From assembly GCA_030018495.1 (NCBI GenBank), contig JASEFS010000012.1, forward strand, positions 1 through 64,000: a DNA stretch of 64,000 nucleotides, read 5' to 3'. This document shows positions 1 through 64,000 of this stretch, in pieces. The DNA comes from Deltaproteobacteria bacterium. Its GTDB lineage: Bacteria; Desulfobacterota; Desulfobaccia; Desulfobaccales; 0-14-0-80-60-11. The notes under the pieces are model-generated. The model worked only from the letters and a program-made list of their open reading frames with translations. It did no database searches and was not told the DNA's origin. The position numbers were made by a program, and so were the translations under genes. How positions within the stretch are numbered: position 1 is the first letter of the stretch; every line of letters begins with the position of its first letter.

Positions 1-727
1 CTGCCTGTACGGGAAACATCTTTTCCTGCCTCGTCCCCAGGCTCCTGCTTGGGGACGCAGACGGCCGCCGAGCTCCGCTTGGCAACAGAATTATGCCCGT
101 CATTGCAGTCGGGTTATTAAGCAAAGCAGAGCCTTGCATCCAGGCTGGTTACCAAGCAGGAGCTTGGGAAGCAGGTGAAAATCGCAGTCATCTCCTGATA
201 CCACGTTCCTCAAGAAATCCCAATTCGCACGTAGGGCCTACCAGCGTGTCGGACCCAGTCGGGGCGGAGACATGGGTCTGCCTGTACGGGAAACATCTTT
301 TCCTGCCTCGTCCCCAGGCTCCTGCTTGGGGACGCAGACGGCCGCCAAGCTCCGCTTGGCAACAGAATTATGCCGTCATTGCAGTGGGGTTATTAAGCAA
401 AGCAGAGCCTTGCATCCAGGCTGGTTCCCAAGCAGGAGCTTGGGAACCAGATGAGAATCGCAGTCATCCCCTGATACCACGTTCCTCAAGAAATCCCAAT
501 TCGCACGTAGGGCCTACCAGCGTGTCGGACCCAGTCGGGGCGGAGACATGGGTCTGCCTGTACGGGAAACATCTTTTCCTGCCTCGTCCCCAGGCTCCTG
601 CTTGGGGATGCAGACGGCCGCCGAGCTCCGCTTGGGAACAGAATTATGCCGGTCATTGTTGTGGGGTTATTAAGCAAAGCAGAGCTTTGCATCCAGACTG
701 GTTCCCAAGCAGGAGCTTGGGAACCAG
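1..727. repeat. Tandem repeat, unit ~276-277 bp, about 2.6 copies (starts 1, 278, 554), left edge cut by the window
   Basis: ctgcctgtacgggaaacatcttttcctgcc recurs at 1, 278 and 554. Units contain the palindrome CTGGTTCCCAAGC-AGGA-GCTTGGGAACCAG (421-450, 698-727; degenerate at ~134-163). The 221-aa ORF across it is a by-product of 276 being divisible by 3. Confidence 0.95.
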
Positions 728-891
728 CCATAATTCCGTGAGCCGCAATCATCCCTAACAGGGAAGATAAACCGCGACAATGGCCCGGCAAGTGACACGC
801 CGTTTGGTATATCATTTTATTCGGGTCCGGCTCCCGGTCTACAAGGATAGAGTGGAAGGTGCGTCTTTGAGCCGGGCCGGGGATGGGGACG

Positions 892-2253
892 TTATTTCCG
901 CCCCTGCATCACCCGCAGGGCGACTTCCGCAGCCCGGGCCGAGGCGCCGGGGCCGCCCAGGCGCGTGACCACCCGGGACAGGCCTTGGCGCATAACCTTG
1001 AGGCGGGCCGGGGTTCTGATGAGATCCAGGGCTTCCCGGGCCAGCCGCGCCGGGGTGAAATCATTCTGGATAAGTTCAGGAAAAAGGGGCTCCTGGGCCA
1101 GGAGGTTGGCCATGCCGATGTAGTCCACCCGGATGAGGCGCTTGCCCAGGGCAAAAGTCAGGGGGGAGAGGCGGTAGACGATGATGGCGGGGCAGCCGGC
1201 CAGCGCAGCCTCCACCGTGGCCGTGCCGGAGGCGACAACCGCGAGGTCCGCGGCAAAGAGCGCGGCGTAGGCCTGGCCGGGGATGATTCTTATAGCATTA
1301 TGGATCTTTTCAGCAGGGCACACGCGGGACGCCTGTACCACCGGCCTGGACGACGGTGGAGAGCTTCCGGGTTCTTCTTTTGCCTCATTGGGATGACTTT
1401 TTGTTGGGTCTATGCTCAAGGTTGAAAAAGTTCCGGGTGGCGCCGGCGTCCCGCCCGGGCAAAACTTATCTTCCGGCACTGCCCGAAAGCCCGCCTCTTC
1501 CGCCAAAGCGGCCACGCCGGCAAAAGACGCGGTCGATGCAAGGGGCAAGATGTACTGCACTTCGGGCAAAGCTTTCTGAATAAGTTCCGCCCCGGCCAGC
1601 ATGGTGGGCAGGTGGCGCTCGATTTCGCCGGCCCGGGAGCCGGGGAGCAGGGCCAGGGTAAGGCGCCGGGGGTCCAAGCCCCAACCCCTGAGCAGCTCTT
1701 TCCGGGGCGGCAGGTCAGGCAGGGTTTCTTGGAAAGGGTGCCCCACAAAATCAACGGGCACGCCCCGCCGCCGGTAAAACTCCGCCTCAAAGGGAAAGAT
1801 TACCGCCATGCGGTCCACCAGGCGGGCGATGGTGCGCACCCGGTAAGAGCGCCAGGCCCAGACTTGGGGGCTGATATAGTACATTACCGGGACGCCGTGC
1901 CATTTGGCCAGGCGGGCCACCCAGAAGTTGAAATCAGGAAAATCCACCAGAATAACCAGCGCCGGGCGCTCTTTTTTAAAGGCCCGATGCAGAGCCGCGA
2001 GGGCGCGCCCCACCGCGGGCAGGCGTCCGGCCACCTCCAGGAGGCCCACCACTGCCAGCTCCGAAGCATGGACGAGAAGCCCGACCCCCTGTTCAGCCAG
2101 GGCTTCGCCGCCGATGCCCAGGAACCGGGCCGCGGGCAGGCGCTCGCGCAGGGCGGCCACCAATCGGGCGGCGTGGGCATCGCCGGAGGCTTCGCCTGCG
2201 ACTATGAGTATAGTGGTCAGTGGCCGGTGGTCAGTGGTCAGATTTTTTATCAC
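892..2253 (-). CDS. lpxB: Lipid-A-disaccharide synthase with a repeat-derived internal insertion
   Basis: ILIVAGEASGDAHAARL, FLGIGGEAL, VDFPDFNFWVARLAK, YYISPQVWAWR, VDFVGHPFQE, LLPGSRAGEI, ASGTATVEAAL. GTG start overlaps the preceding stop (GTGA). Confidence 0.93.
   Translation of the reverse strand: MIKNLTTDHRPLTTILIVAGEASGDAHAARLVAALRERLPAARFLGIGGEALAEQGVGLLVHASELAVVGLLEVAGRLPAVGRALAALHRAFKKERPALVILVDFPDFNFWVARLAKWHGVPVMYYISPQVWAWRSYRVRTIARLVDRMAVIFPFEAEFYRRRGVPVDFVGHPFQETLPDLPPRKELLRGWGLDPRRLTLALLPGSRAGEIERHLPTMLAGAELIQKALPEVQYILPLASTASFAGVAALAEEAGFRAVPEDKFCPGGTPAPPGTFSTLSIDPTKSHPNEAKEEPGSSPPSSRPVVQASRVCPAEKIHNAIRIIPGQAYAALFAADLAVVASGTATVEAALAGCPAIIVYRLSPLTFALGKRLIRVDYIGMANLLAQEPLFPELIQNDFTPARLAREALDLIRTPARLKVMRQGLSRVVTRLGGPGASARAAEVALRVMQGRK
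1315..1345. repeat. Copy of GGCRCACRSGMGRGACGCCTGTRCCACC interspersed repeat inside lpxB
   Basis: gcagggcacacgcgggacgcctgtaccaccgg resembles ggcgcacaggcgagacgcctgtgccacc at 25763 and 26033. Confidence 0.65.
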
Positions 2254-2615
2254 TTTTTCTTTAGAGCGGAAACCAAAGCGTTGAGGATACGTCCAACTTC
2301 GGCTATGAGGATTAAAAGCTGGTCGACTTCGTTCTCAGAGACAAAATTGAGATTTTTGGCGATAAGAATTTGAGTTTCCAGTTCTGCCAGCGAGCCTTTG
2401 GCATGCCCCAGAAAGGACTTGAATTCTCCGGTGGAAGACTTCCCTTGACCTTCAGCTATATTGCTCGGGATTGATACTGCGGCGCGGCGGATCTGAGAGG
2501 TAAGTCCAAAAATTTCCTCTTTCGGGAATTTTTGGCTAATCCGGTAAATTTCAGTCACCAAGCTCATGGCTTTTTGCCAGACAACTAAATCCTGATAAGA
2601 TTTCACCGTTGGCAT
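2250..2615 (-). CDS. Four-helix-bundle protein (23S rRNA intervening-sequence / bAvd-like family)
   Basis: MPTVKSYQDLVVWQKAMSLVTEIYRISQKFPKEEIFGLTSQIRRAAVSIPSNIAEGQGKSSTGEFKSFLGHAKGSLAELETQILIAK. Confidence 0.9.
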   Translation of the reverse strand: MPTVKSYQDLVVWQKAMSLVTEIYRISQKFPKEEIFGLTSQIRRAAVSIPSNIAEGQGKSSTGEFKSFLGHAKGSLAELETQILIAKNLNFVSENEVDQLLILIAEVGRILNALVSALKKK

Positions 2616-3035
2616 AATTGTCCTTCTTTTTTCCGACTCATTCTCAGTTTCTTTTTGACCACTGACCACTGGCCACCAGCCACTGACCACTATCCTTGGC
2701 GATAAGAATTTGAGTTTCCAGTTCTGCCAGCGAGCCTTTGGCATGCCCCAGAAAGGACTTGAATTCTCCGGTGGAAGACTTCCCTTGACCTTCAGCTATA
2801 TTGCTCGGGATTGATACTGCGGCGCGGCGGATCTGAGAGGTAAGTCCAAAAATTTCCTCTTTCGGGAATTTTTGGCTAATCCGGTAAATTTCAGTCACCA
2901 AGCTCATGGCTTTTTGCCAGACAACTAAATCCTGATAAGATTTCACCGTTGGCATAATTGTCCTTCTTTTTTCCGACTCATTCTCAGTTTCTTTTTGACC
3001 ACTGACCCCTGGCCACCAGCCACTGACCACTATCC
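2356..3035. repeat. 340-bp direct tandem duplication (2356-2695 and 2696-3035)
   Basis: Line-by-line comparison shows a single mismatch (actgaccact vs actgacccct, near 3008). Confidence 0.97.
2644..2955 (-). pseudogene. Truncated second copy of the four-helix-bundle gene made by the 340-bp duplication
   Basis: Same N-terminus MPTVKSY...ILIAK, then runs into duplicated repeat DNA (DSGQWLVASGQWSKRN). Confidence 0.85.
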
Positions 3036-3974
3036 CCTGGCTTTACGCATGGCGGCCATGATGTCGTGGGCCAGGCTCAGTGCGGCCAGGCCGTCCTCGC
3101 CGGGGACGGGAACAGCTTTACCGGTTCGCACCGCGTCGACGAAGGCTGATATTTCTTTTAAGAGCACGTCCTCTTTGGCAAAATGACGCTGTTCCAGGCC
3201 TACCCCCGGAATAAGGCCGACCGCGCCGGGCTGCTTGGAGGCGCAGGTGAACTCTCCCAGTTCGAAGTCCACGGCCAGGTAGGTGTCGGGTTGAAACAGG
3301 CGGAAGCGGCGCATGGTTTTAAGGGACATGCGGGAGGCCGTGAGGTTGGCGATGCAGCCGGAAGCAAATTCCAGACGGACGTTGGCCAAATCCACGGTGT
3401 CGGTGAGCACGGAAACCCCCACGGCCCGAATCTCCCGAACCGGGGAAGCCACCAGACTGAGGACGTGGTCCAGGTCGTGGATCATGAGGTCCAGGACCAC
3501 ATCCACGTCAGTGCCCCGTTCCTTGAAGAAGGCCAGCCTGTGGCTTTCAATGAAGCGGGGCTGGGTGACGCGGCTTTGCAGTTCCTGCATGGCGGAATTG
3601 AAGCGCTCCAGGTGGCCGACCATGAGGAGGAGGTTGCGTTCGTTGGCCAGCCTAATCAATTCCCGCCCCTGCTCCAGTTCGGAGGTGATGGGCTTTTCCA
3701 CCAGAACGTGGCAGTCGGCTGTCAGGCAGTCTCGGGCTACGGCGAAATGTTCGCGGGTGGACACCGCCACGCTCACCATTTGGACTCGGGGCAGGAGGTC
3801 CCGATAATTATCGAAAGCCCTGGTGCTTAACTTATCTGCGATGTTCCTGGCTTTAAACGGGTCAAGGTCGGCCACCCCCACCAACTCCACTTCAGGCAGC
3901 GCGGCATATTTCTCCGCGTGAAAGCGGCCCAAATAACCCACTCCGATGACTCCGGCCTTAAGCTTATCTGTCAT
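3030..3974 (-). CDS. Gfo/Idh/MocA-family oxidoreductase
   Basis: KAGVIGVGYLGRFHAEKYAALPEVELVGVADLD; VLVEKPITSELEQGRELI; HDLDHVLSL. Confidence 0.9.
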   Translation of the reverse strand: MTDKLKAGVIGVGYLGRFHAEKYAALPEVELVGVADLDPFKARNIADKLSTRAFDNYRDLLPRVQMVSVAVSTREHFAVARDCLTADCHVLVEKPITSELEQGRELIRLANERNLLLMVGHLERFNSAMQELQSRVTQPRFIESHRLAFFKERGTDVDVVLDLMIHDLDHVLSLVASPVREIRAVGVSVLTDTVDLANVRLEFASGCIANLTASRMSLKTMRRFRLFQPDTYLAVDFELGEFTCASKQPGAVGLIPGVGLEQRHFAKEDVLLKEISAFVDAVRTGKAVPVPGEDGLAALSLAHDIMAAMRKARG

Positions 3975-4113
3975 GGCATCGATCCAAAGGGTTGCGAGCC
4001 GCTATAATCTCAGGTTCTGCGAGTACGAATCCGAAGCCAAGCGCCCGCTTTGAAATATCCGTTTATACTACCGGAAATTTTCCTGTCGGCGCAACTAAAC
4101 TTGTGCAAGAGAA

Positions 4114-4142
4114 TTGACAACTTGGGGCAACTACGGTACATA
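4114..4142 (+). promoter_or_regulatory. Possible sigma70-type promoter for ilvE
   Basis: TTGACA, 17-bp spacer, TACATA (weak -10), about 32 bp before ATG. Confidence 0.4.
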
Positions 4143-4174
4143 AGGGCATCTGGAAAGCTGGAGGAGACGGATAG

Positions 4175-5092
4175 ATGGTGGAAAAGGCGAAGTTCATTTG
4201 GCTGGACGGCGAATTTATCCCATGGGATCAGGCCCAGGTGCATATTCTGACGCATACCCTGCATTATGGCCTGGGGGTATTCGAGGGAATCCGGGCTTAT
4301 CACTGCGCGGACGGCCGCACCGCCATATTCCGCCTGCCGGAGCATATCCGGCGTCTGTTTGATTCAGCCCACGTCCTGCAAATGGACATTCCCTTCAAGC
4401 CGCAGGAAATCGAAGGTGTTTGCGCGGAGATTTTGCGGCGCAACGATCAGAACGAAGCTTACCTGAGACCGCTGGTGTTCGTGGGGGACGGCGTCATGGG
4501 CCTGAACCCCGCGGGCAATCCCATCCGGGTGGCGATAATCAGTTGGAAATGGGGAGCTTATCTGGGCGAAGAGGGCCTGCAAAAGGGGGTGCGCCTGAAG
4601 ACCTCGGCCTTCACCCGGCTCCATGTGCGGGTCATGATGACCAGGGCCAAGGCGGTGGCCAACTACGTCAATTCCATCCTGGCCAAGCGGGAAGCCATCC
4701 AGGCGGGATATGACGAGGCCATTCTGCTGGACTCGGAAGGCTATGTGTCGGAGGCCTCGGGGGAGAACATCTTTCAGGTGCGGGACGGGCTGTTGAAAAC
4801 TCCGCCCCTGCACTCCATTCTTCCCGGCATCACCCGGGACTGCATCATGACTTTGGCTCGCGACCTGGGAATTCCCGCGCTGGAAGACCGTTTTCCTCTG
4901 GACGATCTGTACCTGGCGGATGAGGCCTTCCTCACCGGCACTGCGGCGGAGGTGACGCCGGTGCGGGAAGTGGACGGGCGGGTAATCGGCCCCGGTAAAC
5001 CGGGCCCCATCACGCGGCGGCTTCAGGAAGCCTTCTTTAAGATTGTCAAAGGCCAGGATGCGCGGTACGAGCGCTGGCTGACCTATATCTAA
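4175..5092 (+). CDS. ilvE: Branched-chain amino acid aminotransferase
   Basis: FIPWDQAQVHILTHTLHYGLGVFEGIRAY, EAILLDSEGYVSEASGENIF, FLTGTAAEVTPVREVDGR. Confidence 0.93.
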   Translation: MVEKAKFIWLDGEFIPWDQAQVHILTHTLHYGLGVFEGIRAYHCADGRTAIFRLPEHIRRLFDSAHVLQMDIPFKPQEIEGVCAEILRRNDQNEAYLRPLVFVGDGVMGLNPAGNPIRVAIISWKWGAYLGEEGLQKGVRLKTSAFTRLHVRVMMTRAKAVANYVNSILAKREAIQAGYDEAILLDSEGYVSEASGENIFQVRDGLLKTPPLHSILPGITRDCIMTLARDLGIPALEDRFPLDDLYLADEAFLTGTAAEVTPVREVDGRVIGPGKPGPITRRLQEAFFKIVKGQDARYERWLTYI

Positions 5093-5262
5093 GGCACAAT
5101 TTTTCTTCTGTAAAACCGTTCCCACAGCAGGCGCTTTGGCAGGCCTTCCGGCTGAGGCGCCTGATATAATTTCTCCCCCCAATCAAGCTGCGTTTTGTCT
5201 CAAGTCTCTTTTTGCTTCAGCCGATACAGGAATAGGAAACTAGAGCTTTTGAACGGAAGGCT

Positions 5263-6312
5263 ATGAACGGGCCCGAGTTGCGCCAACAAATCTTCGCCAA
5301 CGGCCTGAGGGTGTTGAAGCGCCCGGCGGATCAGCAGGAAACCCCTTATGTGCCCATCTGTCTATCTGCTTTAATGAGCGATGAACGGGTCACTTTCAGG
5401 CTGTTTGTCAAAATTACCGAAGGACCGGAGGGACATACCGGGTTCATTCCCTACCTGGAAGAAGGTGAGGTCATCGAAAGCCACTGGCTGGACAAGCTGA
5501 AAAATTTAGGAATAGAACAGCTCTTTTTCCATAGCCGGGATACGGAGAAAGCCATCGCGTACCTTAACAACCACTTGCTGGTGGAAAGCGGCCGGGCGGA
5601 GCCATCTTTCAAAGAGCTGTGCATCCTGCGGGAGCACCTCGGTTTCAGCCTGCGTTTGGCCTTCAAAGACCCTCATTTAGGGCAGCACGCCGGAATGGCC
5701 AGAGCATCTTTGACCACTCTCCTTCAGGCCATGGAACGAGCTGAAACCCCTTGGAAACTGCTCCTTGATATCATGTACCGGGATTATACCCTTTATAACC
5801 ATTCCGTCAATGTTGCAGTCCTGGCCACGGCCATGGGGGTGTTCTTAAAAAAGCCCAAAAAGGAATGCCTGGTATTGGGAATAGCCGGATTGTTCCATGA
5901 TCTTGGACTGATAGGGATCAGCGACCAGATCATCAGCAAAAAGGAGAAGTTGACGGATGAGGAATGGGAAACTCTGAAAAAACATCCCTGTCTCGGCTAC
6001 CAGTGCTTGAAAGGAAAGGCCGAAATTCCGCTGTCATCCCTCAGGCTGATTTTGGAGCACCACGAAAACGCCGAGGGAACAGGATATCCCCAAGGCTTGG
6101 AGCTCAAGCGGCAGCATCCCCTGACCAGAATCATTGCCCTGCTGGAGGCTTATGACGGGCTGACGATTTTCCGGCCGTACCGACCCAGGCACTCGCCTTT
6201 CGCAGCGTTAAAAATTCTTCAGGAGGAGCGGGGAAAACGGGGAGGTTTGGCCTTTGAGCCGGAGATGTTGAAAAAATTCATCGGGTTTCTGGCGCTGGCG
6301 AAGGAAAATTGA
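5263..6312 (+). CDS. HD-GYP domain protein (predicted c-di-GMP phosphodiesterase)
   Basis: NHSVNVAVLATAMG, LFHDLGLIGISDQI, EHHENAEGTGYPQGL. Confidence 0.88.
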   Translation: MNGPELRQQIFANGLRVLKRPADQQETPYVPICLSALMSDERVTFRLFVKITEGPEGHTGFIPYLEEGEVIESHWLDKLKNLGIEQLFFHSRDTEKAIAYLNNHLLVESGRAEPSFKELCILREHLGFSLRLAFKDPHLGQHAGMARASLTTLLQAMERAETPWKLLLDIMYRDYTLYNHSVNVAVLATAMGVFLKKPKKECLVLGIAGLFHDLGLIGISDQIISKKEKLTDEEWETLKKHPCLGYQCLKGKAEIPLSSLRLILEHHENAEGTGYPQGLELKRQHPLTRIIALLEAYDGLTIFRPYRPRHSPFAALKILQEERGKRGGLAFEPEMLKKFIGFLALAKEN

Positions 6313-6394
6313 CGGAGGCTGAAAAGGGGGCGAAATAAATTGTTGCAAGGGATGGCGATGACTTATGGATTTATGGCTGAAGGCTAAGGAGCCC

Positions 6395-6820
6395 TCAGCC
6401 TCCGGAGGGACAGCCGCCCAGATCTTTGCAGTATTGGAGCAGGATATCGGTTTCCGTTATCAGGCCCACCAAGCGGTCGCCCTCCACCACGGGCAGGCAG
6501 CCGATTTTTTTGTCAATCATAAGCTGCACTGCGTCTTTTATTTCGCTTTCAGGGGCGATGGTGATGACCTGGGCGACCATGATGTCTTTGATGCGCAGGG
6601 TTTTCATTAAATCCCGGGTGGCCTTGGTGCCATAGCCCAGTGCCTGGGCAAGGGAGGAGCGAAAGAGGTCCCGCTCGGAAATGATTCCCACCAGGCGGGG
6701 CCCGTCCACCACCGGCAGGTGGCGAATGCGGCCCAGGCGCATGATATCATTGGCCAGGCTGAGTTCATCATTTACGTCCAGGGTGGCCACTTCTTTCACC
6801 ATGATATCCTTGACTTTCAT
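6395..6820 (-). CDS. Tandem CBS-domain protein
   Basis: MKVKDIMVKEVATLDVNDELSLANDIM, HLPVVDGPRLVGIISERDLF, IKDIMVAQVITIAPES, GCLPVVEGDRLVGLITETDIL. Confidence 0.92.
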   Translation of the reverse strand: MKVKDIMVKEVATLDVNDELSLANDIMRLGRIRHLPVVDGPRLVGIISERDLFRSSLAQALGYGTKATRDLMKTLRIKDIMVAQVITIAPESEIKDAVQLMIDKKIGCLPVVEGDRLVGLITETDILLQYCKDLGGCPSGG

Positions 6821-6856
6821 GCAGTAACACCTCGCACGCGCACGGGTCTTGGAGCG

Positions 6857-7909
6857 CTACAGGGATTCGAGCCAGCGGCGGGCACGAGCGCTCAAGCCGC
6901 TCAGCAGGGTCAAAGCGCGATGGGCTGCGTCGGCGGACAGGTAGCCCAGACCGCAGGCCGGAGTCAGGAGGGCCTGAAACAGGAGCCGGTGGAGATCGAC
7001 GCCCCGCTCCTGGACGGCTCGGACCTGGTGCTGAAATCTATCCCACAGACTTTCTTCATCTTCCCGGTTCAGGTCATCCCCGGTGGGGACCAGCCCCCAG
7101 GCCAGCCGCCCTTCCCGGCTCAGGAAATCCTTGAGCTCCTGTTCGTACAAGAGCAGACTCTCAAAATAGCCGTAGGAGTCAAAGCTCAGGATATCTATGG
7201 GGAGCTTGAGCAAAAGCGACCAATCGGTGTTGCCGCAGCAGTGGATGCCTACCAAGACCGGACCGGGCTGGCGCACCGCGTCCAAGGTGTCGGTGAGCAT
7301 GGTGACCACTTCTTCCCGGGATACGGGGAAAAAAGCGGAGCCGAAGCCGGTGAGTATGGGCTCATCAAAAAAAATGACGGCTTCTTTGCCCAATTCCCGG
7401 AATTTTTGCGCCTGCCAGGAGGCCTTTCGGGCCAGACCCAAAGATGCGGCCTGAGTCAGCTCCCGGTCGTAGAGGATGGGTTTGCCGTTCAGGTCTTTTA
7501 CCATGCCGGCGAAGGTGACGGGTCCCACCACCTGGCCTTTTAAGGCGACAGGGCCGTTGGCCATAGCGGCGATTCGCCGGCAGAGGGTGAAAAACCCTCG
7601 GGCTTCCTCAGGGGCCAGGGCGAATGGTTCCAGATCATCGGTCCAAACCGCTTCGTAAAACGCCGCCAAAGCCAACTCACGGGATTGGCCGGGGTCGCAT
7701 ACCACAGTTCGGCTGGCTTCGTCCAGGCGCAGGGCGGGAAGGCCCCTTGCCCCTTGGGCCACCATGTCCTCCTGAAAACCCAGCCGGACTAGTTGCGGCC
7801 AAAAGGGCACCTCCGGCAAGTGGGTCAGAACGGTGGAGGTTGCTTCTTCCGGATCAGCCCAGGGGACCGAACCGATGCCGGTGGCAGCCAGTGGAGCAAA
7901 AGCGGTCAT
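6857..7909 (-). CDS. MetE-like / UROD-superfamily methyltransferase (C-terminal MetE domain only)
   Basis: ATGIGSVPWAD, GQVVGPVTFAG, FDEPILTGF, VGIHCCGNTDWSLLL, WGLVPTGDD. Confidence 0.75.
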   Translation of the reverse strand: MTAFAPLAATGIGSVPWADPEEATSTVLTHLPEVPFWPQLVRLGFQEDMVAQGARGLPALRLDEASRTVVCDPGQSRELALAAFYEAVWTDDLEPFALAPEEARGFFTLCRRIAAMANGPVALKGQVVGPVTFAGMVKDLNGKPILYDRELTQAASLGLARKASWQAQKFRELGKEAVIFFDEPILTGFGSAFFPVSREEVVTMLTDTLDAVRQPGPVLVGIHCCGNTDWSLLLKLPIDILSFDSYGYFESLLLYEQELKDFLSREGRLAWGLVPTGDDLNREDEESLWDRFQHQVRAVQERGVDLHRLLFQALLTPACGLGYLSADAAHRALTLLSGLSARARRWLESL

Positions 7910-8210
7910 AGGAATATCTCCGAAAAATTTGAAAAATTATATTACAAAGCGTCACCGGGGAAAAGGCAAAAAGCCTGAAACGCGAGTTTGGCCTTGGCGC
8001 TTCCGTTGACGGTTGAGTTGATCAGGGGCAGAACAGGTTTCGATTAACAGGCAGACCAAAAAAACTTATACTTTAAAACCGGTATAACGACGAAAAAAAG
8101 CCGAACCCTATAGGGGAACAAAAAAGGGGTTGGAGGGGACGGGCCGGGTACCGGCTCCTCTCGGGCTATTGTTATTCACACCGCGATTAAATAAAAAAAG
8201 GAGTAAAACT

Positions 8211-8372
8211 ATGGCGTCAGGTTGTGAAGCGTGTTTTCTCAAAAGGTATGCGGAGCGGAAACCCGACTCCTGGCTGGCCAGGCTGTGGCGCTGGCACACC
8301 GGCTGGTGTCCGGGATGGAGAGCTTATCAGCGGAAGCTGACGGAGACGAAGCGGCAGGATACTCCTTCATGA
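8211..8372 (+). CDS. Small Cys-containing protein, 53 aa, unknown function
   Basis: MASGCEACFLKRYAERKPDSWLARLWRWHTGWCPGWRAYQRKLTETKRQDTPS; RBS aaggagt upstream. Confidence 0.65.
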   Translation: MASGCEACFLKRYAERKPDSWLARLWRWHTGWCPGWRAYQRKLTETKRQDTPS

Positions 8373-8521
8373 TTACATGGTAAGGAGTTTCTTTCTTTTA
8401 ATAAATTTTTTATTCGAATTTAAGTAAAAAGAACCGAGACTTATTCCGACAAAAAATATTTTCTAGTTTTTATTATTTTTAGAAGAAAAACAGTTGCATT
8501 ATCAGAATCGTTGGAGCAAAA

Positions 8522-8989
8522 TTGCTGTTACACCGCGAAGGGGGAGACGCCGTGCCGCCGAGGTCCACGTCAGGGGGAGGACAGGGGATTGCAGGTGGAC
8601 GCAAAACTTTTCTTTACGGCAGCGCTATTTTCGGTCTGGCTGTAATCTCCATTGTCCTTTTCAGCCATAAAGGGGTTTACAACATTTATCGCCTGGGCCA
8701 GGAGCGGACCCGGCTGGAACGGGAAAACGCCAGGCTGGCCGAGGAAAACGCCCGTCTGGCCCGGACTATCGACCGGCTGCAGAACGATCCGGAAATGATC
8801 CAGGATCTGATCCGCCGGGAATTGAATTACGTCAAAAATAACGAAGTTATTATTCAATTGCCGGATGAAACGGGGATGAGACCTGTTGCAGGTGCGGCGC
8901 CGCCTCCTCCGGCCAAGGCACCGATGAACCCCGCCGGCCCGCCGTTGAAAAGCAAAAAAGCTTCTTCCAAGCCCCACAATTCCCCTTAA
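8522..8989 (+). CDS. Septum formation initiator, FtsB/DivIC family
   Basis: One TM helix, coiled coil RLERENARLAEENARLARTIDRLQNDPEMIQDLIRRELNYVKNNEVIIQL. Confidence 0.85.
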   Translation: MLLHREGGDAVPPRSTSGGGQGIAGGRKTFLYGSAIFGLAVISIVLFSHKGVYNIYRLGQERTRLERENARLAEENARLARTIDRLQNDPEMIQDLIRRELNYVKNNEVIIQLPDETGMRPVAGAAPPPPAKAPMNPAGPPLKSKKASSKPHNSP

Positions 8990-9330
8990 GTTTCCCGCCA
9001 AAGTTTTACTTACCGAAAACAGTCCGCCTAAATTTAGCTGCCGGCGGAAAGAAAAAGTGTGCCATGGGAGCGACTTGCGGGATGGGAAATTCCTGTCAGC
9101 CGGGCGCGCGGGGAGCATGGCACGGCCAAAGAACAGGCAGGGGCAACTTGGATTAAGCAAGTAATGGAAAAAATTTTGAAAGGCTTAATTATTAATAAAA
9201 TCAAGCAATTTTGGGGGACATGGGCCGCCGCGGCCAGCCGCAGACGGCAAAATCACCTTGAAAAGTCGGAAAAATTTGACAAGTTATGGGGACAAACGAA
9301 ACCATTCCAGGGAGGAAGAAAGGTTAGCGC

Positions 9331-9891
9331 ATGTATTCCACCAGTGATTTCAAAAAAGGCTTGAAAGTTGAAATTGACGGCACGCCTTACGTCATAATCG
9401 ATTTCTTGCACGTCAAACCCGGGAAGGGAGGTGCGTTTGTGCGCACCAAGCTGAAGAACCTCCTTACCGGGCGGGTTATCGACCAGACCTTCCGGTCGGG
9501 GGAGAAAGTCAAAAAGCCCGACCTGATGGAGAGGGAGATGCAGTACCTGTACCGGGAGGGCGACAACTTTTATATGATGGACAACGAAAACTTTGAGCAG
9601 ATTTTCATCACCGCGGAGCAGATGGGCGAGGCCGCCCAATTCTTATCGGAAAATCTCAACGTCAAGGTGCTCTTTTTCAATCAACAGCCGGTGGCTGTAG
9701 AGCTGCCTACGTTTGTGGAATTGACGGTGGCGGAAACCGAGCCCGGAGTGCGGGGCGACACCGCCACCGGCGGAAGCAAGCCTGCCAAGCTGGAAACCGG
9801 CGCGATTATCCAGGTGCCTCTCTTTATCAACGAAGGCGATCGGATCAAAGTGGACACCCGCACCGGCGAATATATCGAGCGGGCGAAGTAA
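9331..9891 (+). CDS. efp: Elongation factor P
   Basis: [61 protein letters not shown]-terminal [22 protein letters not shown]. Confidence 0.97.
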
Positions 9892-9901
9892 GCCTTCAGG
9901 A

Positions 9902-10273
9902 TCAGGCCAGCTTGACCAGGACGATGTGCCGCTTGACCCCGAAGCGGCGAGCTTTGGCATCAGACTTCATGAAGAGGTCGACTTTCTTGCGCTGGCTTTG
10001 GGCCATGCGATCCTGGAATTCAAAGACGCCCAACCCATGCAGTAACACGCGGTCGCCGAAAGCCAACTTAAGACTGTGCTCAAGGTCGCGACTGACCGCT
10101 ACCATGCCTTCCTTAACCTTGCGACCCGAAGCGGTGACGGAGTGCGGAGACATGCCCCCGCTGTAGGAATAGGCCGTTACCGTGACAATGGACATGGTAA
10201 CGCACTTGGTAGGCTGGGGCATAAGCACAATCGTTGCCATTCCTAAAAGGAAAAATATCGCCAGTTTTTTCAT
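9902..10273 (-). CDS. Secreted 3D-domain protein
   Basis: Signal peptide, TVTAYSYSGGMSPHSVTASGRKVKEGMVAVSRDL, GDRVLLHGLGVFEFQDRM. Confidence 0.78.
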   Translation of the reverse strand: MKKLAIFFLLGMATIVLMPQPTKCVTMSIVTVTAYSYSGGMSPHSVTASGRKVKEGMVAVSRDLEHSLKLAFGDRVLLHGLGVFEFQDRMAQSQRKKVDLFMKSDAKARRFGVKRHIVLVKLA

Positions 10274-11012
10274 AGCTACGTTCCTCGCTTTGATTGGGAA
10301 GTTGTTGATGGAAGGCGGGTGCGGTTGAGCAAACCGGCAAGGGGGGCAGGGGGTCAACCCTGCAAAGCATTGCGAGTTCGCCCCTTGTTCTCGGTTCCGG
10401 GCTGTCCTCTTAGAAATACTCCCAAGTCATTTCAACCACGATGAGTTCAAGCCCGATTCAACCGGCCGCCATTCCTAGGTAAAAAGTGAACTTCTAGGAT
10501 GTGGCTCGATGGTGTGAAGTATCCTTATCCCAGCCAAATTGCTTTGTCAAGAAAAAAAATTAAAAAGAAGGTTTATCTCATTGTAATTACTTTTATTTTT
10601 TTTCTAAATTAATTTGCTGAACTTGTACCATGGATGAACAAAGGGATTTATCGGTCTTATTTTTTGGCTGAGTGGGATGAAGAAAACTTTTTTTAAAAAA
10701 AATAAAAACGTATGTGGGAAAGAATTTTGTGACAAGGAAGGTTTTTGCGATATTGGAAAAAAAAGGCATATTTCTTAACAATATCAAAGAAATAGGAATA
10801 TTTAATTTTCGTTTATTTAGCACGGGGCCAGAAATTATCCAGACCTGCATGAGTAAGGTTGGAGAAACCGCCGTTGCCAAAAAATCAGCAGAATTTCGGA
10901 AGAGAAGGAGCTTCAGGGGCCTTTTCGAACTTATGGACCGCTTTCAGAGAAGGGGCGCCGGCCTTATTATCAGGCAGGCGCCCGACCCGAGACCTCGGGC
11001 TGTTTAGACGCC

Positions 11013-11228
11013 TCAGGTGCCGCCGAAGCCGATGGTTACCTGGCCCGCTTCCACCAGCACCGGCACCCGGCGGCTGCCGGGGGTGTGTTTGAGCATTTCT
11101 TCCAGACTGCGGGGTTCATCCACCACGTCTTTGTAAACGATTTTATAGCCTTCCTTCACTTTGGCCTCCCGGGCCCTTGTAGTGAAGGGTCAGCTCTTTT
11201 TGCCGAAAATAATGATCTCCTTAGTCAT
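11013..11228 (-). CDS. Selenocysteine-containing glutaredoxin-like protein (UXX-type), UGA at 11192..11190 read as Sec; 71 aa
   Basis: MTKEIIIFGKKS(U)PFTTRAREAKVKEGYKIVYKDVVDEPRSLEEMLKHTPGSRRVPVLVEAGQVTIGFGGT*; 216 nt in one frame; SD GGAGGTGG; UGA in the Grx active-site position (GKxxUPFT). Confidence 0.88.
11153..11188 (-). promoter_or_regulatory. Bacterial SECIS-like stem-loop 3' of the UGA
   Basis: CCTTCACT-ACAAG-GGCC-CGGGA-GGCC-AA-AGTGAAGG; 8-bp perfect lower stem plus 4-bp upper stem. Confidence 0.7.
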
Positions 11229-12450
11229 GTCCACCTCCCGAATTTTTGCCTAGATAATAAGCCCTGATGTAGAGGAAATCCACCAGGTTCAGGATAAGGA
11301 GCGGTTTCTCTGAGATCGTGAATTGGACCCCCTCAAACCTGGGGTTGACCTTGGCCTTGATGTGGTTCATGATCTCGTCGGCCGCGCCGGGATGCCGGGG
11401 CGCGGCGTGCCGCACGAAGTCCTGAATCAGAGACGACCAGCGCAGGGCCAGGGTCTGGCATTCCTGGCGCAGCTTCACCCGCAGCGGCTTCAGGGCATCA
11501 TCAAAAAAGTCGCCGATGTCCTCATATTTCGTCTTGATTTTGCCGAAATCCCATTTTTTCATTTCACGGTATTCCCGGGCCGTGGGGCTGTTCAGGCGTT
11601 CGAAGTCAAGGTCGATGACGCTGATATCCGGCGCCCCGGGGGTGTTGGCCGGGATATAGGCGATGTTGATGACGGCCTCGGGATAGCGGGAGTTGCTCAG
11701 GGTAAAGCCGCGGCTGAACCGCTTTCCCGGGCGGTCGTAATTTTTGGCTTCAAGCACGGACCAGCCGTCTTTTTCCAAAAACCGCCAGAGGCCTTCGGCC
11801 TGAGGAATAAGGTGGCGCAATTCAGCAAACCCGCCTACCGGCCGGGGGCCTGAAGGCGGCGGCGACCATTCCGGTTCGGGCGCAGGGGCGGGGGCGGGTT
11901 CGGGCTCGGGCTCCCGCTCCTCTATCTGCGGGGCGGGCTGCGGAGGAGGCGCCGGCAGCAATTCTGCCTGTCTGGGTGCGCCTTCAGGTTTCAAGCCGAT
12001 GATGAAGGCGGTTTGGCCGCTTCTGAGCGTCTGGACCCGGCGCCACCAGGTGTAAGGACGTTGGGGGTCCATTTCCATGATGATCTGGACGCCATGGCCG
12101 TCGGGACCCACTTGGGTGAGCACGCGTTTTACCAGAAGCTCGTCTCCGAACTGCTGCGGCGGCAGGGCACCGGCCCGGCCTCGGGGAAAGTCTATGATCA
12201 TTTGAGGTATGCCGTTAACGGTTTTCTGGGCAATAAGAGGCGCAGCCTGCCGGTTCAGCATTACGGTGAGCAGGGTTTGTTCACCGACCCGGCTCAGGCC
12301 CACTTGGCGCACTTCCACAGGCTCCCTGAAAGTCTGGGCGGTGCTGGCCGTGCAAAGAGCGGTCCAGATCAAAATGGCAATAAAAAAAGCGGCCAGGGTT
12401 TTTTCCCTCAAGCCAGGCTGAAAGGGAGAGAGAGGGTAAGGGTTGTTCAT
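11221..12450 (-). CDS. Exported AMIN-domain-like protein with Pro/Glu-rich linker
   Basis: Signal peptide; VEVRQVGLSRVGEQTLLTVMLNRQAAP, PQMIIDFPRGRAG, FIIGLKPEG; stop overlaps the start of the 11013-11228 CDS. Confidence 0.7.
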   Translation of the reverse strand: MNNPYPLSPFQPGLREKTLAAFFIAILIWTALCTASTAQTFREPVEVRQVGLSRVGEQTLLTVMLNRQAAPLIAQKTVNGIPQMIIDFPRGRAGALPPQQFGDELLVKRVLTQVGPDGHGVQIIMEMDPQRPYTWWRRVQTLRSGQTAFIIGLKPEGAPRQAELLPAPPPQPAPQIEEREPEPEPAPAPAPEPEWSPPPSGPRPVGGFAELRHLIPQAEGLWRFLEKDGWSVLEAKNYDRPGKRFSRGFTLSNSRYPEAVINIAYIPANTPGAPDISVIDLDFERLNSPTAREYREMKKWDFGKIKTKYEDIGDFFDDALKPLRVKLRQECQTLALRWSSLIQDFVRHAAPRHPGAADEIMNHIKAKVNPRFEGVQFTISEKPLLILNLVDFLYIRAYYLGKNSGGGHD

Positions 12451-12538
12451 TGAGCTTCCTGTTTATCGGGTATTGGACTTTTACCTGGTGCCTGGTTCCA
12501 ATGTTTACCGGGTTAAATTTCAGGCAAGGGGTTGAGCT

Positions 12539-12919
12539 TCATCCGCCGGTTTTTGTGCGAATGAAATTCAAGCACTTGTCCGGGGGGCAGCCGGAGTGCC
12601 ATTCCCCGGTCATATCTGCGGAGAGCTTTTTGCCCTCCTCGCTGGGGATGATGATGATAATGCCGCCTTCCTTGGTGTACAGCCAGATGCGGCCGTCGTT
12701 CACCCGCCATTTGAATTTGGTGGATTTTCCTTCCAGAGTCCAGGTGCCTTCGCCGTTATCCTTGAGCACCAGTTCTATGTGGCCTTTGCCGGCATAAGGT
12801 TCCATGGATTGATAGGTTCCGGCGAAGGGGGCGCGGGACTCGCCGCAGCCCGCCAGCACCAGGCCGAACAGGAGCAGCCCCAAGGTTGCGGTCAATTTCA
12901 GATAGCTTGTCTTCTTCAT
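12539..12919 (-). CDS. Putative lipoprotein
   Basis: MKKTSYLKLTATLGLLLFGLVLAGCGESR lipobox. Confidence 0.75.
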   Translation of the reverse strand: MKKTSYLKLTATLGLLLFGLVLAGCGESRAPFAGTYQSMEPYAGKGHIELVLKDNGEGTWTLEGKSTKFKWRVNDGRIWLYTKEGGIIIIIPSEEGKKLSADMTGEWHSGCPPDKCLNFIRTKTGG

Positions 12920-14358
12920 ATCTTTCTTTCCCGCCATACAAATCCACCCCGATCCAGCACAAAAAGGCGGTCGTAGAAGAAAATTTGGGCGGCCATGACC
13001 AGCATTCCGGTGTTTTTAAGAACCTTCCACCAGGTCACCGGCTCGCCCGCTTCACCAACGCAGCCGCAGCTGATGGGCAGATTGTAATACAAGGCATTGA
13101 CCAGGCCGACGATGAAGATGATATTCATGCCGCCGATGAGGGTGGCGGCAGCCCGGGTGCGGATGCCCAGAATAAGAAAGAGGCCGACGAGGAGCTCAGC
13201 CCAGGGCAGGATGAGAGCCCAAAGGTTGACGCCCCAGGCAGGCATCATGCCGTAATCCACCACATTAAGGGCAAAAACCGCGGGGCGCATGATTTTGCTC
13301 AAGGCAAACTGAATGAAGATCACCCCCAGAAGCACGCGGCAAAATGCCGACAGGTAGGGGCTGCGGCGCACGGGAGGGATAAGGATGAGCAAGAAGATGC
13401 TCACCGGCAGCCACTCAATCAACCCCGCCACGCCCAAAGGCATGTGACCGGGTTTCTTGACCTGGCCTTCGACCACAGGGAAAACCCGGGGCCAATCCCG
13501 GTAGCTGTCTCCTCCGAATACCCTTACCTTCTCAAAGCCCTTGTCCTTGAGGGCGCGGGCCAGCTCCAGGTCAAAGCGCCGGCTGATGACGCCGCCGTAA
13601 GCAATGACAGGCTGTTCTTTGGGATTTTCCTTTTGGGCCAACATGAACTCGAACATGGGGTACATCAGGTCAAAAAAGACCACCGGCAGATTCAAGGCCT
13701 CCCGGATGTGCCGCTGTTCATAAAAGCCGTTTTTGCGGGCGTCGACGAATATTGCCGCGTTTTCCTGGTAGAGCTTCCGGGCCTCGGTCAGGGAAATTTC
13801 GGTCACTTCGTCTTTGTCCCAGGTTTGGATGAGGGGAATCTGGTTGTCATTGTAAAGATTGAAAACCAGGGCAAAAACGATGCTTAGGCCGATCATGAGG
13901 GCGTAATCGAACCAGGAGACTTTGCGGAGCTTGGCCTCGCGGACGACCTCGCGTTCCAGCCGCCGATCGCCGGTGACCAGCCAATGGGCTAATTGCTGGA
14001 TGATATGACGGGCCAGTTGGGGATTGTTATCCAGGACAAAATCGAATTCCTCTTTGGAGACCTGGAACAGGTGCGAGTCCTCCACCGCTTCCACTGAGGC
14101 GGTGCGAGGCTGGCCGGTCACCAAAGCGACTTCGCCGAAATAATCTCCAGGACCCAGTTCGGTCAAATCAGTGCGGATGCCGTCTGCGGTCTCGCGAAAA
14201 ACCCGCAGGCGGCCGGACTTAATCACGTAAAAATGGTTCGGCGGTTCACCCTGCCTGACGATACAAGTGCCGGAGGGAACTGAGACCTCCCGGCCGACCT
14301 GCTCCAGCTTGAGACCGCCGCCTTTGTCTTCGGCACCGGGTCCATTCGTTTGGGCCAT
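12916..14358 (-). CDS. Fusion: cyclic-nucleotide-binding domain, rhodanese-like domain (no catalytic Cys), DoxX/MauE-type membrane domain
   Basis: IVRQGEPPNHFYVIKSGRLRVF, GPGDYFGEVALVTGQPRTASVEA (cNMP); IFVDARKNGFYEQRHIREALNLP, VIAYGGVISRR (rhodanese-like); FALSKIMRP, WAELLVGLFLILGIRTRAAA, ISCGCVGEAGEPVTWWKVLKN (MauE/DoxX-like). Confidence 0.85.
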   Translation of the reverse strand: MAQTNGPGAEDKGGGLKLEQVGREVSVPSGTCIVRQGEPPNHFYVIKSGRLRVFRETADGIRTDLTELGPGDYFGEVALVTGQPRTASVEAVEDSHLFQVSKEEFDFVLDNNPQLARHIIQQLAHWLVTGDRRLEREVVREAKLRKVSWFDYALMIGLSIVFALVFNLYNDNQIPLIQTWDKDEVTEISLTEARKLYQENAAIFVDARKNGFYEQRHIREALNLPVVFFDLMYPMFEFMLAQKENPKEQPVIAYGGVISRRFDLELARALKDKGFEKVRVFGGDSYRDWPRVFPVVEGQVKKPGHMPLGVAGLIEWLPVSIFLLILIPPVRRSPYLSAFCRVLLGVIFIQFALSKIMRPAVFALNVVDYGMMPAWGVNLWALILPWAELLVGLFLILGIRTRAAATLIGGMNIIFIVGLVNALYYNLPISCGCVGEAGEPVTWWKVLKNTGMLVMAAQIFFYDRLFVLDRGGFVWRERKI

Positions 14359-14514
14359 GTTTTCCTTCCAAGGGGAATGTGCTGCCACATAATCCCGAAA
14401 AGACCAATTTCCTTGTATCACAATATTTCTTCTCTGTGAACTGTATGCAGGTAGAAAACCATAATGGGGTAAACAAGAACCCCGGTTAAAAAATTTTGCT
14501 TTAGAAGGGGTTCT

Positions 14515-14570
14515 TTCTCAAAATGAGAAGGAAATTTCCTTCTCTGGAAGCTTTCTCTCAGCCGGAGAAA
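14515..14570. promoter_or_regulatory. Cluster of three TTCTC/GAGAA inverted repeats, possible activator sites
   Basis: TTCTCA-AAA-TGAGAA (14515-14529); GAGAAGGAAATTTCCTTCTC (14525-14544, perfect 20 bp); TTTCTC-N7-GAGAAA (14552-14570). Confidence 0.55.
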
Positions 14571-14663
14571 TATCGGCACCGGAACCTGAAGAGCAAAGCT
14601 TGCCCTAACTTATTTATCTAAATATTTCAATTATTTAAACTGGAGCCAAAGAATGGCATGGGC

Positions 14664-14679
14664 TGGCAAGAGCCTTGCA
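14664..14679 (+). promoter_or_regulatory. Sigma-54-type -24/-12 promoter
   Basis: TGGCAAG-AGCC-TTGCA versus TGGCACG-N4-TTGCW; 41 bp upstream of the ATG at 14721. Confidence 0.65.
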
Positions 14680-14720
14680 TTTCCGTGTTAGCTAAAAATT
14701 AAGAAGGACCAGCAATCTCT

Positions 14721-16085
14721 ATGCGTACGGTAACAACTTCCTATCCCTGGACGCCGGGGAAAAGGCGCAGCGAAGAAGAACGCTTACAGACCCTGGACCT
14801 GATTCTGAAGATTGCGGTCCCGGCGTTCCTGTTCATTTGTTTCATGGTGGCCCTGAAGTACGGGTCTTTCAACGGCTATCTCAACCTGTTAAGCCGCCAG
14901 TCCTTTGCCACGCCCCTGCTTGGCTTGGGGGCCGGCTTCACTTTATGCGTCCTGGGCTTTCAAGTGGTGCGCACCATTCTCTGGTGGCGCTACAAGCCAT
15001 ACCCCTTGCCGCAGGGAAGCCTGCCCACGGTGACCGTGGTCATTCCGGCATACAATGAAGGGGCCATGGTGGAAAAGGCGCTGTATTCCGCGGCGGCTTC
15101 CGAATACCCTGCAGGCAAGCTGGAAGTAATCTGCATCGACGACGGGTCCAGGGACGACACCTGGTTTTACATCGAGCGGGCCCAGCGGCGGCACCCCGAC
15201 CTCATCAAAGCCATCCGGTTCCCTGAGAACCGGGGCAAAAAAGAGGGTCTGGCGGCAGGCTTCAGCCAGGGCCGGGGGGAAATTTTCGTCACCATGGATT
15301 CGGACAGCGTCATTGAGCCGGATACCATTAAACACATCGTAGCCCCCATGGTGCACGACCCCAAAATCGGCGCGGTGGCCGGCAACGTCAAAGTTTACAA
15401 CCGCTTCCGCAGCCTGCTGGCCCGCATGCTGGCCGTGCGGTTCGTACTGGCCTTCGATTTCCTGCGGGCCTCCCAGTCCATGTACGGGTTTGTGGCCTGC
15501 ACGCCGGGGGCGCTGTCGGCCTACAGGCGGACCGCGGTGCTGCCCATCCTGGATAGCTGGCTCAAACAAACCTTCCTGGGCGCGCCGGCTACCATCGGGG
15601 AGGACCGGGCCCTGACCAACTTTGTGCTGCGCCAGGGATTCTACGCGGTCTACCAGCGCACCGCCCTGGTGCATACCGTGGTGCCGGAAACTTATAAAGG
15701 GCTGTGCAAGATGTTTTTGCGCTGGGACCGCTCCAATTTCCGGGAATCCCTGGTGCAACTCGGGTTCATCTTCAGCAATTACCGGCCCAAAGACCGCCTG
15801 CTGCCCGTTATCGACTTTTTCGTGACCCAGATAGAATTCCCGTTGACTTACCTCTTCCTGGGCCTGCTCTGGTTCTCTTTTGCGGTCTACCCCATCGTCA
15901 TGGTGAAATTCTTCGCCGGCCTGGGCGTTTTGACCATGCTCTACATGCTCTACTATCTGAGCCAGGAACGGGACTGGGAGTTCATTTACGGTATAATTTA
16001 CTCCTATTTCGCGTTCTTCGCCCTGAACTGGGTGCAGCCTTACGCGTTTCTGACTATCCGCAACTCCCGCTGGCTGACGCGCTAG
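14721..16085 (+). CDS. Membrane family-2 glycosyltransferase (hyaluronan/chitin synthase-like)
   Basis: TVTVVIPAYNEGAMVEKALYSAA, VICIDDGSRDDT, FVTMDSDSVIEPD, GEDRALTN, FLRWDRSNFRE. Confidence 0.92.
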   Translation: MRTVTTSYPWTPGKRRSEEERLQTLDLILKIAVPAFLFICFMVALKYGSFNGYLNLLSRQSFATPLLGLGAGFTLCVLGFQVVRTILWWRYKPYPLPQGSLPTVTVVIPAYNEGAMVEKALYSAAASEYPAGKLEVICIDDGSRDDTWFYIERAQRRHPDLIKAIRFPENRGKKEGLAAGFSQGRGEIFVTMDSDSVIEPDTIKHIVAPMVHDPKIGAVAGNVKVYNRFRSLLARMLAVRFVLAFDFLRASQSMYGFVACTPGALSAYRRTAVLPILDSWLKQTFLGAPATIGEDRALTNFVLRQGFYAVYQRTALVHTVVPETYKGLCKMFLRWDRSNFRESLVQLGFIFSNYRPKDRLLPVIDFFVTQIEFPLTYLFLGLLWFSFAVYPIVMVKFFAGLGVLTMLYMLYYLSQERDWEFIYGIIYSYFAFFALNWVQPYAFLTIRNSRWLTR

Positions 16086-16168
16086 CGTTTGAGAGAGTCA
16101 TATATGGAGGGGGGCCAGGGGCCTCTGGTCTCTGCCCTCCTCAACGCCCCCTCCCAACCCGTTGATAG

Positions 16169-16205
16169 GCCGGGGAAGGCAGACTCTGCCTTCTCCGGCT
16201 TTTTT
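16169..16205 (+). terminator. Rho-independent terminator
   Basis: GCCGGGGAAGGCAG-act-CTGCCTTCTCCGGC followed by TTTTTT. Confidence 0.9.
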
Positions 16206-16229
16206 GATTTAGGGATTGGGGGTGGTTTT

Positions 16230-17330
16230 CTAAAACCGTCCACCCAAAGAGCCGGCGTAGCCGGTGAGTTCCACGTAGCCCTGGCCGGCGAGGGGTTGAC
16301 CCTGTTTTGAGCCTTTGATGCCGACTTGGCCCTCCCAGTAGATAAGATTGGCGGAGCCGCCCGTGCGCAGTTCCTGGTCGGGCAGGGTGGGGGTGAGGCT
16401 GAGATGAAAGCCATGCTCCGGGAGGGTGATGTCCCAACCGGACGGATAAGTGGCTCCGGAGTGGGGGGATTTCCAGGTTCGGGTTGATTTAATTGAAAAA
16501 TCGCTGAGATTCAGATGCTGCGCCCGGCCCTGGGGGTCGATGAGGGTGCCGGAGGAAGCGGGGTCCAAGCCGCCGTCTTTGAGGCGCATGAGGTAGAGCA
16601 TGATGTCCGTGCCGTCCGCGAGCTGGAGGGCGAACCAGTCCCAGCCTGTGTGGTGGGGAGCCATCTGGCCGCTGGAAAATTCCCGATCCAGCCAGCTTGT
16701 GCCTTCCACTTCCAGGGTCTTGCCGTCAATGGCAAGCTGTCCTTTAGTGGCCAGGCGGGTGATGGAGTAGTAGTGGCTGGCGACCTCGGCGGCCGCGGCT
16801 TTGCGGCTGTAGCCGTGCTGGCCGTGCAGCACCGGCGGTTTCAGGGGAGCAAGTTCGAGGTTCAGAGAGACGGCGTCGGTTGTGGCCGCGAGGTGGTGGA
16901 CCTCCTGGCGCATCTCGGCCTGCCAATCGCCCACCCAAACCTTGAGTCGTCCTGCTTCGGCTCCGGCCAGCCCCAAGGCGCCGCGCTGGGCCTTTTCCCG
17001 AAAAATAAATTTTTGGCCGTTAATATCGGAGAGGGCCAGGTGGGCGAAGTAGATGGTGGGCGCGGCCCAGGCGGATTTGGCTTCCGGATCGGACCGGGCC
17101 AAGGCCACCCGGAAAAAAGTGAGCTGATAGCCGAAGGTTTCTCCGGACTTCGCCTTCAGATGGCCGGAGTAATACCACCACTCGGTCTTGAAATCGGGGT
17201 GGGCGCCATGGTCCCGGGGGAATTGGAAGGCCCGGCCGGGTTGGGCGGTTTTGAAACCGGAGGAGGCCGCGGGGGCCAAGCCCGCTCCCAAGCAAAATAA
17301 AAACAAGGCAAAATAAGTAAGCAGTCTCAT
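16230..17330 (-). CDS. Exported lipocalin-like/CrtC-type (AttH) domain protein
   Basis: FPRDHGAHPDFKTEWWYYSGHLKAKSGETFGYQLTFFR; GTSWLDREFSSGQM; GWDWFALQLADGTDIMLYLMR. Confidence 0.85.
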   Translation of the reverse strand: MRLLTYFALFLFCLGAGLAPAASSGFKTAQPGRAFQFPRDHGAHPDFKTEWWYYSGHLKAKSGETFGYQLTFFRVALARSDPEAKSAWAAPTIYFAHLALSDINGQKFIFREKAQRGALGLAGAEAGRLKVWVGDWQAEMRQEVHHLAATTDAVSLNLELAPLKPPVLHGQHGYSRKAAAAEVASHYYSITRLATKGQLAIDGKTLEVEGTSWLDREFSSGQMAPHHTGWDWFALQLADGTDIMLYLMRLKDGGLDPASSGTLIDPQGRAQHLNLSDFSIKSTRTWKSPHSGATYPSGWDITLPEHGFHLSLTPTLPDQELRTGGSANLIYWEGQVGIKGSKQGQPLAGQGYVELTGYAGSLGGRF

Positions 17331-17434
17331 AATATCGAGGTGAATGAAAAACCCGGAGTTGCCAAATCGGCATGGTTTTCTATATTTTTAACCGAAAACC
17401 GAAAACTGAAAACCGAAAACTCCAGGGAGGACAT

Positions 17435-17710
17435 ATGAGTCGGATAAAAGTGGAGCGCCAGCCGGACGAAAAACGTCTAGAAGAACTGGGGGTGAAAAAG
17501 TGGCCTATCTGGACTAAGGAAGTTTCCGAGTTTCCGTGGTCATACGGCAGCCAGGAAGTGTGCTATTTCCTGGAAGGGGAGGTGACGGTGACCCCTGAGG
17601 AGGGTGAGCCGGTGACCATGGGCAAAGGCGACTTGGCGACCTTCCCCGCGGGCCTGAATTGCACCTGGAAGATTACCAAGGACGTGCGGAAGCATTACCG
17701 ATTGGATTAG
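17435..17710 (+). CDS. Small cupin-domain protein
   Basis: MSRIKVERQPDEKRLEELGVKKWPIWTKEVSEFPWSYGSQEVCYFLEGEVTVTPEEGEPVTMGKGDLATFPAGLNCTWKITKDVRKHYRLD. Confidence 0.88.
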   Translation: MSRIKVERQPDEKRLEELGVKKWPIWTKEVSEFPWSYGSQEVCYFLEGEVTVTPEEGEPVTMGKGDLATFPAGLNCTWKITKDVRKHYRLD

Positions 17711-17803
17711 GGGAGGCGCGCCGGGTCCTGTTCAGCGCCAGGGAACATGCCGCCCGGGGACCGGAATCAAGGATGGGGGAGGCGCTAGCTTACTACACCT
17801 GTA

Positions 17804-18160
17804 TCAATCGAAATAGAGTCCTTCGTAAATATACGCCAGGATTTCCTGGTCATTGACTATTGCCGGGATTAGGATGCGGCGGTATTCACTGCCTTCAAAG
17901 TCATCCAGATCCGGAAATTTTTGCGGCAGGAGCGGAGAACTGAAAAGCCAGGCCTGATGTTCATCTCCATCAGGGTCAAACTTGAACACTTTAAAGCCGC
18001 GATATTTGCCCATGCGGCCCCGGATGGCGCATCGTATCCAGGTGCCTTCCAGGCGCGCCAGCATGAAATTGTTGGGCCCGCCCGGTGCCAGGCTGCCGTA
18101 GACGATGAGCCGTTCCTCAGGATTATCCGAGAGTATTTCCAATGCCGGCTGCATCCTCAT
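17804..18160 (-). CDS. Gamma-glutamylcyclotransferase/AIG2-like protein
   Basis: LIVYGSLAPGGPNNFMLARLEGTW, FPDLDDFEGSEYRRILIP. Confidence 0.82.
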   Translation of the reverse strand: MRMQPALEILSDNPEERLIVYGSLAPGGPNNFMLARLEGTWIRCAIRGRMGKYRGFKVFKFDPDGDEHQAWLFSSPLLPQKFPDLDDFEGSEYRRILIPAIVNDQEILAYIYEGLYFD

Positions 18161-18281
18161 CCTCGCCTCCTTTTCCCCCTTTTAGCAAAATAATGTGAAA
18201 ATTTTAACAAAAAAATTGTGACAAAGATTGTGCTTAAAAATGAGAGGAATAACTGTGAGTTAGCCAGACCTCAGTAATTAT

Positions 18282-19187
18282 TTAACGGTTTGCCAGGGTG
18301 TCAGGCAAATATCGGGCCAAACCCTGTCTAAACGGGACCGGGGTCAGGCCGAAATCCCGGTAGAAGGCGCTGGGGTCGCAGGTGTTGCCTTCCAATAGCA
18401 TCCTCAACTGGCCGGAAGTGAGGGGGAACCAGCGAAAGCGGCCGCAGAGGCTGGCGGCCACCTGCATGCACCAGAGGGGTTGGTGGATTTTGGAGACTTT
18501 GCGATTGAGAACCGCGGCGATGGTGTCAATAATTTCGTCAAAAGTCAAAGGCTCAGGGCCGCCCACCTCGTAGATCTTGTTTTCTGTGTCAGGCAGCTCC
18601 AGGGCCAGGGCGAAGGCCTGAGCCACGATCCAGACGGGTACAGGCTGGAGCTGGTAGGTGCCGTCCCCCACAATGGAGACGAAGGGCAGCCGCATGATCT
18701 GGCGGGCAAAAAGGTTGATGGATTGGTCGCGGGGACCGTAAATCAGCGAGGGGCGGAAAATGGTATAAGTCAGGCCCGATTGCATGACGTAGCAGTCGGC
18801 TCGAAAGTTGGTGACATGGTAAGGGTCCGCGGGCTCGGGCCGGGCGCCCAGCGCGCTCATGTGCAGGTAGCGCCGCACTCCCGCGGCCTTGGCCGCGTCC
18901 ACCACGTTTTTGGTGGCTTCCACGTGCAGCCGTTCAAAGGTTATGCCCCGGCCGGGGAATTCCCTGATGATGCCTACCAGGTGGATGACGGCATCGCTGC
19001 CCCGAACCGCTTCCTGAAGAAAAGCAGGATGCAGGCAGTCGCCCAAAACCACCTCCACCTGTTCCCAATCTTTGGGCTTCTTCGGAGAGCGCCGCATCAG
19101 GGCCTTCACTTTATGGCCCCTGGCCAAGAGCTCCTTGACCACTTCCTGCCCTACAAAGCCGCTGGCGCCGGTGACGAAGACCTGCAT
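18282..19187 (-). CDS. NAD-dependent epimerase / NDUFA9-like SDR
   Basis: MQVFVTGASGFVGQEVVKELLARGHKVKALMRR, YHVTNFRADCYVMQSGLTYTIFRPSLIYGPRD. Confidence 0.87.
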   Translation of the reverse strand: MQVFVTGASGFVGQEVVKELLARGHKVKALMRRSPKKPKDWEQVEVVLGDCLHPAFLQEAVRGSDAVIHLVGIIREFPGRGITFERLHVEATKNVVDAAKAAGVRRYLHMSALGARPEPADPYHVTNFRADCYVMQSGLTYTIFRPSLIYGPRDQSINLFARQIMRLPFVSIVGDGTYQLQPVPVWIVAQAFALALELPDTENKIYEVGGPEPLTFDEIIDTIAAVLNRKVSKIHQPLWCMQVAASLCGRFRWFPLTSGQLRMLLEGNTCDPSAFYRDFGLTPVPFRQGLARYLPDTLANR

Positions 19188-19396
19188 AACCGACTCCCTT
19201 TTGGAAAAAGAGGGCAAACCGGTGTGCCTTTGCCTTCCCCTCCCAATCATTCCCTCACAATCTGCTTACAGTTTTACACCGGTAAATCGGAACCTGTCTA
19301 AATTTTTATTATAAGGAGTTTACCGAGAAATGTCTTCTCTTTTCAGGCAGGTAAGAGTCTTTTCGGCAGCCGCGGCTCGACGTGCGGCGGGGCCGC

Positions 19397-19780
19397 TCAG
19401 GTTTCCAGGAGCACCATGGCGATCGCGTGGTTGTCTTCGTCCGCCAGGCTGAGCTGCATATTCCTGATGTCCGCTTGTTGGCAGAGCTCTTGGGCCCGGC
19501 CCGAGACGGTGATTTGCGGTTTGCCCCGGGAGTTGGGGAGGACCTCCACTTCCCGCCAGCGGATGCCCCCGCCCCTAAGACCCACGCCCAGGGCCTTGGA
19601 GAAGGCCTCTTTGGCCGCGAAGCGCTGCGCGAACTGCCAGACGCCTTGGCGGCGGCGACCCCGGCAATAGGCGATTTCGCGAGGCGTAAAGACGCGCTCC
19701 AGAAACCGGTCGCCGTAGCGGGCGATGGCTTTTTCGATGCGGTCCACCCGCACCAGATCGACGCCGATGCCGTAGATCAT
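19397..19780 (-). CDS. acpS: Holo-[acyl-carrier-protein] synthase
   Basis: MIYGIGVDLVRVDRIEKAIARYGDRFLERVFTPREIAYC, QRFAAKEAFSKALG. Confidence 0.95.
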   Translation of the reverse strand: MIYGIGVDLVRVDRIEKAIARYGDRFLERVFTPREIAYCRGRRRQGVWQFAQRFAAKEAFSKALGVGLRGGGIRWREVEVLPNSRGKPQITVSGRAQELCQQADIRNMQLSLADEDNHAIAMVLLET

Positions 19781-19829
19781 ATAAACAGCAGCCAGCAGTC
19801 AGCAGTCAGCAGTAAGCAAAAGCAGGGGC

Positions 19830-19964
19830 TCACTTGGCTTTTTTGGGGGCAGAGGTTGAGTCCTGTTTGCCCATGCAGCCGGTCTCGCCGCATTCCGGGC
19901 ATTTTTTCGGCTTGCAGCGGGTGTCCACGACTTTGCCGCATTTTTCGCAGGTGAATGTTGCCAT
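19830..19964 (-). CDS. RCKP-type rubredoxin-like small zinc-ribbon protein, 44 aa (not in ORF track)
   Basis: MATFTCEKCGKVVDTRCKPKKCPECGETGCMGKQDSTSAPKKAK; RBS ggagatctc upstream. Confidence 0.85.
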   Translation of the reverse strand: MATFTCEKCGKVVDTRCKPKKCPECGETGCMGKQDSTSAPKKAK

Positions 19965-20047
19965 GAGATCTCCTCCATAAAGCAATACCTTAAAGCGCTA
20001 AATGAGGATAATAAGGCCGGCTCTAAGGGGTGTCAATCGTTCGTTGC

Positions 20048-20077
20048 AAAAAAGCAGGCGGCGGCCATGGCCGCCTG
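20048..20077 (-). terminator. Rho-independent terminator downstream of lon
   Basis: CAGGCGGC-loop-GCCGCCTG with a T-run on the minus strand. Confidence 0.85.
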
Positions 20078-20141
20078 ACATGGGCCAGCCGCCGGCTGCC
20101 GCCAAATTTCTCGGTCTCTATAAACCTTTGAGAGGAAGACC

Positions 20142-22535
20142 TCAGGCCCTGGCCTGTCTCGCGGGCACCTCCTGGCCGTGGGGAAAAGCGATCTCCAGGG
20201 CTTCGTCCAGGCGCGCCACGGGGTGAAAGGTCAGATCCTTGCGCACGGATTCGGGAATCTCCTCCAGGTCCACGGAATTTTGGGCCGGCAGAATGACCTC
20301 CCTGATGCCGGCCCGATGCGCGGCCAAGACCTTATTTTTGATGCCGCCCACCGGAAGGACGTCCCCTCTTAGGGTGATTTCCCCGGTCATGGCCAGGCCT
20401 TTTTTCACCGGATGGCCTGAGAGCCGGGAGACCAGGGCGGCCAGCAGGGCCAGTCCGGCGGAGGGTCCGTCTTTGGGAATGGCGCCCGCGGGCACATGGA
20501 TGTGGAGGTCGGAGTTCTCAAAAAAGTCCTCCTCAATGTCCAAAAACGGCGCCCGGGCCCGGATATAGCTTAGCGCGGCCGCGGCGGACTCCTTCATAAC
20601 GTCTCCCAACTGACCGGTAAGCTTAAGGTCGCCCTTGCCGGGCATGCGCAGCACTTCAATAAAGAGGATGTCGCCGCCGGTGGGGGTCCAGGCCAAGCCG
20701 GTGGCCACACCGGGTTCGGGGCGCTCCAGCGCGGCTTCCCGAAAAAAGCGGGGCGGGCCCAGATACATAGCCAAGTCCCCGGGGGTGACCTCGACTTTGG
20801 TCTTGATGCCTTCCACGATCTCCCGACCCACACCCCGGCACAGCGAAGCGATTTCCCGCTCCAAATTGCGCAAGCCCGCCTCTCGGGTATAGGAGGCGAT
20901 AAGGCGGCGCACCGCGTCCGGGGTGATGCTGAACTGCTCCGCGGTCAAACCGTGGGCCTCAAGCTGGCGGGGGATCAGGTAATTGAAAGCGATCTCCAGT
21001 TTCTCCTCTTCGGTGTAGCCGGGCAGTTCCAGCACCTCCATGCGGTCCCTGAGCGGCGGCGGTATGGGGTCCAGCAAATTCGCGGTGGTGATGAACATCA
21101 CCTTAGAGAGGTCGAAGCCCACATCCAGGTAATGATCGGAGAAGGAAAAATTCTGCTCCGGGTCCAACACCTCCAGCAAGGCCGAGGAGGGATCGCCCCG
21201 GAAGTCCGCGCCGATCTTGTCCACTTCATCCAGGATGAACACGGGGTTGTTGGACCCGGCCCGGCGTATGCTCTGGATGATGCGCCCCGGCAGCGCGCCC
21301 ACATAGGTGCGGCGGTGGCCGCGGATTTCGGCTTCGTCCCTAACGCCTCCCAGGGAGAGGCGGACGAACCTGCGGCCCAAGGCCCGGGCGATGGAGCGGC
21401 CCAGGGAAGTTTTGCCGGTGCCCGGCGGCCCTACAAAGCACAGGATGGGGCCTTTCATGTCGGGTTTGAGCTTGCGCACGGCCAGATACTCCAGGATGCG
21501 CTTCTTGACTTTTTCCAGGTCAAAGTGGTCTTCATCCAAAATCTGCCTGGCCTGCTTCAGGTCCAGGTTGTCTTCGGTGGACACGCTCCAGGGGAGCTCG
21601 ATCATCCACTCCAGGTAGTTGCGGATGACCTGGTGGTCCGGGGAGGTGGGCGGAGTGCGCTTCAGGCGGTCCAGTTCCCGCTGGGCTTCCTTCATGGCGT
21701 GTTCCGGCAGCCCGGCATCTTCCAGGCGCATTTGCAGTTCCTCAACCTCCCGGGTGCGTTCGTCGGCTTGCCCCAACTCTTTTTCCAGGACCCTTATCTG
21801 TTCCCTGAGATAGTAGTCCTTTTGAGCCTTTTCCATTTCGGTTTTGACCTGGGACTGGATCTTTTTGCCCAGTTCCAGGATTTCGATTTCCCGGTTGATA
21901 TGGCCCAGAACCTTGGTCAGACGCTCCTTGACATCGATAATTTCCAAAAGCGCCTGCTTTTCGGCTTTGCTGATATTCAGGCTGCCGGCCGCGACATCGG
22001 CCAGCACCCGAGGGTCGCCCAACTCCCGCATCATGGTGCCCAATTCAGCAGGGAGGTAGGGAGAGAGCTCCAGCATCTTTAAAAACAGTCCCTTGACGTT
22101 GGACATCAGGGCTTCGATTTCCAGATCGGGTTCAAAATCTTCGGCAATGGCTGAGACCCGAGCCGTGAAGTATGGTTCATAAGCCACCCAGTCATGCAGG
22201 CGGAAACGGTAAAGCCCCTGTATCAGCAGGCGTATGGAGCCGTCCTCGGGTTTGCGCATCTTTAAAATAATGGCCGCGGTGCCCACCCGGTAAAGGTTGT
22301 CCGGCCCGAATCCCGCGGGGGTTTCTTCCCGGGAGGCCACAATGCCGAAAATTTTGTCCTGCAAAAGCACCTCGTCCACCAGCTTCTGGGAGGAATCCTC
22401 CCATACGGCCAGGGGCATGATGATGCGCGGGAAGAGGACGATATCCGAAGTGGGCAAGATGGGCAATACCAAAGGTTCCTGCGGGGTTTCCGGGGTGTTG
22501 ACTGCTTGTATGTCGTTATCATTGTTCAAGGTCAT
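20142..22535 (-). CDS. lon: ATP-dependent protease La
   Basis: LCFVGPPGTGKTSLGRSIARALGRRFVRLSLGGVRDEAEIRGHRRTYVGALPGRIIQ; DGPSAGLALLAALVS. Confidence 0.98.
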   Translation of the reverse strand: MTLNNDNDIQAVNTPETPQEPLVLPILPTSDIVLFPRIIMPLAVWEDSSQKLVDEVLLQDKIFGIVASREETPAGFGPDNLYRVGTAAIILKMRKPEDGSIRLLIQGLYRFRLHDWVAYEPYFTARVSAIAEDFEPDLEIEALMSNVKGLFLKMLELSPYLPAELGTMMRELGDPRVLADVAAGSLNISKAEKQALLEIIDVKERLTKVLGHINREIEILELGKKIQSQVKTEMEKAQKDYYLREQIRVLEKELGQADERTREVEELQMRLEDAGLPEHAMKEAQRELDRLKRTPPTSPDHQVIRNYLEWMIELPWSVSTEDNLDLKQARQILDEDHFDLEKVKKRILEYLAVRKLKPDMKGPILCFVGPPGTGKTSLGRSIARALGRRFVRLSLGGVRDEAEIRGHRRTYVGALPGRIIQSIRRAGSNNPVFILDEVDKIGADFRGDPSSALLEVLDPEQNFSFSDHYLDVGFDLSKVMFITTANLLDPIPPPLRDRMEVLELPGYTEEEKLEIAFNYLIPRQLEAHGLTAEQFSITPDAVRRLIASYTREAGLRNLEREIASLCRGVGREIVEGIKTKVEVTPGDLAMYLGPPRFFREAALERPEPGVATGLAWTPTGGDILFIEVLRMPGKGDLKLTGQLGDVMKESAAAALSYIRARAPFLDIEEDFFENSDLHIHVPAGAIPKDGPSAGLALLAALVSRLSGHPVKKGLAMTGEITLRGDVLPVGGIKNKVLAAHRAGIREVILPAQNSVDLEEIPESVRKDLTFHPVARLDEALEIAFPHGQEVPARQARA

Positions 22536-22553
22536 AAATTCACCTTTTAATTC

Positions 22554-22994
22554 TTATTCTTGGTCTTCGGTTATTTCTTTTACAGGGATGCGTCGGGGCG
22601 CGGAGCGGGGCAGCAGGATCTCCAAAATGCCGTCGGCGCAGTGGGCCTTAATCTCCTCCGGATCAACCGCGATGGGGACCAGAAAGCTCCGCTCAAAGGG
22701 CCCGCAAACCAGCTCCCGCAGCAAAAAACGCTTGGCGCCTTCGGGAGGCAGAAAGCGGCGGCGGCCGCGTATAATGAGCTCGTGGCCAGCCAGGCACACG
22801 GAGAGCTCATCCGGGTCCATCCCCGGCACTTCCAGGCGCAGAACGAGGCCCTGGGATGTTTCCACAAGATCGGCGTGGGGCCGGAAGCCGCCGGGCTCTT
22901 TGGCAAGGCCCTTAAACACTTCCCTCCAGACGCGCACCCGCTCTTCCAAATTCTCATAATCCCGCATGATGCGGATCTTGATCAGTCGATGCAT
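22554..22994 (-). CDS. Hsp20/alpha-crystallin small heat shock protein
   Basis: ADLVETSQGLVLRLEVPGMDPDELSVCLAGHELIIRGRRR; FERSFLVPIAVDPEEIKAHCADGILEILLPRS. Confidence 0.92.
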   Translation of the reverse strand: MHRLIKIRIMRDYENLEERVRVWREVFKGLAKEPGGFRPHADLVETSQGLVLRLEVPGMDPDELSVCLAGHELIIRGRRRFLPPEGAKRFLLRELVCGPFERSFLVPIAVDPEEIKAHCADGILEILLPRSAPRRIPVKEITEDQE

Positions 22995-23308
22995 ACAGAT
23001 TTTCCCTATCAGCTTAAAAGCCTCATTTATTTAAAGTAATTATAAAATTAAAAAGGACAAGACCTGAAGCGCTTTTCAGTTTCCGGTTTTAGAAACAGCA
23101 TTTCGGGCCGCTTGACCCGTTCAGGAAATCCTGATAGGTTCCGACAGAACGTCCCGGTGGAAAGGGCCAGGGGTCAGGGGCCAGGGGAAGGGAGGGTCAT
23201 AGCTTAATTTCTTCTTTTAAGACTGCAATTTGTTCCGAATATTGAGGAGATAAGGGCATAGTCGATTTAAAAAATTAATCGTGGTCCCGTGAGGCCTAGG
23301 GAGAACAT

Positions 23309-24400
23309 ATGCAAACTATTCATTTGGTGACGGCCTGCGAAGGACCGCTGGCCTTAAACGATAATGCCTTTGAGCTGTGCCGGGATTTCATCGCGCCGGC
23401 CGGGGACCGGTTTTTCAATCAAGTAAGCCGGATGCTGGTCTACCAGACGGCGGTTGCCGGCAAAGAAGATTATAAGGCGGGAGACTCCCTCAAGCTGATC
23501 CTGCCGTTTTTAAAGGCCTATGGACTGACCAACGCGGCGCTGACTGATCATGCCGAAAGAAACCTCAAGCTGGTGCCCGGAGCCGAGGAGACCTATCGTT
23601 TCCTCCACTTGCAAAACTTTTCCATTTTTCAGGTGAGCACCAGCTACCGGCAATTTGCCGAAGCGGTGGGCCGGAGGCTGGGGTTTCAGCCGGAGCGCAT
23701 CACCGGCACCGAGCTTGACCTTGACCGTTATGTTATTGCTGACGCGGAAGCGGATAAACTGAAGACTCTCCTAGAGGAAATCTCCACGCTGCCCGATATT
23801 GAGATACCGCCCGACGTCAAAACCCCGGCGGATGTAAGCCCTGAGACCCGGGAAGCCGTCAGCCGCATGGAGGCAATTTTTCGGGAAATTGTTCCGGAAA
23901 TGGCCGGCGGCCGCATTTACGCAGAAGTGAACCCGCTGGGCGGCCCGGAGAAAGTCCGGGCGTTGGAGGAAAGCTTGGCCCAAACCGGCGCGGCTATGGC
24001 GAACGTCATGTACATAGGTGACGGCATCACAGACGCGGAGGCCCTCAAAACCGTGCGCGCCGGCGGCGGCCTGTCGGTGTCCTTTAACGGCAGCCGTTAT
24101 GCTGTTGATTCTGCCGAATTCATCGTGGTGGCCAACAATGTCTGGCCCATCGCCCTGCTGGCCGCGATTTTTCAGCGATGGGGCAAGGACGGGGTGGTGG
24201 AGCTGAGCACCTCCAGCCAGGCCGGGCACGAAAAGATCGTGGCCTTGCCTGAGGCGGTGGTGGAGCCCATCGTCCGGGGCCTGCAAGGGCGGAACTTTTC
24301 GTTTTATCCGGCTAATATGCCCAACCGGGATAAGGTTGTGGAGGAAAGCGCGGCCATGCGGGCCCGGCTGCGGGGGGAGGCGATTGCCGCTTCAGGATAA
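23309..24400 (+). CDS. HAD-superfamily protein, possibly EhaR-like
   Basis: LVPGAEETYRFLHLQNFSIFQVSTSYRQFAEAVGRRLG; NVMYIGDGITDAEALKTVRAGGGLSVSFNGSRYAVDSAEFIVVANN. Confidence 0.65.
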   Translation: MQTIHLVTACEGPLALNDNAFELCRDFIAPAGDRFFNQVSRMLVYQTAVAGKEDYKAGDSLKLILPFLKAYGLTNAALTDHAERNLKLVPGAEETYRFLHLQNFSIFQVSTSYRQFAEAVGRRLGFQPERITGTELDLDRYVIADAEADKLKTLLEEISTLPDIEIPPDVKTPADVSPETREAVSRMEAIFREIVPEMAGGRIYAEVNPLGGPEKVRALEESLAQTGAAMANVMYIGDGITDAEALKTVRAGGGLSVSFNGSRYAVDSAEFIVVANNVWPIALLAAIFQRWGKDGVVELSTSSQAGHEKIVALPEAVVEPIVRGLQGRNFSFYPANMPNRDKVVEESAAMRARLRGEAIAASG

Positions 24401-24440
24401 TTGAGACAGGGTACTTAAAACGGGATGAAGGTTAAGCAAA

Positions 24441-24465
24441 GAGGGGCGGCTGTCGGACGCCCCTC
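24441..24465 (+). terminator. Stem-loop after the HAD gene, terminator-like without a clear U-tract
   Basis: GAGGGGCG-N9-CGCCCCTC. Confidence 0.4.
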
Positions 24466-24566
24466 AGCTTGTTAGGGAAAGCGCCTGGGGCGCTCCCCTG
24501 ATGGTAAAAAAATCAGCCGCAATCCGGTCGGCGCACCGGCCAGGTTAAACCTCCGCCCTCCAAAAA

Positions 24567-24740
24567 TTAGGACTTTTGAGCGTATTTTTCCGGCTCCCGG
24601 GCGAACTCATCCCGGCAAAGTTCGGAACAAAAGTAATAGGTCACGTCTTCGAAATCATACATGAATTTGCCGTGCTGGGCCTCCAGGTCCATATTGCAGA
24701 CCGGATCGACCGTGCAAATTCTTTTTTCCTCTTTAGCCAT
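24567..24740 (-). CDS. YHS-domain protein
   Basis: MAKEEKRICTVDPVCNMDLEAQHGKFMYDFEDVTYYFCSELCRDEFAREPEKYAQKS. Confidence 0.92.
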   Translation of the reverse strand: MAKEEKRICTVDPVCNMDLEAQHGKFMYDFEDVTYYFCSELCRDEFAREPEKYAQKS

Positions 24741-24830
24741 AATACTTCCCCTCCATGAATTTCCTTTAACGGTAAGGATGTCGGCGACAAGTGTCAAGGA
24801 GGCGGACCGAACCCGCCGCGGAATCGGGTA

Positions 24831-25745
24831 TTAAGCGGTTAGTCCGGGCAATGAGCGGAAATCGCTGAGAGCAATCCCGTTCAGGGCCAAAGTCTCTTTG
24901 AGTTCCCGACTCAGCAGCGCGGCCAGTTCCTCCTGACGGCGGTAGCCGCGGCCCCAGCGGCTGAGTTCGGGATCGGCATAGAGGGCGGGATGGCAGTAGA
25001 TTTCGGTGACGCCGGTCTTAAGGCGGGGGATAAGGCCCAGGAGGTGGGCTTCGGTCATGCGGCCGTCGTTGGTGAGGCCGAAGAGGTGGTCATTGCAGAC
25101 CAGGCCGGCGTCATTCAGCAGGCGGCGGGCGGTGCGGCTGAGCCACTGGAAAATAAGCCCCTGGGCGATCTTGGGAAAGGGGTGAGCCGGGGCCAACTCC
25201 AAAGTGGTGCGCCAGTCTTCCTGACAGAGGCGCACCGCGGGGATGCCATACTCCCGGGCCAAGCCTATGACGACGGGCAAAATGCGGGGATGCAGATGCA
25301 GGTTGAGGTGGCCGTTTAAAAACCAGAGGCGCAAGCCGGAACTGAGCGCGGCCTCGATTTGGGCGGCCAGCTCCCGGCGGATCTCCGGCAGCAGGGAAGG
25401 CCGAAAGTAGTAGCGCCAGCCCGCCGCAACCGGGTTGTCAGGGAAATTGCCCCGGGCATCCACCAGACGGGGTAGTTGCCGGGGCGGGAGGACGGCTTTT
25501 CCCTGGGCCAAAGCGAGGTGGAGACCCAGACAGAGGCCCGGGAGGGCGCGGGCCAGGGCGACCGCGTGGGCCGCAGCCGGGCCGGCGGGCATGAAGCTGG
25601 CGCAGGTGAGGAGGCCCTGTTTATGGGCTAAAGCCGCGGCGGCATTCAGCGCGGGCGACAGGCCGAAGTCGTCCACGGTGAGGATGAGGAGTTTTGGGTT
25701 TTGGGTTTTGGGTTTTTGGTGGCTATTTATCTGCTTCTCAGTCAT
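24831..25745 (-). CDS. hpnK: Hopanoid biosynthesis-associated YdjC-like deacetylase HpnK
   Basis: LILTVDDFGLSPALNAAAALAHKQGLLTCASFM, LGLHLALAQGKAVLP, LNGHLNLHLHPRILPVV. Confidence 0.85.
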   Translation of the reverse strand: MTEKQINSHQKPKTQNPKLLILTVDDFGLSPALNAAAALAHKQGLLTCASFMPAGPAAAHAVALARALPGLCLGLHLALAQGKAVLPPRQLPRLVDARGNFPDNPVAAGWRYYFRPSLLPEIRRELAAQIEAALSSGLRLWFLNGHLNLHLHPRILPVVIGLAREYGIPAVRLCQEDWRTTLELAPAHPFPKIAQGLIFQWLSRTARRLLNDAGLVCNDHLFGLTNDGRMTEAHLLGLIPRLKTGVTEIYCHPALYADPELSRWGRGYRRQEELAALLSRELKETLALNGIALSDFRSLPGLTA

Positions 25746-25760
25746 GTCATCGGTCTATAA

Positions 25761-25862
25761 GGGCGCACAGGCGAGACGCCTGCGAGACGCCTGTGCCACC
25801 GGGGTTTGTCGTGGTATATATAGTTTTTTCTCCGAAGTTTGCCTCGTCTTTTGCCTTTCACT
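25761..25862. repeat. Interspersed palindromic repeat, copy 1 (partial internal duplication)
   Basis: gggcgcacaggcgagacgcctgcgagacgcctgtgccaccggggtttgtc... Confidence 0.8.
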
Positions 25863-26030
25863 AAAACTAAGAACTTAAAATTCCTTCGACGCCAGAGCCA
25901 TCTGGGAAGAAGATTTCTGTATATGCGTTCCCTTCATAGAGAAAACCAGGGGACGTTGCAAGCTTTTAAGAGGAATTCGTCTCTGCATCTGTATAACGGA
26001 AAACGGCAAACGGAAAAACGGAAAAACCTA

Positions 26031-26125
26031 AAGGCGCACAGGCGAGACGCCTGTGCCACCCGGGTTTGTCTTATTATGGACGGCTTTTTCTCCAAGGAAA
26101 ACCTTGCCATTAGCCTTCCACAGAA
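26031..26125. repeat. Interspersed palindromic repeat, copy 2, ending in a CAGAAAA heptad array
   Basis: aaggcgcacaggcgagacgcctgtgccacccgggtttgtc...cagaaaacagaaaacagaaaacagaaaac. Confidence 0.8.
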
Positions 26126-26160
26126 AACAGAAAACAGAAAACAGAAAACTGAAAACCTTT

Positions 26161-27273
26161 TTAATGGCTGAGCCAGTGGCGGCTGGCCAGGAGGTCGGCC
26201 AGGGACAGGGCATTATAAGGATGAAGAAGGGTGCGCAATCCTTTCAGCCACTGGCCCCGGCGCCACGCCTCCAAAAAATCGCTTAAAGACAAGGCAGCGT
26301 ATTGAAAGACGCTGGCGTCGCGGTAGCACTCGCTGGTGCAGGCGTCGCAGCCGTCCCGGAAGTGGGGGGCCAGGTGGATCTCCTCAAAGGGACCCAGGAT
26401 TTGTTCCAGAAAATGGCAGCGATAGACCTTCAAGTCCCAATCCACAAAGAAATGCTTGAAGCCCGCCAGACAGGGAAAGCGGCGGGGTCGGCCCTGGAGA
26501 CCGTTTTTCAGGTCCACAAGGGCCTGGCGAGAGTTGAGGACCTTGAGGGGGGCTCGGGATTTTAAGGCTATGATCCGGCGAAACAGGTTGTCCAGCTCCC
26601 GGGCGGAATACGCCACCGAATCATGGGAGGCGTAACCCAGATAGGAGGAGCGGAGTTGGGTTAGCGGATAGGAAAAGGTGAGACGTTCGAATCCCAGTTT
26701 CTGCAAAGAGCGGAGCAGTTCGTCAAAATCGTCGATAAGGCGGCTTACCGTCACCGAGGCAATAGGAGAAAGCCCGGAAAGATTGGCAAAAGCCAGCATC
26801 TCCTGAATATGGGCCGTGAGGCCGGGAATGCCCCGATGCTGGTCATGGCGCTCCGGGGACGCGGCGTCCAGGGAGATGATGAGGCAGTCGAGCCCGGCTT
26901 CCCTCAGTTCCCGGATGAGGGGAGGGGAAAGCAAGGCGCCGTTGGTGACCAGGATGGTGTGGTGCCCCAGTTCCCCGGCCCGGGCCAGCGAGGGAAGCAG
27001 GTGCGGGTAGAGCAGAGGTTCGCCGCCCGTGAAGGTTATGTAATGGGAGCCGCGCTTTCTGAGGGAAGCCAGTCCCCGGGCCAGGCGCCGGGGGTCGGCC
27101 ATGCTGACGGCATCAGACGGCACCCGGGAAAAATTGCAGAACCGGCACCGGGCGTTGCAGGCGTTGGTGACCGCGATCTGCACCAGCCCCGGGCCGCCCT
27201 GAAGAACGAGATGGCATAGGTCCATCACCCTCTTGAGGGGCTGGCGGCGGTTTGGGCTCCTTCCTGGGTGCAT
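26161..27273 (-). CDS. Radical SAM protein
   Basis: QIAVTNACNARCRFCNFSRVPSD; YITFTGGEPLLYPHLLPSLARAGELGHHTILVTNGALL; C-terminal CDACTSEC. Confidence 0.88.
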   Translation of the reverse strand: MHPGRSPNRRQPLKRVMDLCHLVLQGGPGLVQIAVTNACNARCRFCNFSRVPSDAVSMADPRRLARGLASLRKRGSHYITFTGGEPLLYPHLLPSLARAGELGHHTILVTNGALLSPPLIRELREAGLDCLIISLDAASPERHDQHRGIPGLTAHIQEMLAFANLSGLSPIASVTVSRLIDDFDELLRSLQKLGFERLTFSYPLTQLRSSYLGYASHDSVAYSARELDNLFRRIIALKSRAPLKVLNSRQALVDLKNGLQGRPRRFPCLAGFKHFFVDWDLKVYRCHFLEQILGPFEEIHLAPHFRDGCDACTSECYRDASVFQYAALSLSDFLEAWRRGQWLKGLRTLLHPYNALSLADLLASRHWLSH

Positions 27274-28685
27274 TGGCTTCTTTTGAAATAAAAAGAGAAA
27301 AATTCCCGGCCTTCCTTAAGAAGACGGCGGCGTTCCGCGGGGTCTCGCAGCATGACCTTGAGAACCCGGGCCATAAATTGGGGGCGAAGGTAAAAGCGGC
27401 GGTAAAACCGGGGCACGGCCTGGAAAATGTCGGCCGCGGCCAGGGCGGGGTAATCCACCACGCACTGCTGGTAGCCGGTCATGCCCTGCACCAGTTCGTG
27501 GTCCTGGAGATAGCCCCGTTCCCGGCAGTAATCGTAGAACTCGGTGCCGGGGTAGGGGGTGGCCAGGGAAACCTGGATGGTGTCCGGGTCCAGCTCGCAG
27601 GCGAAGCGCATGGAGGCCTTGATGCTCTCTTGGGTTTCTCCGGGCAGACCCACCATGAAGGTGCCGTGCACCTGGATGCCCAATTCCCGGCACCATTTCA
27701 TAAAGCGGCGGCCAAGCTCCAGGGTGGCGCCCTTTTTGATATTCTTCAGCACCTGGTCATCGCCCGTTTCAAAGCCCACCACCACCAGGCGCAGGCCTCC
27801 GTCCTTCATGGCCTTCAAGGTTTCATAACTGGTGTTGACCCTGGCGGTGGCGGACCAGGTGCAATTCAACGGGGCCAGGGCCCGGCTGAGCTCCTGGGCC
27901 CGCTGGGCATTGGCCGTGAACGTGTCGTCGTCAAAAAAGATTTCCTCGGTCTGGGGAAAAAGCTGGAGGGCGCGGCGGACTTCCGCGGCTACATTGGCGA
28001 CGCTGCGCACGCGGTAACGGCGGCCGGTGAAGGTTTGGGGCCAGAGGCAATAGACGCAATGATGCGGGCAGCCCCGGCCGGTGTAAATGGAGACATAGGG
28101 ATAACGGAGATAGGGAATATTATAATGCTCCACCTTGAGATCGCGATGGTAGATGTCCACCACAAAGGGCAGGGCGTCCAGGTCCTCAATATAGGGGCGG
28201 TCCTCATTATGCCGGATGCGGCCGTTGCGGCGATAGCTCAAGCCCAGGATGTCCGGCAAAGCGCGGTCCTGGGCCAGTTCCAGGATGGTATAATCAAACT
28301 CCCGGCGGGCCACGAAATCCACCTGGGGGGCCGCGGCCAGTGATTCCTCGGGCAGAATGCTGACCTGGGGGCCGACAAGGCCGGCCATAAGATGGGGGTT
28401 TTCCTCTTTCAGGCGCTGAATGGTGGCCACGTCCAGGGGAAAGGAGGGATTAGTGGTAAAGAGCACGGCCAGGTCGAAGTTTTTGGCCATCGCGGCCACC
28501 TGGTCAATGGTCAGGTTTTGCGGCGGCGCGTCCACCACCTTGCTTTCGGAGATGAGTCCGGCAGGATAGCAGAGCCAAGTGGGATACCAAAAGGAGATCA
28601 CTTCCCTGGTTGCCTGATAGCGGGAACCGGCGCCGCCGTCGAAATCTTGAAAAGATGGGGGATTCAGCAAGAGAGTTCGTTTCAT
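27225..28685 (-). CDS. hpnJ: Hopanoid biosynthesis-associated B12-binding-like/radical SAM protein HpnJ
   Basis: MKRTLLLNPPSFQDFDGGAGSRYQATREVISFWYPTWLCYPAG; YTGRGCPHHCVYCLWPQTFTGRRYRVRS. Confidence 0.9.
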   Translation of the reverse strand: MKRTLLLNPPSFQDFDGGAGSRYQATREVISFWYPTWLCYPAGLISESKVVDAPPQNLTIDQVAAMAKNFDLAVLFTTNPSFPLDVATIQRLKEENPHLMAGLVGPQVSILPEESLAAAPQVDFVARREFDYTILELAQDRALPDILGLSYRRNGRIRHNEDRPYIEDLDALPFVVDIYHRDLKVEHYNIPYLRYPYVSIYTGRGCPHHCVYCLWPQTFTGRRYRVRSVANVAAEVRRALQLFPQTEEIFFDDDTFTANAQRAQELSRALAPLNCTWSATARVNTSYETLKAMKDGGLRLVVVGFETGDDQVLKNIKKGATLELGRRFMKWCRELGIQVHGTFMVGLPGETQESIKASMRFACELDPDTIQVSLATPYPGTEFYDYCRERGYLQDHELVQGMTGYQQCVVDYPALAAADIFQAVPRFYRRFYLRPQFMARVLKVMLRDPAERRRLLKEGREFFSFYFKRSQCTQEGAQTAASPSRG

Positions 28686-28980
28686 CGGATAGGTCACCAT
28701 GAAGTTTTGGAAGTATAGCATGAAGTTTATCCAAGCGCGGCAGGTTTGTCCAGGAATTGCCTCTTGGTCGGCGCCGGCGATGGGAAGGGAAATTTGCCGG
28801 TAAATAGTTCAAGAAATAGGGTAGGATTTCACGTTTTTGGTGAATTCTTTCCTTTTCCCCTTTTCCCAATTGGGAGAGAGCAGGGGGAAGGGGAGCCGAA
28901 GGTGAACGGGAAAATGTCGGATGGAATAACCTGAGCGATTTCAATTTAATAATGCATTTTAAGATGATACGCTAAGTTTT

Positions 28981-29928
28981 ATGGCTGCCGAAGGGGACGC
29001 GGACATTCAGGCCGAGGGGCTGACCAAGCGCTTCGGGGAACGGGTGGCGGTGGACAACTTCAGCCTCACGGTGGCGCGGGGGGAGGCCTTCGCCCTGGTG
29101 GGACCGGACGGGGCCGGCAAGACCACGGTCATGCGCCTGCTGGTGGGAATCATGGACCCGGATGAGGGCCGGGCCGCGGTGCTGGGGTTTGACACCGCAA
29201 CGGAGAGTGAACAGCTCAAGGAGCACATCGGCTATATGCCTCAGCGCTTCGGGCTTTATGACGATCTGACCGTGGCCGAGAATATCTCCTTTTATGCGGA
29301 CCTGTACCGCGTGCCCAAGGCCGAGCGGCAGGAGCGAATGCCGGAGTTGCTGGAGTTTTCAAATCTGGCGCCTTTCCAGGACCGGCTGGCCGCCAATCTT
29401 TCCGGAGGGATGCGCCAAAAGCTGGGACTGGTGTGCGCCCTGGTGCACCGGCCCCGGCTTCTGTTTCTGGATGAGCCCACCTTCGGAGTGGACCCGGTGT
29501 CCCGGCGCGAGTTTTGGCAGATTCTTTATGAACTCCTCAAAGGCGGGATGACCATTTTTCTGTCCACGGCTTATATGGATGAGGCCGAGCGGGCCCACCG
29601 GGTGGGCTTGATGCATCAGGGGCGGCTGCTGGTGGCGGATTCGCCGCAAGCCTTGAAAGCAGGCTTTGAAGGCGAACTTCTGGAGGTGCGGGCGGGGGAC
29701 CTCCGGGCGGCCAGGGACGCTCTCAAAGGCTTGCCTTTGGCAAAGCAGGTGCTCGCCATGGGAGACCGGCTCATGGTGTCCGTGGACAAAGCCCAGGAAG
29801 CCGGCGGCCCCATCCGGGAAGCTTTGCAAAAGTCGGGTATAAAAGGGGTGCGGCTCAGCGCCGCGGAGCCCGGCCTGGAGGACCTGTTCGTGCAAATTAT
29901 CCGGAGCCAGGAAGAACAATCCGCCTAA
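28981..29928 (+). CDS. ABC transporter ATP-binding protein without an adjacent permease
   Basis: VGPDGAGKTTVMRLL, LSGGMRQKLGLVCALVHRPRLLFLDEPTFGVDPVSRREFW. Confidence 0.93.
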   Translation: MAAEGDADIQAEGLTKRFGERVAVDNFSLTVARGEAFALVGPDGAGKTTVMRLLVGIMDPDEGRAAVLGFDTATESEQLKEHIGYMPQRFGLYDDLTVAENISFYADLYRVPKAERQERMPELLEFSNLAPFQDRLAANLSGGMRQKLGLVCALVHRPRLLFLDEPTFGVDPVSRREFWQILYELLKGGMTIFLSTAYMDEAERAHRVGLMHQGRLLVADSPQALKAGFEGELLEVRAGDLRAARDALKGLPLAKQVLAMGDRLMVSVDKAQEAGGPIREALQKSGIKGVRLSAAEPGLEDLFVQIIRSQEEQSA

Positions 29929-30415
29929 GTATAACGGTTCAGAAATGCGCCAACGTATTTCTCTCGTTAAGCGTTTTTGCGCCTTAGCGTGAAGTGATTT
30001 TTACTCTCGCATAGACGACCAGACGCAAAGGTGGTCGCAAGCTATGTTACCGAATTTATAAAAGCTGTACCCAGTTCTCCCAACCTTGCTTCTCAGGGAA
30101 GAAAAAAAATTGTGACATTTTTAAAGAAAAAAACTGGATGCTTTCTTGAAAGCATTTCATAATAGGGCCGGACCTTCTGAAAACCCGGTTGATGAAAGAT
30201 GCAAAAGCTAAAGGAGAAGAGAGAATTATTGAAATCCTTTGGAATAGCCGCGCGGAGGCAGTTGAGCGGGCGAGGGCTCGGTTCTAAACCATTTTGAATG
30301 GGAAAGACGAATACCTGGTTCGGGAGGATTTTCGCAGCTTATCGATAGATTAAAAGATGCAGGAAAAAATTAAAGTTCCTTATCCGTATGCCGAATATGC
30401 AGATAAGGAGAAGGT

Positions 30416-30535
30416 ATGAGTTGGGTTATATTTTTGCTCGGCGTGGCGGTGGGGAGCATGATCGGCATTACTGCCATGTGTATCGTGTTTTCCGGCCGGG
30501 AACATGAGGTGTCGGACCGCGTCACCAAAGGTTGA
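30416..30535 (+). CDS. Small single-TM protein, 39 aa
   Basis: MSWVIFLLGVAVGSMIGITAMCIVFSGREHEVSDRVTKG; RBS aaggagaagg. Confidence 0.5.
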   Translation: MSWVIFLLGVAVGSMIGITAMCIVFSGREHEVSDRVTKG

Positions 30536-30985
30536 AAGCAGCCTGCCACTAAAGCCAGGACGCCCCAGAAACGAAGGAGGGAGACTTTTGGCGCTCAGAC
30601 TGGGAGCACCTCTTCCGGTCCCAGGTAAATATCCCAAAGGAATGCCACCCCTCATACTTTAGAGCCCGCCTTTTTATTTTTCTGCTTTTCCTCTGTTAAT
30701 CTGCCAAATAGCCATCTAATTTGGCCTTAAAACCGGAGCATCCGGCCAGGTCGTAAGCCTGCCTCTCCCTCCAAGTCCAGTCCACCAGACGTCGGCATTT
30801 GAAGAAGACGAAGGCCGTGGTCACGAGTCAAGCTGCCTGATCCTCCGGCAACAACTCAATAATGATTATTTGGCTTTTAATACTTAAATAAAAAAGGTAT
30901 TTTCCTCCATTTACAATGGCAGCAGGTCACTTTACTATCCAATCAAAATCAAAAAGTATAGCCGCTGTATTATGCCGAGGACAAC

Positions 30986-31060
30986 GGCGGCATAGCCAAG
31001 TGGCAAGGCAGCGGTCTGCAAAGCCGCTAATATCCGGTTCGACTCCGGATGCCGCCTCCA
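30986..31060 (+). tRNA. tRNA-Cys (anticodon GCA), CCA encoded
   Basis: GGCGGCA/TGCCGCC acceptor, CTGCAAA anticodon loop, TCCGG-TTCGACT-CCGGA T arm. Confidence 0.95.
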
Positions 31061-31111
31061 CAATATTTTAAAAGCTTTAGGCTTCATGAAGGTATGCAGT
31101 CAGTGAAGAAG

Positions 31112-31137
31112 GGCAGAGCTAGAAGTCTGCCTTTTTT
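31112..31137 (+). terminator. Rho-independent terminator after tRNA-Cys
   Basis: GGCAGAgCT-AGA-AGTCTGCC followed by TTTTTT. Confidence 0.8.
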
Positions 31138-31217
31138 ATTTAGCGGCATGGCTTTGCTCTGGAGGCCGCGACAAGCTGAAGGATAGAAGCAACCGTGTCA
31201 ATCAATGGGGTGAGATC

Positions 31218-32270
31218 ATGGGAGATCGGAAAAGAGCTTTGATCACCGGCATCACCGGGCAAGACGGCAGTTATTTAACGGAATTCCTGCTGGCCAAGGG
31301 CTATGAAATCCACGGGCTCATTCGCCGGGCCAGCACGTTCAACACCAGCCGCATCGAACACCTGTACGTTGATCCTCACGAACCCGAGGTGCGGTTATAT
31401 CTGCATTATGGTGATTTGAACGACTCCGGCCAGCTCACCAATCTCATATATAACCTCAAACCTCAGGAAATTTATCATTTGGGGGCCCAGAGCCACGTGC
31501 GGGTAAGCTTCGATATGCCCGAATATACCGGGGATATCACCGGCTTGGCGACAACCCGTTTGCTTGAAGCTATCCGGCTGAGCGGCATCGACACAAGATT
31601 TTATCAGGCGTCCTCCAGCGAACTTTTTGGCTCCGCACCGCCGCCCCAGAACGAGGACACCCCCATGTGGCCGCGCAGCCCTTACGCGGCAGCCAAACTC
31701 TATGCTTACTGGATGATCCGCAATTACCGGGAAGCCTATGGCTTGTTTGCGGTCAACGGGATTTTATTCAACCATGAGTCGCCCCGCCGGGGAGAAACCT
31801 TCGTGACCCGGAAAATAACCAGGGCCGTGGCCCGCATCAAACTGGGGTTGCAGGACAAACTTTACCTGGGCAACCTGGAGGCCCGCCGGGACTGGGGCTA
31901 TGCCCCGGATTTTGTGGAAGCCATGTGGCTCATGCTGCAGCAGGACAGCCCCGAGGACTATGTCATCGCTACGGGTGAGTCGCATTCGGTGAAAGAATTT
32001 GTAGAGGCCGCGTTCTCATATGTGGATTTGGATTGGCGTCAATATGTGGAGATTGATCCGCGCTATTTCCGGCCTACGGAGGTAGAGGCCCTTCTGGGCG
32101 ACGCCGCCAAGGCCCGGCAAAAGTTGGGCTGGGAGCCGCGGGTAAGCTTTGCCGAGTTGGTGCGTCTTATGGTGGACGCCGACCTTCAAGCCCTGGTGGA
32201 GATGCGGCAGTGCCAGGATGTCATCCGCCGGGTGGCGCAAAAGAACGGCCTGCGCCTGGCTTTGTCCTAA
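31218..32270 (+). CDS. gmd: GDP-mannose 4,6-dehydratase
   Basis: [87 protein letters not shown]. Confidence 0.97.
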
Positions 32271-32348
32271 CGGCAGGCAAAACATTCCGGAACCTGGAAA
32301 GATTGAAGGCAGCGCATCCGGGTCCGGGGCGATGATTTGGGTGGGAAT

Positions 32349-33002
32349 TCAGGAACTTATGTAGCCTTTACGGAGGGCGTAACGCACCAGGTCGGTGCTT
32401 TTGGTGAGATTTAGTTTCCGCAAAATATTGGTGCGATGATTCTGAATGGTTCTATAGCTCAGGCAAAGGATTTCGGCGATCTCTTTGCTTGATTTGCCTT
32501 CGGCGATGAGTTTGATGATTTCAATCTCCCGTCCGGAAAGCGAATTATTATCCGAAAAAGGGTGGCTGCCTCTGTGGCTTTGGATAAAAAATTCCTCCAA
32601 ATATGGAAACAAACTGGGAGAAATGTAGGTCCCCCCTTCCTGCAAGGTCCTGATGGCGCGGATGAGGTCTTGCGAGGCATTCTCTTTCAAGATGTAGCCG
32701 TCTGCCCCTGACGCCATGGCATTGCTCAGGGATTCGCTGCCTTTGTGCATGGTCAGGATCAGGATTTTTATGTCGGGATAATTGGCTTTCAGCCTCTTGG
32801 TTGCCTCTATGCCCGATAAATTGGGCATGGTGATATCAAGGATGATCATATCGGCGTTCTTTTGCCTGACCACCTCCAAAAGCTCAAAACCATCTTCAGC
32901 CTCACCCACCACATTCAATTTGGGATCATCCTCCAGTATCCGCCTGATGCCCTGGCGAACGAGGGCATGGTCTTCAGCCAAGATTATATTGTAGAGAGAC
33001 AT
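32349..33002 (-). CDS. NarL/LuxR-family response regulator
   Basis: IILAEDHALVRQGIRRILEDDPKLNVVGEAEDG; LSGREIEIIKLIAEGKSSKEIAEILCLSYRTIQNHRTNILRKLNL. Confidence 0.95.
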   Translation of the reverse strand: MSLYNIILAEDHALVRQGIRRILEDDPKLNVVGEAEDGFELLEVVRQKNADMIILDITMPNLSGIEATKRLKANYPDIKILILTMHKGSESLSNAMASGADGYILKENASQDLIRAIRTLQEGGTYISPSLFPYLEEFFIQSHRGSHPFSDNNSLSGREIEIIKLIAEGKSSKEIAEILCLSYRTIQNHRTNILRKLNLTKSTDLVRYALRKGYISS

Positions 33003-34141
33003 AGTTGCCGTCCTTTATCCGTTAGGGGGATGGTGACGCTGACCTTTGTGCCTTTGCCTTCCCTGCTCCAGATTCTCAGGGCCCCGCCGCACATGCGGGC
33101 TCTCTCTTTCATGGAAATCAAGCCCATGCAGCCGGAGGGAGCGGCCTTCTGAGCAGCGACCTCCTTGAGATTAAAACCTATGCCGTTGTCCTCAATTTTG
33201 ACCTGCAGCCAGGGGGGCTTTATTTTCACCTTCAAAAAAACCTTGGTTGCCCGGGCATACTTGCCGATATTGGTTAAGGCCTCCTGGATGATGCGGTAGA
33301 TGTTGATTTGGATTTCGGAATCACATAAAGAATCGATGTCGTCGATTTCTGCGGTGCCTGCAAAATGAAACATTTCGGAGGATTCTTTCAATAGATGGCT
33401 CAAGGATTCGGAAAGCCCCATAATTTCCAGGAGGGTGGGGCGCAAATCCCGGCAAAGGCGCCGGACGTTTTTAATAAATTCATCTAAGAAGTCCAGCATG
33501 GTTTGGCAATTTTGCTGGAGGTCAGAGGATAATTCTCTATTGATAGAGGTAAGAAACAATTTGAGGGCAGTCAACCCCTGCCCCACTTCATCATGCAATT
33601 CTCTTGAAATCCGGCGCCGCTCCTCTTCCTGAGCGGTCATGATCTGATAATTCAGATATCGCAGTTTTTTTTGGGAGTCGCGCAGAATCTTTTCCGTCTG
33701 TCTGTCTTCCCTGACTTCCCGCACCCATACGGCCCAAAAATTCTCCTGGTCGATTTTTACCCACTGTCGGCAAAATTCTATCCTTTTTTGGGCGCCGTTT
33801 TTTTTGGTGAGGCGGCCTTCTCTGAATACCGGTCTTTTTACCGGGGACTGGTGCTGAAGTCTGGCGATCGGTGGAGGCTTCCAGGGGGTGAGAAGCTCCC
33901 TGAGGTCCATGCCTTTTAGAGCTTCCCGGGAATATCCGGTTAACTGGGCGGCCCGGTGGTTCGCGTCCGCGAGCCTCCCGTCGGCCAAGGCAATGAAGAG
34001 AGCTTCAGGGGCGCTGTTAAAGACGGCGTGAAACCGTTCCTGTGATTGGCGCAAGGCTTCCGCTAGCCACCCGCCTGAGGTGGCACCCTGGACAAGACAT
34101 AACAGCCTTCCAGTTTTCGGTTGCGGAAACTTTTTGGGCAT
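32984..34141 (-). CDS. PAS-domain sensor histidine kinase (NarX/HisKA_3 type)
   Basis: ERFHAVFNSAPEALFIALADGRLADANHRAAQLTGYS; EEERRRISRELHDEVGQGLTALKLFL; VKIEDNGIGFN. Confidence 0.93.
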   Translation of the reverse strand: MPKKFPQPKTGRLLCLVQGATSGGWLAEALRQSQERFHAVFNSAPEALFIALADGRLADANHRAAQLTGYSREALKGMDLRELLTPWKPPPIARLQHQSPVKRPVFREGRLTKKNGAQKRIEFCRQWVKIDQENFWAVWVREVREDRQTEKILRDSQKKLRYLNYQIMTAQEEERRRISRELHDEVGQGLTALKLFLTSINRELSSDLQQNCQTMLDFLDEFIKNVRRLCRDLRPTLLEIMGLSESLSHLLKESSEMFHFAGTAEIDDIDSLCDSEIQINIYRIIQEALTNIGKYARATKVFLKVKIKPPWLQVKIEDNGIGFNLKEVAAQKAAPSGCMGLISMKERARMCGGALRIWSREGKGTKVSVTIPLTDKGRQLCLSTI

Positions 34142-34865
34142 TGGCCAGGATCCTTCCGGCTAAGATCGCGAGCACGAACAAGACGGGCGTGAACAGACTC
34201 AACTGCTGAAAGAAGTGTCAATACTGCCTCTGATGAGGAAATTGTTTTACATCATTTGTGCCACTGACATATGTCATTGATGATATTGATAATTTGGCTA
34301 TTTTAATTCAGGCCAATGTTCAAAAAAATGGTTAGATCCGAAAAATCGGTTTCAATTAACGGAATAGTTCATAAAATGTTTAATTTTTATAATTAATTTA
34401 GTTAAGATATGAGGGATATTACAAAATTTTGCTAATCAGATGACTTAAATGTTAAAAAATCCGCAAATCTTCAGACTTCATTTTTTGTTGACCTTAAAAA
34501 AGAAGGTCAAAAATTGACTTAAAGCTGGTCTGACATGCGAGAAATGAATGGAAGTTATTGTCATAATTATAAAAATGTGCTCTTTTTCACAAAATTTTGT
34601 GAATAAGCAAACGTTTAATAAAAAGAACTGAAAGATGGTTCACTAGATAGTTTTAACTAATAAAAATCCTTAGATTGCCTCTGTATATCCCTGACAAAAG
34701 AGCAGTGTTCACTATTTTGAACATGCTATTTCATAATCTGAACATAGACAGGGGAAAATGACGCCGGTGGATAGGGTTTGATGGGGTAAATTCGTGTTTT
34801 AAGGGCTCCGAGCGGCGTTCGAAAGGAATCAGGGCAACTCCAAAAAGACAAGTAATTTGGCAGGC

Positions 34866-35240
34866 TTATAATACCAGTTTGATTGATTCGCAAAGCGTTT
34901 CGGCCGCTTTGTCCTTCAGGACGTAAGCGTCGGCCCCTGCGGCCATGACCTGGTCGATGAGCCGCGGGTTTTCGTAAAGTGACAAAATTAATATTTTCAG
35001 CCCCGGATAGTTCTCCTTAATCTTTTTGGCCGCCTCTATGCCGTTGGCATCAGGCAGCGTGAAGTCCAAAATGACCAAATCGGCCGAATGGCTGCGCATG
35101 GCTTGGAAGAGCTCCATACAGCTTTCCACTTCGGCCACTACCCGATAATCTTCATACTCTTCGATAAGGTGCCGGATACGCTCCCTGACCAGCGGGTGGT
35201 CGTCCGCAAGGATGATCTGGTACGGCAGTAGATTCTTCAT
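34866..35240 (-). CDS. Stand-alone receiver-domain protein (no HTH)
   Basis: IILADDHPLVRERIRHLIEEYEDYRVVAEVESC, DLVILDFTLPDANGIEAAKKI, GADAYVLKDKA, then stop. Confidence 0.88.
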   Translation of the reverse strand: MKNLLPYQIILADDHPLVRERIRHLIEEYEDYRVVAEVESCMELFQAMRSHSADLVILDFTLPDANGIEAAKKIKENYPGLKILILSLYENPRLIDQVMAAGADAYVLKDKAAETLCESIKLVL

Positions 35241-35535
35241 TGACCAGCCTTATAGAAACCAAGTTGCGACTAAAATCCCTTACCGGGCGGGAAAAGTGAA
35301 TTATATAATTCATTAGTATGGAAAAAATGAAAAAGCAATAATAGAAGTAATCATTTTACTATGGTCTATTTAATTATAAAGGAGAGGTTAAGCGTTCCTG
35401 CAGAGGGTTATTGGGAGTTCGCCAACTTCATCAAAAGGGACGCGGCCGGTTCACCTGCGGCAGCACCACGCCACCTGCCGCGGCAAAACAGACAAAATTT
35501 CAGCCACTTACTCCGGGGCTAATCAATGTGACGCC

Positions 35536-37167
35536 TTACTCCTGAGGCAACGCGGCTCTGAACCCCGAAAAATTCAAGTTGGTTGCGGTGGGCTCAAGCA
35601 AGGGCTGCGCCCATCCGGCTTTAATACCGCGGTTAAGATTCCGTGAGGGTTTAACTTTGGTTGTTTTCACTTTCAGCTTCGGCGAGGCCGCTTTCTTCCG
35701 GAAGATCGACCAAAAGACTGTCCAAGAGTTATCGGTGGAGCCGAGAGCGGAAGCGAGGGCGGGTTCACCAGCAGCAGGGGCGGCTTCCTCTGAGGCAGGC
35801 AAAGGTTCTTCAGTAACCGGATCGGGATCAGCCGGAGCAGGAGCGGGTTCTTGCACGGCAGGTGCAGGAGCAGGTGCAGGAACCGGCTCCTCTGCAGCAG
35901 GCGAGGGTGCAGGTTCTTCAGCAGCAGGCGCGGGAGCCGGCGCCGGCGCCGGCGCGGGAGCCGGGGAACTTGGGGAATCAGCCGAGAAGCGGTAAAGGTG
36001 AACCTCAAAGGGCTCGAAATCGTCAATGAACGTGCCGTTGTTCACGGAGATGGTGCGATTCTCATGCAGCACTTCGACGCTATCCACGCTCACGCCCGGC
36101 GGTAAGGTAAACTGGGCCGTGATGGGGCTGCCGCCGGCCTCGCGGTCCGCGATGTTCACCGCCAAAACCGCATGGCTGTCCCCGCTGGCGCCGTAGCGGT
36201 AGGCCAGCCTCTCAGCCGATTCGCTCACCTGGATCTCGGGACTGGCGGTCTCCCCCGCGTTCATTTCAGCCCCGACGCTCTGCATCTCGGTCACCATGCG
36301 CCGGACGTTGTCCACCGCTTTGGGGTCCTTCTCGCCCCAGCCGTTATACATCCAATAGAGCACCTTTTCCACGCCCAGGACCACCGCGGCGAAAGTGTGG
36401 TAGCGTATCTCCCGGTAAGTGGGGGTCTTATAAGGATAAACGGTGTTGTCCCCAAACCCCATGCAGGTAGCGATGGGTTTTTCCTTCCCATACGTCTCGC
36501 TGTCATCCACCATCTGCCGCCACATGTCGTAAATTGTCCGGTTTTCCCCGGTGGCAAACTCCCCTGGGATCGAGGAATAGACAGGATAGGCGTGGATGCC
36601 GATAAGGTCGGTGACGTCATACCACCGCCTGATGTCGTCAAAGCCGTTGTAAGGGTAATTGAAGCTGATGATGGCCGGATGGTCCGGGTCGTTCTGTTTG
36701 GCGAGATGATAATAGCCGGGGGACTTATCCAGATAGTCGTGGATGTACCAGCCGTACAACTCCGGCTCGTCACCGATGTACCAGCCGTACAGGGCGGGAT
36801 GGGATTTGTAGGTGTTGATGCAGTTGATAAAGTTCTCAATGGGCATCTGCCAGGCCGGGCTCAGGCCGAGAATCACCTTGATGCCGTGCCGGCGGGCTTC
36901 ATCCATAAACGTCTTGATGGTATTATCGCCGGGGTTGGTGAACCAGATGGCCGATGTTCCCATGACCAGGGTGTTGCCTTCGGCCGCGAATTGGGCCAGC
37001 ATTTGCGGGTGATGCACATCAATCCACCAGCCGGTTTTGAACTCGCCTGCGGCCTGTCCCGGAACCGGCGCCAAAGCCGGCACCGCGACGATAAACAGCA
37101 AGAATATGACAGTATGGCAATTTCGAAAAATTTTCATAGCTGAACCCTCCGGAAGATCTCCCTCCAC
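35536..37167 (-). CDS. Secreted TIM-barrel glycoside-hydrolase-like protein, paralog A
   Basis: Signal peptide; EFKTGWWIDVHHPQMLAQFAAEGNTLVMG, LYGWYIGDEPE; APAPAPAP linker; basic C-terminus. Confidence 0.75.
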   Translation of the reverse strand: MEGDLPEGSAMKIFRNCHTVIFLLFIVAVPALAPVPGQAAGEFKTGWWIDVHHPQMLAQFAAEGNTLVMGTSAIWFTNPGDNTIKTFMDEARRHGIKVILGLSPAWQMPIENFINCINTYKSHPALYGWYIGDEPELYGWYIHDYLDKSPGYYHLAKQNDPDHPAIISFNYPYNGFDDIRRWYDVTDLIGIHAYPVYSSIPGEFATGENRTIYDMWRQMVDDSETYGKEKPIATCMGFGDNTVYPYKTPTYREIRYHTFAAVVLGVEKVLYWMYNGWGEKDPKAVDNVRRMVTEMQSVGAEMNAGETASPEIQVSESAERLAYRYGASGDSHAVLAVNIADREAGGSPITAQFTLPPGVSVDSVEVLHENRTISVNNGTFIDDFEPFEVHLYRFSADSPSSPAPAPAPAPAPAPAAEEPAPSPAAEEPVPAPAPAPAVQEPAPAPADPDPVTEEPLPASEEAAPAAGEPALASALGSTDNSWTVFWSIFRKKAASPKLKVKTTKVKPSRNLNRGIKAGWAQPLLEPTATNLNFSGFRAALPQE

Positions 37168-37905
37168 GATTAACTAGGCCGCCGAGATTAGCGGGCCTCC
37201 CCCGTAACAAGCCTGTACTTCTCTCTTGCCTGTGTTTCAAGTCGCTAAAGAGCGGTTGTATTGCTATGGAAGAAAAGCATTTCTTAAAAATCAATAAAAA
37301 TTATTTAAAAAAAAGAAATTAAAATATTAGAAGCTTGTTAAAAATCCGGGGTTTTACTGAAAAAACCGCTGATTTTTGACAAAATACCCCCCTTTTTATT
37401 CAAATAACTAGTTTTTTACTAAAAAACATTATTAAGTTATTGATTGCAATTTTCTTCCAAGCAAAAAACATTCCATTGAAGATGGAAATATTGTGGCAAG
37501 GTTGAAGTATTGAAAACCGCGGCGGGGTTTAGAGAAAGAAGCTGCCTCAATGGCAGGAGGAGAGGATAACCAGCCTGAGGAAGCGGCCTCATCAAGAAAG
37601 CAGCCAACATCAGGAATTTGCGGTGGGCCTCACCCGGAGGAAGGGGAAAAATATCCAACCGGATTCAGCAAACATTTCTCGAGGAGATTTCCCTTCATGG
37701 CAGACCGAAAAGATACTCGCGGGGCGGCGTCTCCTTCGGCGAACTCCAGATGTCAGGGGGGTTATCAAGCAAAACGGATCGGCTGGAAACCTGCTGCCGG
37801 TATTTCAGGAAGGAGGCCCGAGTTGTCAGGCTAATGCGGAATAGTAACAAAACATATTATATCAAAGAAATAAATAAAAAAATATTTCATCTTTCCTAAA
37901 ATGTA

Positions 37906-37934
37906 TGGTCAAAATGACCACAAAAAAATGGTCA
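37906..37934. promoter_or_regulatory. Possible operator: TGGTCA-AAA-TGACCA plus a third TGGTCA
   Basis: Perfect 6+6 inverted repeat; extra half-site 23 bp after the first. Confidence 0.35.
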
Positions 37935-38224
37935 TTCCTTTCATAGACATATCTTTCTCATTCCATAAGAATAGGCAGGAATTTTTGGGCGGTTATTAGC
38001 GAGAAGGTTTAGCCTGCTTAATAACCTCAAATTACATGAAGTAACTCGTGAGAAATATAATCTATTAATTATGAAATATAGCTTGCAAACGAGTTATGGT
38101 GATTTTGCCAGACCGACAGGCGCAATATACAAGAGAACTAATGAATATCACGTAGCTTGAGTCGCCTAAGAGTCTTTGCCAAATCATCCTTAAGGTTACT
38201 GCAGAGTAGCCTGAATATCACTCA

Positions 38225-38243
38225 ACATCCTCTTTGAGGATGT
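38225..38243 (+). promoter_or_regulatory. Leader hairpin upstream of paralog B
   Basis: ACATCCTC-TTT-GAGGATGT, perfect 8-bp stem. Confidence 0.5.
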
Positions 38244-38268
38244 AAATTCTATTAAATAAAGGAGAATT

Positions 38269-39780
38269 ATGAAGAGGTATCTTTTAACGACAGTGTGTTT
38301 TATTGTGGTTTGTCTGCTTGCTGTGAAGCCGGTTCCGGTCCAGGCGGCGGGCGAGTTCAAAACGGGCTGGTGGCTTAGGGTGAGTCGCGCCGACCTCCTG
38401 CCCAAGTTTGCCGCCGAAGGCAATACCCTGGTGTTGGCTGACCAGGCCATCTGGTACACCAACCCCGGCGACAACACCATCAAAAACTTTCTGGACACGG
38501 CCCAGGCCAACGGCATCAAAGTCATCATGGGCATAAGCGGCCCCTGGCAGGTGCCCACCGAGAATTTCATCAACTGCATCAAAACTCATAAAGATCACCC
38601 AGCCCTGTATGCCTGGTTTATAGGCGATGAACCGGACCTCATGAGTAACGCCGACCAGCTGCATCGATATTTTGCCACCGATCCCGGCTATTATCATCTG
38701 GCGAAGCAGAACGACCCGAATCATCCGGTGCTCATCAGCTTCAACCAGACCTATTCGGGGGATCGATGGGACTCGGGCTGGGATTGGCTCCGCAGTTGGT
38801 ATGACGTCACCGACCTTATCGGCATCCACGCCTATTCCAGTTATGTCGGCACCCCCGAATTCGGGACCGGCGAGGCCAAATACTTTTATGATGAATGGCG
38901 ACAGTTGATGGAGGATACCGAAACCTATGGCAAACCCGGATGCATTGCCACCTGCCAGGGGTTTGGTGATAACTGGGGGGGTGGCACCTTCAGAACCCCG
39001 ACGCTGAGGGAGTTGGAATATGCCGTGTTCAGCGCCGTGGTTAACGGGGTGGACAAGGTGCTCTTCTGGCTTTATGACGGAATCGGCGAGAATGATCCGG
39101 TTAATGTCGCCAACGTCAATCGCATGATAACCGAAATGCAGAGCATCGGTGCGGAAATGAATGCCGGGGAGACCTTCAGCCCCGAGATTCAAGTGAGTGA
39201 GTCGGCTGAGAGGTTGGCCTACCGCTACGGCGCCAAGGGGGAGAGCCACGTCATTTTGGCGGTGAACATCGCGGACCGCGAGGCCGGCGGCAGCCCCATC
39301 ACGGCCCAGTTTACCTTACCGCCGGGCGTGAGCGTGGACCGCGTCGAAGTGCTGCATGAGAATCGCACCATTTCCGTGAACAACGGCACTTTCACGGACG
39401 ATTTCGAGCCCTATGGAGTGCATATTTACCGCTTCTCGGCTGACCCCATAAGTGCCCCGGCTCCGGCCCCCGCGCCTGCACCTGCTCCTACTACCGAAGA
39501 ACCCGCTCCTGCTCCGACTGAACCTGCCCCTGCGACGAAAGAACCCGCTCCCGCTCCTGTTACCGAAACCGCACCTGCACCCTCAGAACCAGATGTCGCT
39601 GTTTCTACGGATTGGTCATCGCCATTCTCAAAATTGCTGGGCTTGGTGGGCCTGCGAAATGGGAAAACTGCAAAGGCTACCGGCACCGCCGGCAAGAAGA
39701 AGACCGCCAAGCCGGCCAAAGCCAAGGCCCAGCGTGATCCCGGCATTTTGGCCAGACTTCTGGATTTCATCAGGAGCTGA
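38269..39780 (+). CDS. Secreted TIM-barrel glycoside-hydrolase-like protein, paralog B
   Basis: Signal peptide; EFKTGWWLRVSRADLLPKFAAEGNTLVLADQAIWYTNPGDNTIKNFL, LYAWFIGDEPD; Pro/Ala linker; Lys-rich tail. Confidence 0.75.
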   Translation: MKRYLLTTVCFIVVCLLAVKPVPVQAAGEFKTGWWLRVSRADLLPKFAAEGNTLVLADQAIWYTNPGDNTIKNFLDTAQANGIKVIMGISGPWQVPTENFINCIKTHKDHPALYAWFIGDEPDLMSNADQLHRYFATDPGYYHLAKQNDPNHPVLISFNQTYSGDRWDSGWDWLRSWYDVTDLIGIHAYSSYVGTPEFGTGEAKYFYDEWRQLMEDTETYGKPGCIATCQGFGDNWGGGTFRTPTLRELEYAVFSAVVNGVDKVLFWLYDGIGENDPVNVANVNRMITEMQSIGAEMNAGETFSPEIQVSESAERLAYRYGAKGESHVILAVNIADREAGGSPITAQFTLPPGVSVDRVEVLHENRTISVNNGTFTDDFEPYGVHIYRFSADPISAPAPAPAPAPAPTTEEPAPAPTEPAPATKEPAPAPVTETAPAPSEPDVAVSTDWSSPFSKLLGLVGLRNGKTAKATGTAGKKKTAKPAKAKAQRDPGILARLLDFIRS

Positions 39781-40244
39781 GATCCTTAATGCCCTTTGGG
39801 TATGAATGGCTGCTTGACGGGTTGACCAGCTAGGTCCAAACCAAAAAACCTTTAAAAAATTGGGGCAGCGCGGAGGTCAGCAGCAGGGGATTATATCTCC
39901 ATCTGGCCTTCCAGGGAAGCCATCTACCTGTGGCCGAGAAGAAGCCGCCAGAGCCGCGCAGCTTGAGGTGCGGCAAAACCGGAGACTCTCAGCCACGCTG
40001 CCCCAAGTTCTGGATTTTTCTAACCCAAATCAGGAGGCACCCCGTCTCTTCTGAACCACAATTCTGAAAATCTTCCATAATCTCTCTTGCCTTTAGACAT
40101 TCCGTACCCTGTTTTTTAAATCGCTCCGAGTATTTCCCTCTATTGTCTCAAAGTAGTTACCTTTGTGAAAAAAGGGCAAAAAGACGGATTGATTTTCAAC
40201 GGAACAAAGGAGTAATGTGCCGCTATGGGGAGCTTTGGTGAAGA

Positions 40245-40973
40245 ATGAACCGGGGTGGGAAGACCGGAGATAATGGCATATTGATGGCTAAAATTCTACA
40301 CAATGAGCCTGAAAAATCCTGCGACATTGTTTTGGCGGAGGACCATATCAGTGTGAGGGAAGGGATCAAGAGGATAATCGAGGAGGATTCGTCTTTACGG
40401 GTAATAGCGGAGGCTGGGGATGGTTGGGAACTTATGGAGGTTTTTTATTTTTATCAACCCCATTTAGTCATCATGGATGTTACCATGCCCAACCTGTCGG
40501 GGATTGAGGCCACCAGGAGGATCAAGCAAAATTATCCGAAAACCAAGGTGCTGATCCTAACCCTGCATCAAGACAAAGATATTATGAAGTATGCGTTTAA
40601 AGCCGGTGCGGACGGCTATCTGGTAAAAGAGGATGCCAAGGAAGAGCTCCTGCCGGCTATCCGCTCCGTCATGCACACGGGCCGTCCCTACATTTGTACC
40701 CGCATGATCGCCCATTTTGGGGAGTATTATCTCAGGAATCTTAATAGAGGCCTGCTGAAGCCAAAGGTTCCGCCGCCGGCAGAGCTGACCGCTCGGGAAT
40801 TTGAGATCCTGAAACTCATTGCTGAAGGCAAATCAAGCAAAGAGATCGGGTACTTATTATGCCTGAGCTCCCGCACCATCCATCATCACCGGTCAAATAT
40901 CAGGCGAAAACTGAACCTCCACAAAAATTCCGATCTCATCAAATACGCCTTACAAAGAGGGTTTGCCAAATAG
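40245..40973 (+). CDS. NarL/LuxR-family response regulator
   Basis: DIVLAEDHISVREGIKRIIEEDSSLRVIAEAGDGW; LTAREFEILKLIAEGKSSKEIGYLLCLSSRTIHHHRSNIRRKLNL. Confidence 0.94.
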   Translation: MNRGGKTGDNGILMAKILHNEPEKSCDIVLAEDHISVREGIKRIIEEDSSLRVIAEAGDGWELMEVFYFYQPHLVIMDVTMPNLSGIEATRRIKQNYPKTKVLILTLHQDKDIMKYAFKAGADGYLVKEDAKEELLPAIRSVMHTGRPYICTRMIAHFGEYYLRNLNRGLLKPKVPPPAELTAREFEILKLIAEGKSSKEIGYLLCLSSRTIHHHRSNIRRKLNLHKNSDLIKYALQRGFAK

Positions 40974-41170
40974 GCATCCCCGGGCGGTCCGCGACCAAAC
41001 CAATCTAGGCACTTTCCTCTATTTTTCCCATGAGTTGATTCCTCCATTCCGAGTTAGTAACAATGCTCTTTTGATAAAGACATATAATAGACAATTATCT
41101 TCACCAAAAAGGGTATTTCGATTCATTGAAGTTAGCATTATTTAGCAATATTCTACTATCGAAAGTACGT

Positions 41171-41206
41171 GGTTACACAAATGTAACAAAAGTTGCAAAT
41201 GTAACC
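41171..41206 (+). promoter_or_regulatory. Leader with two mutually exclusive hairpins
   Basis: GTTACA-CAAA-TGTAAC (41172-41187) versus GGTTACA (41171-41177) pairing TGTAACC (41200-41206). Confidence 0.55.
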
Positions 41207-41211
41207 AAGGG

Positions 41212-41224
41212 GGCGGTAGCATGC
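41212..41224 (+). promoter_or_regulatory. ops-like element (RfaH/NusG-paralog recruitment) overlapping the start codon
   Basis: GGCGGTAGCATGC resembles the ops core GGCGGTAGnnTG. Confidence 0.65.
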
Positions 41225-41733
41225 CATCAGACAGGGCAGCGTGGTACGTGATCCATACTTGCGGGAAACATGAAACCAAAGTGGAAATGAATCTACAAAA
41301 AAAGGGATTGGAAATTTTTTTACCTCGCATGGCGGTTTTCAGCCGCCGGCGTGATCGGAAGCGTCTTTTACAGGTTCCTTTATTCCCGGGTTATGTTTTT
41401 GCGCATGTGCACATGTCTTATGAGACTTATTCTCATATTATTAAGTCCCCGGGAGTTGTGCGGCTCTTGGGTTTGAACGGTGAATTTTACCCGGTTTCGC
41501 AAGACACGATCGAATCCATCCGCATCATGCTGGCGAGCCGGCGGTTCTGTTACCCTTGGGAAAATTTAAAGCAGGGACAATGTGTCCGCATCGTGGAAGG
41601 GCCCTTAGCAGGGGCGGTAGGAAGGATCGAGCGGATTAACGGCAAAAAACGCCGCCTGGTGGTGACAGTGGAATTGCTGTCAAGATCAGTGGCAGTCGAT
41701 TTAGAAAATGAGGCGGTGGAGCGGTACTGCTAA
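41221..41733 (+). CDS. NusG-family specialised antiterminator (RfaH/UpxY/LoaP-like)
   Basis: AAWYVIHTCGKHETKVEMNLQKKGLEIFLPRM, VPLFPGYVFAHV, VRIVEGPLAGAVGRIERINGKKRRLVVTVELLSRSVAVDLE. Confidence 0.92.
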   Translation: MPSDRAAWYVIHTCGKHETKVEMNLQKKGLEIFLPRMAVFSRRRDRKRLLQVPLFPGYVFAHVHMSYETYSHIIKSPGVVRLLGLNGEFYPVSQDTIESIRIMLASRRFCYPWENLKQGQCVRIVEGPLAGAVGRIERINGKKRRLVVTVELLSRSVAVDLENEAVERYC

Positions 41734-41769
41734 ATATTAACAAAAGAACATTAAATAAAAGGGGGGGAT

Positions 41770-42786
41770 GTGATGCTATTATTTTCAACTTTTCTTTTGG
41801 CAATCTGCTTGCTTTTCGGGTGCGCCGGCACACCCAAACAAAGCGACCTATCCTCCCAACCACACCCAAAGTCCTCCCATCCACAAAAACGGCTCCTGCA
41901 ACAGGCCTTTTTAAACCAAGGGATGTCGTGCCCTACAGATCCGGGTAATTACAAGGTGGGGCCCGAGGATCTTTTGGAAGTGAACATTTATGGCCAAAAG
42001 GAATTGAATCGGGTGGTGCGGGTGGATCGGGACGGAAAGATAAAGCTGCCGCTGGTCGGAGAGGCCGACGTCCAAGGCCTGAGCACTATGGAAGTAGAGA
42101 GGAAGTTGGAGAGCCTTTACGGACAAAACTACTTGCATAGTCCCCAGGTCACCGTGTTCGTCAAAGAATACCGCCACCAAAGGGTCTCGGTGGTGGGGGC
42201 GGTCAATAAACCCGGCATTTTCCCCATGATCGGGCCGCGGACCATTTTCGAGATGCTGTCTGAGGCCGGCGGTCTGAATGAAGACGCCGGTGATGTGGTA
42301 CATGTCATCAGGAAAAGCGGCGGAGGTTTCAAGGGTGGCCAAGCTGCCGGTTCTCCTCAAACTCTGGTCATCAACATGCGCAGTGCACTGAACCAAAGCC
42401 CGGCCGAATTATGCAGCCTGTCCGTCCAGGATGGCGACGTAATCAACGTGCCTTACGCCGGGTTCGCTTACGTCACCGGAGAAGTGCAAAAGCCGGGGAA
42501 AGTTGCGGTAAAGCAGGGCCTTACAGTCTCTCAAGCCGTAGCTGTGGCCGGTGCCTTTACTCCTGTCGCCTCAAAGCAAATTCAAGTCTTGCGATTCGAT
42601 GAGCAGGGTGAACGCCAGATTATTCCTGTTGATTGGGGCACCGTGTCGCAAGGCAAGGGAAACGACCTCCTCCTGAAAGAAGATGACGTCGTGGTGGTGC
42701 CTTCGAGTACCGGGAAGAAAGTTTGGCAGGGAATCAGCAATATATTCCGTGGCGCATTTTCCGTCGGATATATGGCGGCCCCTTAA
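41770..42786 (+). CDS. Polysaccharide export (Wza-type) lipoprotein
   Basis: Lipobox LLFGCAG; YKVGPEDLLEVNIYGQKELNRVVRVDRDGKIKLPLVGEADVQGLS; VSVVGAVNKPGIFPM. Confidence 0.92.
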   Translation: MMLLFSTFLLAICLLFGCAGTPKQSDLSSQPHPKSSHPQKRLLQQAFLNQGMSCPTDPGNYKVGPEDLLEVNIYGQKELNRVVRVDRDGKIKLPLVGEADVQGLSTMEVERKLESLYGQNYLHSPQVTVFVKEYRHQRVSVVGAVNKPGIFPMIGPRTIFEMLSEAGGLNEDAGDVVHVIRKSGGGFKGGQAAGSPQTLVINMRSALNQSPAELCSLSVQDGDVINVPYAGFAYVTGEVQKPGKVAVKQGLTVSQAVAVAGAFTPVASKQIQVLRFDEQGERQIIPVDWGTVSQGKGNDLLLKEDDVVVVPSSTGKKVWQGISNIFRGAFSVGYMAAP

Positions 42787-42799
42787 AGGAGAACTCGTG

Positions 42800-45076
42800 A
42801 TGTCGGAAAAAATGGATTGCCCTTTTGCCCTCACTCATGCTCAGGGATCCGGCTTGCCCTATCAAGGGCCGATGCTGTATCACCCCTTCTTTCACGACGC
42901 CAAGCAAGCCAGAAGGTTTAATTTCTGGAAATATTACGAGGTGCTCAAAAGGCGGAAACGCTGGATCTTGGGATTTATCCTAATCGTAGTGCCGCTTTGG
43001 ACCCTGGTGACTTTTTTAAGAACCCCCATTTTCAGGGCCACTACCATGGTCCAGATTACCAGTGATAACCCGGCCAGTATCGTGACCTCTAAGGAAAACC
43101 CGAGTCCTCCGATCAACCGGGAAGAACGTCAAGAATTCGCCCAGACCCAATTCAAGATTTTGCAGAGTCGGTCTGTGGCGGAGCGGATCATTGAAAAGCT
43201 CAATTTAAAAAATCATCCGGAATTTCGAAAAGGACTCCGGGAAGGAATGGATGCCGATGCCTCCATGAAGCTCATGGTTGACCGGTTTCTGAAAAAGCTG
43301 GACGTCAGCCCGGAGAAGAATTCATTTTTGGTGCGTGTCTCTTTTGAATCTGAAGATCCCATTCTGGCCCAAAATGTAACCAACGCCCTGGTTCAGGAAT
43401 ATACGCAATTCGGGATGGAGTCCCGTTCCCATGCCTTTGGTGCGGTCCAGAAATGGCTGGATTATCAATTGCAGGTTTTGCGGGCCAAGGTGGAGTCCTC
43501 GGAAAGACAGCTATATTCCTTCGCTGAAAAATCCAATGTAATAAACCCGGAAAATAAAGATAACGTGGTCCTGCAGAAATATACCGACCTGAGCAATCTG
43601 CTCACCAAAGCCGAATCGGAAAGGGTCGCCAAAGAATCTCAATATAAGCAGATCAAGGAAGGCGGCTTGGACTCCAGCATCATCCTGAACAATCCCCTTA
43701 CCATGAAATTGCGGGAAGAGTTAGTCATTCAAGAGGCCAAAGTGGCCAGCCTTGGCAGGGTTTACAAGTCCGGACACCCTGAAATGCAAACTGAGCAGGC
43801 CAAAGCGGGGCAGTTGCGGGCCCGCTTGAATGCGGAAATCAAAAGGCTGGCCAGTTCCATAAAGGCAGATTACGAGTCGGCCAAGCGCACTGAGGAGATG
43901 CTGCAACAGAATCTCAACGAACAAAAGGAACGCGTGGCCAAACTGCAAAGACAGACAGTGGATTATAAGATACTCAAGCGCGACGTGGATGCCAATGATG
44001 CCCTGTATAAAGGCCTTTTGGCCCGCATGAAAGAGGCCAGCATCGCCAGCACGATGATCCCCACCAACGTTCAGGTCATTGATGAAGCTGAACGTCCTCT
44101 CACTCCGGTCCGGCCCAACAAAGCCCTTAATCTGGTCTTTGCCTCGCTGTTGGGCATTTTTGGCGGCATCGGCTTGGCATTTCTGGTGGAGCGCCTGGAT
44201 GACTCCATAAAAAGCGCCGAGGAGCTGGAAGAAATGAGCAAATTGCCGGTATTGAGCCTGGTGCCGGCCTTGGAGAGCTCTAATAATAACAATTTGCACT
44301 CGCTGCCGGAGCCGCAGATTCCGAGCTTGAATTATCTGCAGAACTACGGCTCGGAAATGTCGGAGTCCATCAGGCAATTGAAGACCATCATCCTGCTTTC
44401 CGATTTGGAGAATCCTCCCAAGGTTCTGCTGATCACCAGCCCGAATCCCGGAGAGGGGAAGACCACGGTGGCCGTAAACTTGGCCTGCTCCTTGGCCGTG
44501 CAGGGACGTAAGGTTCTGCTGATTGACGCGGATCTGCGCCGGCCGCAATTGCATAAGGTCTTCCAAAAGCCGGTGTCCCCCGGATTGAGCGACTTCCTTC
44601 ATGAAATTTGTTCCCCGAGCCAGATCATTCATGCCACCGAACTGCCTTCCCTTTTTGTTATTCCGGCCGGCCGGCGCTCCAGCGTCCCGGCTGAAATCAT
44701 AGGGTCTCAGGATATGGCGATATACATAAAGAAAATAGGCGAACACTTTGATCACGTCATTTTGGACTCCCCTCCCATTTTGGGATGCACCGAAGGTCTC
44801 ATGCTGTCAGCCTCTGCCGACGGGGTGATTTTGGTGGTGAGACATTTAAGCACTTCCGTTGAGGCTGGCCGCCTGGCTCAGCAATTTCTCCAAAAAGTCA
44901 AAGCTCCTCTAATCGGCTCAGTAATCAATTACGCGAATTATAAGGACTTTGGCTATCATTATTACTATAAGTATTACGGTGAAAAATTTTCCCACCATGG
45001 AGATAAACCTTTCCATCATCCAAATAACGATGAAAAAGTTCACACTTATGAATGTAAAGATATAAGCGATAATTAA
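42800..45076 (+). CDS. Chain-length determinant / BY-kinase (Wzc-type)
   Basis: LLITSPNPGEGKTTVAVNLACSLAVQGRKVLLIDADLRRPQLHKVF; VILDSPPILG; Tyr-rich tail YHYYYKYYGEKF. Confidence 0.95.
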   Translation: MSEKMDCPFALTHAQGSGLPYQGPMLYHPFFHDAKQARRFNFWKYYEVLKRRKRWILGFILIVVPLWTLVTFLRTPIFRATTMVQITSDNPASIVTSKENPSPPINREERQEFAQTQFKILQSRSVAERIIEKLNLKNHPEFRKGLREGMDADASMKLMVDRFLKKLDVSPEKNSFLVRVSFESEDPILAQNVTNALVQEYTQFGMESRSHAFGAVQKWLDYQLQVLRAKVESSERQLYSFAEKSNVINPENKDNVVLQKYTDLSNLLTKAESERVAKESQYKQIKEGGLDSSIILNNPLTMKLREELVIQEAKVASLGRVYKSGHPEMQTEQAKAGQLRARLNAEIKRLASSIKADYESAKRTEEMLQQNLNEQKERVAKLQRQTVDYKILKRDVDANDALYKGLLARMKEASIASTMIPTNVQVIDEAERPLTPVRPNKALNLVFASLLGIFGGIGLAFLVERLDDSIKSAEELEEMSKLPVLSLVPALESSNNNNLHSLPEPQIPSLNYLQNYGSEMSESIRQLKTIILLSDLENPPKVLLITSPNPGEGKTTVAVNLACSLAVQGRKVLLIDADLRRPQLHKVFQKPVSPGLSDFLHEICSPSQIIHATELPSLFVIPAGRRSSVPAEIIGSQDMAIYIKKIGEHFDHVILDSPPILGCTEGLMLSASADGVILVVRHLSTSVEAGRLAQQFLQKVKAPLIGSVINYANYKDFGYHYYYKYYGEKFSHHGDKPFHHPNNDEKVHTYECKDISDN

Positions 45077-45090
45077 ATTTCTGTGGAAGA

Positions 45091-46479
45091 GTGACTATGG
45101 CAACAAGACTTTTTGACATTGCTTTTTCCCTTATAGGGCTGGTCTTTCTGTTGCTGATGTATCCTATTGTGGCTTTATTGATCAAATTGGACTCGCGCGG
45201 TCCGGTATTTTTCAAATGTGCGCGGGTAGGGAAAGACGGCAAAATTTTTCATATGTATAAATTCCGCACCATGTATGAGAGCGATGTTAAAGGGCAGTCG
45301 GTCAGCCCCCAGGGAGATCCCCGGGTGACGCGGATAGGAAGGATACTGAGACGTCTTAAACTTAATGAGTTCCCTCAATTTTTAAACATCTTGCGGGGGG
45401 AGATGACCCTGGTGGGGCCCCGCCCTGAAGCTCCTGATCTGGCTGCGGACTATCCCCTTGAAGCCCGCCGGATCTTCACGATCAAGCCGGGATTGGTCGG
45501 CCCGAATCAAATTTTGGGAAGAAACGAAGAGGAGTTCTATCCGCGTGGCGTGGACCCCAAAGAATATTATTTGACCGAAATCCTGCCGGGCAAAATCCCG
45601 TTGGATCTGCAATACATCGATGAGAAGTCCTTCTTAACCGACCTGAAATATCTTTTCCTCGGCATCTGGGTGACTGTTACCGGCATGGTGCGCCTGCAGC
45701 ATCTGTGGGCCAACAAGCAGCGAATTCTTCTGCTGGCGGCGGATAGCGCCTTCTGCCTGATATCCTTTATGCTGGCGTACTTCATCCGTTATGAAACATT
45801 AACCCCGGCTTTCATCACTCAGGCGCATCTCCAAATTCTGCCCTTTACCGCCTTGACTCACATTTCCTTTTTGTTTCTTTTAGGCTGTTACAGCGGTGTT
45901 TTAAATTATTTCGGCATAAACGATATTAAAATTATTTTTAAAGCTCTTGTTTTAGGGACTTTAACGTTGTTGCTTATATCGCTTAATTTTAAATTTAATA
46001 AGATGAGCGGGAGCAGCATATTTATAATCAACTTTTTATTTCTCTCTGTATTTCTCGTGGGCTATCGCATTTTTATAGCAACATTGGGCCATATTTTAAG
46101 AAAGAATAACGGCCAGGAACTGAAGCGGGCCTTAATAATCGGGGCAGGAGAAGAGGGGCTTCTTTGCCTCCATTATTTGCAAAAAAATCAGGAAATCAAT
46201 TATCAAATTATGGGCTTCATCGATGAAGATCCCCTACTGCAATATAAAAAAATTAACGGTATCAAAGTAATAGGCGGTTTGGCTGATCTGGAAATCGTGC
46301 TGCCGCTTTACAAAATCGATGAAGTATTTATCGCCGACTCAATTAAGCAGCCTGAAGAGGGCATAAAAGTACAAAAAGTTTGTCGCAAACATTTTGTCGC
46401 GCTCACGAGCTTTGTTCCCAACATGGTGGTCACACCCCCGATCGTTTACCCTCAAAAACCGGCACCCTCCATTTATTGA
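45091..46479 (+). CDS. Phosphoglycosyl transferase domain followed by TM and Rossmann-like domain (permuted order)
   Basis: RLFDIAFSLIGLVFLLLMYP, DSRGPVFFKCARVGKDGKIFHMYKFRTM, LNILRGEMTLVGPRPE; then four TM segments and KRALIIGAGEEGLLCLHYLQKNQEINYQIMGFIDED. Confidence 0.9.
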   Translation: MTMATRLFDIAFSLIGLVFLLLMYPIVALLIKLDSRGPVFFKCARVGKDGKIFHMYKFRTMYESDVKGQSVSPQGDPRVTRIGRILRRLKLNEFPQFLNILRGEMTLVGPRPEAPDLAADYPLEARRIFTIKPGLVGPNQILGRNEEEFYPRGVDPKEYYLTEILPGKIPLDLQYIDEKSFLTDLKYLFLGIWVTVTGMVRLQHLWANKQRILLLAADSAFCLISFMLAYFIRYETLTPAFITQAHLQILPFTALTHISFLFLLGCYSGVLNYFGINDIKIIFKALVLGTLTLLLISLNFKFNKMSGSSIFIINFLFLSVFLVGYRIFIATLGHILRKNNGQELKRALIIGAGEEGLLCLHYLQKNQEINYQIMGFIDEDPLLQYKKINGIKVIGGLADLEIVLPLYKIDEVFIADSIKQPEEGIKVQKVCRKHFVALTSFVPNMVVTPPIVYPQKPAPSIY

Positions 46480-46514
46480 TCCGAGAAAGACGGGGCAAAC
46501 CAAGGAGGCTCATA

Positions 46515-47249
46515 ATGCGAGTTATTATTTTGGCAGGGGGAAAAGGCGTTCGGTTGGCTCCTTTGACCGAGGTCATTCCCAAGCCTTTAGTCCCCATCGG
46601 CGGCATGCCGATCCTGGAATTCATCTTGCGCCAGTTGGGCAATCAAGGATTTAACCAGATAACCCTGGCGGTGGGCTATCTGGCTGAGCTGATCAGGGCA
46701 TATTTCGGCGACGGCTCGCGGTACGGCGTCAACATCACCTATTCCTATGAGTCCGAGCCGTTGGGTACGGCCGGGCCGCTGTCATTGGTGGAGGGGTTGG
46801 ACGAGCCTTTCATCGTGATGAACGCCGATGTCATGACCAATATTGATTATAACAAACTGCTGCAATTCCACCGCTCGCACGGCGGGGTGGCCACCATAAG
46901 CGCCCACGAGATAAAGGTTAAAATCGACCTGGGGGTGATAATCCGGGACGGCAACAGCCGTATCACCGACTATGTGGAAAAACCGACCACCGAGCACTTG
47001 GTCAGCATGGGCATCTATGTTTTTGAACCCCAAGTGCTTTGTTTCATCAAAAAGAGAAAATACCTGGATTTCCCCGACCTGATCAAAATCCTCCTGCAGC
47101 AGGGCTTGCCGGTTCACCATTACCACTTCAAGGGTTTTTGGCTGGATATCGGACGCCACGAGGATTATGCCAAAGCCAATAGTGCTTTCAAAACCTTTTT
47201 GGAAGACTCCTGCCTGCTGACAACCGCCCCGACGCAAGCAGCATCGTGA
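46515..47249 (+). CDS. Sugar-phosphate nucleotidyltransferase
   Basis: MRVIILAGGKGVRLAPLTEVIPKPLVPIGGMPILEFILRQL. Confidence 0.93.
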   Translation: MRVIILAGGKGVRLAPLTEVIPKPLVPIGGMPILEFILRQLGNQGFNQITLAVGYLAELIRAYFGDGSRYGVNITYSYESEPLGTAGPLSLVEGLDEPFIVMNADVMTNIDYNKLLQFHRSHGGVATISAHEIKVKIDLGVIIRDGNSRITDYVEKPTTEHLVSMGIYVFEPQVLCFIKKRKYLDFPDLIKILLQQGLPVHHYHFKGFWLDIGRHEDYAKANSAFKTFLEDSCLLTTAPTQAAS

Positions 47250-47399
47250 AAGAACAGCCGACCCGGCGGTATCAGAATGGATTGGGTCGGTTGACGAAAT
47301 GCTTTTCCCCGGCGATAAAGCCTTGCCCTCACCGAGGTTCACGCTGTGCCTGCAGTTTTTTCAAAAATTACAGATAATTAACCAGTTAAAAAGACGGGT

Positions 47400-48722
47400 A
47401 TGAGTGAAATCAAATTAAAAGGTGTCGGCCAAAATCTCTTATCAAATCTTACTATTAGTTTTTTTAATATGTTTACAGGTATTGTAACAGCCCGTCTTTT
47501 GGGGGCTACAGGCAAAGGTGAGCTGACGACGGTCATGCTGTGGCCTCTCATTTTTGAAACATTAGGATTATTTGGAACCAATTGGTCGATTGCCAGGTGT
47601 GTTGCTGAAAATAAAAAAAAGATTAATGACCTGGCCCGCTCTTCTTTGACTACATGTTTCATGCTGGCTGTATTAACTGTAGTTTTTGGTTATATAACGA
47701 TACCAAAACTCATCCCTGCCGATAAACAGCATCTTGTAACTCTCTCGCGGTGTTTTCTTATATATATCCCAATAATGTTTATCATCAGGTGTTTCTTGGC
47801 GATAAATCAAGGTAGTATGTTATGGAAACGTTTTAACATATTGCGATTGTCTTTTTATTTCCCGTATCTTCTAATTCTTTCTTTATTGTGGTTGAAGAAA
47901 GTAAATCAAGTAGAATGGTTTTTGTCAGCATTAATAATAGCATATTTTGTACAGGCTCTTTTGTCGATATCATTTCACCTAAGGGAAATAGCCAAAGGCA
48001 GCAGCGGCATGAGCAATATTAAAAGTATTTTGCGCCGGGGATTCCCCTTTTCTATTTATAACGTCGGCATGGTGATAGCACAGGAAATAGATAAAGCTTT
48101 ATTGGTGTTGTTGTTGAGCTCCACGGAGGTGGGATTGTATGCGGTGGCCTTCTCCTTCGGTTCCACCCATGGAGCGCTGGGGTCGGCATTCGGCATCACC
48201 TCCTTTGCTGTTTTGGCTTCTGAAAGTGACCCTGGCCGGCGAGGCCAGTTCATCGCCAAGGCTTTTCGCCAGGCAACCCTGCTTTATGTGGGAGTAGGAA
48301 TTGCGGTAGCCTTTTTGGCCCCTTACATGATTGTCATATTATTCGGCCCCCAATTTGCCCCGGCGAGGCAACCGGCCATTATTCTGGCATTGGCCAATTC
48401 TCTTATATATTTGGGGTCCATCCTGGATGAGGGTTTTCGAGGCACAGGGAATACCGTGCCCGGGATATTGGCCAAATTTATCGGAGGGGGCATTGTGGCG
48501 ATTTTTGCCCTCCTTTTGGCCCCGAAAATCGGCATCATGGGGATGGCCTGGGCTTTCTTTTTGGGCAGCCTGGGTCAGCTAATTTTTATGACGTGCTTTG
48601 TCAAGTATTACTTTAATTTAAAGCTGTCTCATTTATGGGGGATCAGATTCAGTGAAGCAAACGATTTAATCGGCAGCTTCCTGGCTCATTTCCCTAAACT
48701 GAGCTCCATAAAATTACCATGA
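47400..48722 (+). CDS. Polysaccharide flippase (Wzx/MATE-like)
   Basis: Multi-TM; ISFFNMFTGIVTARLLGATGKGELTTVMLWP. Confidence 0.85.
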   Translation: MSEIKLKGVGQNLLSNLTISFFNMFTGIVTARLLGATGKGELTTVMLWPLIFETLGLFGTNWSIARCVAENKKKINDLARSSLTTCFMLAVLTVVFGYITIPKLIPADKQHLVTLSRCFLIYIPIMFIIRCFLAINQGSMLWKRFNILRLSFYFPYLLILSLLWLKKVNQVEWFLSALIIAYFVQALLSISFHLREIAKGSSGMSNIKSILRRGFPFSIYNVGMVIAQEIDKALLVLLLSSTEVGLYAVAFSFGSTHGALGSAFGITSFAVLASESDPGRRGQFIAKAFRQATLLYVGVGIAVAFLAPYMIVILFGPQFAPARQPAIILALANSLIYLGSILDEGFRGTGNTVPGILAKFIGGGIVAIFALLLAPKIGIMGMAWAFFLGSLGQLIFMTCFVKYYFNLKLSHLWGIRFSEANDLIGSFLAHFPKLSSIKLP

Positions 48723-50032
48723 ACTACCAAAACTTCAGGTATGTAAACAAATTGTTTAAAGTTTTCTGGATAAGTTTATTTGCGTGGTTTTCTTCTCTCA
48801 CTATAATGCAAGTTATTTTGTCACGTTACAAAAATGAAACTTTATCTTACTTTTCGCTATTTATGTCAACAATATTATTTTTTATGGTTAGTTTAATTAT
48901 TGCCAATAAAATAAGCAAGGAATTAGCATATAATTCAAAAAATAATGGGATTAAATATGAAGCTCCTTTTTTCTTTTTTATCTTATATTTAATTATGTGC
49001 TTTGTGTCGGTATTCTTTTCTATGACGGAAACAACAAAATATAGCATCGGCTACGGTTACTTGATTGCTTATATCATAACTTTTATCATTCTTGGTATAA
49101 TTGATAGAATGGTAAAACTATCAAGAAATAATTTATTATTTTATGACACAACGGATAAGCTATGCTATACAGCATTTTTATCTTCCAGCATAATATTGAT
49201 AACCATTTTTCTAAGTTCGATAAACGATGGATCATTTTTTTCCGATACCAGAATATTGTCCAACATGATGCCTGCAACCATCGGATTAATCGCTCTTCCG
49301 GTAATTTTATACCCGACTATATTTAGAATGACTTTTTATAGATTTATTATTTTAATATTAGCAGCGATATTGATATACAAAGGTGGAAGCAGGACGACCA
49401 TTGTAACTCTTTCCATTGTTCTAACCACGGCTCTCTTTTTTAAATACGGGAGATATTCACTCATTGTTTTGGCAATTCCGGTTTTATTTTTGATTTATGA
49501 TCAGAGTTTAATCGATTTTGTAAAAGAAAAAGTCCTTTTTTTAGATGATTACTATCGAGGGATAGATTCTCTGAGCGGGCGGCAGGAGCTCTGGACGGCA
49601 TCATGGAAGATTTTCCAAAAAAGCCCTTTGATAGGGCACGGCTTCAGAATGAGCGAAGTCATGTTCTTCCATGAGGAGATGACTTCGGCGCACAACGCTT
49701 ACCTGAGTTCACTGATGGAAACGGGGATAATCGGTACATTTTTCCTGTTAACTGCAGTGTTTTTAACCTTATATAAATTAGGCAAAATATCCTGGTATTT
49801 TAAAAGCAATACATACATTTTCTATTTTTCATTATTATTTGGAGCGGTAATCTACGGTTTGGGGGAACGTTTTATAATAAATATAGGTAATCTGACTTCG
49901 ATTTTGTGCATGTATACTTTTTATTTACCTGGCATTTCCAGTTTTCAGGAGGAGTTATGCAATGAAAATGCCTGTAAATTATGCAAGTATTATCAAATGG
50001 CTCAGCCATATAATTATCAGGAGAAGAGATGA
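48719..50032 (+). CDS. O-antigen ligase/polymerase-like membrane protein (Wzy candidate)
   Basis: Multi-TM; SLSGRQELWTASWKIFQKSPLIGHGFRMSEVMF, SAHNAYLSSLMETGIIG. Confidence 0.82.
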   Translation: MNYQNFRYVNKLFKVFWISLFAWFSSLTIMQVILSRYKNETLSYFSLFMSTILFFMVSLIIANKISKELAYNSKNNGIKYEAPFFFFILYLIMCFVSVFFSMTETTKYSIGYGYLIAYIITFIILGIIDRMVKLSRNNLLFYDTTDKLCYTAFLSSSIILITIFLSSINDGSFFSDTRILSNMMPATIGLIALPVILYPTIFRMTFYRFIILILAAILIYKGGSRTTIVTLSIVLTTALFFKYGRYSLIVLAIPVLFLIYDQSLIDFVKEKVLFLDDYYRGIDSLSGRQELWTASWKIFQKSPLIGHGFRMSEVMFFHEEMTSAHNAYLSSLMETGIIGTFFLLTAVFLTLYKLGKISWYFKSNTYIFYFSLLFGAVIYGLGERFIINIGNLTSILCMYTFYLPGISSFQEELCNENACKLCKYYQMAQPYNYQEKR

Positions 50033-51222
50033 GCGATAATGAAAAAAGAAAGGTATGTTTTTTAAGTTATAATTACAGCCCTTATTCTTTAGCCAGGTGT
50101 GCGACCGCAGCCAATTATGGGCAGAAGCTGAACACTGATTTGATTGCTATAGAGATCATTTCCCAAGACGAGTATGGCTGGCAGTCGATCTATAACGGAG
50201 AGGGTTATACAGGGTTCAAAAAATACACCTTAATCAATTCAAACCTAAGAAACAAATGGCTGACTTTCATTGCGGTAAAAAAATTATGCAGTCTTTTAAA
50301 TGAGGTTGACCCGCAAGTTATAGCAATTTTGGGATATGATAATCCGGTTACAATTGCCGGGCTTTTGTGGGGACGGTTGAACCGGCGCATTAAAATTTTA
50401 ATGATGGACAGCAAATTTGACGATATGCCGCGCTCGGTTTCAAAAGAATGGCTTAAGAGAAAATTAATTTCGATTTATGACGGCGCCATAGTCTCAGGTT
50501 TGAAAAGCAGGGAGTATGCCAAAAGTCTGGGAATACCGGAGAACATGATATTAACAGGATTTGACGTCGTGGACAACCAGCACTTTGCCGATAGGTCCGA
50601 GTGGGCCAGGAATAATGAGATTGCCTTGAGGCAGCAACACCAACTTCCGGAAAATTACTTTCTTTGTGTCAGCCGTCTGATTGAGAAGAAAAATCTTGAC
50701 CGGCTATTGGATGCCTATGAGATTTATGCCGGCAGTTATAAAGGTAAGCTATGGGATTTGGTTATCTGCGGTTCAGGCCCTTTGGAACAGAGACTTAAAG
50801 AAAAAGTCATGGAGAAAGGCTTTAGTGGAGTTCATCTTGTAGGAACCAAAACATATGAGGAGATGCCCATTTTTTACGGCTTGGCCAAATGCTTGATACT
50901 TCCCAGCGCGTTCTTGGAGACGTGGGGCTTGGTGGTAAATGAAGCCATGGCGGCGGGCTTGCCTGTTTTGGTCAGCAAGGCTTGTGGATGTTACCCGGAT
51001 TTAATTGAGGAGGGGGTAAACGGCTACTCCTTTGACCCCTATAATGTCGAAGAATTGGCTGAGTTGATGGTCAAGGCAAGTTCAGGAGAGTGCGATCTCG
51101 GAGCCATGGGGGAGGCTTCCCGGCGCATTATCGCCGACTGGACTCTGGAAGCGTTTGCCCACAATTTCTTCAAAGTAGTGGAGATAAGCCAGGCACCTCG
51201 TCAAACCCCGCTTCTTGGTTAA
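50029..51222 (+). CDS. GT4-family glycosyltransferase
   Basis: FLCVSRLIEKKNLDRLLDAYEIYA; PSAFLETWGLVVNEAMAAGLPVLVSKACGCYPDLIEEGVNGY. Confidence 0.92.
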   Translation: MSDNEKRKVCFLSYNYSPYSLARCATAANYGQKLNTDLIAIEIISQDEYGWQSIYNGEGYTGFKKYTLINSNLRNKWLTFIAVKKLCSLLNEVDPQVIAILGYDNPVTIAGLLWGRLNRRIKILMMDSKFDDMPRSVSKEWLKRKLISIYDGAIVSGLKSREYAKSLGIPENMILTGFDVVDNQHFADRSEWARNNEIALRQQHQLPENYFLCVSRLIEKKNLDRLLDAYEIYAGSYKGKLWDLVICGSGPLEQRLKEKVMEKGFSGVHLVGTKTYEEMPIFYGLAKCLILPSAFLETWGLVVNEAMAAGLPVLVSKACGCYPDLIEEGVNGYSFDPYNVEELAELMVKASSGECDLGAMGEASRRIIADWTLEAFAHNFFKVVEISQAPRQTPLLG

Positions 51223-51273
51223 TCTCCTTTACCTGGGAGATTAACCTCCCTGATTTTAATTAAGGTAAAGAGG

Positions 51274-52563
51274 ATGGCGCCTAAAAAAGCTTTAAATATT
51301 TTGACAGTCTGCGCTTATTACCATCCGGCCTTTATTTATGGCGGTCCTGTGCCGGCTGCCCATAATCTCAACCGGGCCCTGGTCAAAAGCGGACATTCGG
51401 TCACTGTTTACACTACCGCCGCAAATGGCACCGGCGACCTTGAGGTGCCGACCGGCAGTGCGGTCATGGTTGACGAAATGCCGGTTTATTACTTTAAACG
51501 CTGGTGGTTCGGCCGAGCGGCGAAGCCCTTTAGTCTTTTTCTGTCTCCGGCTATGGGGAAAAAACTGGCCCAACTGAGACCGGGCGATTATGACCTGATC
51601 CTCAGTCATGCCGGCTTTACCGACCCGAACAGGATGATGGCAAAAGCGGCCCAGCGGGCGCAAATACCATATTTCTACTATTCCCACGGAGGGTTTGAGC
51701 CTTGGAGATTGAATTTTAAGAGGCTCAAGAAGAAGGTATATTTGGGCCTCTTGGAAGGCAAAATCCTGCAGCAATCAGCCGGAATTGTGGTGTGCAATGA
51801 AGCCGAGATAAAGAGCCTTGAGAAGATGGGCATAACTGCTCCCATAAAGCGAATACCATGGGGCATCGACCGATTGGAAGACCTGCCCAAGCCTGAGCGG
51901 GGTGAATTGGAGAAACTTTTTCCGCAATTAGCAGGGAGACCATACGTCCTGTTTCTCTCCCGCCTGCATCTGATGAAGGGGCTTGAATTATTGATCCCTG
52001 CCTTTGCTCGGGTTGCCTTACAGTTCCCTGACTGGCGCCTGGTGCTGGCCGGGCCGGACGAAGGGGGGTACAGGCAGGTTTTGGAAGGTCTGATAGAGCA
52101 GACCGGCATTGGGGACCGCGTTCTCTTGCCGGGTTTGGTTAAAGGAGATGACAAAGCAGCCCTGCTGGCCAATGCGGAAATTTTTACGCTGCCCTCCTTT
52201 TCTGAAGGGTTTTCCATAAGCATTTCCGAGGCTCTCGGTTATGGGCGTCCAGTGGTCATCACCACGACCTGCTATGTTCCGGAGGTGCAGGAGTGGAGCG
52301 GCGGCTTGACGGTGCAGCCGGATATCGAGGCATTGGCCGAGGCCTTGAGACGGATGATGGCGGATGAGGATTTTCGGAAGACCTGTTCACAAAACGCGCA
52401 GCGCTTGGCTGCTGAGCATTTTACCTGGGAGGCGGTAACAAGGGAGTCCTTGGCATTTTACTCCGAAGGAATGGAGCGCCATGCGGCGCGCCACAAGATC
52501 ATGCAACCCCGCGACGATGTCATTTCACAGGTTAGCTGTCCGAATATCCACCGGACTCCTTAA
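51274..52563 (+). CDS. GT4-family glycosyltransferase
   Basis: YVLFLSRLHLMKGLELLIPAFARV; LPSFSEGFSISISEALGYGRPVVIT. Confidence 0.93.
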   Translation: MAPKKALNILTVCAYYHPAFIYGGPVPAAHNLNRALVKSGHSVTVYTTAANGTGDLEVPTGSAVMVDEMPVYYFKRWWFGRAAKPFSLFLSPAMGKKLAQLRPGDYDLILSHAGFTDPNRMMAKAAQRAQIPYFYYSHGGFEPWRLNFKRLKKKVYLGLLEGKILQQSAGIVVCNEAEIKSLEKMGITAPIKRIPWGIDRLEDLPKPERGELEKLFPQLAGRPYVLFLSRLHLMKGLELLIPAFARVALQFPDWRLVLAGPDEGGYRQVLEGLIEQTGIGDRVLLPGLVKGDDKAALLANAEIFTLPSFSEGFSISISEALGYGRPVVITTTCYVPEVQEWSGGLTVQPDIEALAEALRRMMADEDFRKTCSQNAQRLAAEHFTWEAVTRESLAFYSEGMERHAARHKIMQPRDDVISQVSCPNIHRTP

Positions 52564-52670
52564 GCCTTCCTTGCCAGGCGATAGATAGCACCCCACTTCC
52601 TGCCGTTCGTTCAACCCGCCTTAAGCTTCGGGAAACAGAAAGAATTTGGCAGAGCCTTCATGGCAGACTG

Positions 52671-53369
52671 ATGAACAAAACTTGCAGGTTGAATAACGAG
52701 GGATTTTGCTTTCAAATCAAAAGGAATACGAGGGAACCTTGGTTGCAAATCATCATAAGACCATTTAACCATGAAGATATACCTGAGATTGTCAATCTTC
52801 ATCTTAAATATCTCTCAACACATTTTTGTACGCGCCCCCACTCGGTAAAATTACTTTCTCTTTATTATCAATCCCTTTCGGAAGCGGGACAGATTTCTTA
52901 TGTGGCGGAAGTGAATGGAAAGATGGCGGGGTATATTTGCGTCTTGCTTTCGCCTAAAGCCATTTACCTTTACCAGATCAAAAATCATTTTTTTACAAGC
53001 CTGTTAAATTTTTCGGCCATGATCGGCTGCAAATTTTGTCATAACGCAGCGGTTAATTTGAAGTTTTTTTGGGGCCGAATGAAAGGCCTCTTAACAAGGA
53101 ACCGGCAAGCTTCAGATATATCGCAGCAACCGAACGGCTTGCCGGAACTGCGGCCCATTGTGGTTCGCCCCGAATTTCAGGGCACGTCAGTAGCCAGGAC
53201 TTTGTTGGCTGCGGTGGAAAACGATTTGCTGGCCAGGGGAATTTTCCGGTACTACCTCTGGGTGGAAAACTACAACCTCAGGGCCATGAATTTTTACCGA
53301 AAGAGCGGTTTTGTGGTGAAAGAGGAGAAAGGCAATGTGTATGTGTTCATGGAGAAATCATTAACATGA
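52671..53369 (+). CDS. GNAT-family acetyltransferase
   Basis: IIRPFNHEDIPEIVNLHLKYL; LRPIVVRPEFQGTSVARTLLAAVENDLLARGIFRYYLWVENYNLRAMNFYRKSGFVV. Confidence 0.87.
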   Translation: MNKTCRLNNEGFCFQIKRNTREPWLQIIIRPFNHEDIPEIVNLHLKYLSTHFCTRPHSVKLLSLYYQSLSEAGQISYVAEVNGKMAGYICVLLSPKAIYLYQIKNHFFTSLLNFSAMIGCKFCHNAAVNLKFFWGRMKGLLTRNRQASDISQQPNGLPELRPIVVRPEFQGTSVARTLLAAVENDLLARGIFRYYLWVENYNLRAMNFYRKSGFVVKEEKGNVYVFMEKSLT

Positions 53370-54589
53370 ACATTCTCATTACCACGCAGGTTTATCCGCC
53401 GGAGGGGCAGGCTTCAGCCACTCTGGTCCGGGAGTTGGCCGGGGAGCTCTGCGGCCGGGGAGCGAAGGTGACTGTGGCTGCGGGCTATCCCCACCACCCT
53501 TACGGCCGGCTTTACCCCGGATACCGTAAGAAATTATTGACCCTGGAGAGTAATAACGGTTTCCAGGTGGTGCGGGGCTGGCATCTTATCCACCCCTCTT
53601 CTTCTGTGACAGTGCGGGGTCTGGTGATGCTATCGCAGTGCGCGGCTTATTTCCTCAGCGCGGCCAGCTGCCCGAGGCCGGATGTGGTGATTTCCTACGG
53701 TCCCCCGCTTTTGGGCCCGCTCATTTCGGCCGCGATCGCCCGGGTTTCAGGCGCCCGGCTGATGACGGTCATATATGACATTTACCCGGACATCGCAGTG
53801 GACCTGGGTCATTTGCGCGAGCCTCTGCTCATCAAGGCTGCGCAAAAATGCGAGAGCCTGGTCTACCGTCTGTCAGACCATATTGTGGTCCTCTCCGAGG
53901 GCTTCCAACGGACCTTGGTGGGGGTCAAGGGGGTGCGGCAGGAAAAGGTATCGGTGGTCCCGGTCTGGTTCGATGCCCAGGATATCACCCCCATGAGCCG
54001 GGACAACGCCTGGCGGCGGGAAATGGGGATCGATCCGGAAAAATTTGTGGTGCTTTATGCCGGCACCATCGGTTTGATCTCCGGGGCCGAAATAATCGTG
54101 GAAGCCGCCCGCCGTCTCCAATCGCAGACCGATATTTTATTCCTGCTGGTGGGAACAGGTCATGCCAAGGCACTGGTGGAAACCAAGGCAAAAAGTGAAG
54201 GGCTCAGCAACATCCGGTTCCTGCCCTTTCAACCCCGACAGCGACTCGGTGAAATGCAGGCGGTGGCGGATGTTTCCCTGGTGACTTTGGCGCCGGGACG
54301 GGGCAGTACATCTTTACCCAGCAAGGTTCTCGGTTATATGGCCGCAGCCCGGCCGGTCGTAGCCTCAGTGGACCGGGACAGCGACCTGGCCGAATTAATT
54401 TCCCGGTCGCAATGCGGCTTAGTCGTCCCGCCAGGTCAGGGGGAAGGCCTGGCGGAGGCGATTCTGCAATGCTACCGGCAGCCGGAACAGAGACGACTTT
54501 ACGGAGAAGCCGGGCACCGGTATTTTTTGCAACATTATGAAAAAAAGGTGGTAGTCCGGAGATTCGCGGAGTTGATCGAGCAAATATAA
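53366..54589 (+). CDS. GT4-family glycosyltransferase (WbuB-like)
   Basis: MNILITTQVYPPEGQASATLVRELAGELCGRGAKVTVAAGYPHHPYGRL; VVLYAGTIGLISGAEIIVEAA. Confidence 0.9.
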   Translation: MNILITTQVYPPEGQASATLVRELAGELCGRGAKVTVAAGYPHHPYGRLYPGYRKKLLTLESNNGFQVVRGWHLIHPSSSVTVRGLVMLSQCAAYFLSAASCPRPDVVISYGPPLLGPLISAAIARVSGARLMTVIYDIYPDIAVDLGHLREPLLIKAAQKCESLVYRLSDHIVVLSEGFQRTLVGVKGVRQEKVSVVPVWFDAQDITPMSRDNAWRREMGIDPEKFVVLYAGTIGLISGAEIIVEAARRLQSQTDILFLLVGTGHAKALVETKAKSEGLSNIRFLPFQPRQRLGEMQAVADVSLVTLAPGRGSTSLPSKVLGYMAAARPVVASVDRDSDLAELISRSQCGLVVPPGQGEGLAEAILQCYRQPEQRRLYGEAGHRYFLQHYEKKVVVRRFAELIEQI

Positions 54590-54671
54590 AAGCATTGATC
54601 ATCCAACCCATCTCCAAATAGCCAACATCATCAAATCAGCCACTTAAAAGCAAAATGGCTTTTCAAAATAA

Positions 54672-55610
54672 ATGAACCACTTTTGTGGTGGGATGGAGAA
54701 GAAGGCAATGAAATCCAACAGCCAGGATGTTGTAAACCTGGTTAATTTCTATAAGCGCCAGGGTCACAATATTTTGGAGACAGAAAGCGCCTACTGGTGT
54801 GAATTGCACCCCTTCTGCTACCAGAATATTCCTTTCCATGTCGCCGTTAATCCGGCTCCGGAAGAATTAAACCGCCTTTTCGCCAAGAAACTTGTGGTCC
54901 TATTGCGCTATAACTCTGTGGAAGACACGGATACCGTTGTGGGATTCAACTGGATTTGCACCGACCGTGATTACGGCCTGCACTCTTTAGAACGCAAAAT
55001 CAGAAACCGGGTGAAACGCGGCTTGACTTTGACCGAGGTCAGACCCATAGATTTCCGCTATTTAGCCCGGGAAGGGCCGACCATAATCAATGAAATAGCC
55101 CGGCGGCAGGGGCGGAATCCTGACTTTCCCAATCGCCGGAGCTGGGAAAACTATTGCCTTTCTGCGGCGGCAACCCCTAATTTCGACGCTTATGGGGCTT
55201 TTCTGGGCGGGCGTTTGATTGCTTTTTTGGTGGGAGTGAGAATCAATGAGTGTTATTTCAGTCTCACGCAGGCTTCTCACACCGAATATCTATCATACTG
55301 CCCAAATAACGCCCTGATGTATACCGTGGTCACGGAAAAGTTTCAAGACCCCGGCATTGAGGTTTTTTCTTATGGGCTGGCTTCCGTGGAAAATTTGGAA
55401 AGTCTTGACAGGTTTAAAATCGGCATGAATTTTAAACAGGAGAAAATAAATTTTAAAGTGGTGTTTAATCCATATTTGGGGTGGCTTAAAAACCATAATG
55501 TGGTTGCCTCGGTCCACCGTATAAGCAACCGTTTCCCCAAAAATAACTTTATTCGGAAGGCAGACGCCCTGCTCAGGCAAATTAACCAGGATAAGGCTGA
55601 GGCGGGATAA
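54672..55610 (+). CDS. GNAT/FemAB-like acyltransferase
   Basis: YGAFLGGRLIAFLVGVRINECYFSLTQASHTEYLSYCPNNALMYTVVTEKFQDPGIEVFSYGLASVENLESLDRFKIGMNF. Confidence 0.6.
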   Translation: MNHFCGGMEKKAMKSNSQDVVNLVNFYKRQGHNILETESAYWCELHPFCYQNIPFHVAVNPAPEELNRLFAKKLVVLLRYNSVEDTDTVVGFNWICTDRDYGLHSLERKIRNRVKRGLTLTEVRPIDFRYLAREGPTIINEIARRQGRNPDFPNRRSWENYCLSAAATPNFDAYGAFLGGRLIAFLVGVRINECYFSLTQASHTEYLSYCPNNALMYTVVTEKFQDPGIEVFSYGLASVENLESLDRFKIGMNFKQEKINFKVVFNPYLGWLKNHNVVASVHRISNRFPKNNFIRKADALLRQINQDKAEAG

Positions 55611-55722
55611 ATACGGAATCAGTCCAAGTTGTGCAAACCGGGGCTGGCGCGATGAATGGATTCTTCTCAAGCAAAGCCATAGGAAATAATTAGATTCTTA
55701 AGGGCAAGGGCGTGGAGAGTTT

Positions 55723-56709
55723 ATGAATTTGAAAGGCAAGAAAGTATTTGTCACGGGAGCCGGCGGGTTTCTTGGCAGTCACCTGGTGGAAAGGCTGGTT
55801 TCCCTGGGAGCCCAGGTGCGGGCGCTGGTGCGCTATAATTCGCGCAATGACCAGGGTTTGCTGGAATTACTGCCCCCGGAAATCAAAGAAAATGTGGCAG
55901 TAGTTGCCGGTGATCTTACCGATCCCCACAGCATTAACCGGGCTTTGAACGGCATCGAGGTGGTTTTCCACTTGGCCGCGTTGATTGCCATTCCTTATTC
56001 TTATATCGCTCCGGCTCAATATGTGGCGGTAAATTGCGGGGGGACCCTGAACTTGTTGGAGGCGGCCCTGGCGCAGGGGGTGGAGCGCTTCATCCATACT
56101 TCGACCAGCGAAGTGTACGGGACTGCGCAATATATTCCCATTGATGAAAATCATCCCCTCAGGGGCCAGTCCCCTTATGCGGCCAGCAAAATCGGCGCGG
56201 ACAAGTTGGCGGAGAGTTACCACCTCTCCTTCGGGCTGCCGGTGGTCACCGTCCGCCCCTTTAACACCTACGGCCCCCGCCAGTCGGCCCGGGCCGTTAT
56301 ACCCGCCATCATCTCCCAGGCTTTAAACGGCAAAGTCATTCACTTGGGTTCATTGGAGCCCAAACGCGATCTCAATTATGTCAGCGACACCATCAACGGT
56401 TTTATCCATGCAGCCACCCGGAGCCGGGCCATAGGACAGACAATTAACCTGGGCACCGGGGAAGCGGTGAGCATAGGCGATCTGACCAGGAAAATAATCG
56501 CGCTGATCGGGGTTGAAAAAGAGATTGTCATATCTTCGGAAAGATGCCGCCCGGAAAACAGCGAAGTTTGGCACCTGCAATGCAACAACAGCAAGGCGCA
56601 GGAGATTTTGGAGTGGCGGCCCAAGGTGTCGCTGGAAGAGGGCTTGCAGCGCACCATCGATTATTTGGGCGCCAATTTGGACCGCTATAAGCTGGTATAT
56701 AACGTATGA
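55723..56709 (+). CDS. NAD-dependent sugar-nucleotide 4,6-dehydratase/epimerase (LegB-like SDR)
   Basis: MNLKGKKVFVTGAGGFLGSHLVERLVSLGAQVRALVRYNSRND; STSEVYGTAQYIPIDENHPLRGQSPYAASKIGADKLAESY. Confidence 0.88.
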   Translation: MNLKGKKVFVTGAGGFLGSHLVERLVSLGAQVRALVRYNSRNDQGLLELLPPEIKENVAVVAGDLTDPHSINRALNGIEVVFHLAALIAIPYSYIAPAQYVAVNCGGTLNLLEAALAQGVERFIHTSTSEVYGTAQYIPIDENHPLRGQSPYAASKIGADKLAESYHLSFGLPVVTVRPFNTYGPRQSARAVIPAIISQALNGKVIHLGSLEPKRDLNYVSDTINGFIHAATRSRAIGQTINLGTGEAVSIGDLTRKIIALIGVEKEIVISSERCRPENSEVWHLQCNNSKAQEILEWRPKVSLEEGLQRTIDYLGANLDRYKLVYNV

Positions 56710-56721
56710 TTTTGAGGATCC

Positions 56722-57882
56722 ATGGCCTGGAAAATTCCTTTAGCTGATGTGAGATTCGGCCCCGAGGAACTCGAGGCGGTAAACCAGGTAATAGCATCTG
56801 GTTGGCTTTCTCAAGGTCCGGTGGTGCAGAGCTTTGAGGCGGCCTTCGCCCGATTTATCGGCGCCAAATATGCCTTTGCCGTGGCCAACGGCACGGCCGC
56901 CCTCCATCTGGCCTGCCAGGCCCTGGAACTGGGCCCCGGAGACGAAGTGCTCTGTCCGGCCCTGACGTTTGTGGCCAGTGCCAATGCTATTCTTTACACG
57001 GGGGCGAGGCCGGCCTTTGTGGACATCAAGGGCCCGCACGATCTCAACCTCTGTGTCAAGGATGCCGAGCAAAAGATAACTCCCCGGACCAAAGCTGTTA
57101 TGGTGGTGCATTATGCCGGATTTCCGGCGGATATGGCAGCCGTTCAGGAATTAGCCGGCCGGCATGGGTTGTGTATTATTGAGGACTGTGCGCATGCTCC
57201 CGGCGCATGCCATGCGGACCTGCCCGGCGCTCCCAAAGTCGGCACCCGGGGGACCGTTGCGTGTTTCAGTTTTTTTTCCAACAAGAATATGACCACCGGC
57301 GAGGGCGGCATGGTGGTCACTGATGATGAGGGATTGGCTGAACGGCTGCGCATCGCCCGTTCCCACGGCATGACGAGCCTCACCTGGGATCGATACCTCG
57401 GACATAACTTCAGCTATGACGTGGTGGCGCAGGGCTATAACTATCGCCTGGATGACTTGCGGGCCGCCCTGGGTCTGGTGCAGTTGGCCCGCCTGGAGGC
57501 CGCCAACCAGGAGCGCCGGCGCCTCACCCTGTTTTATCGGGAAAAATTGCAGGAATTGGGTCGGGTGGAAATACCTTTTCTGGCAGAAAAGGTGGACACC
57601 TCATCCTGCCACATTTTTCCCATACTGCTGCCGACCACTGCCGACCGCTCCCGATTCATGGCGCATTTGGCTGAATCGGGAATTCAAACAAGTATTCATT
57701 ACCCGCCTGTTCACAACTTCACTTATTACCGGCAGATATGGCCCGCCGCTTTCGACCACCGCCTGCCCAGGACGGAAGAAGTGGCCCGAAGAGAAGTCAC
57801 CTTGCCGCTCTTCCCAACCATGTCGACGGACCAGGCGGAGGAGGTAGTCAGGGGCGTTAGAGAGTTCTTTCAGAAAAGCTGA
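56722..57882 (+). CDS. DegT/DnrJ/EryC1/StrS sugar aminotransferase
   Basis: FAVANGTAALHLACQALELGPGDEVLCPALTFVASANAI; IEDCAHAPGACH; ACFSFFSNKNMTTGEGGMVVTDD. Confidence 0.95.
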   Translation: MAWKIPLADVRFGPEELEAVNQVIASGWLSQGPVVQSFEAAFARFIGAKYAFAVANGTAALHLACQALELGPGDEVLCPALTFVASANAILYTGARPAFVDIKGPHDLNLCVKDAEQKITPRTKAVMVVHYAGFPADMAAVQELAGRHGLCIIEDCAHAPGACHADLPGAPKVGTRGTVACFSFFSNKNMTTGEGGMVVTDDEGLAERLRIARSHGMTSLTWDRYLGHNFSYDVVAQGYNYRLDDLRAALGLVQLARLEAANQERRRLTLFYREKLQELGRVEIPFLAEKVDTSSCHIFPILLPTTADRSRFMAHLAESGIQTSIHYPPVHNFTYYRQIWPAAFDHRLPRTEEVARREVTLPLFPTMSTDQAEEVVRGVREFFQKS

Positions 57883-57908
57883 AGAGTTCTTTGTAAAATC
57901 AATAAAGC

Positions 57909-57945
57909 GGGGCATTTGCCGATGAGCAAATGCCCCATTTTTTTT
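57909..57945 (+). terminator. Rho-independent terminator at the end of the polysaccharide operon
   Basis: GGGGCATTTGC-CGATGA-GCAAATGCCCC followed by a T-run. Confidence 0.95.
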
Positions 57946-58028
57946 CTAAACCGAACTTGATCTTGCTCAAGCGGTCCTGCGTTCAGGCAGTCCGGCCCAC
58001 CCCGGTGATTTCTTCGCGGCCGGGGCAG

Positions 58029-59255
58029 TTATTGTAAATAATTTTCAATGGCGGTTTTCATCGGGACAAGATTGAAGCCGGGGGCGAACCAGCTCTCCCG
58101 ATGGACAATGGTACCATCCTGGCCGATAAAATAAGCGCAATTGGGCAAGTAGCCGTAAGTGCACCAAAACGGATTGTCCATTTCATCAATAAGGACCGGC
58201 GTGGTGATGGGATGCTCCGTCCGGCCGTAATGCTGGACCAGGCTCCTGGCCTGATGCACCCGCTCCTTGAAGGTTTTCGGCTGGAAGAGGGGATGGTTGC
58301 TCCATGCTCCTTCATCACCGAGATCGGTAATGATGCTAGTCGGGTATTCCCACCATTCCTTCCAGCCTGTCACGTTGCCGCCGTCCCAAGGCCAGCTTCG
58401 CTGGTAGGGGGACCGGGAGGCGTTTGGGTGGGGATCAATGACATACACCGTGAGGACGTGAATATCGTTGCCGTAAAGAGATTTCAATTCCTCTGCGGCA
58501 GCGACCCGCTGCCGGTAGGGGTTTCAGGTGAAGGCGCCGACCACCAGAAGGACCGGCTTTTCTTTAAGAAGTTCGGAAAGAGTGAATTTCTCAAGGGGTT
58601 GCGGGGCATTGCCGACCGGGTTCAGGTTCTCGGGTTTGAACCCCCAGAGGGTGAAGTCCACCGCCTTGTCGCCCGCATTGGGGCCCAGGGCGTCGAAGTC
58701 GGGGGCTTCGGGCCGCATAAAGGCGCCGCACTTAAGTTCTGAGCCGGTCTCTTCAAAACTGACGGGGGTCTGGCAGAGAAGGAAGTTTTCGAGGTGCTCG
58801 ATCGGCCTTAAAGGATTCTCATATCGGCTGGGAATCAGCAGAAATTTGGCCGATAGAAGATCCAGGTTGAATTTGTAAGAATCGGCCATGTTCAGGTTGC
58901 CGGCTCCATTGGAGACGCCCCGGCAGATGACTTCGGCCTTATTGGGGATCGTCACTTCAGGTTCCCGGCTCCAAATGAGGGCATACTCAGTGTTTGGCTC
59001 CAGGCGCTGGGCATTGAAAACAAAATCAAAGCTGGGGCCGCTCTGCTTGTATTGCAGCTTGCCCTTGGCGCCGTCAGGCACTACTGCTCCTGAGGCGTCA
59101 ATTTCGTAAAACTCCGCGAAGGCAACCTTTGATTTAGCGGCGACCTTATAACGTGAGAGAGCGAATATGGCAGAGCCCGCGGCCACGTCGGCCGGCAAGA
59201 CTCCCAAAGCAAAGGCTATGAATACGGCCAGGCAATGCGATACCAGCCTTCTCAT
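58029..59255 (-). CDS. Exported iodothyronine-deiodinase-like selenoprotein, UGA at 58526..58524 read as Sec; 408 aa
   Basis: ORFs 58524-59255 and 58029-58487 are in the same frame (1227 nt). Joined: PVLLVVGAFT(U)NPYRQRVAAAEELKSLYGNDIHVLTVYVIDPHPNA...TPVLIDEMDNPFWCTYGYLPNCAYFIGQDGTIVHRESW. Confidence 0.9.
58496..58514 (-). promoter_or_regulatory. Bacterial SECIS-like hairpin 3' of the UGA
   Basis: CGGCAGC-GGGTC-GCTGCCG, 7-bp perfect stem starting 10 nt after UGA; loop contains GGUC as in the E. coli fdhF SECIS. Confidence 0.8.
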
Positions 59256-59458
59256 TCCTTATCTCCTCTTTAAGATGGACCCTGGACAGGTTTTGGGGTA
59301 CTGGAAGATTTCGGCGCCAGGGAATCCCCGTCTTCACCCTGTGCCTGTGGCAATTAGCCTGGAGGGCGGACAACCGGGTCGTTAAGGGAAGATGTTTGAA
59401 CAAAGCCCTTCAGGTTATTCTGATAATTTTATGTTTGGTCATGGTATATGGAAGCATG

Positions 59459-59480
59459 AGGGGCTGATCGCTCAGCCCCT
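59459..59480 (-). terminator. Perfect stem-loop downstream of the Cys-rich protein gene
   Basis: AGGGGCTGA-TCGC-TCAGCCCCT; no clear U-tract. Confidence 0.45.
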
Positions 59481-59548
59481 GGAATAGAGCCAGGCGAGCC
59501 TTCAGGCAACCCTGCCGCCTGAGGCCCGAGATCGGCACCCGAGTGGGT

Positions 59549-60106
59549 TCATTTGAAGACACTGAACGTAAAAACACTCGAGGCTGTCGGGGCAGACGCA
59601 GGCGCAGCCATGTCCCCGCCGTCTTTGTCGCCGTCGTCACAAGAAGGCCATCCCCCGAAACGCCCTTCATTAAAATCGGAGAAAAAGGTGGTCCAATAAC
59701 TTGTGACCTTGGGGGGTGCATAGCCATAGAGGCCGCCCTTGTCCTCAATAAGGAAATCAACATTTCTTAGAGCGGTCTCAAGCCAGCACACTTGCTTACC
59801 GCATGCCGCATAATTAAGCTTGGCCGCGATGAACTGGTGCAGCAGTGAAATCAGGCCGTTGCCCTTGACCGGCTTTTTCAATATGTTGATCAAGTCTTCT
59901 TTGGAATAGGAAACGAAGCCGATTTCAAGGCTGTCAACAGGCCACTCCTCGGGGTGATTTTTCCAAAAGCCCTGGGTTAAAACGCAGCAGACTTCGCACT
60001 CACAGCATTCGCAACCCTCAGCATAAGTAAATGCGGCCGGTACAAGAACAACAGCGAGCATTACGAGTAAAGCAATCCACATGGTTTTTCTGGCATTCAT
60101 GGTCAA
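59549..60106 (-). CDS. Secreted Cys-rich protein with TQGFWKNHP motif
   Basis: Signal peptide; EGCECCECEVCCVLTQGFWKNHPEEWP. Confidence 0.8.
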   Translation of the reverse strand: MTMNARKTMWIALLVMLAVVLVPAAFTYAEGCECCECEVCCVLTQGFWKNHPEEWPVDSLEIGFVSYSKEDLINILKKPVKGNGLISLLHQFIAAKLNYAACGKQVCWLETALRNVDFLIEDKGGLYGYAPPKVTSYWTTFFSDFNEGRFGGWPSCDDGDKDGGDMAAPASAPTASSVFTFSVFK

Positions 60107-60672
60107 GTCTCCTTTCTCGCGTGATTAATCGCATGATCCGACTGCAAACCACAACTTAGCATAAACTTTCCTCTCTGCATGTGTTACGGACTCCACCTCC
60201 CTTCTTTTAAGCCGTCAAGTGTTTGGATAGAACATTGTTAAAGCAAAAATTATTATTCAATTTGAGGGAATTACACGATCTAGATTGTTGTTATTTTTTT
60301 AATTATTTTCAATAGAGACAAATAATCTAATTTACTAGTTATTTGTAAGTCTTTATGCTCAAATCGATTGAGTATTTTTCTCTATTCCCAAACTTGCTAT
60401 CAGGAGTTTATATTTGTTAAAAATTTCAAAATGTTTTATACAAGGTATGATATGTGACAGGCAGCGGCCTTCGAACTGCTTAACTGTCAGTTTTGCTCGG
60501 CTGCCCTCCCGCAGTCACAGGTCCGCAACAAAAATATTGCACTGTTAACCAAAACCAGGAACGTTGGACGCGTTAAGCCGGTCCTCAGTCTTGCTGCTGA
60601 TTACCTGAGTAAGGATGACTTTTGATTCTTGGCAGACTGAACAACCGGAAAAAGGAACCGAGTCGGCAACCG

Positions 60673-62037
60673 ATGAATCCGTTGATATTTCGTGAGTACG
60701 ATGTAAGGGCCCGGGTGGATGTGGATCTGGATAGTGAGGGGGTCTTTAAGTTGGGGCGGGCCCTGGGGACGTATTACCAAAAACAAGGGAAACGCCGGAT
60801 TGTGGTGGGGCGTGATTGTCGGAAGAGTTCTCCGGAATGGCGGGACCGGCTGGTGGAGGCCCTGGCGGCCAGCGGCTGCCAGGTGCTGGATGTGGGAATA
60901 TGTCCCACCCCGGTGCTTTACTTTGCCATACGCCACCTGAAGGCGGATGGGGGGGTGATTGTCACCGCCAGCCACAATCCGCCGGAATTCAACGGTTTTA
61001 AGATTTGTTGCGGGTATCAGACGATTTTCGGCGATGCCATCCAGGAACTCTACCGCCTGGCCCTGCAAGGCGACTTCGTCGCGGGCCCGGGGGAGGTAAA
61101 GGCATACAGGATTATCCCCACTTATAATGATTATCTGGTAAAAAATTTAAACATTTCCAAATCGGTGCGGCTGGCCATGGATGCGGGGCACGGCACCGCA
61201 GGGCCGGTGGCCTTGGCGTTATTCCGCCGGCTGGGCTGTGAGGTCTGGCCGCTTTATTGTGAAATGGACGGCGCGTTTCCGGCCCACCAGCCGGACCCTA
61301 CCATTGAAGCCAATCTGGTGGATTTGCAGAAGCTGGTGCGCGACCGCCGCCTGGATCTGGGCGTGGCCTATGATGGAGACGGGGACCGCTTGGGGGTGAT
61401 CGGACCGGAGGGAGAAATTATTTGGGGGGATCAGCTCATGGTGCTGTTTGCCCGAGCCATCCTGAGGCAGCACCCAGGCGCCACCATTATCGGCGAGGTC
61501 AAATGCTCTCAGCGGCTGTATGACGATATCGCGGCACACGGGGGGCGGCCCCTGATGTGGAAAACCGGGCACTCCCTGATCAAACAAAAGATGCTGGAGG
61601 AAAAGGCGCTGCTGGCGGGGGAAATGAGCGGCCACATTTTTTTTGCGGACCGCTACTTCGGGTTTGACGACGCCATTTACGCCACCGGCCGGCTATTGGA
61701 GATTGTCGCCGAGACAGGCAAGCCGTTGGGGGAGCTGCTGACAGACTTGCCGCCTGCGGTGGTGACTCCCGAAATTAGGGTGGACTGTCCGGACGAAGTG
61801 AAATTTCAGGTGGTTGAGCGAGTAAAGGCCAGGCTGGCCGGCAGGTTCCCCATGGTGGACATCGACGGCGTCCGCCTGCAGCACCCTCACGGCTGGGGCT
61901 TGGTGCGTGCTTCCAACACCCAGCCTGCACTGGTCCTGCGTTTCGAAGCGGAAACCAAGGAGCACCTGGAAGAGATCAGGAGCTTGCTGGAAGGATATAT
62001 CAGAGAAGAGCTAAGCCAGCTAGGGGGTAAGCTATGA
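60673..62037 (+). CDS. manB: Phosphomannomutase/phosphoglucomutase
   Basis: MNPLIFREYDVRARVDVD; GVIVTASHNPPEFNGFKI; GVAYDGDGDRLGVIGPEG; GEMSGHIFFADRYFGFDDAIYA. Confidence 0.95.
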   Translation: MNPLIFREYDVRARVDVDLDSEGVFKLGRALGTYYQKQGKRRIVVGRDCRKSSPEWRDRLVEALAASGCQVLDVGICPTPVLYFAIRHLKADGGVIVTASHNPPEFNGFKICCGYQTIFGDAIQELYRLALQGDFVAGPGEVKAYRIIPTYNDYLVKNLNISKSVRLAMDAGHGTAGPVALALFRRLGCEVWPLYCEMDGAFPAHQPDPTIEANLVDLQKLVRDRRLDLGVAYDGDGDRLGVIGPEGEIIWGDQLMVLFARAILRQHPGATIIGEVKCSQRLYDDIAAHGGRPLMWKTGHSLIKQKMLEEKALLAGEMSGHIFFADRYFGFDDAIYATGRLLEIVAETGKPLGELLTDLPPAVVTPEIRVDCPDEVKFQVVERVKARLAGRFPMVDIDGVRLQHPHGWGLVRASNTQPALVLRFEAETKEHLEEIRSLLEGYIREELSQLGGKL

Positions 62038-63473
62038 GTATGGCAGCCGAGCCGCTTTTTGGGGTGATATTGGCAGGGGGTTCCGGTACCCGCTTCTGGC
62101 CGCTGAGCCGTTCTCAGTATCCCAAACAGGTGTTGCGTCTCCTGGGCTCGGATTCCCTGCTCCAGAGCACCGTCGCCCGCCTGCTGCCGCGCATTCCCTT
62201 GGAGCGCCTGGCGGTGGTGACCAATGCCGCGCAGGCGGACGTTATCAGGCTGGAGCTGCACCGGCGCAACTGGCACGGAATGAATTTATGGCTGGAGCCC
62301 GAGGGCCGCAATACCGCACCCGCCGTGGCCCTGGCCGCGGCCCGGCTGGGGCCGGAAGCCGGGAAGCAAGTTATGGCCGTGTTTCCCGCGGACCACTACA
62401 TCAAAGATCAGACCAGGTTCCTGGAGGCCTTGGAGAAAGGGACGGAGCTGGCGCGGGCCGGCCACCTGGTGACCTTCGGCATCACTCCCACCCGGCCCGA
62501 TACCGGCTATGGCTACATTCAGATAGGGGAGGCCCTGGACTCCCGAAGAAGCGGCTTTCAGGCCCGCAGGTTTATTGAAAAGCCGGACCTGGAGCGGGCC
62601 AAAAGCTTTATGGCTGCGGGAGGCTATTACTGGAACAGCGGCATTTTCCTCTTCCGCCGGGACCTGCTGCTGGAGGCCATAGGCAAGTATTTGCCGGAGT
62701 TGTACGCCGCGGTGCCGATGCTCCAGGAGGCCGACCCGGAGGGCCTGGCTGATATATATCAGCGCCTGCCCAATATTTCCCTGGACCACGGCATCATGGA
62801 AAAGGCCGACAATGTCGCGGTGGTGCCGGTGGATATGGGCTGGAGCGATGTAGGCACCTGGGCGGCGCTCTACGACCTGTTTCCCAAGGACGAGCGGGGC
62901 AATATTCTCATGGGCCGGGCCCTGGACCTGGAGAGCAAAAACTCCCTGGTCTTTTCCCAGAACCGCCTGGTGGCTACCATCGGGCTGGAAGACGCCATCG
63001 TGGTGGATACGGCCGACGCCTCTTTGGTGTGCCACCGGAACCGGGCCCAGGAAGTCCGGGAGCTGGTGGCCGAACTGAAGCGCCGGGAAATGGTGGAATC
63101 GGTGCTGCATCCCACGGTGGAGCGCCCCTGGGGCCGGTATACGGTGATCGACGGCGCGCCCAATTACCAGGTGAAGCAGTTGGAAGTGGACCCGGGGCAG
63201 CGGTTGAGCCTGCAATACCACAATCACCGGGCCGAGCACTGGGTGGTGGTGCAGGGCGTGGCCCGGGTCACCATCGGCAGGGAGACCAAGGATGTCGCCA
63301 CCAACGAAAGCATATTTGTGCCTTTAAAAACTCCTCACCGCCTGGAGAACCCAGGGCAGGAGCCGCTGCGCATCATCGAAGTGCAAACGGGCGCCTATCT
63401 GGGGGAAGATGATATTGTGCGCCTGGCGGATGATTTTTGGCGGGCCGAGGGAGCTGATAAGTCGGCGGAATGA
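62034..63473 (+). CDS. manC: Mannose-1-phosphate guanylyltransferase / mannose-6-phosphate isomerase
   Basis: FGVILAGGSGTRFWPLSRSQYPKQVLRL; VERPWGRYTVIDGAPNYQVKQLEVDPGQRLSLQYHNHRAEHWVVVQGVARVTIG. Confidence 0.97.
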   Translation: MSMAAEPLFGVILAGGSGTRFWPLSRSQYPKQVLRLLGSDSLLQSTVARLLPRIPLERLAVVTNAAQADVIRLELHRRNWHGMNLWLEPEGRNTAPAVALAAARLGPEAGKQVMAVFPADHYIKDQTRFLEALEKGTELARAGHLVTFGITPTRPDTGYGYIQIGEALDSRRSGFQARRFIEKPDLERAKSFMAAGGYYWNSGIFLFRRDLLLEAIGKYLPELYAAVPMLQEADPEGLADIYQRLPNISLDHGIMEKADNVAVVPVDMGWSDVGTWAALYDLFPKDERGNILMGRALDLESKNSLVFSQNRLVATIGLEDAIVVDTADASLVCHRNRAQEVRELVAELKRREMVESVLHPTVERPWGRYTVIDGAPNYQVKQLEVDPGQRLSLQYHNHRAEHWVVVQGVARVTIGRETKDVATNESIFVPLKTPHRLENPGQEPLRIIEVQTGAYLGEDDIVRLADDFWRAEGADKSAE

Positions 63474-64000
63474 CTATGGTTCGCCGCGGGAGAGCAAATA
63501 GGACTCTTTCGAGAAATTTCTTGTTGAAAGAGAAAATCAAAGAAATTTACCTGCAATGCCGCAGGCCGGATTTGCGGCTGGTTCGGCTCATATAGCGCAA
63601 AAATTTTTTGGCAAGGTTTTTGTTAAGGATTTAATTTTCCAGCGCCTTATTTTGCCCCAGGGATAGGTCCGGGTTCATGCCAGGATTTTTCAGGGGGAGG
63701 TTTCGGGGAAGAGCAGGCCCTGAGTTGCTTTTCATTTCATTTTTAAACATAAGATTTAATTGCTTTGCCTCCGGAGGCTTTACTTTTTTTTCTGTTAACT
63801 CTTTGAGGGAGCTGACATTCTTAACATAAAACAACTTCAATTAAAAAATAAATGGAATAACCTCAGAAAGAATGTTAATAATCCTCAACAAAACATTCAT
63901 TTTGTTAAACAGACAAAGAGGAAATCATAACCCATAAAAATATATAGGTTGCTGATTTCATTAAAATATTGGTTATGGCATAGTATTTGATGTAGCAATC

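Follow-up and report, generated by a model that had tools for sequence, protein, structure and literature searches.

Two in-frame UGA codons, each followed by its own putative SECIS hairpin, in a UXX-star glutaredoxin-like gene

Does a short minus-strand frame that ordinary ORF calling passes over encode a glutaredoxin-like selenoprotein, and with how many selenocysteines (Sec)? The frame lies in the window, by which we mean the whole 64,000-nucleotide stretch of DNA that was analysed. The initial annotation had proposed a 71-residue selenoprotein with a single Sec at 11228-11013, and translation confirmed the frame as far as it went: from ATG 11228 the minus strand reads MTKEIIIFGKKS-U-PFTTRAREAKVKEGYKIVYKDVVDEPRSLEEMLKHTPGSRRVPVLVEAGQVTIGFGGT, with a UGA at residue 13, and then meets a second UGA. 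That second codon (11015-11013) had been taken as the end. Since relatives also continue with G-V-like residues past it, it is residue 72, the frame runs on through G-V-TAA to 11004, and the product has 74 residues and two Sec, ending in GGT-U-G-V-TAA with U72 three residues from the end. Other parts of the proposal were accurate: the ORF list (at least 60 aa) lacks the gene, a strong Shine-Dalgarno sequence (GGGAGGT) stands just 5′ of the ATG, which in turn shares bases with the stop codon of the 409-aa ORF upstream (ATGACTAA). An ordinary ORF call cuts this 74-aa gene at two codons, and its correct annotation is easily missed. The features are as follows.

11004..11228, minus strand: gene assigned to UXX-star family 1, a predicted double selenoprotein; 74 codons plus TAA (11006-11004); NF041114.2, 98.7 bits
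11190..11192, minus strand: UGA-1, putative Sec13, active site U-P-F-T; aligned Sec in 95/109 and Cys in 14/109 family genes
11013..11015, minus strand: UGA-2, putative Sec72, C-terminal U-G-V-stop; Sec in 109/109 family genes, always followed by x-[V/I]
11233..11239, minus strand: ribosome-binding site GGGAGGT, 5′ of ATG 11228, from the sequence; similar purine-rich sites in relatives
11221..12450, minus strand: 409-aa gene overlapping the UXX-star start; AMIN-like by eye; its place beside UXX-star is conserved in the family and order

The profile search that had been proposed as the first check bore out the seleno-glutaredoxin call. Against the NCBIfam profile NF041114.2 (UXX-star selenoprotein family 1), whose cut-off is 72 bits, the product scored 98.7 bits, with residues 5-72 aligned to positions 1-68 of 70 and residue 72 at position 68. 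NF041114 found the gene again in a six-frame search of the genome (88.2 bits, positions 1-70), and the Pfam glutaredoxin profile PF00462 scored 29.8 bits against a cut-off of 22.9. The match to the family, with members in 63 of 199 related genomes, is far beyond chance. UPFT at residues 13-16 together with U72 supply the active-site UxxT and the two Sec of NF041114, and the C-terminal U-x-x-stop is present as U-G-V-TAA at 11015-11004. The kind is already known, its two Sec included: a 2026 review (PMC13188914) has an entry for NF041114 under the name ‘Distant Grx-like protein 1’, with motif UxxT and two Sec, and cites a 2008 GOS survey for it. The window gene, whose profile match exceeds the cut-off and reaches residue 72, has U-P-F-T, U-x-V-stop and two Sec; it differs from the family in nothing that matters and is an ordinary member, from what its named relatives suggest is a delta-proteobacterial lineage. 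We are nearly certain of its membership in UXX-star family 1 and of its two Sec codons.

The name ‘UXX’ used at the outset was right for the family and probably wrong in its active-site sense, as the invariant U-x-x-stop is C-terminal. ‘UXX-star’ probably stands for Sec-x-x-stop at the C-terminus, which is our own reading of the profile and alignments and not a quotation. Haft and Tolstoy (mSystems, 2025) are cited for the related UXX-star families. The UxxC seleno-glutaredoxins in the review's table (PMC13188914, where structures from Clostridium oremlandii are cited) share the glutaredoxin fold and a Sec or Cys active site; the window protein differs in having UxxT without a second Cys, in lacking, as modelled, the last helix, and in carrying a second, C-terminal Sec.

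How fixed are the two Sec positions? Family matches over the cut-off were found in 63/199 related genomes and in 101/398 genomes drawn across the phylum; these sets, the window's gene and five named contigs from a single-protein scan gave 109 distinct genes of the same architecture. The C-terminal residue is Sec in all 109, in a sample that was collected with the family's own profile and from which distant tail-Cys forms could therefore be missing. At residue 13, in the active site, Sec (95 genes) alternates with Cys (14 genes); homologues with aligned Sec or Cys, whose absence would have spoken against the call, thus exist. The Sec/Cys label changes about 12 times on the tree, at least eight of these changes being forced by well-supported branches; the number is rough because the tree rests on 68 columns only. 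The comparison adds two testable points to what was known: of the two Sec it is the one in the tail that stays fixed, and SECIS-2 (below) would act from 3′ of the stop codon.

After the tail Sec the genes continue with x-[V/I] and then TGA (55), TAA (22), TAG (21) or a run-on (11), so that a stop directly follows U-x-[V/I] in 98/109. This stop is UGA in 55 of the 98 (e.g. L017, L024 and L030), which places a Sec UGA and a stop UGA nine nucleotides apart. A third Sec at the relatives' terminal UGA was considered and rejected, the sequence downstream being unconserved. In one sub-branch (L084, L086, L091-L094, L098), the stretch from the GF motif to the tail Sec is longer by about a dozen residues, and several of its members run on beyond U-x-x.

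What might the second Sec do? We ran AlphaFold on six sequences with cysteine in place of Sec. The best model reached a pLDDT of 91.8 (77-82 for the other four), with strands at residues 4-9, 29-34, 57-60 and 63-66, helices at 14-25 and 39-48, and short bridges at 54-55 and 72-73. The model lacks the last glutaredoxin helix, and the fold ends after strand β4. When residues 72-74 were left out, the 54-55 bridge vanished, which indicates pairing of the tail with the residues directly N-terminal to Pro56, expected to be a cis-proline. The models thus support docking of the U72-G73 tail by a β bridge to residues 54-55, beside cis-Pro56. Glutaredoxins, GSH-bound cGrx2 among them, have the nearest folds in the PDB (TM-score about 0.77 by query length). 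In glutaredoxin-glutathione complexes, the glutathione backbone adjoins the cis-proline; a tail at this site would put U72 near U13.

Tail docking is not proof of a redox pair. We nonetheless think it reasonably probable that U72 serves as a built-in replacement for glutathione and forms a reversible bond with residue 13. In this shortened glutaredoxin, the Sec tail would dock where the backbone of glutathione or of a substrate normally sits, and a reversible diselenide would link U13 to U72, or a selenenylsulphide would do so where residue 13 is Cys, making the protein a self-contained reductase or relay. Thioredoxin reductase, which ends in a Gly-Cys-Sec-Gly tail, likewise uses a near-C-terminal Sec as a mobile redox arm; its fold and cofactor are unrelated, and in the window protein the partner would be the active-site Sec of the same chain. 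For the more demanding proposal, a glutathione-free, self-resolving selenium redoxin whose C-terminal Sec is chemically indispensable and fills the glutathione site of its own fold, we see the chances as evenly balanced.

Partners of such a relay may include a membrane protein encoded upstream.

12916..14421, minus strand: cNMP-binding + rhodanese + MauE/DoxX membrane protein, upstream; conserved in the same cluster

Genomes of the window organism's family and order share the gene order cNMP-binding/rhodanese/MauE, a small lipoprotein-like gene, the 409-aa gene and UXX-star. The 409-aa gene has no Pfam or NCBIfam match. Other lineages of the phylum show a different context, one genome group having GroEL-like and NDK-like genes around UXX-star (judged from their sequences), so the neighbours suggest partners for the window's lineage only. 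In a sister family, the cNMP-binding/rhodanese/MauE protein is split into two genes (L159, L175).

The main rival to the redox pair is a soft-metal or metalloid site (Hg, As, Cu) formed by the two Sec, for binding or detoxification. Two selenols near each other would bind such elements, and the review allows that UXX-star Sec residues may be metal ligands or contact unknown substrates (PMC13188914). However, the U/C-P-[YF]-T active site and the fold are those of a glutaredoxin, and no metal-resistance gene was seen among the neighbours scanned. We consider a metal site unlikely, if still worth keeping in view.

Each UGA is followed by a predicted hairpin, numbered here from the U of UGA as nt 1.

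11153..11192, minus strand: SECIS-1; upper stem 11175-11172 / 11166-11163, loop CGGGA 11171-11167, lower stem 11188-11181 / 11160-11153
10976..11015, minus strand: SECIS-2; upper stem 11000-10995 / 10990-10985, loop GGUC 10994-10991, outer stem 11013-11006 / 10983-10976

In SECIS-2, the upper hairpin (GCCCGA-GGUC-UCGGGU) lies wholly 3′ of the TAA and presents its loop at nt 22-25, the register of E. coli fdhF. A long stem-loop 3′ of UGA-1 had been predicted and was found (SECIS-1, −18.1 kcal/mol, z −2.3); the interval named for it, 11150-11195, holds this first element, and the second (−21.0 kcal/mol, z −1.6), at about 11015-10976, falls outside. Both agree with the bacterial SECIS model of the review (PMC13188914), with 4 bp, loop CGGGA and 18 nt for SECIS-1 and 6 bp, loop GGUC and 18 nt for SECIS-2. 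Bacterial SECIS elements typically lie within the coding region, though the model does not demand it (PMC13188914); SECIS-1 does so, and SECIS-2 departs from the rule by a few nucleotides. At these z-scores the fold energies are weak evidence by themselves, so the argument for RNA rests on covariation.

For SECIS-1, the telling positions are nt 21 and nt 27, the wobble positions of an Ala and a Glu/Ser codon. This synonymous pair is formed in 95/95 Sec forms (C-G 65, T-A 22, T-G 8) vs. 7/14 Cys forms. In shuffles, a mean of 80.0 genes were paired and none of 2000 reached 95, a count that is not a probability because the sequences are related. Between these bases, at nt 22-24, the Sec forms encode Arg only by CGG, CGT or AGG and never by CGC, CGA or AGA, which together make up 118 of the 294 Arg codons elsewhere in those genes; in the Cys forms, CGC appears at nt 22-24 in 4 of 14. 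A SelB loop that needs G23 and G or U24 would restrict the codons in this way. A loose SECIS model at 4 bp separated the forms poorly (96% of Sec vs. 93% of Cys forms), and synonymous-site pairing separated them better.

The upper stem of SECIS-2 starts 3′ of the stop in 95% of the 92 genes that have a stop at nt 10-12 and a stem of at least 5 bp. Across the relatives, the best stem there averaged 6.9 bp, compared with 4.1-4.6 bp at seven control offsets; a stem of at least 5 bp with its loop at nt 20-26 occurred in 86% vs. 17-26%, and a loop with GG or GT in 92% vs. 15-39%. Several pair types are found at every stem position, that is, the stem covaries freely. Judged by this comparison, both putative hairpins are conserved as RNA, and decoding of UGA-13 and UGA-72 as Sec, each by its own bacterial SECIS, is strongly supported. 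The genes in which UGA would stand first for Sec and, nine nucleotides on, for stop offer a clean natural test of how the reading of UGA depends on where the SelB-binding hairpin lies.

A single-Sec protein of 71 residues ending at UGA-72 would need only the stop codon that is formally present, and some termination is expected at any Sec codon. Yet this UGA is kept in 109/109 genes, followed by x-[V/I] and mostly then by a stop, and has a dedicated, covarying hairpin; we rejected the 71-aa product on its conservation and the SECIS-2 covariation, and regard it as very improbable. A decayed glutaredoxin pseudogene, suggested by the two in-frame UGA codons, has virtually no chance and was rejected as well, since no stop other than UGA stands at either site, both sites keep their place throughout the phylum, protein and RNA signals are conserved, and the Sec machinery is full.

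This machinery, whose absence had been named as grounds for dropping the Sec call, is complete in the genome: SelA (604.4 bits), SelB (372.7 bits), SelD (386.5 bits) and tRNA-Sec (73.2 bits) all scored over their cut-offs. Rfam at gathering thresholds returned no RNA except tRNA-Cys. The SelD gene (L037, G000:C55:29319-30230) has an in-frame TGA, and this SelD is thus probably itself a selenoprotein. Finally, the window holds another frame with an internal TGA (58032-59255, minus strand, TGA at 58526), which reads through as PVLLVVGAFT-U-NPYRQRVAAAE. It scored 72.5 bits with the NCBIfam deiodinase family NF038285, below the cut-off of 250; it may be a deiodinase-like selenoprotein, and may correspond to the other Sec call that the initial annotation had made in the window.
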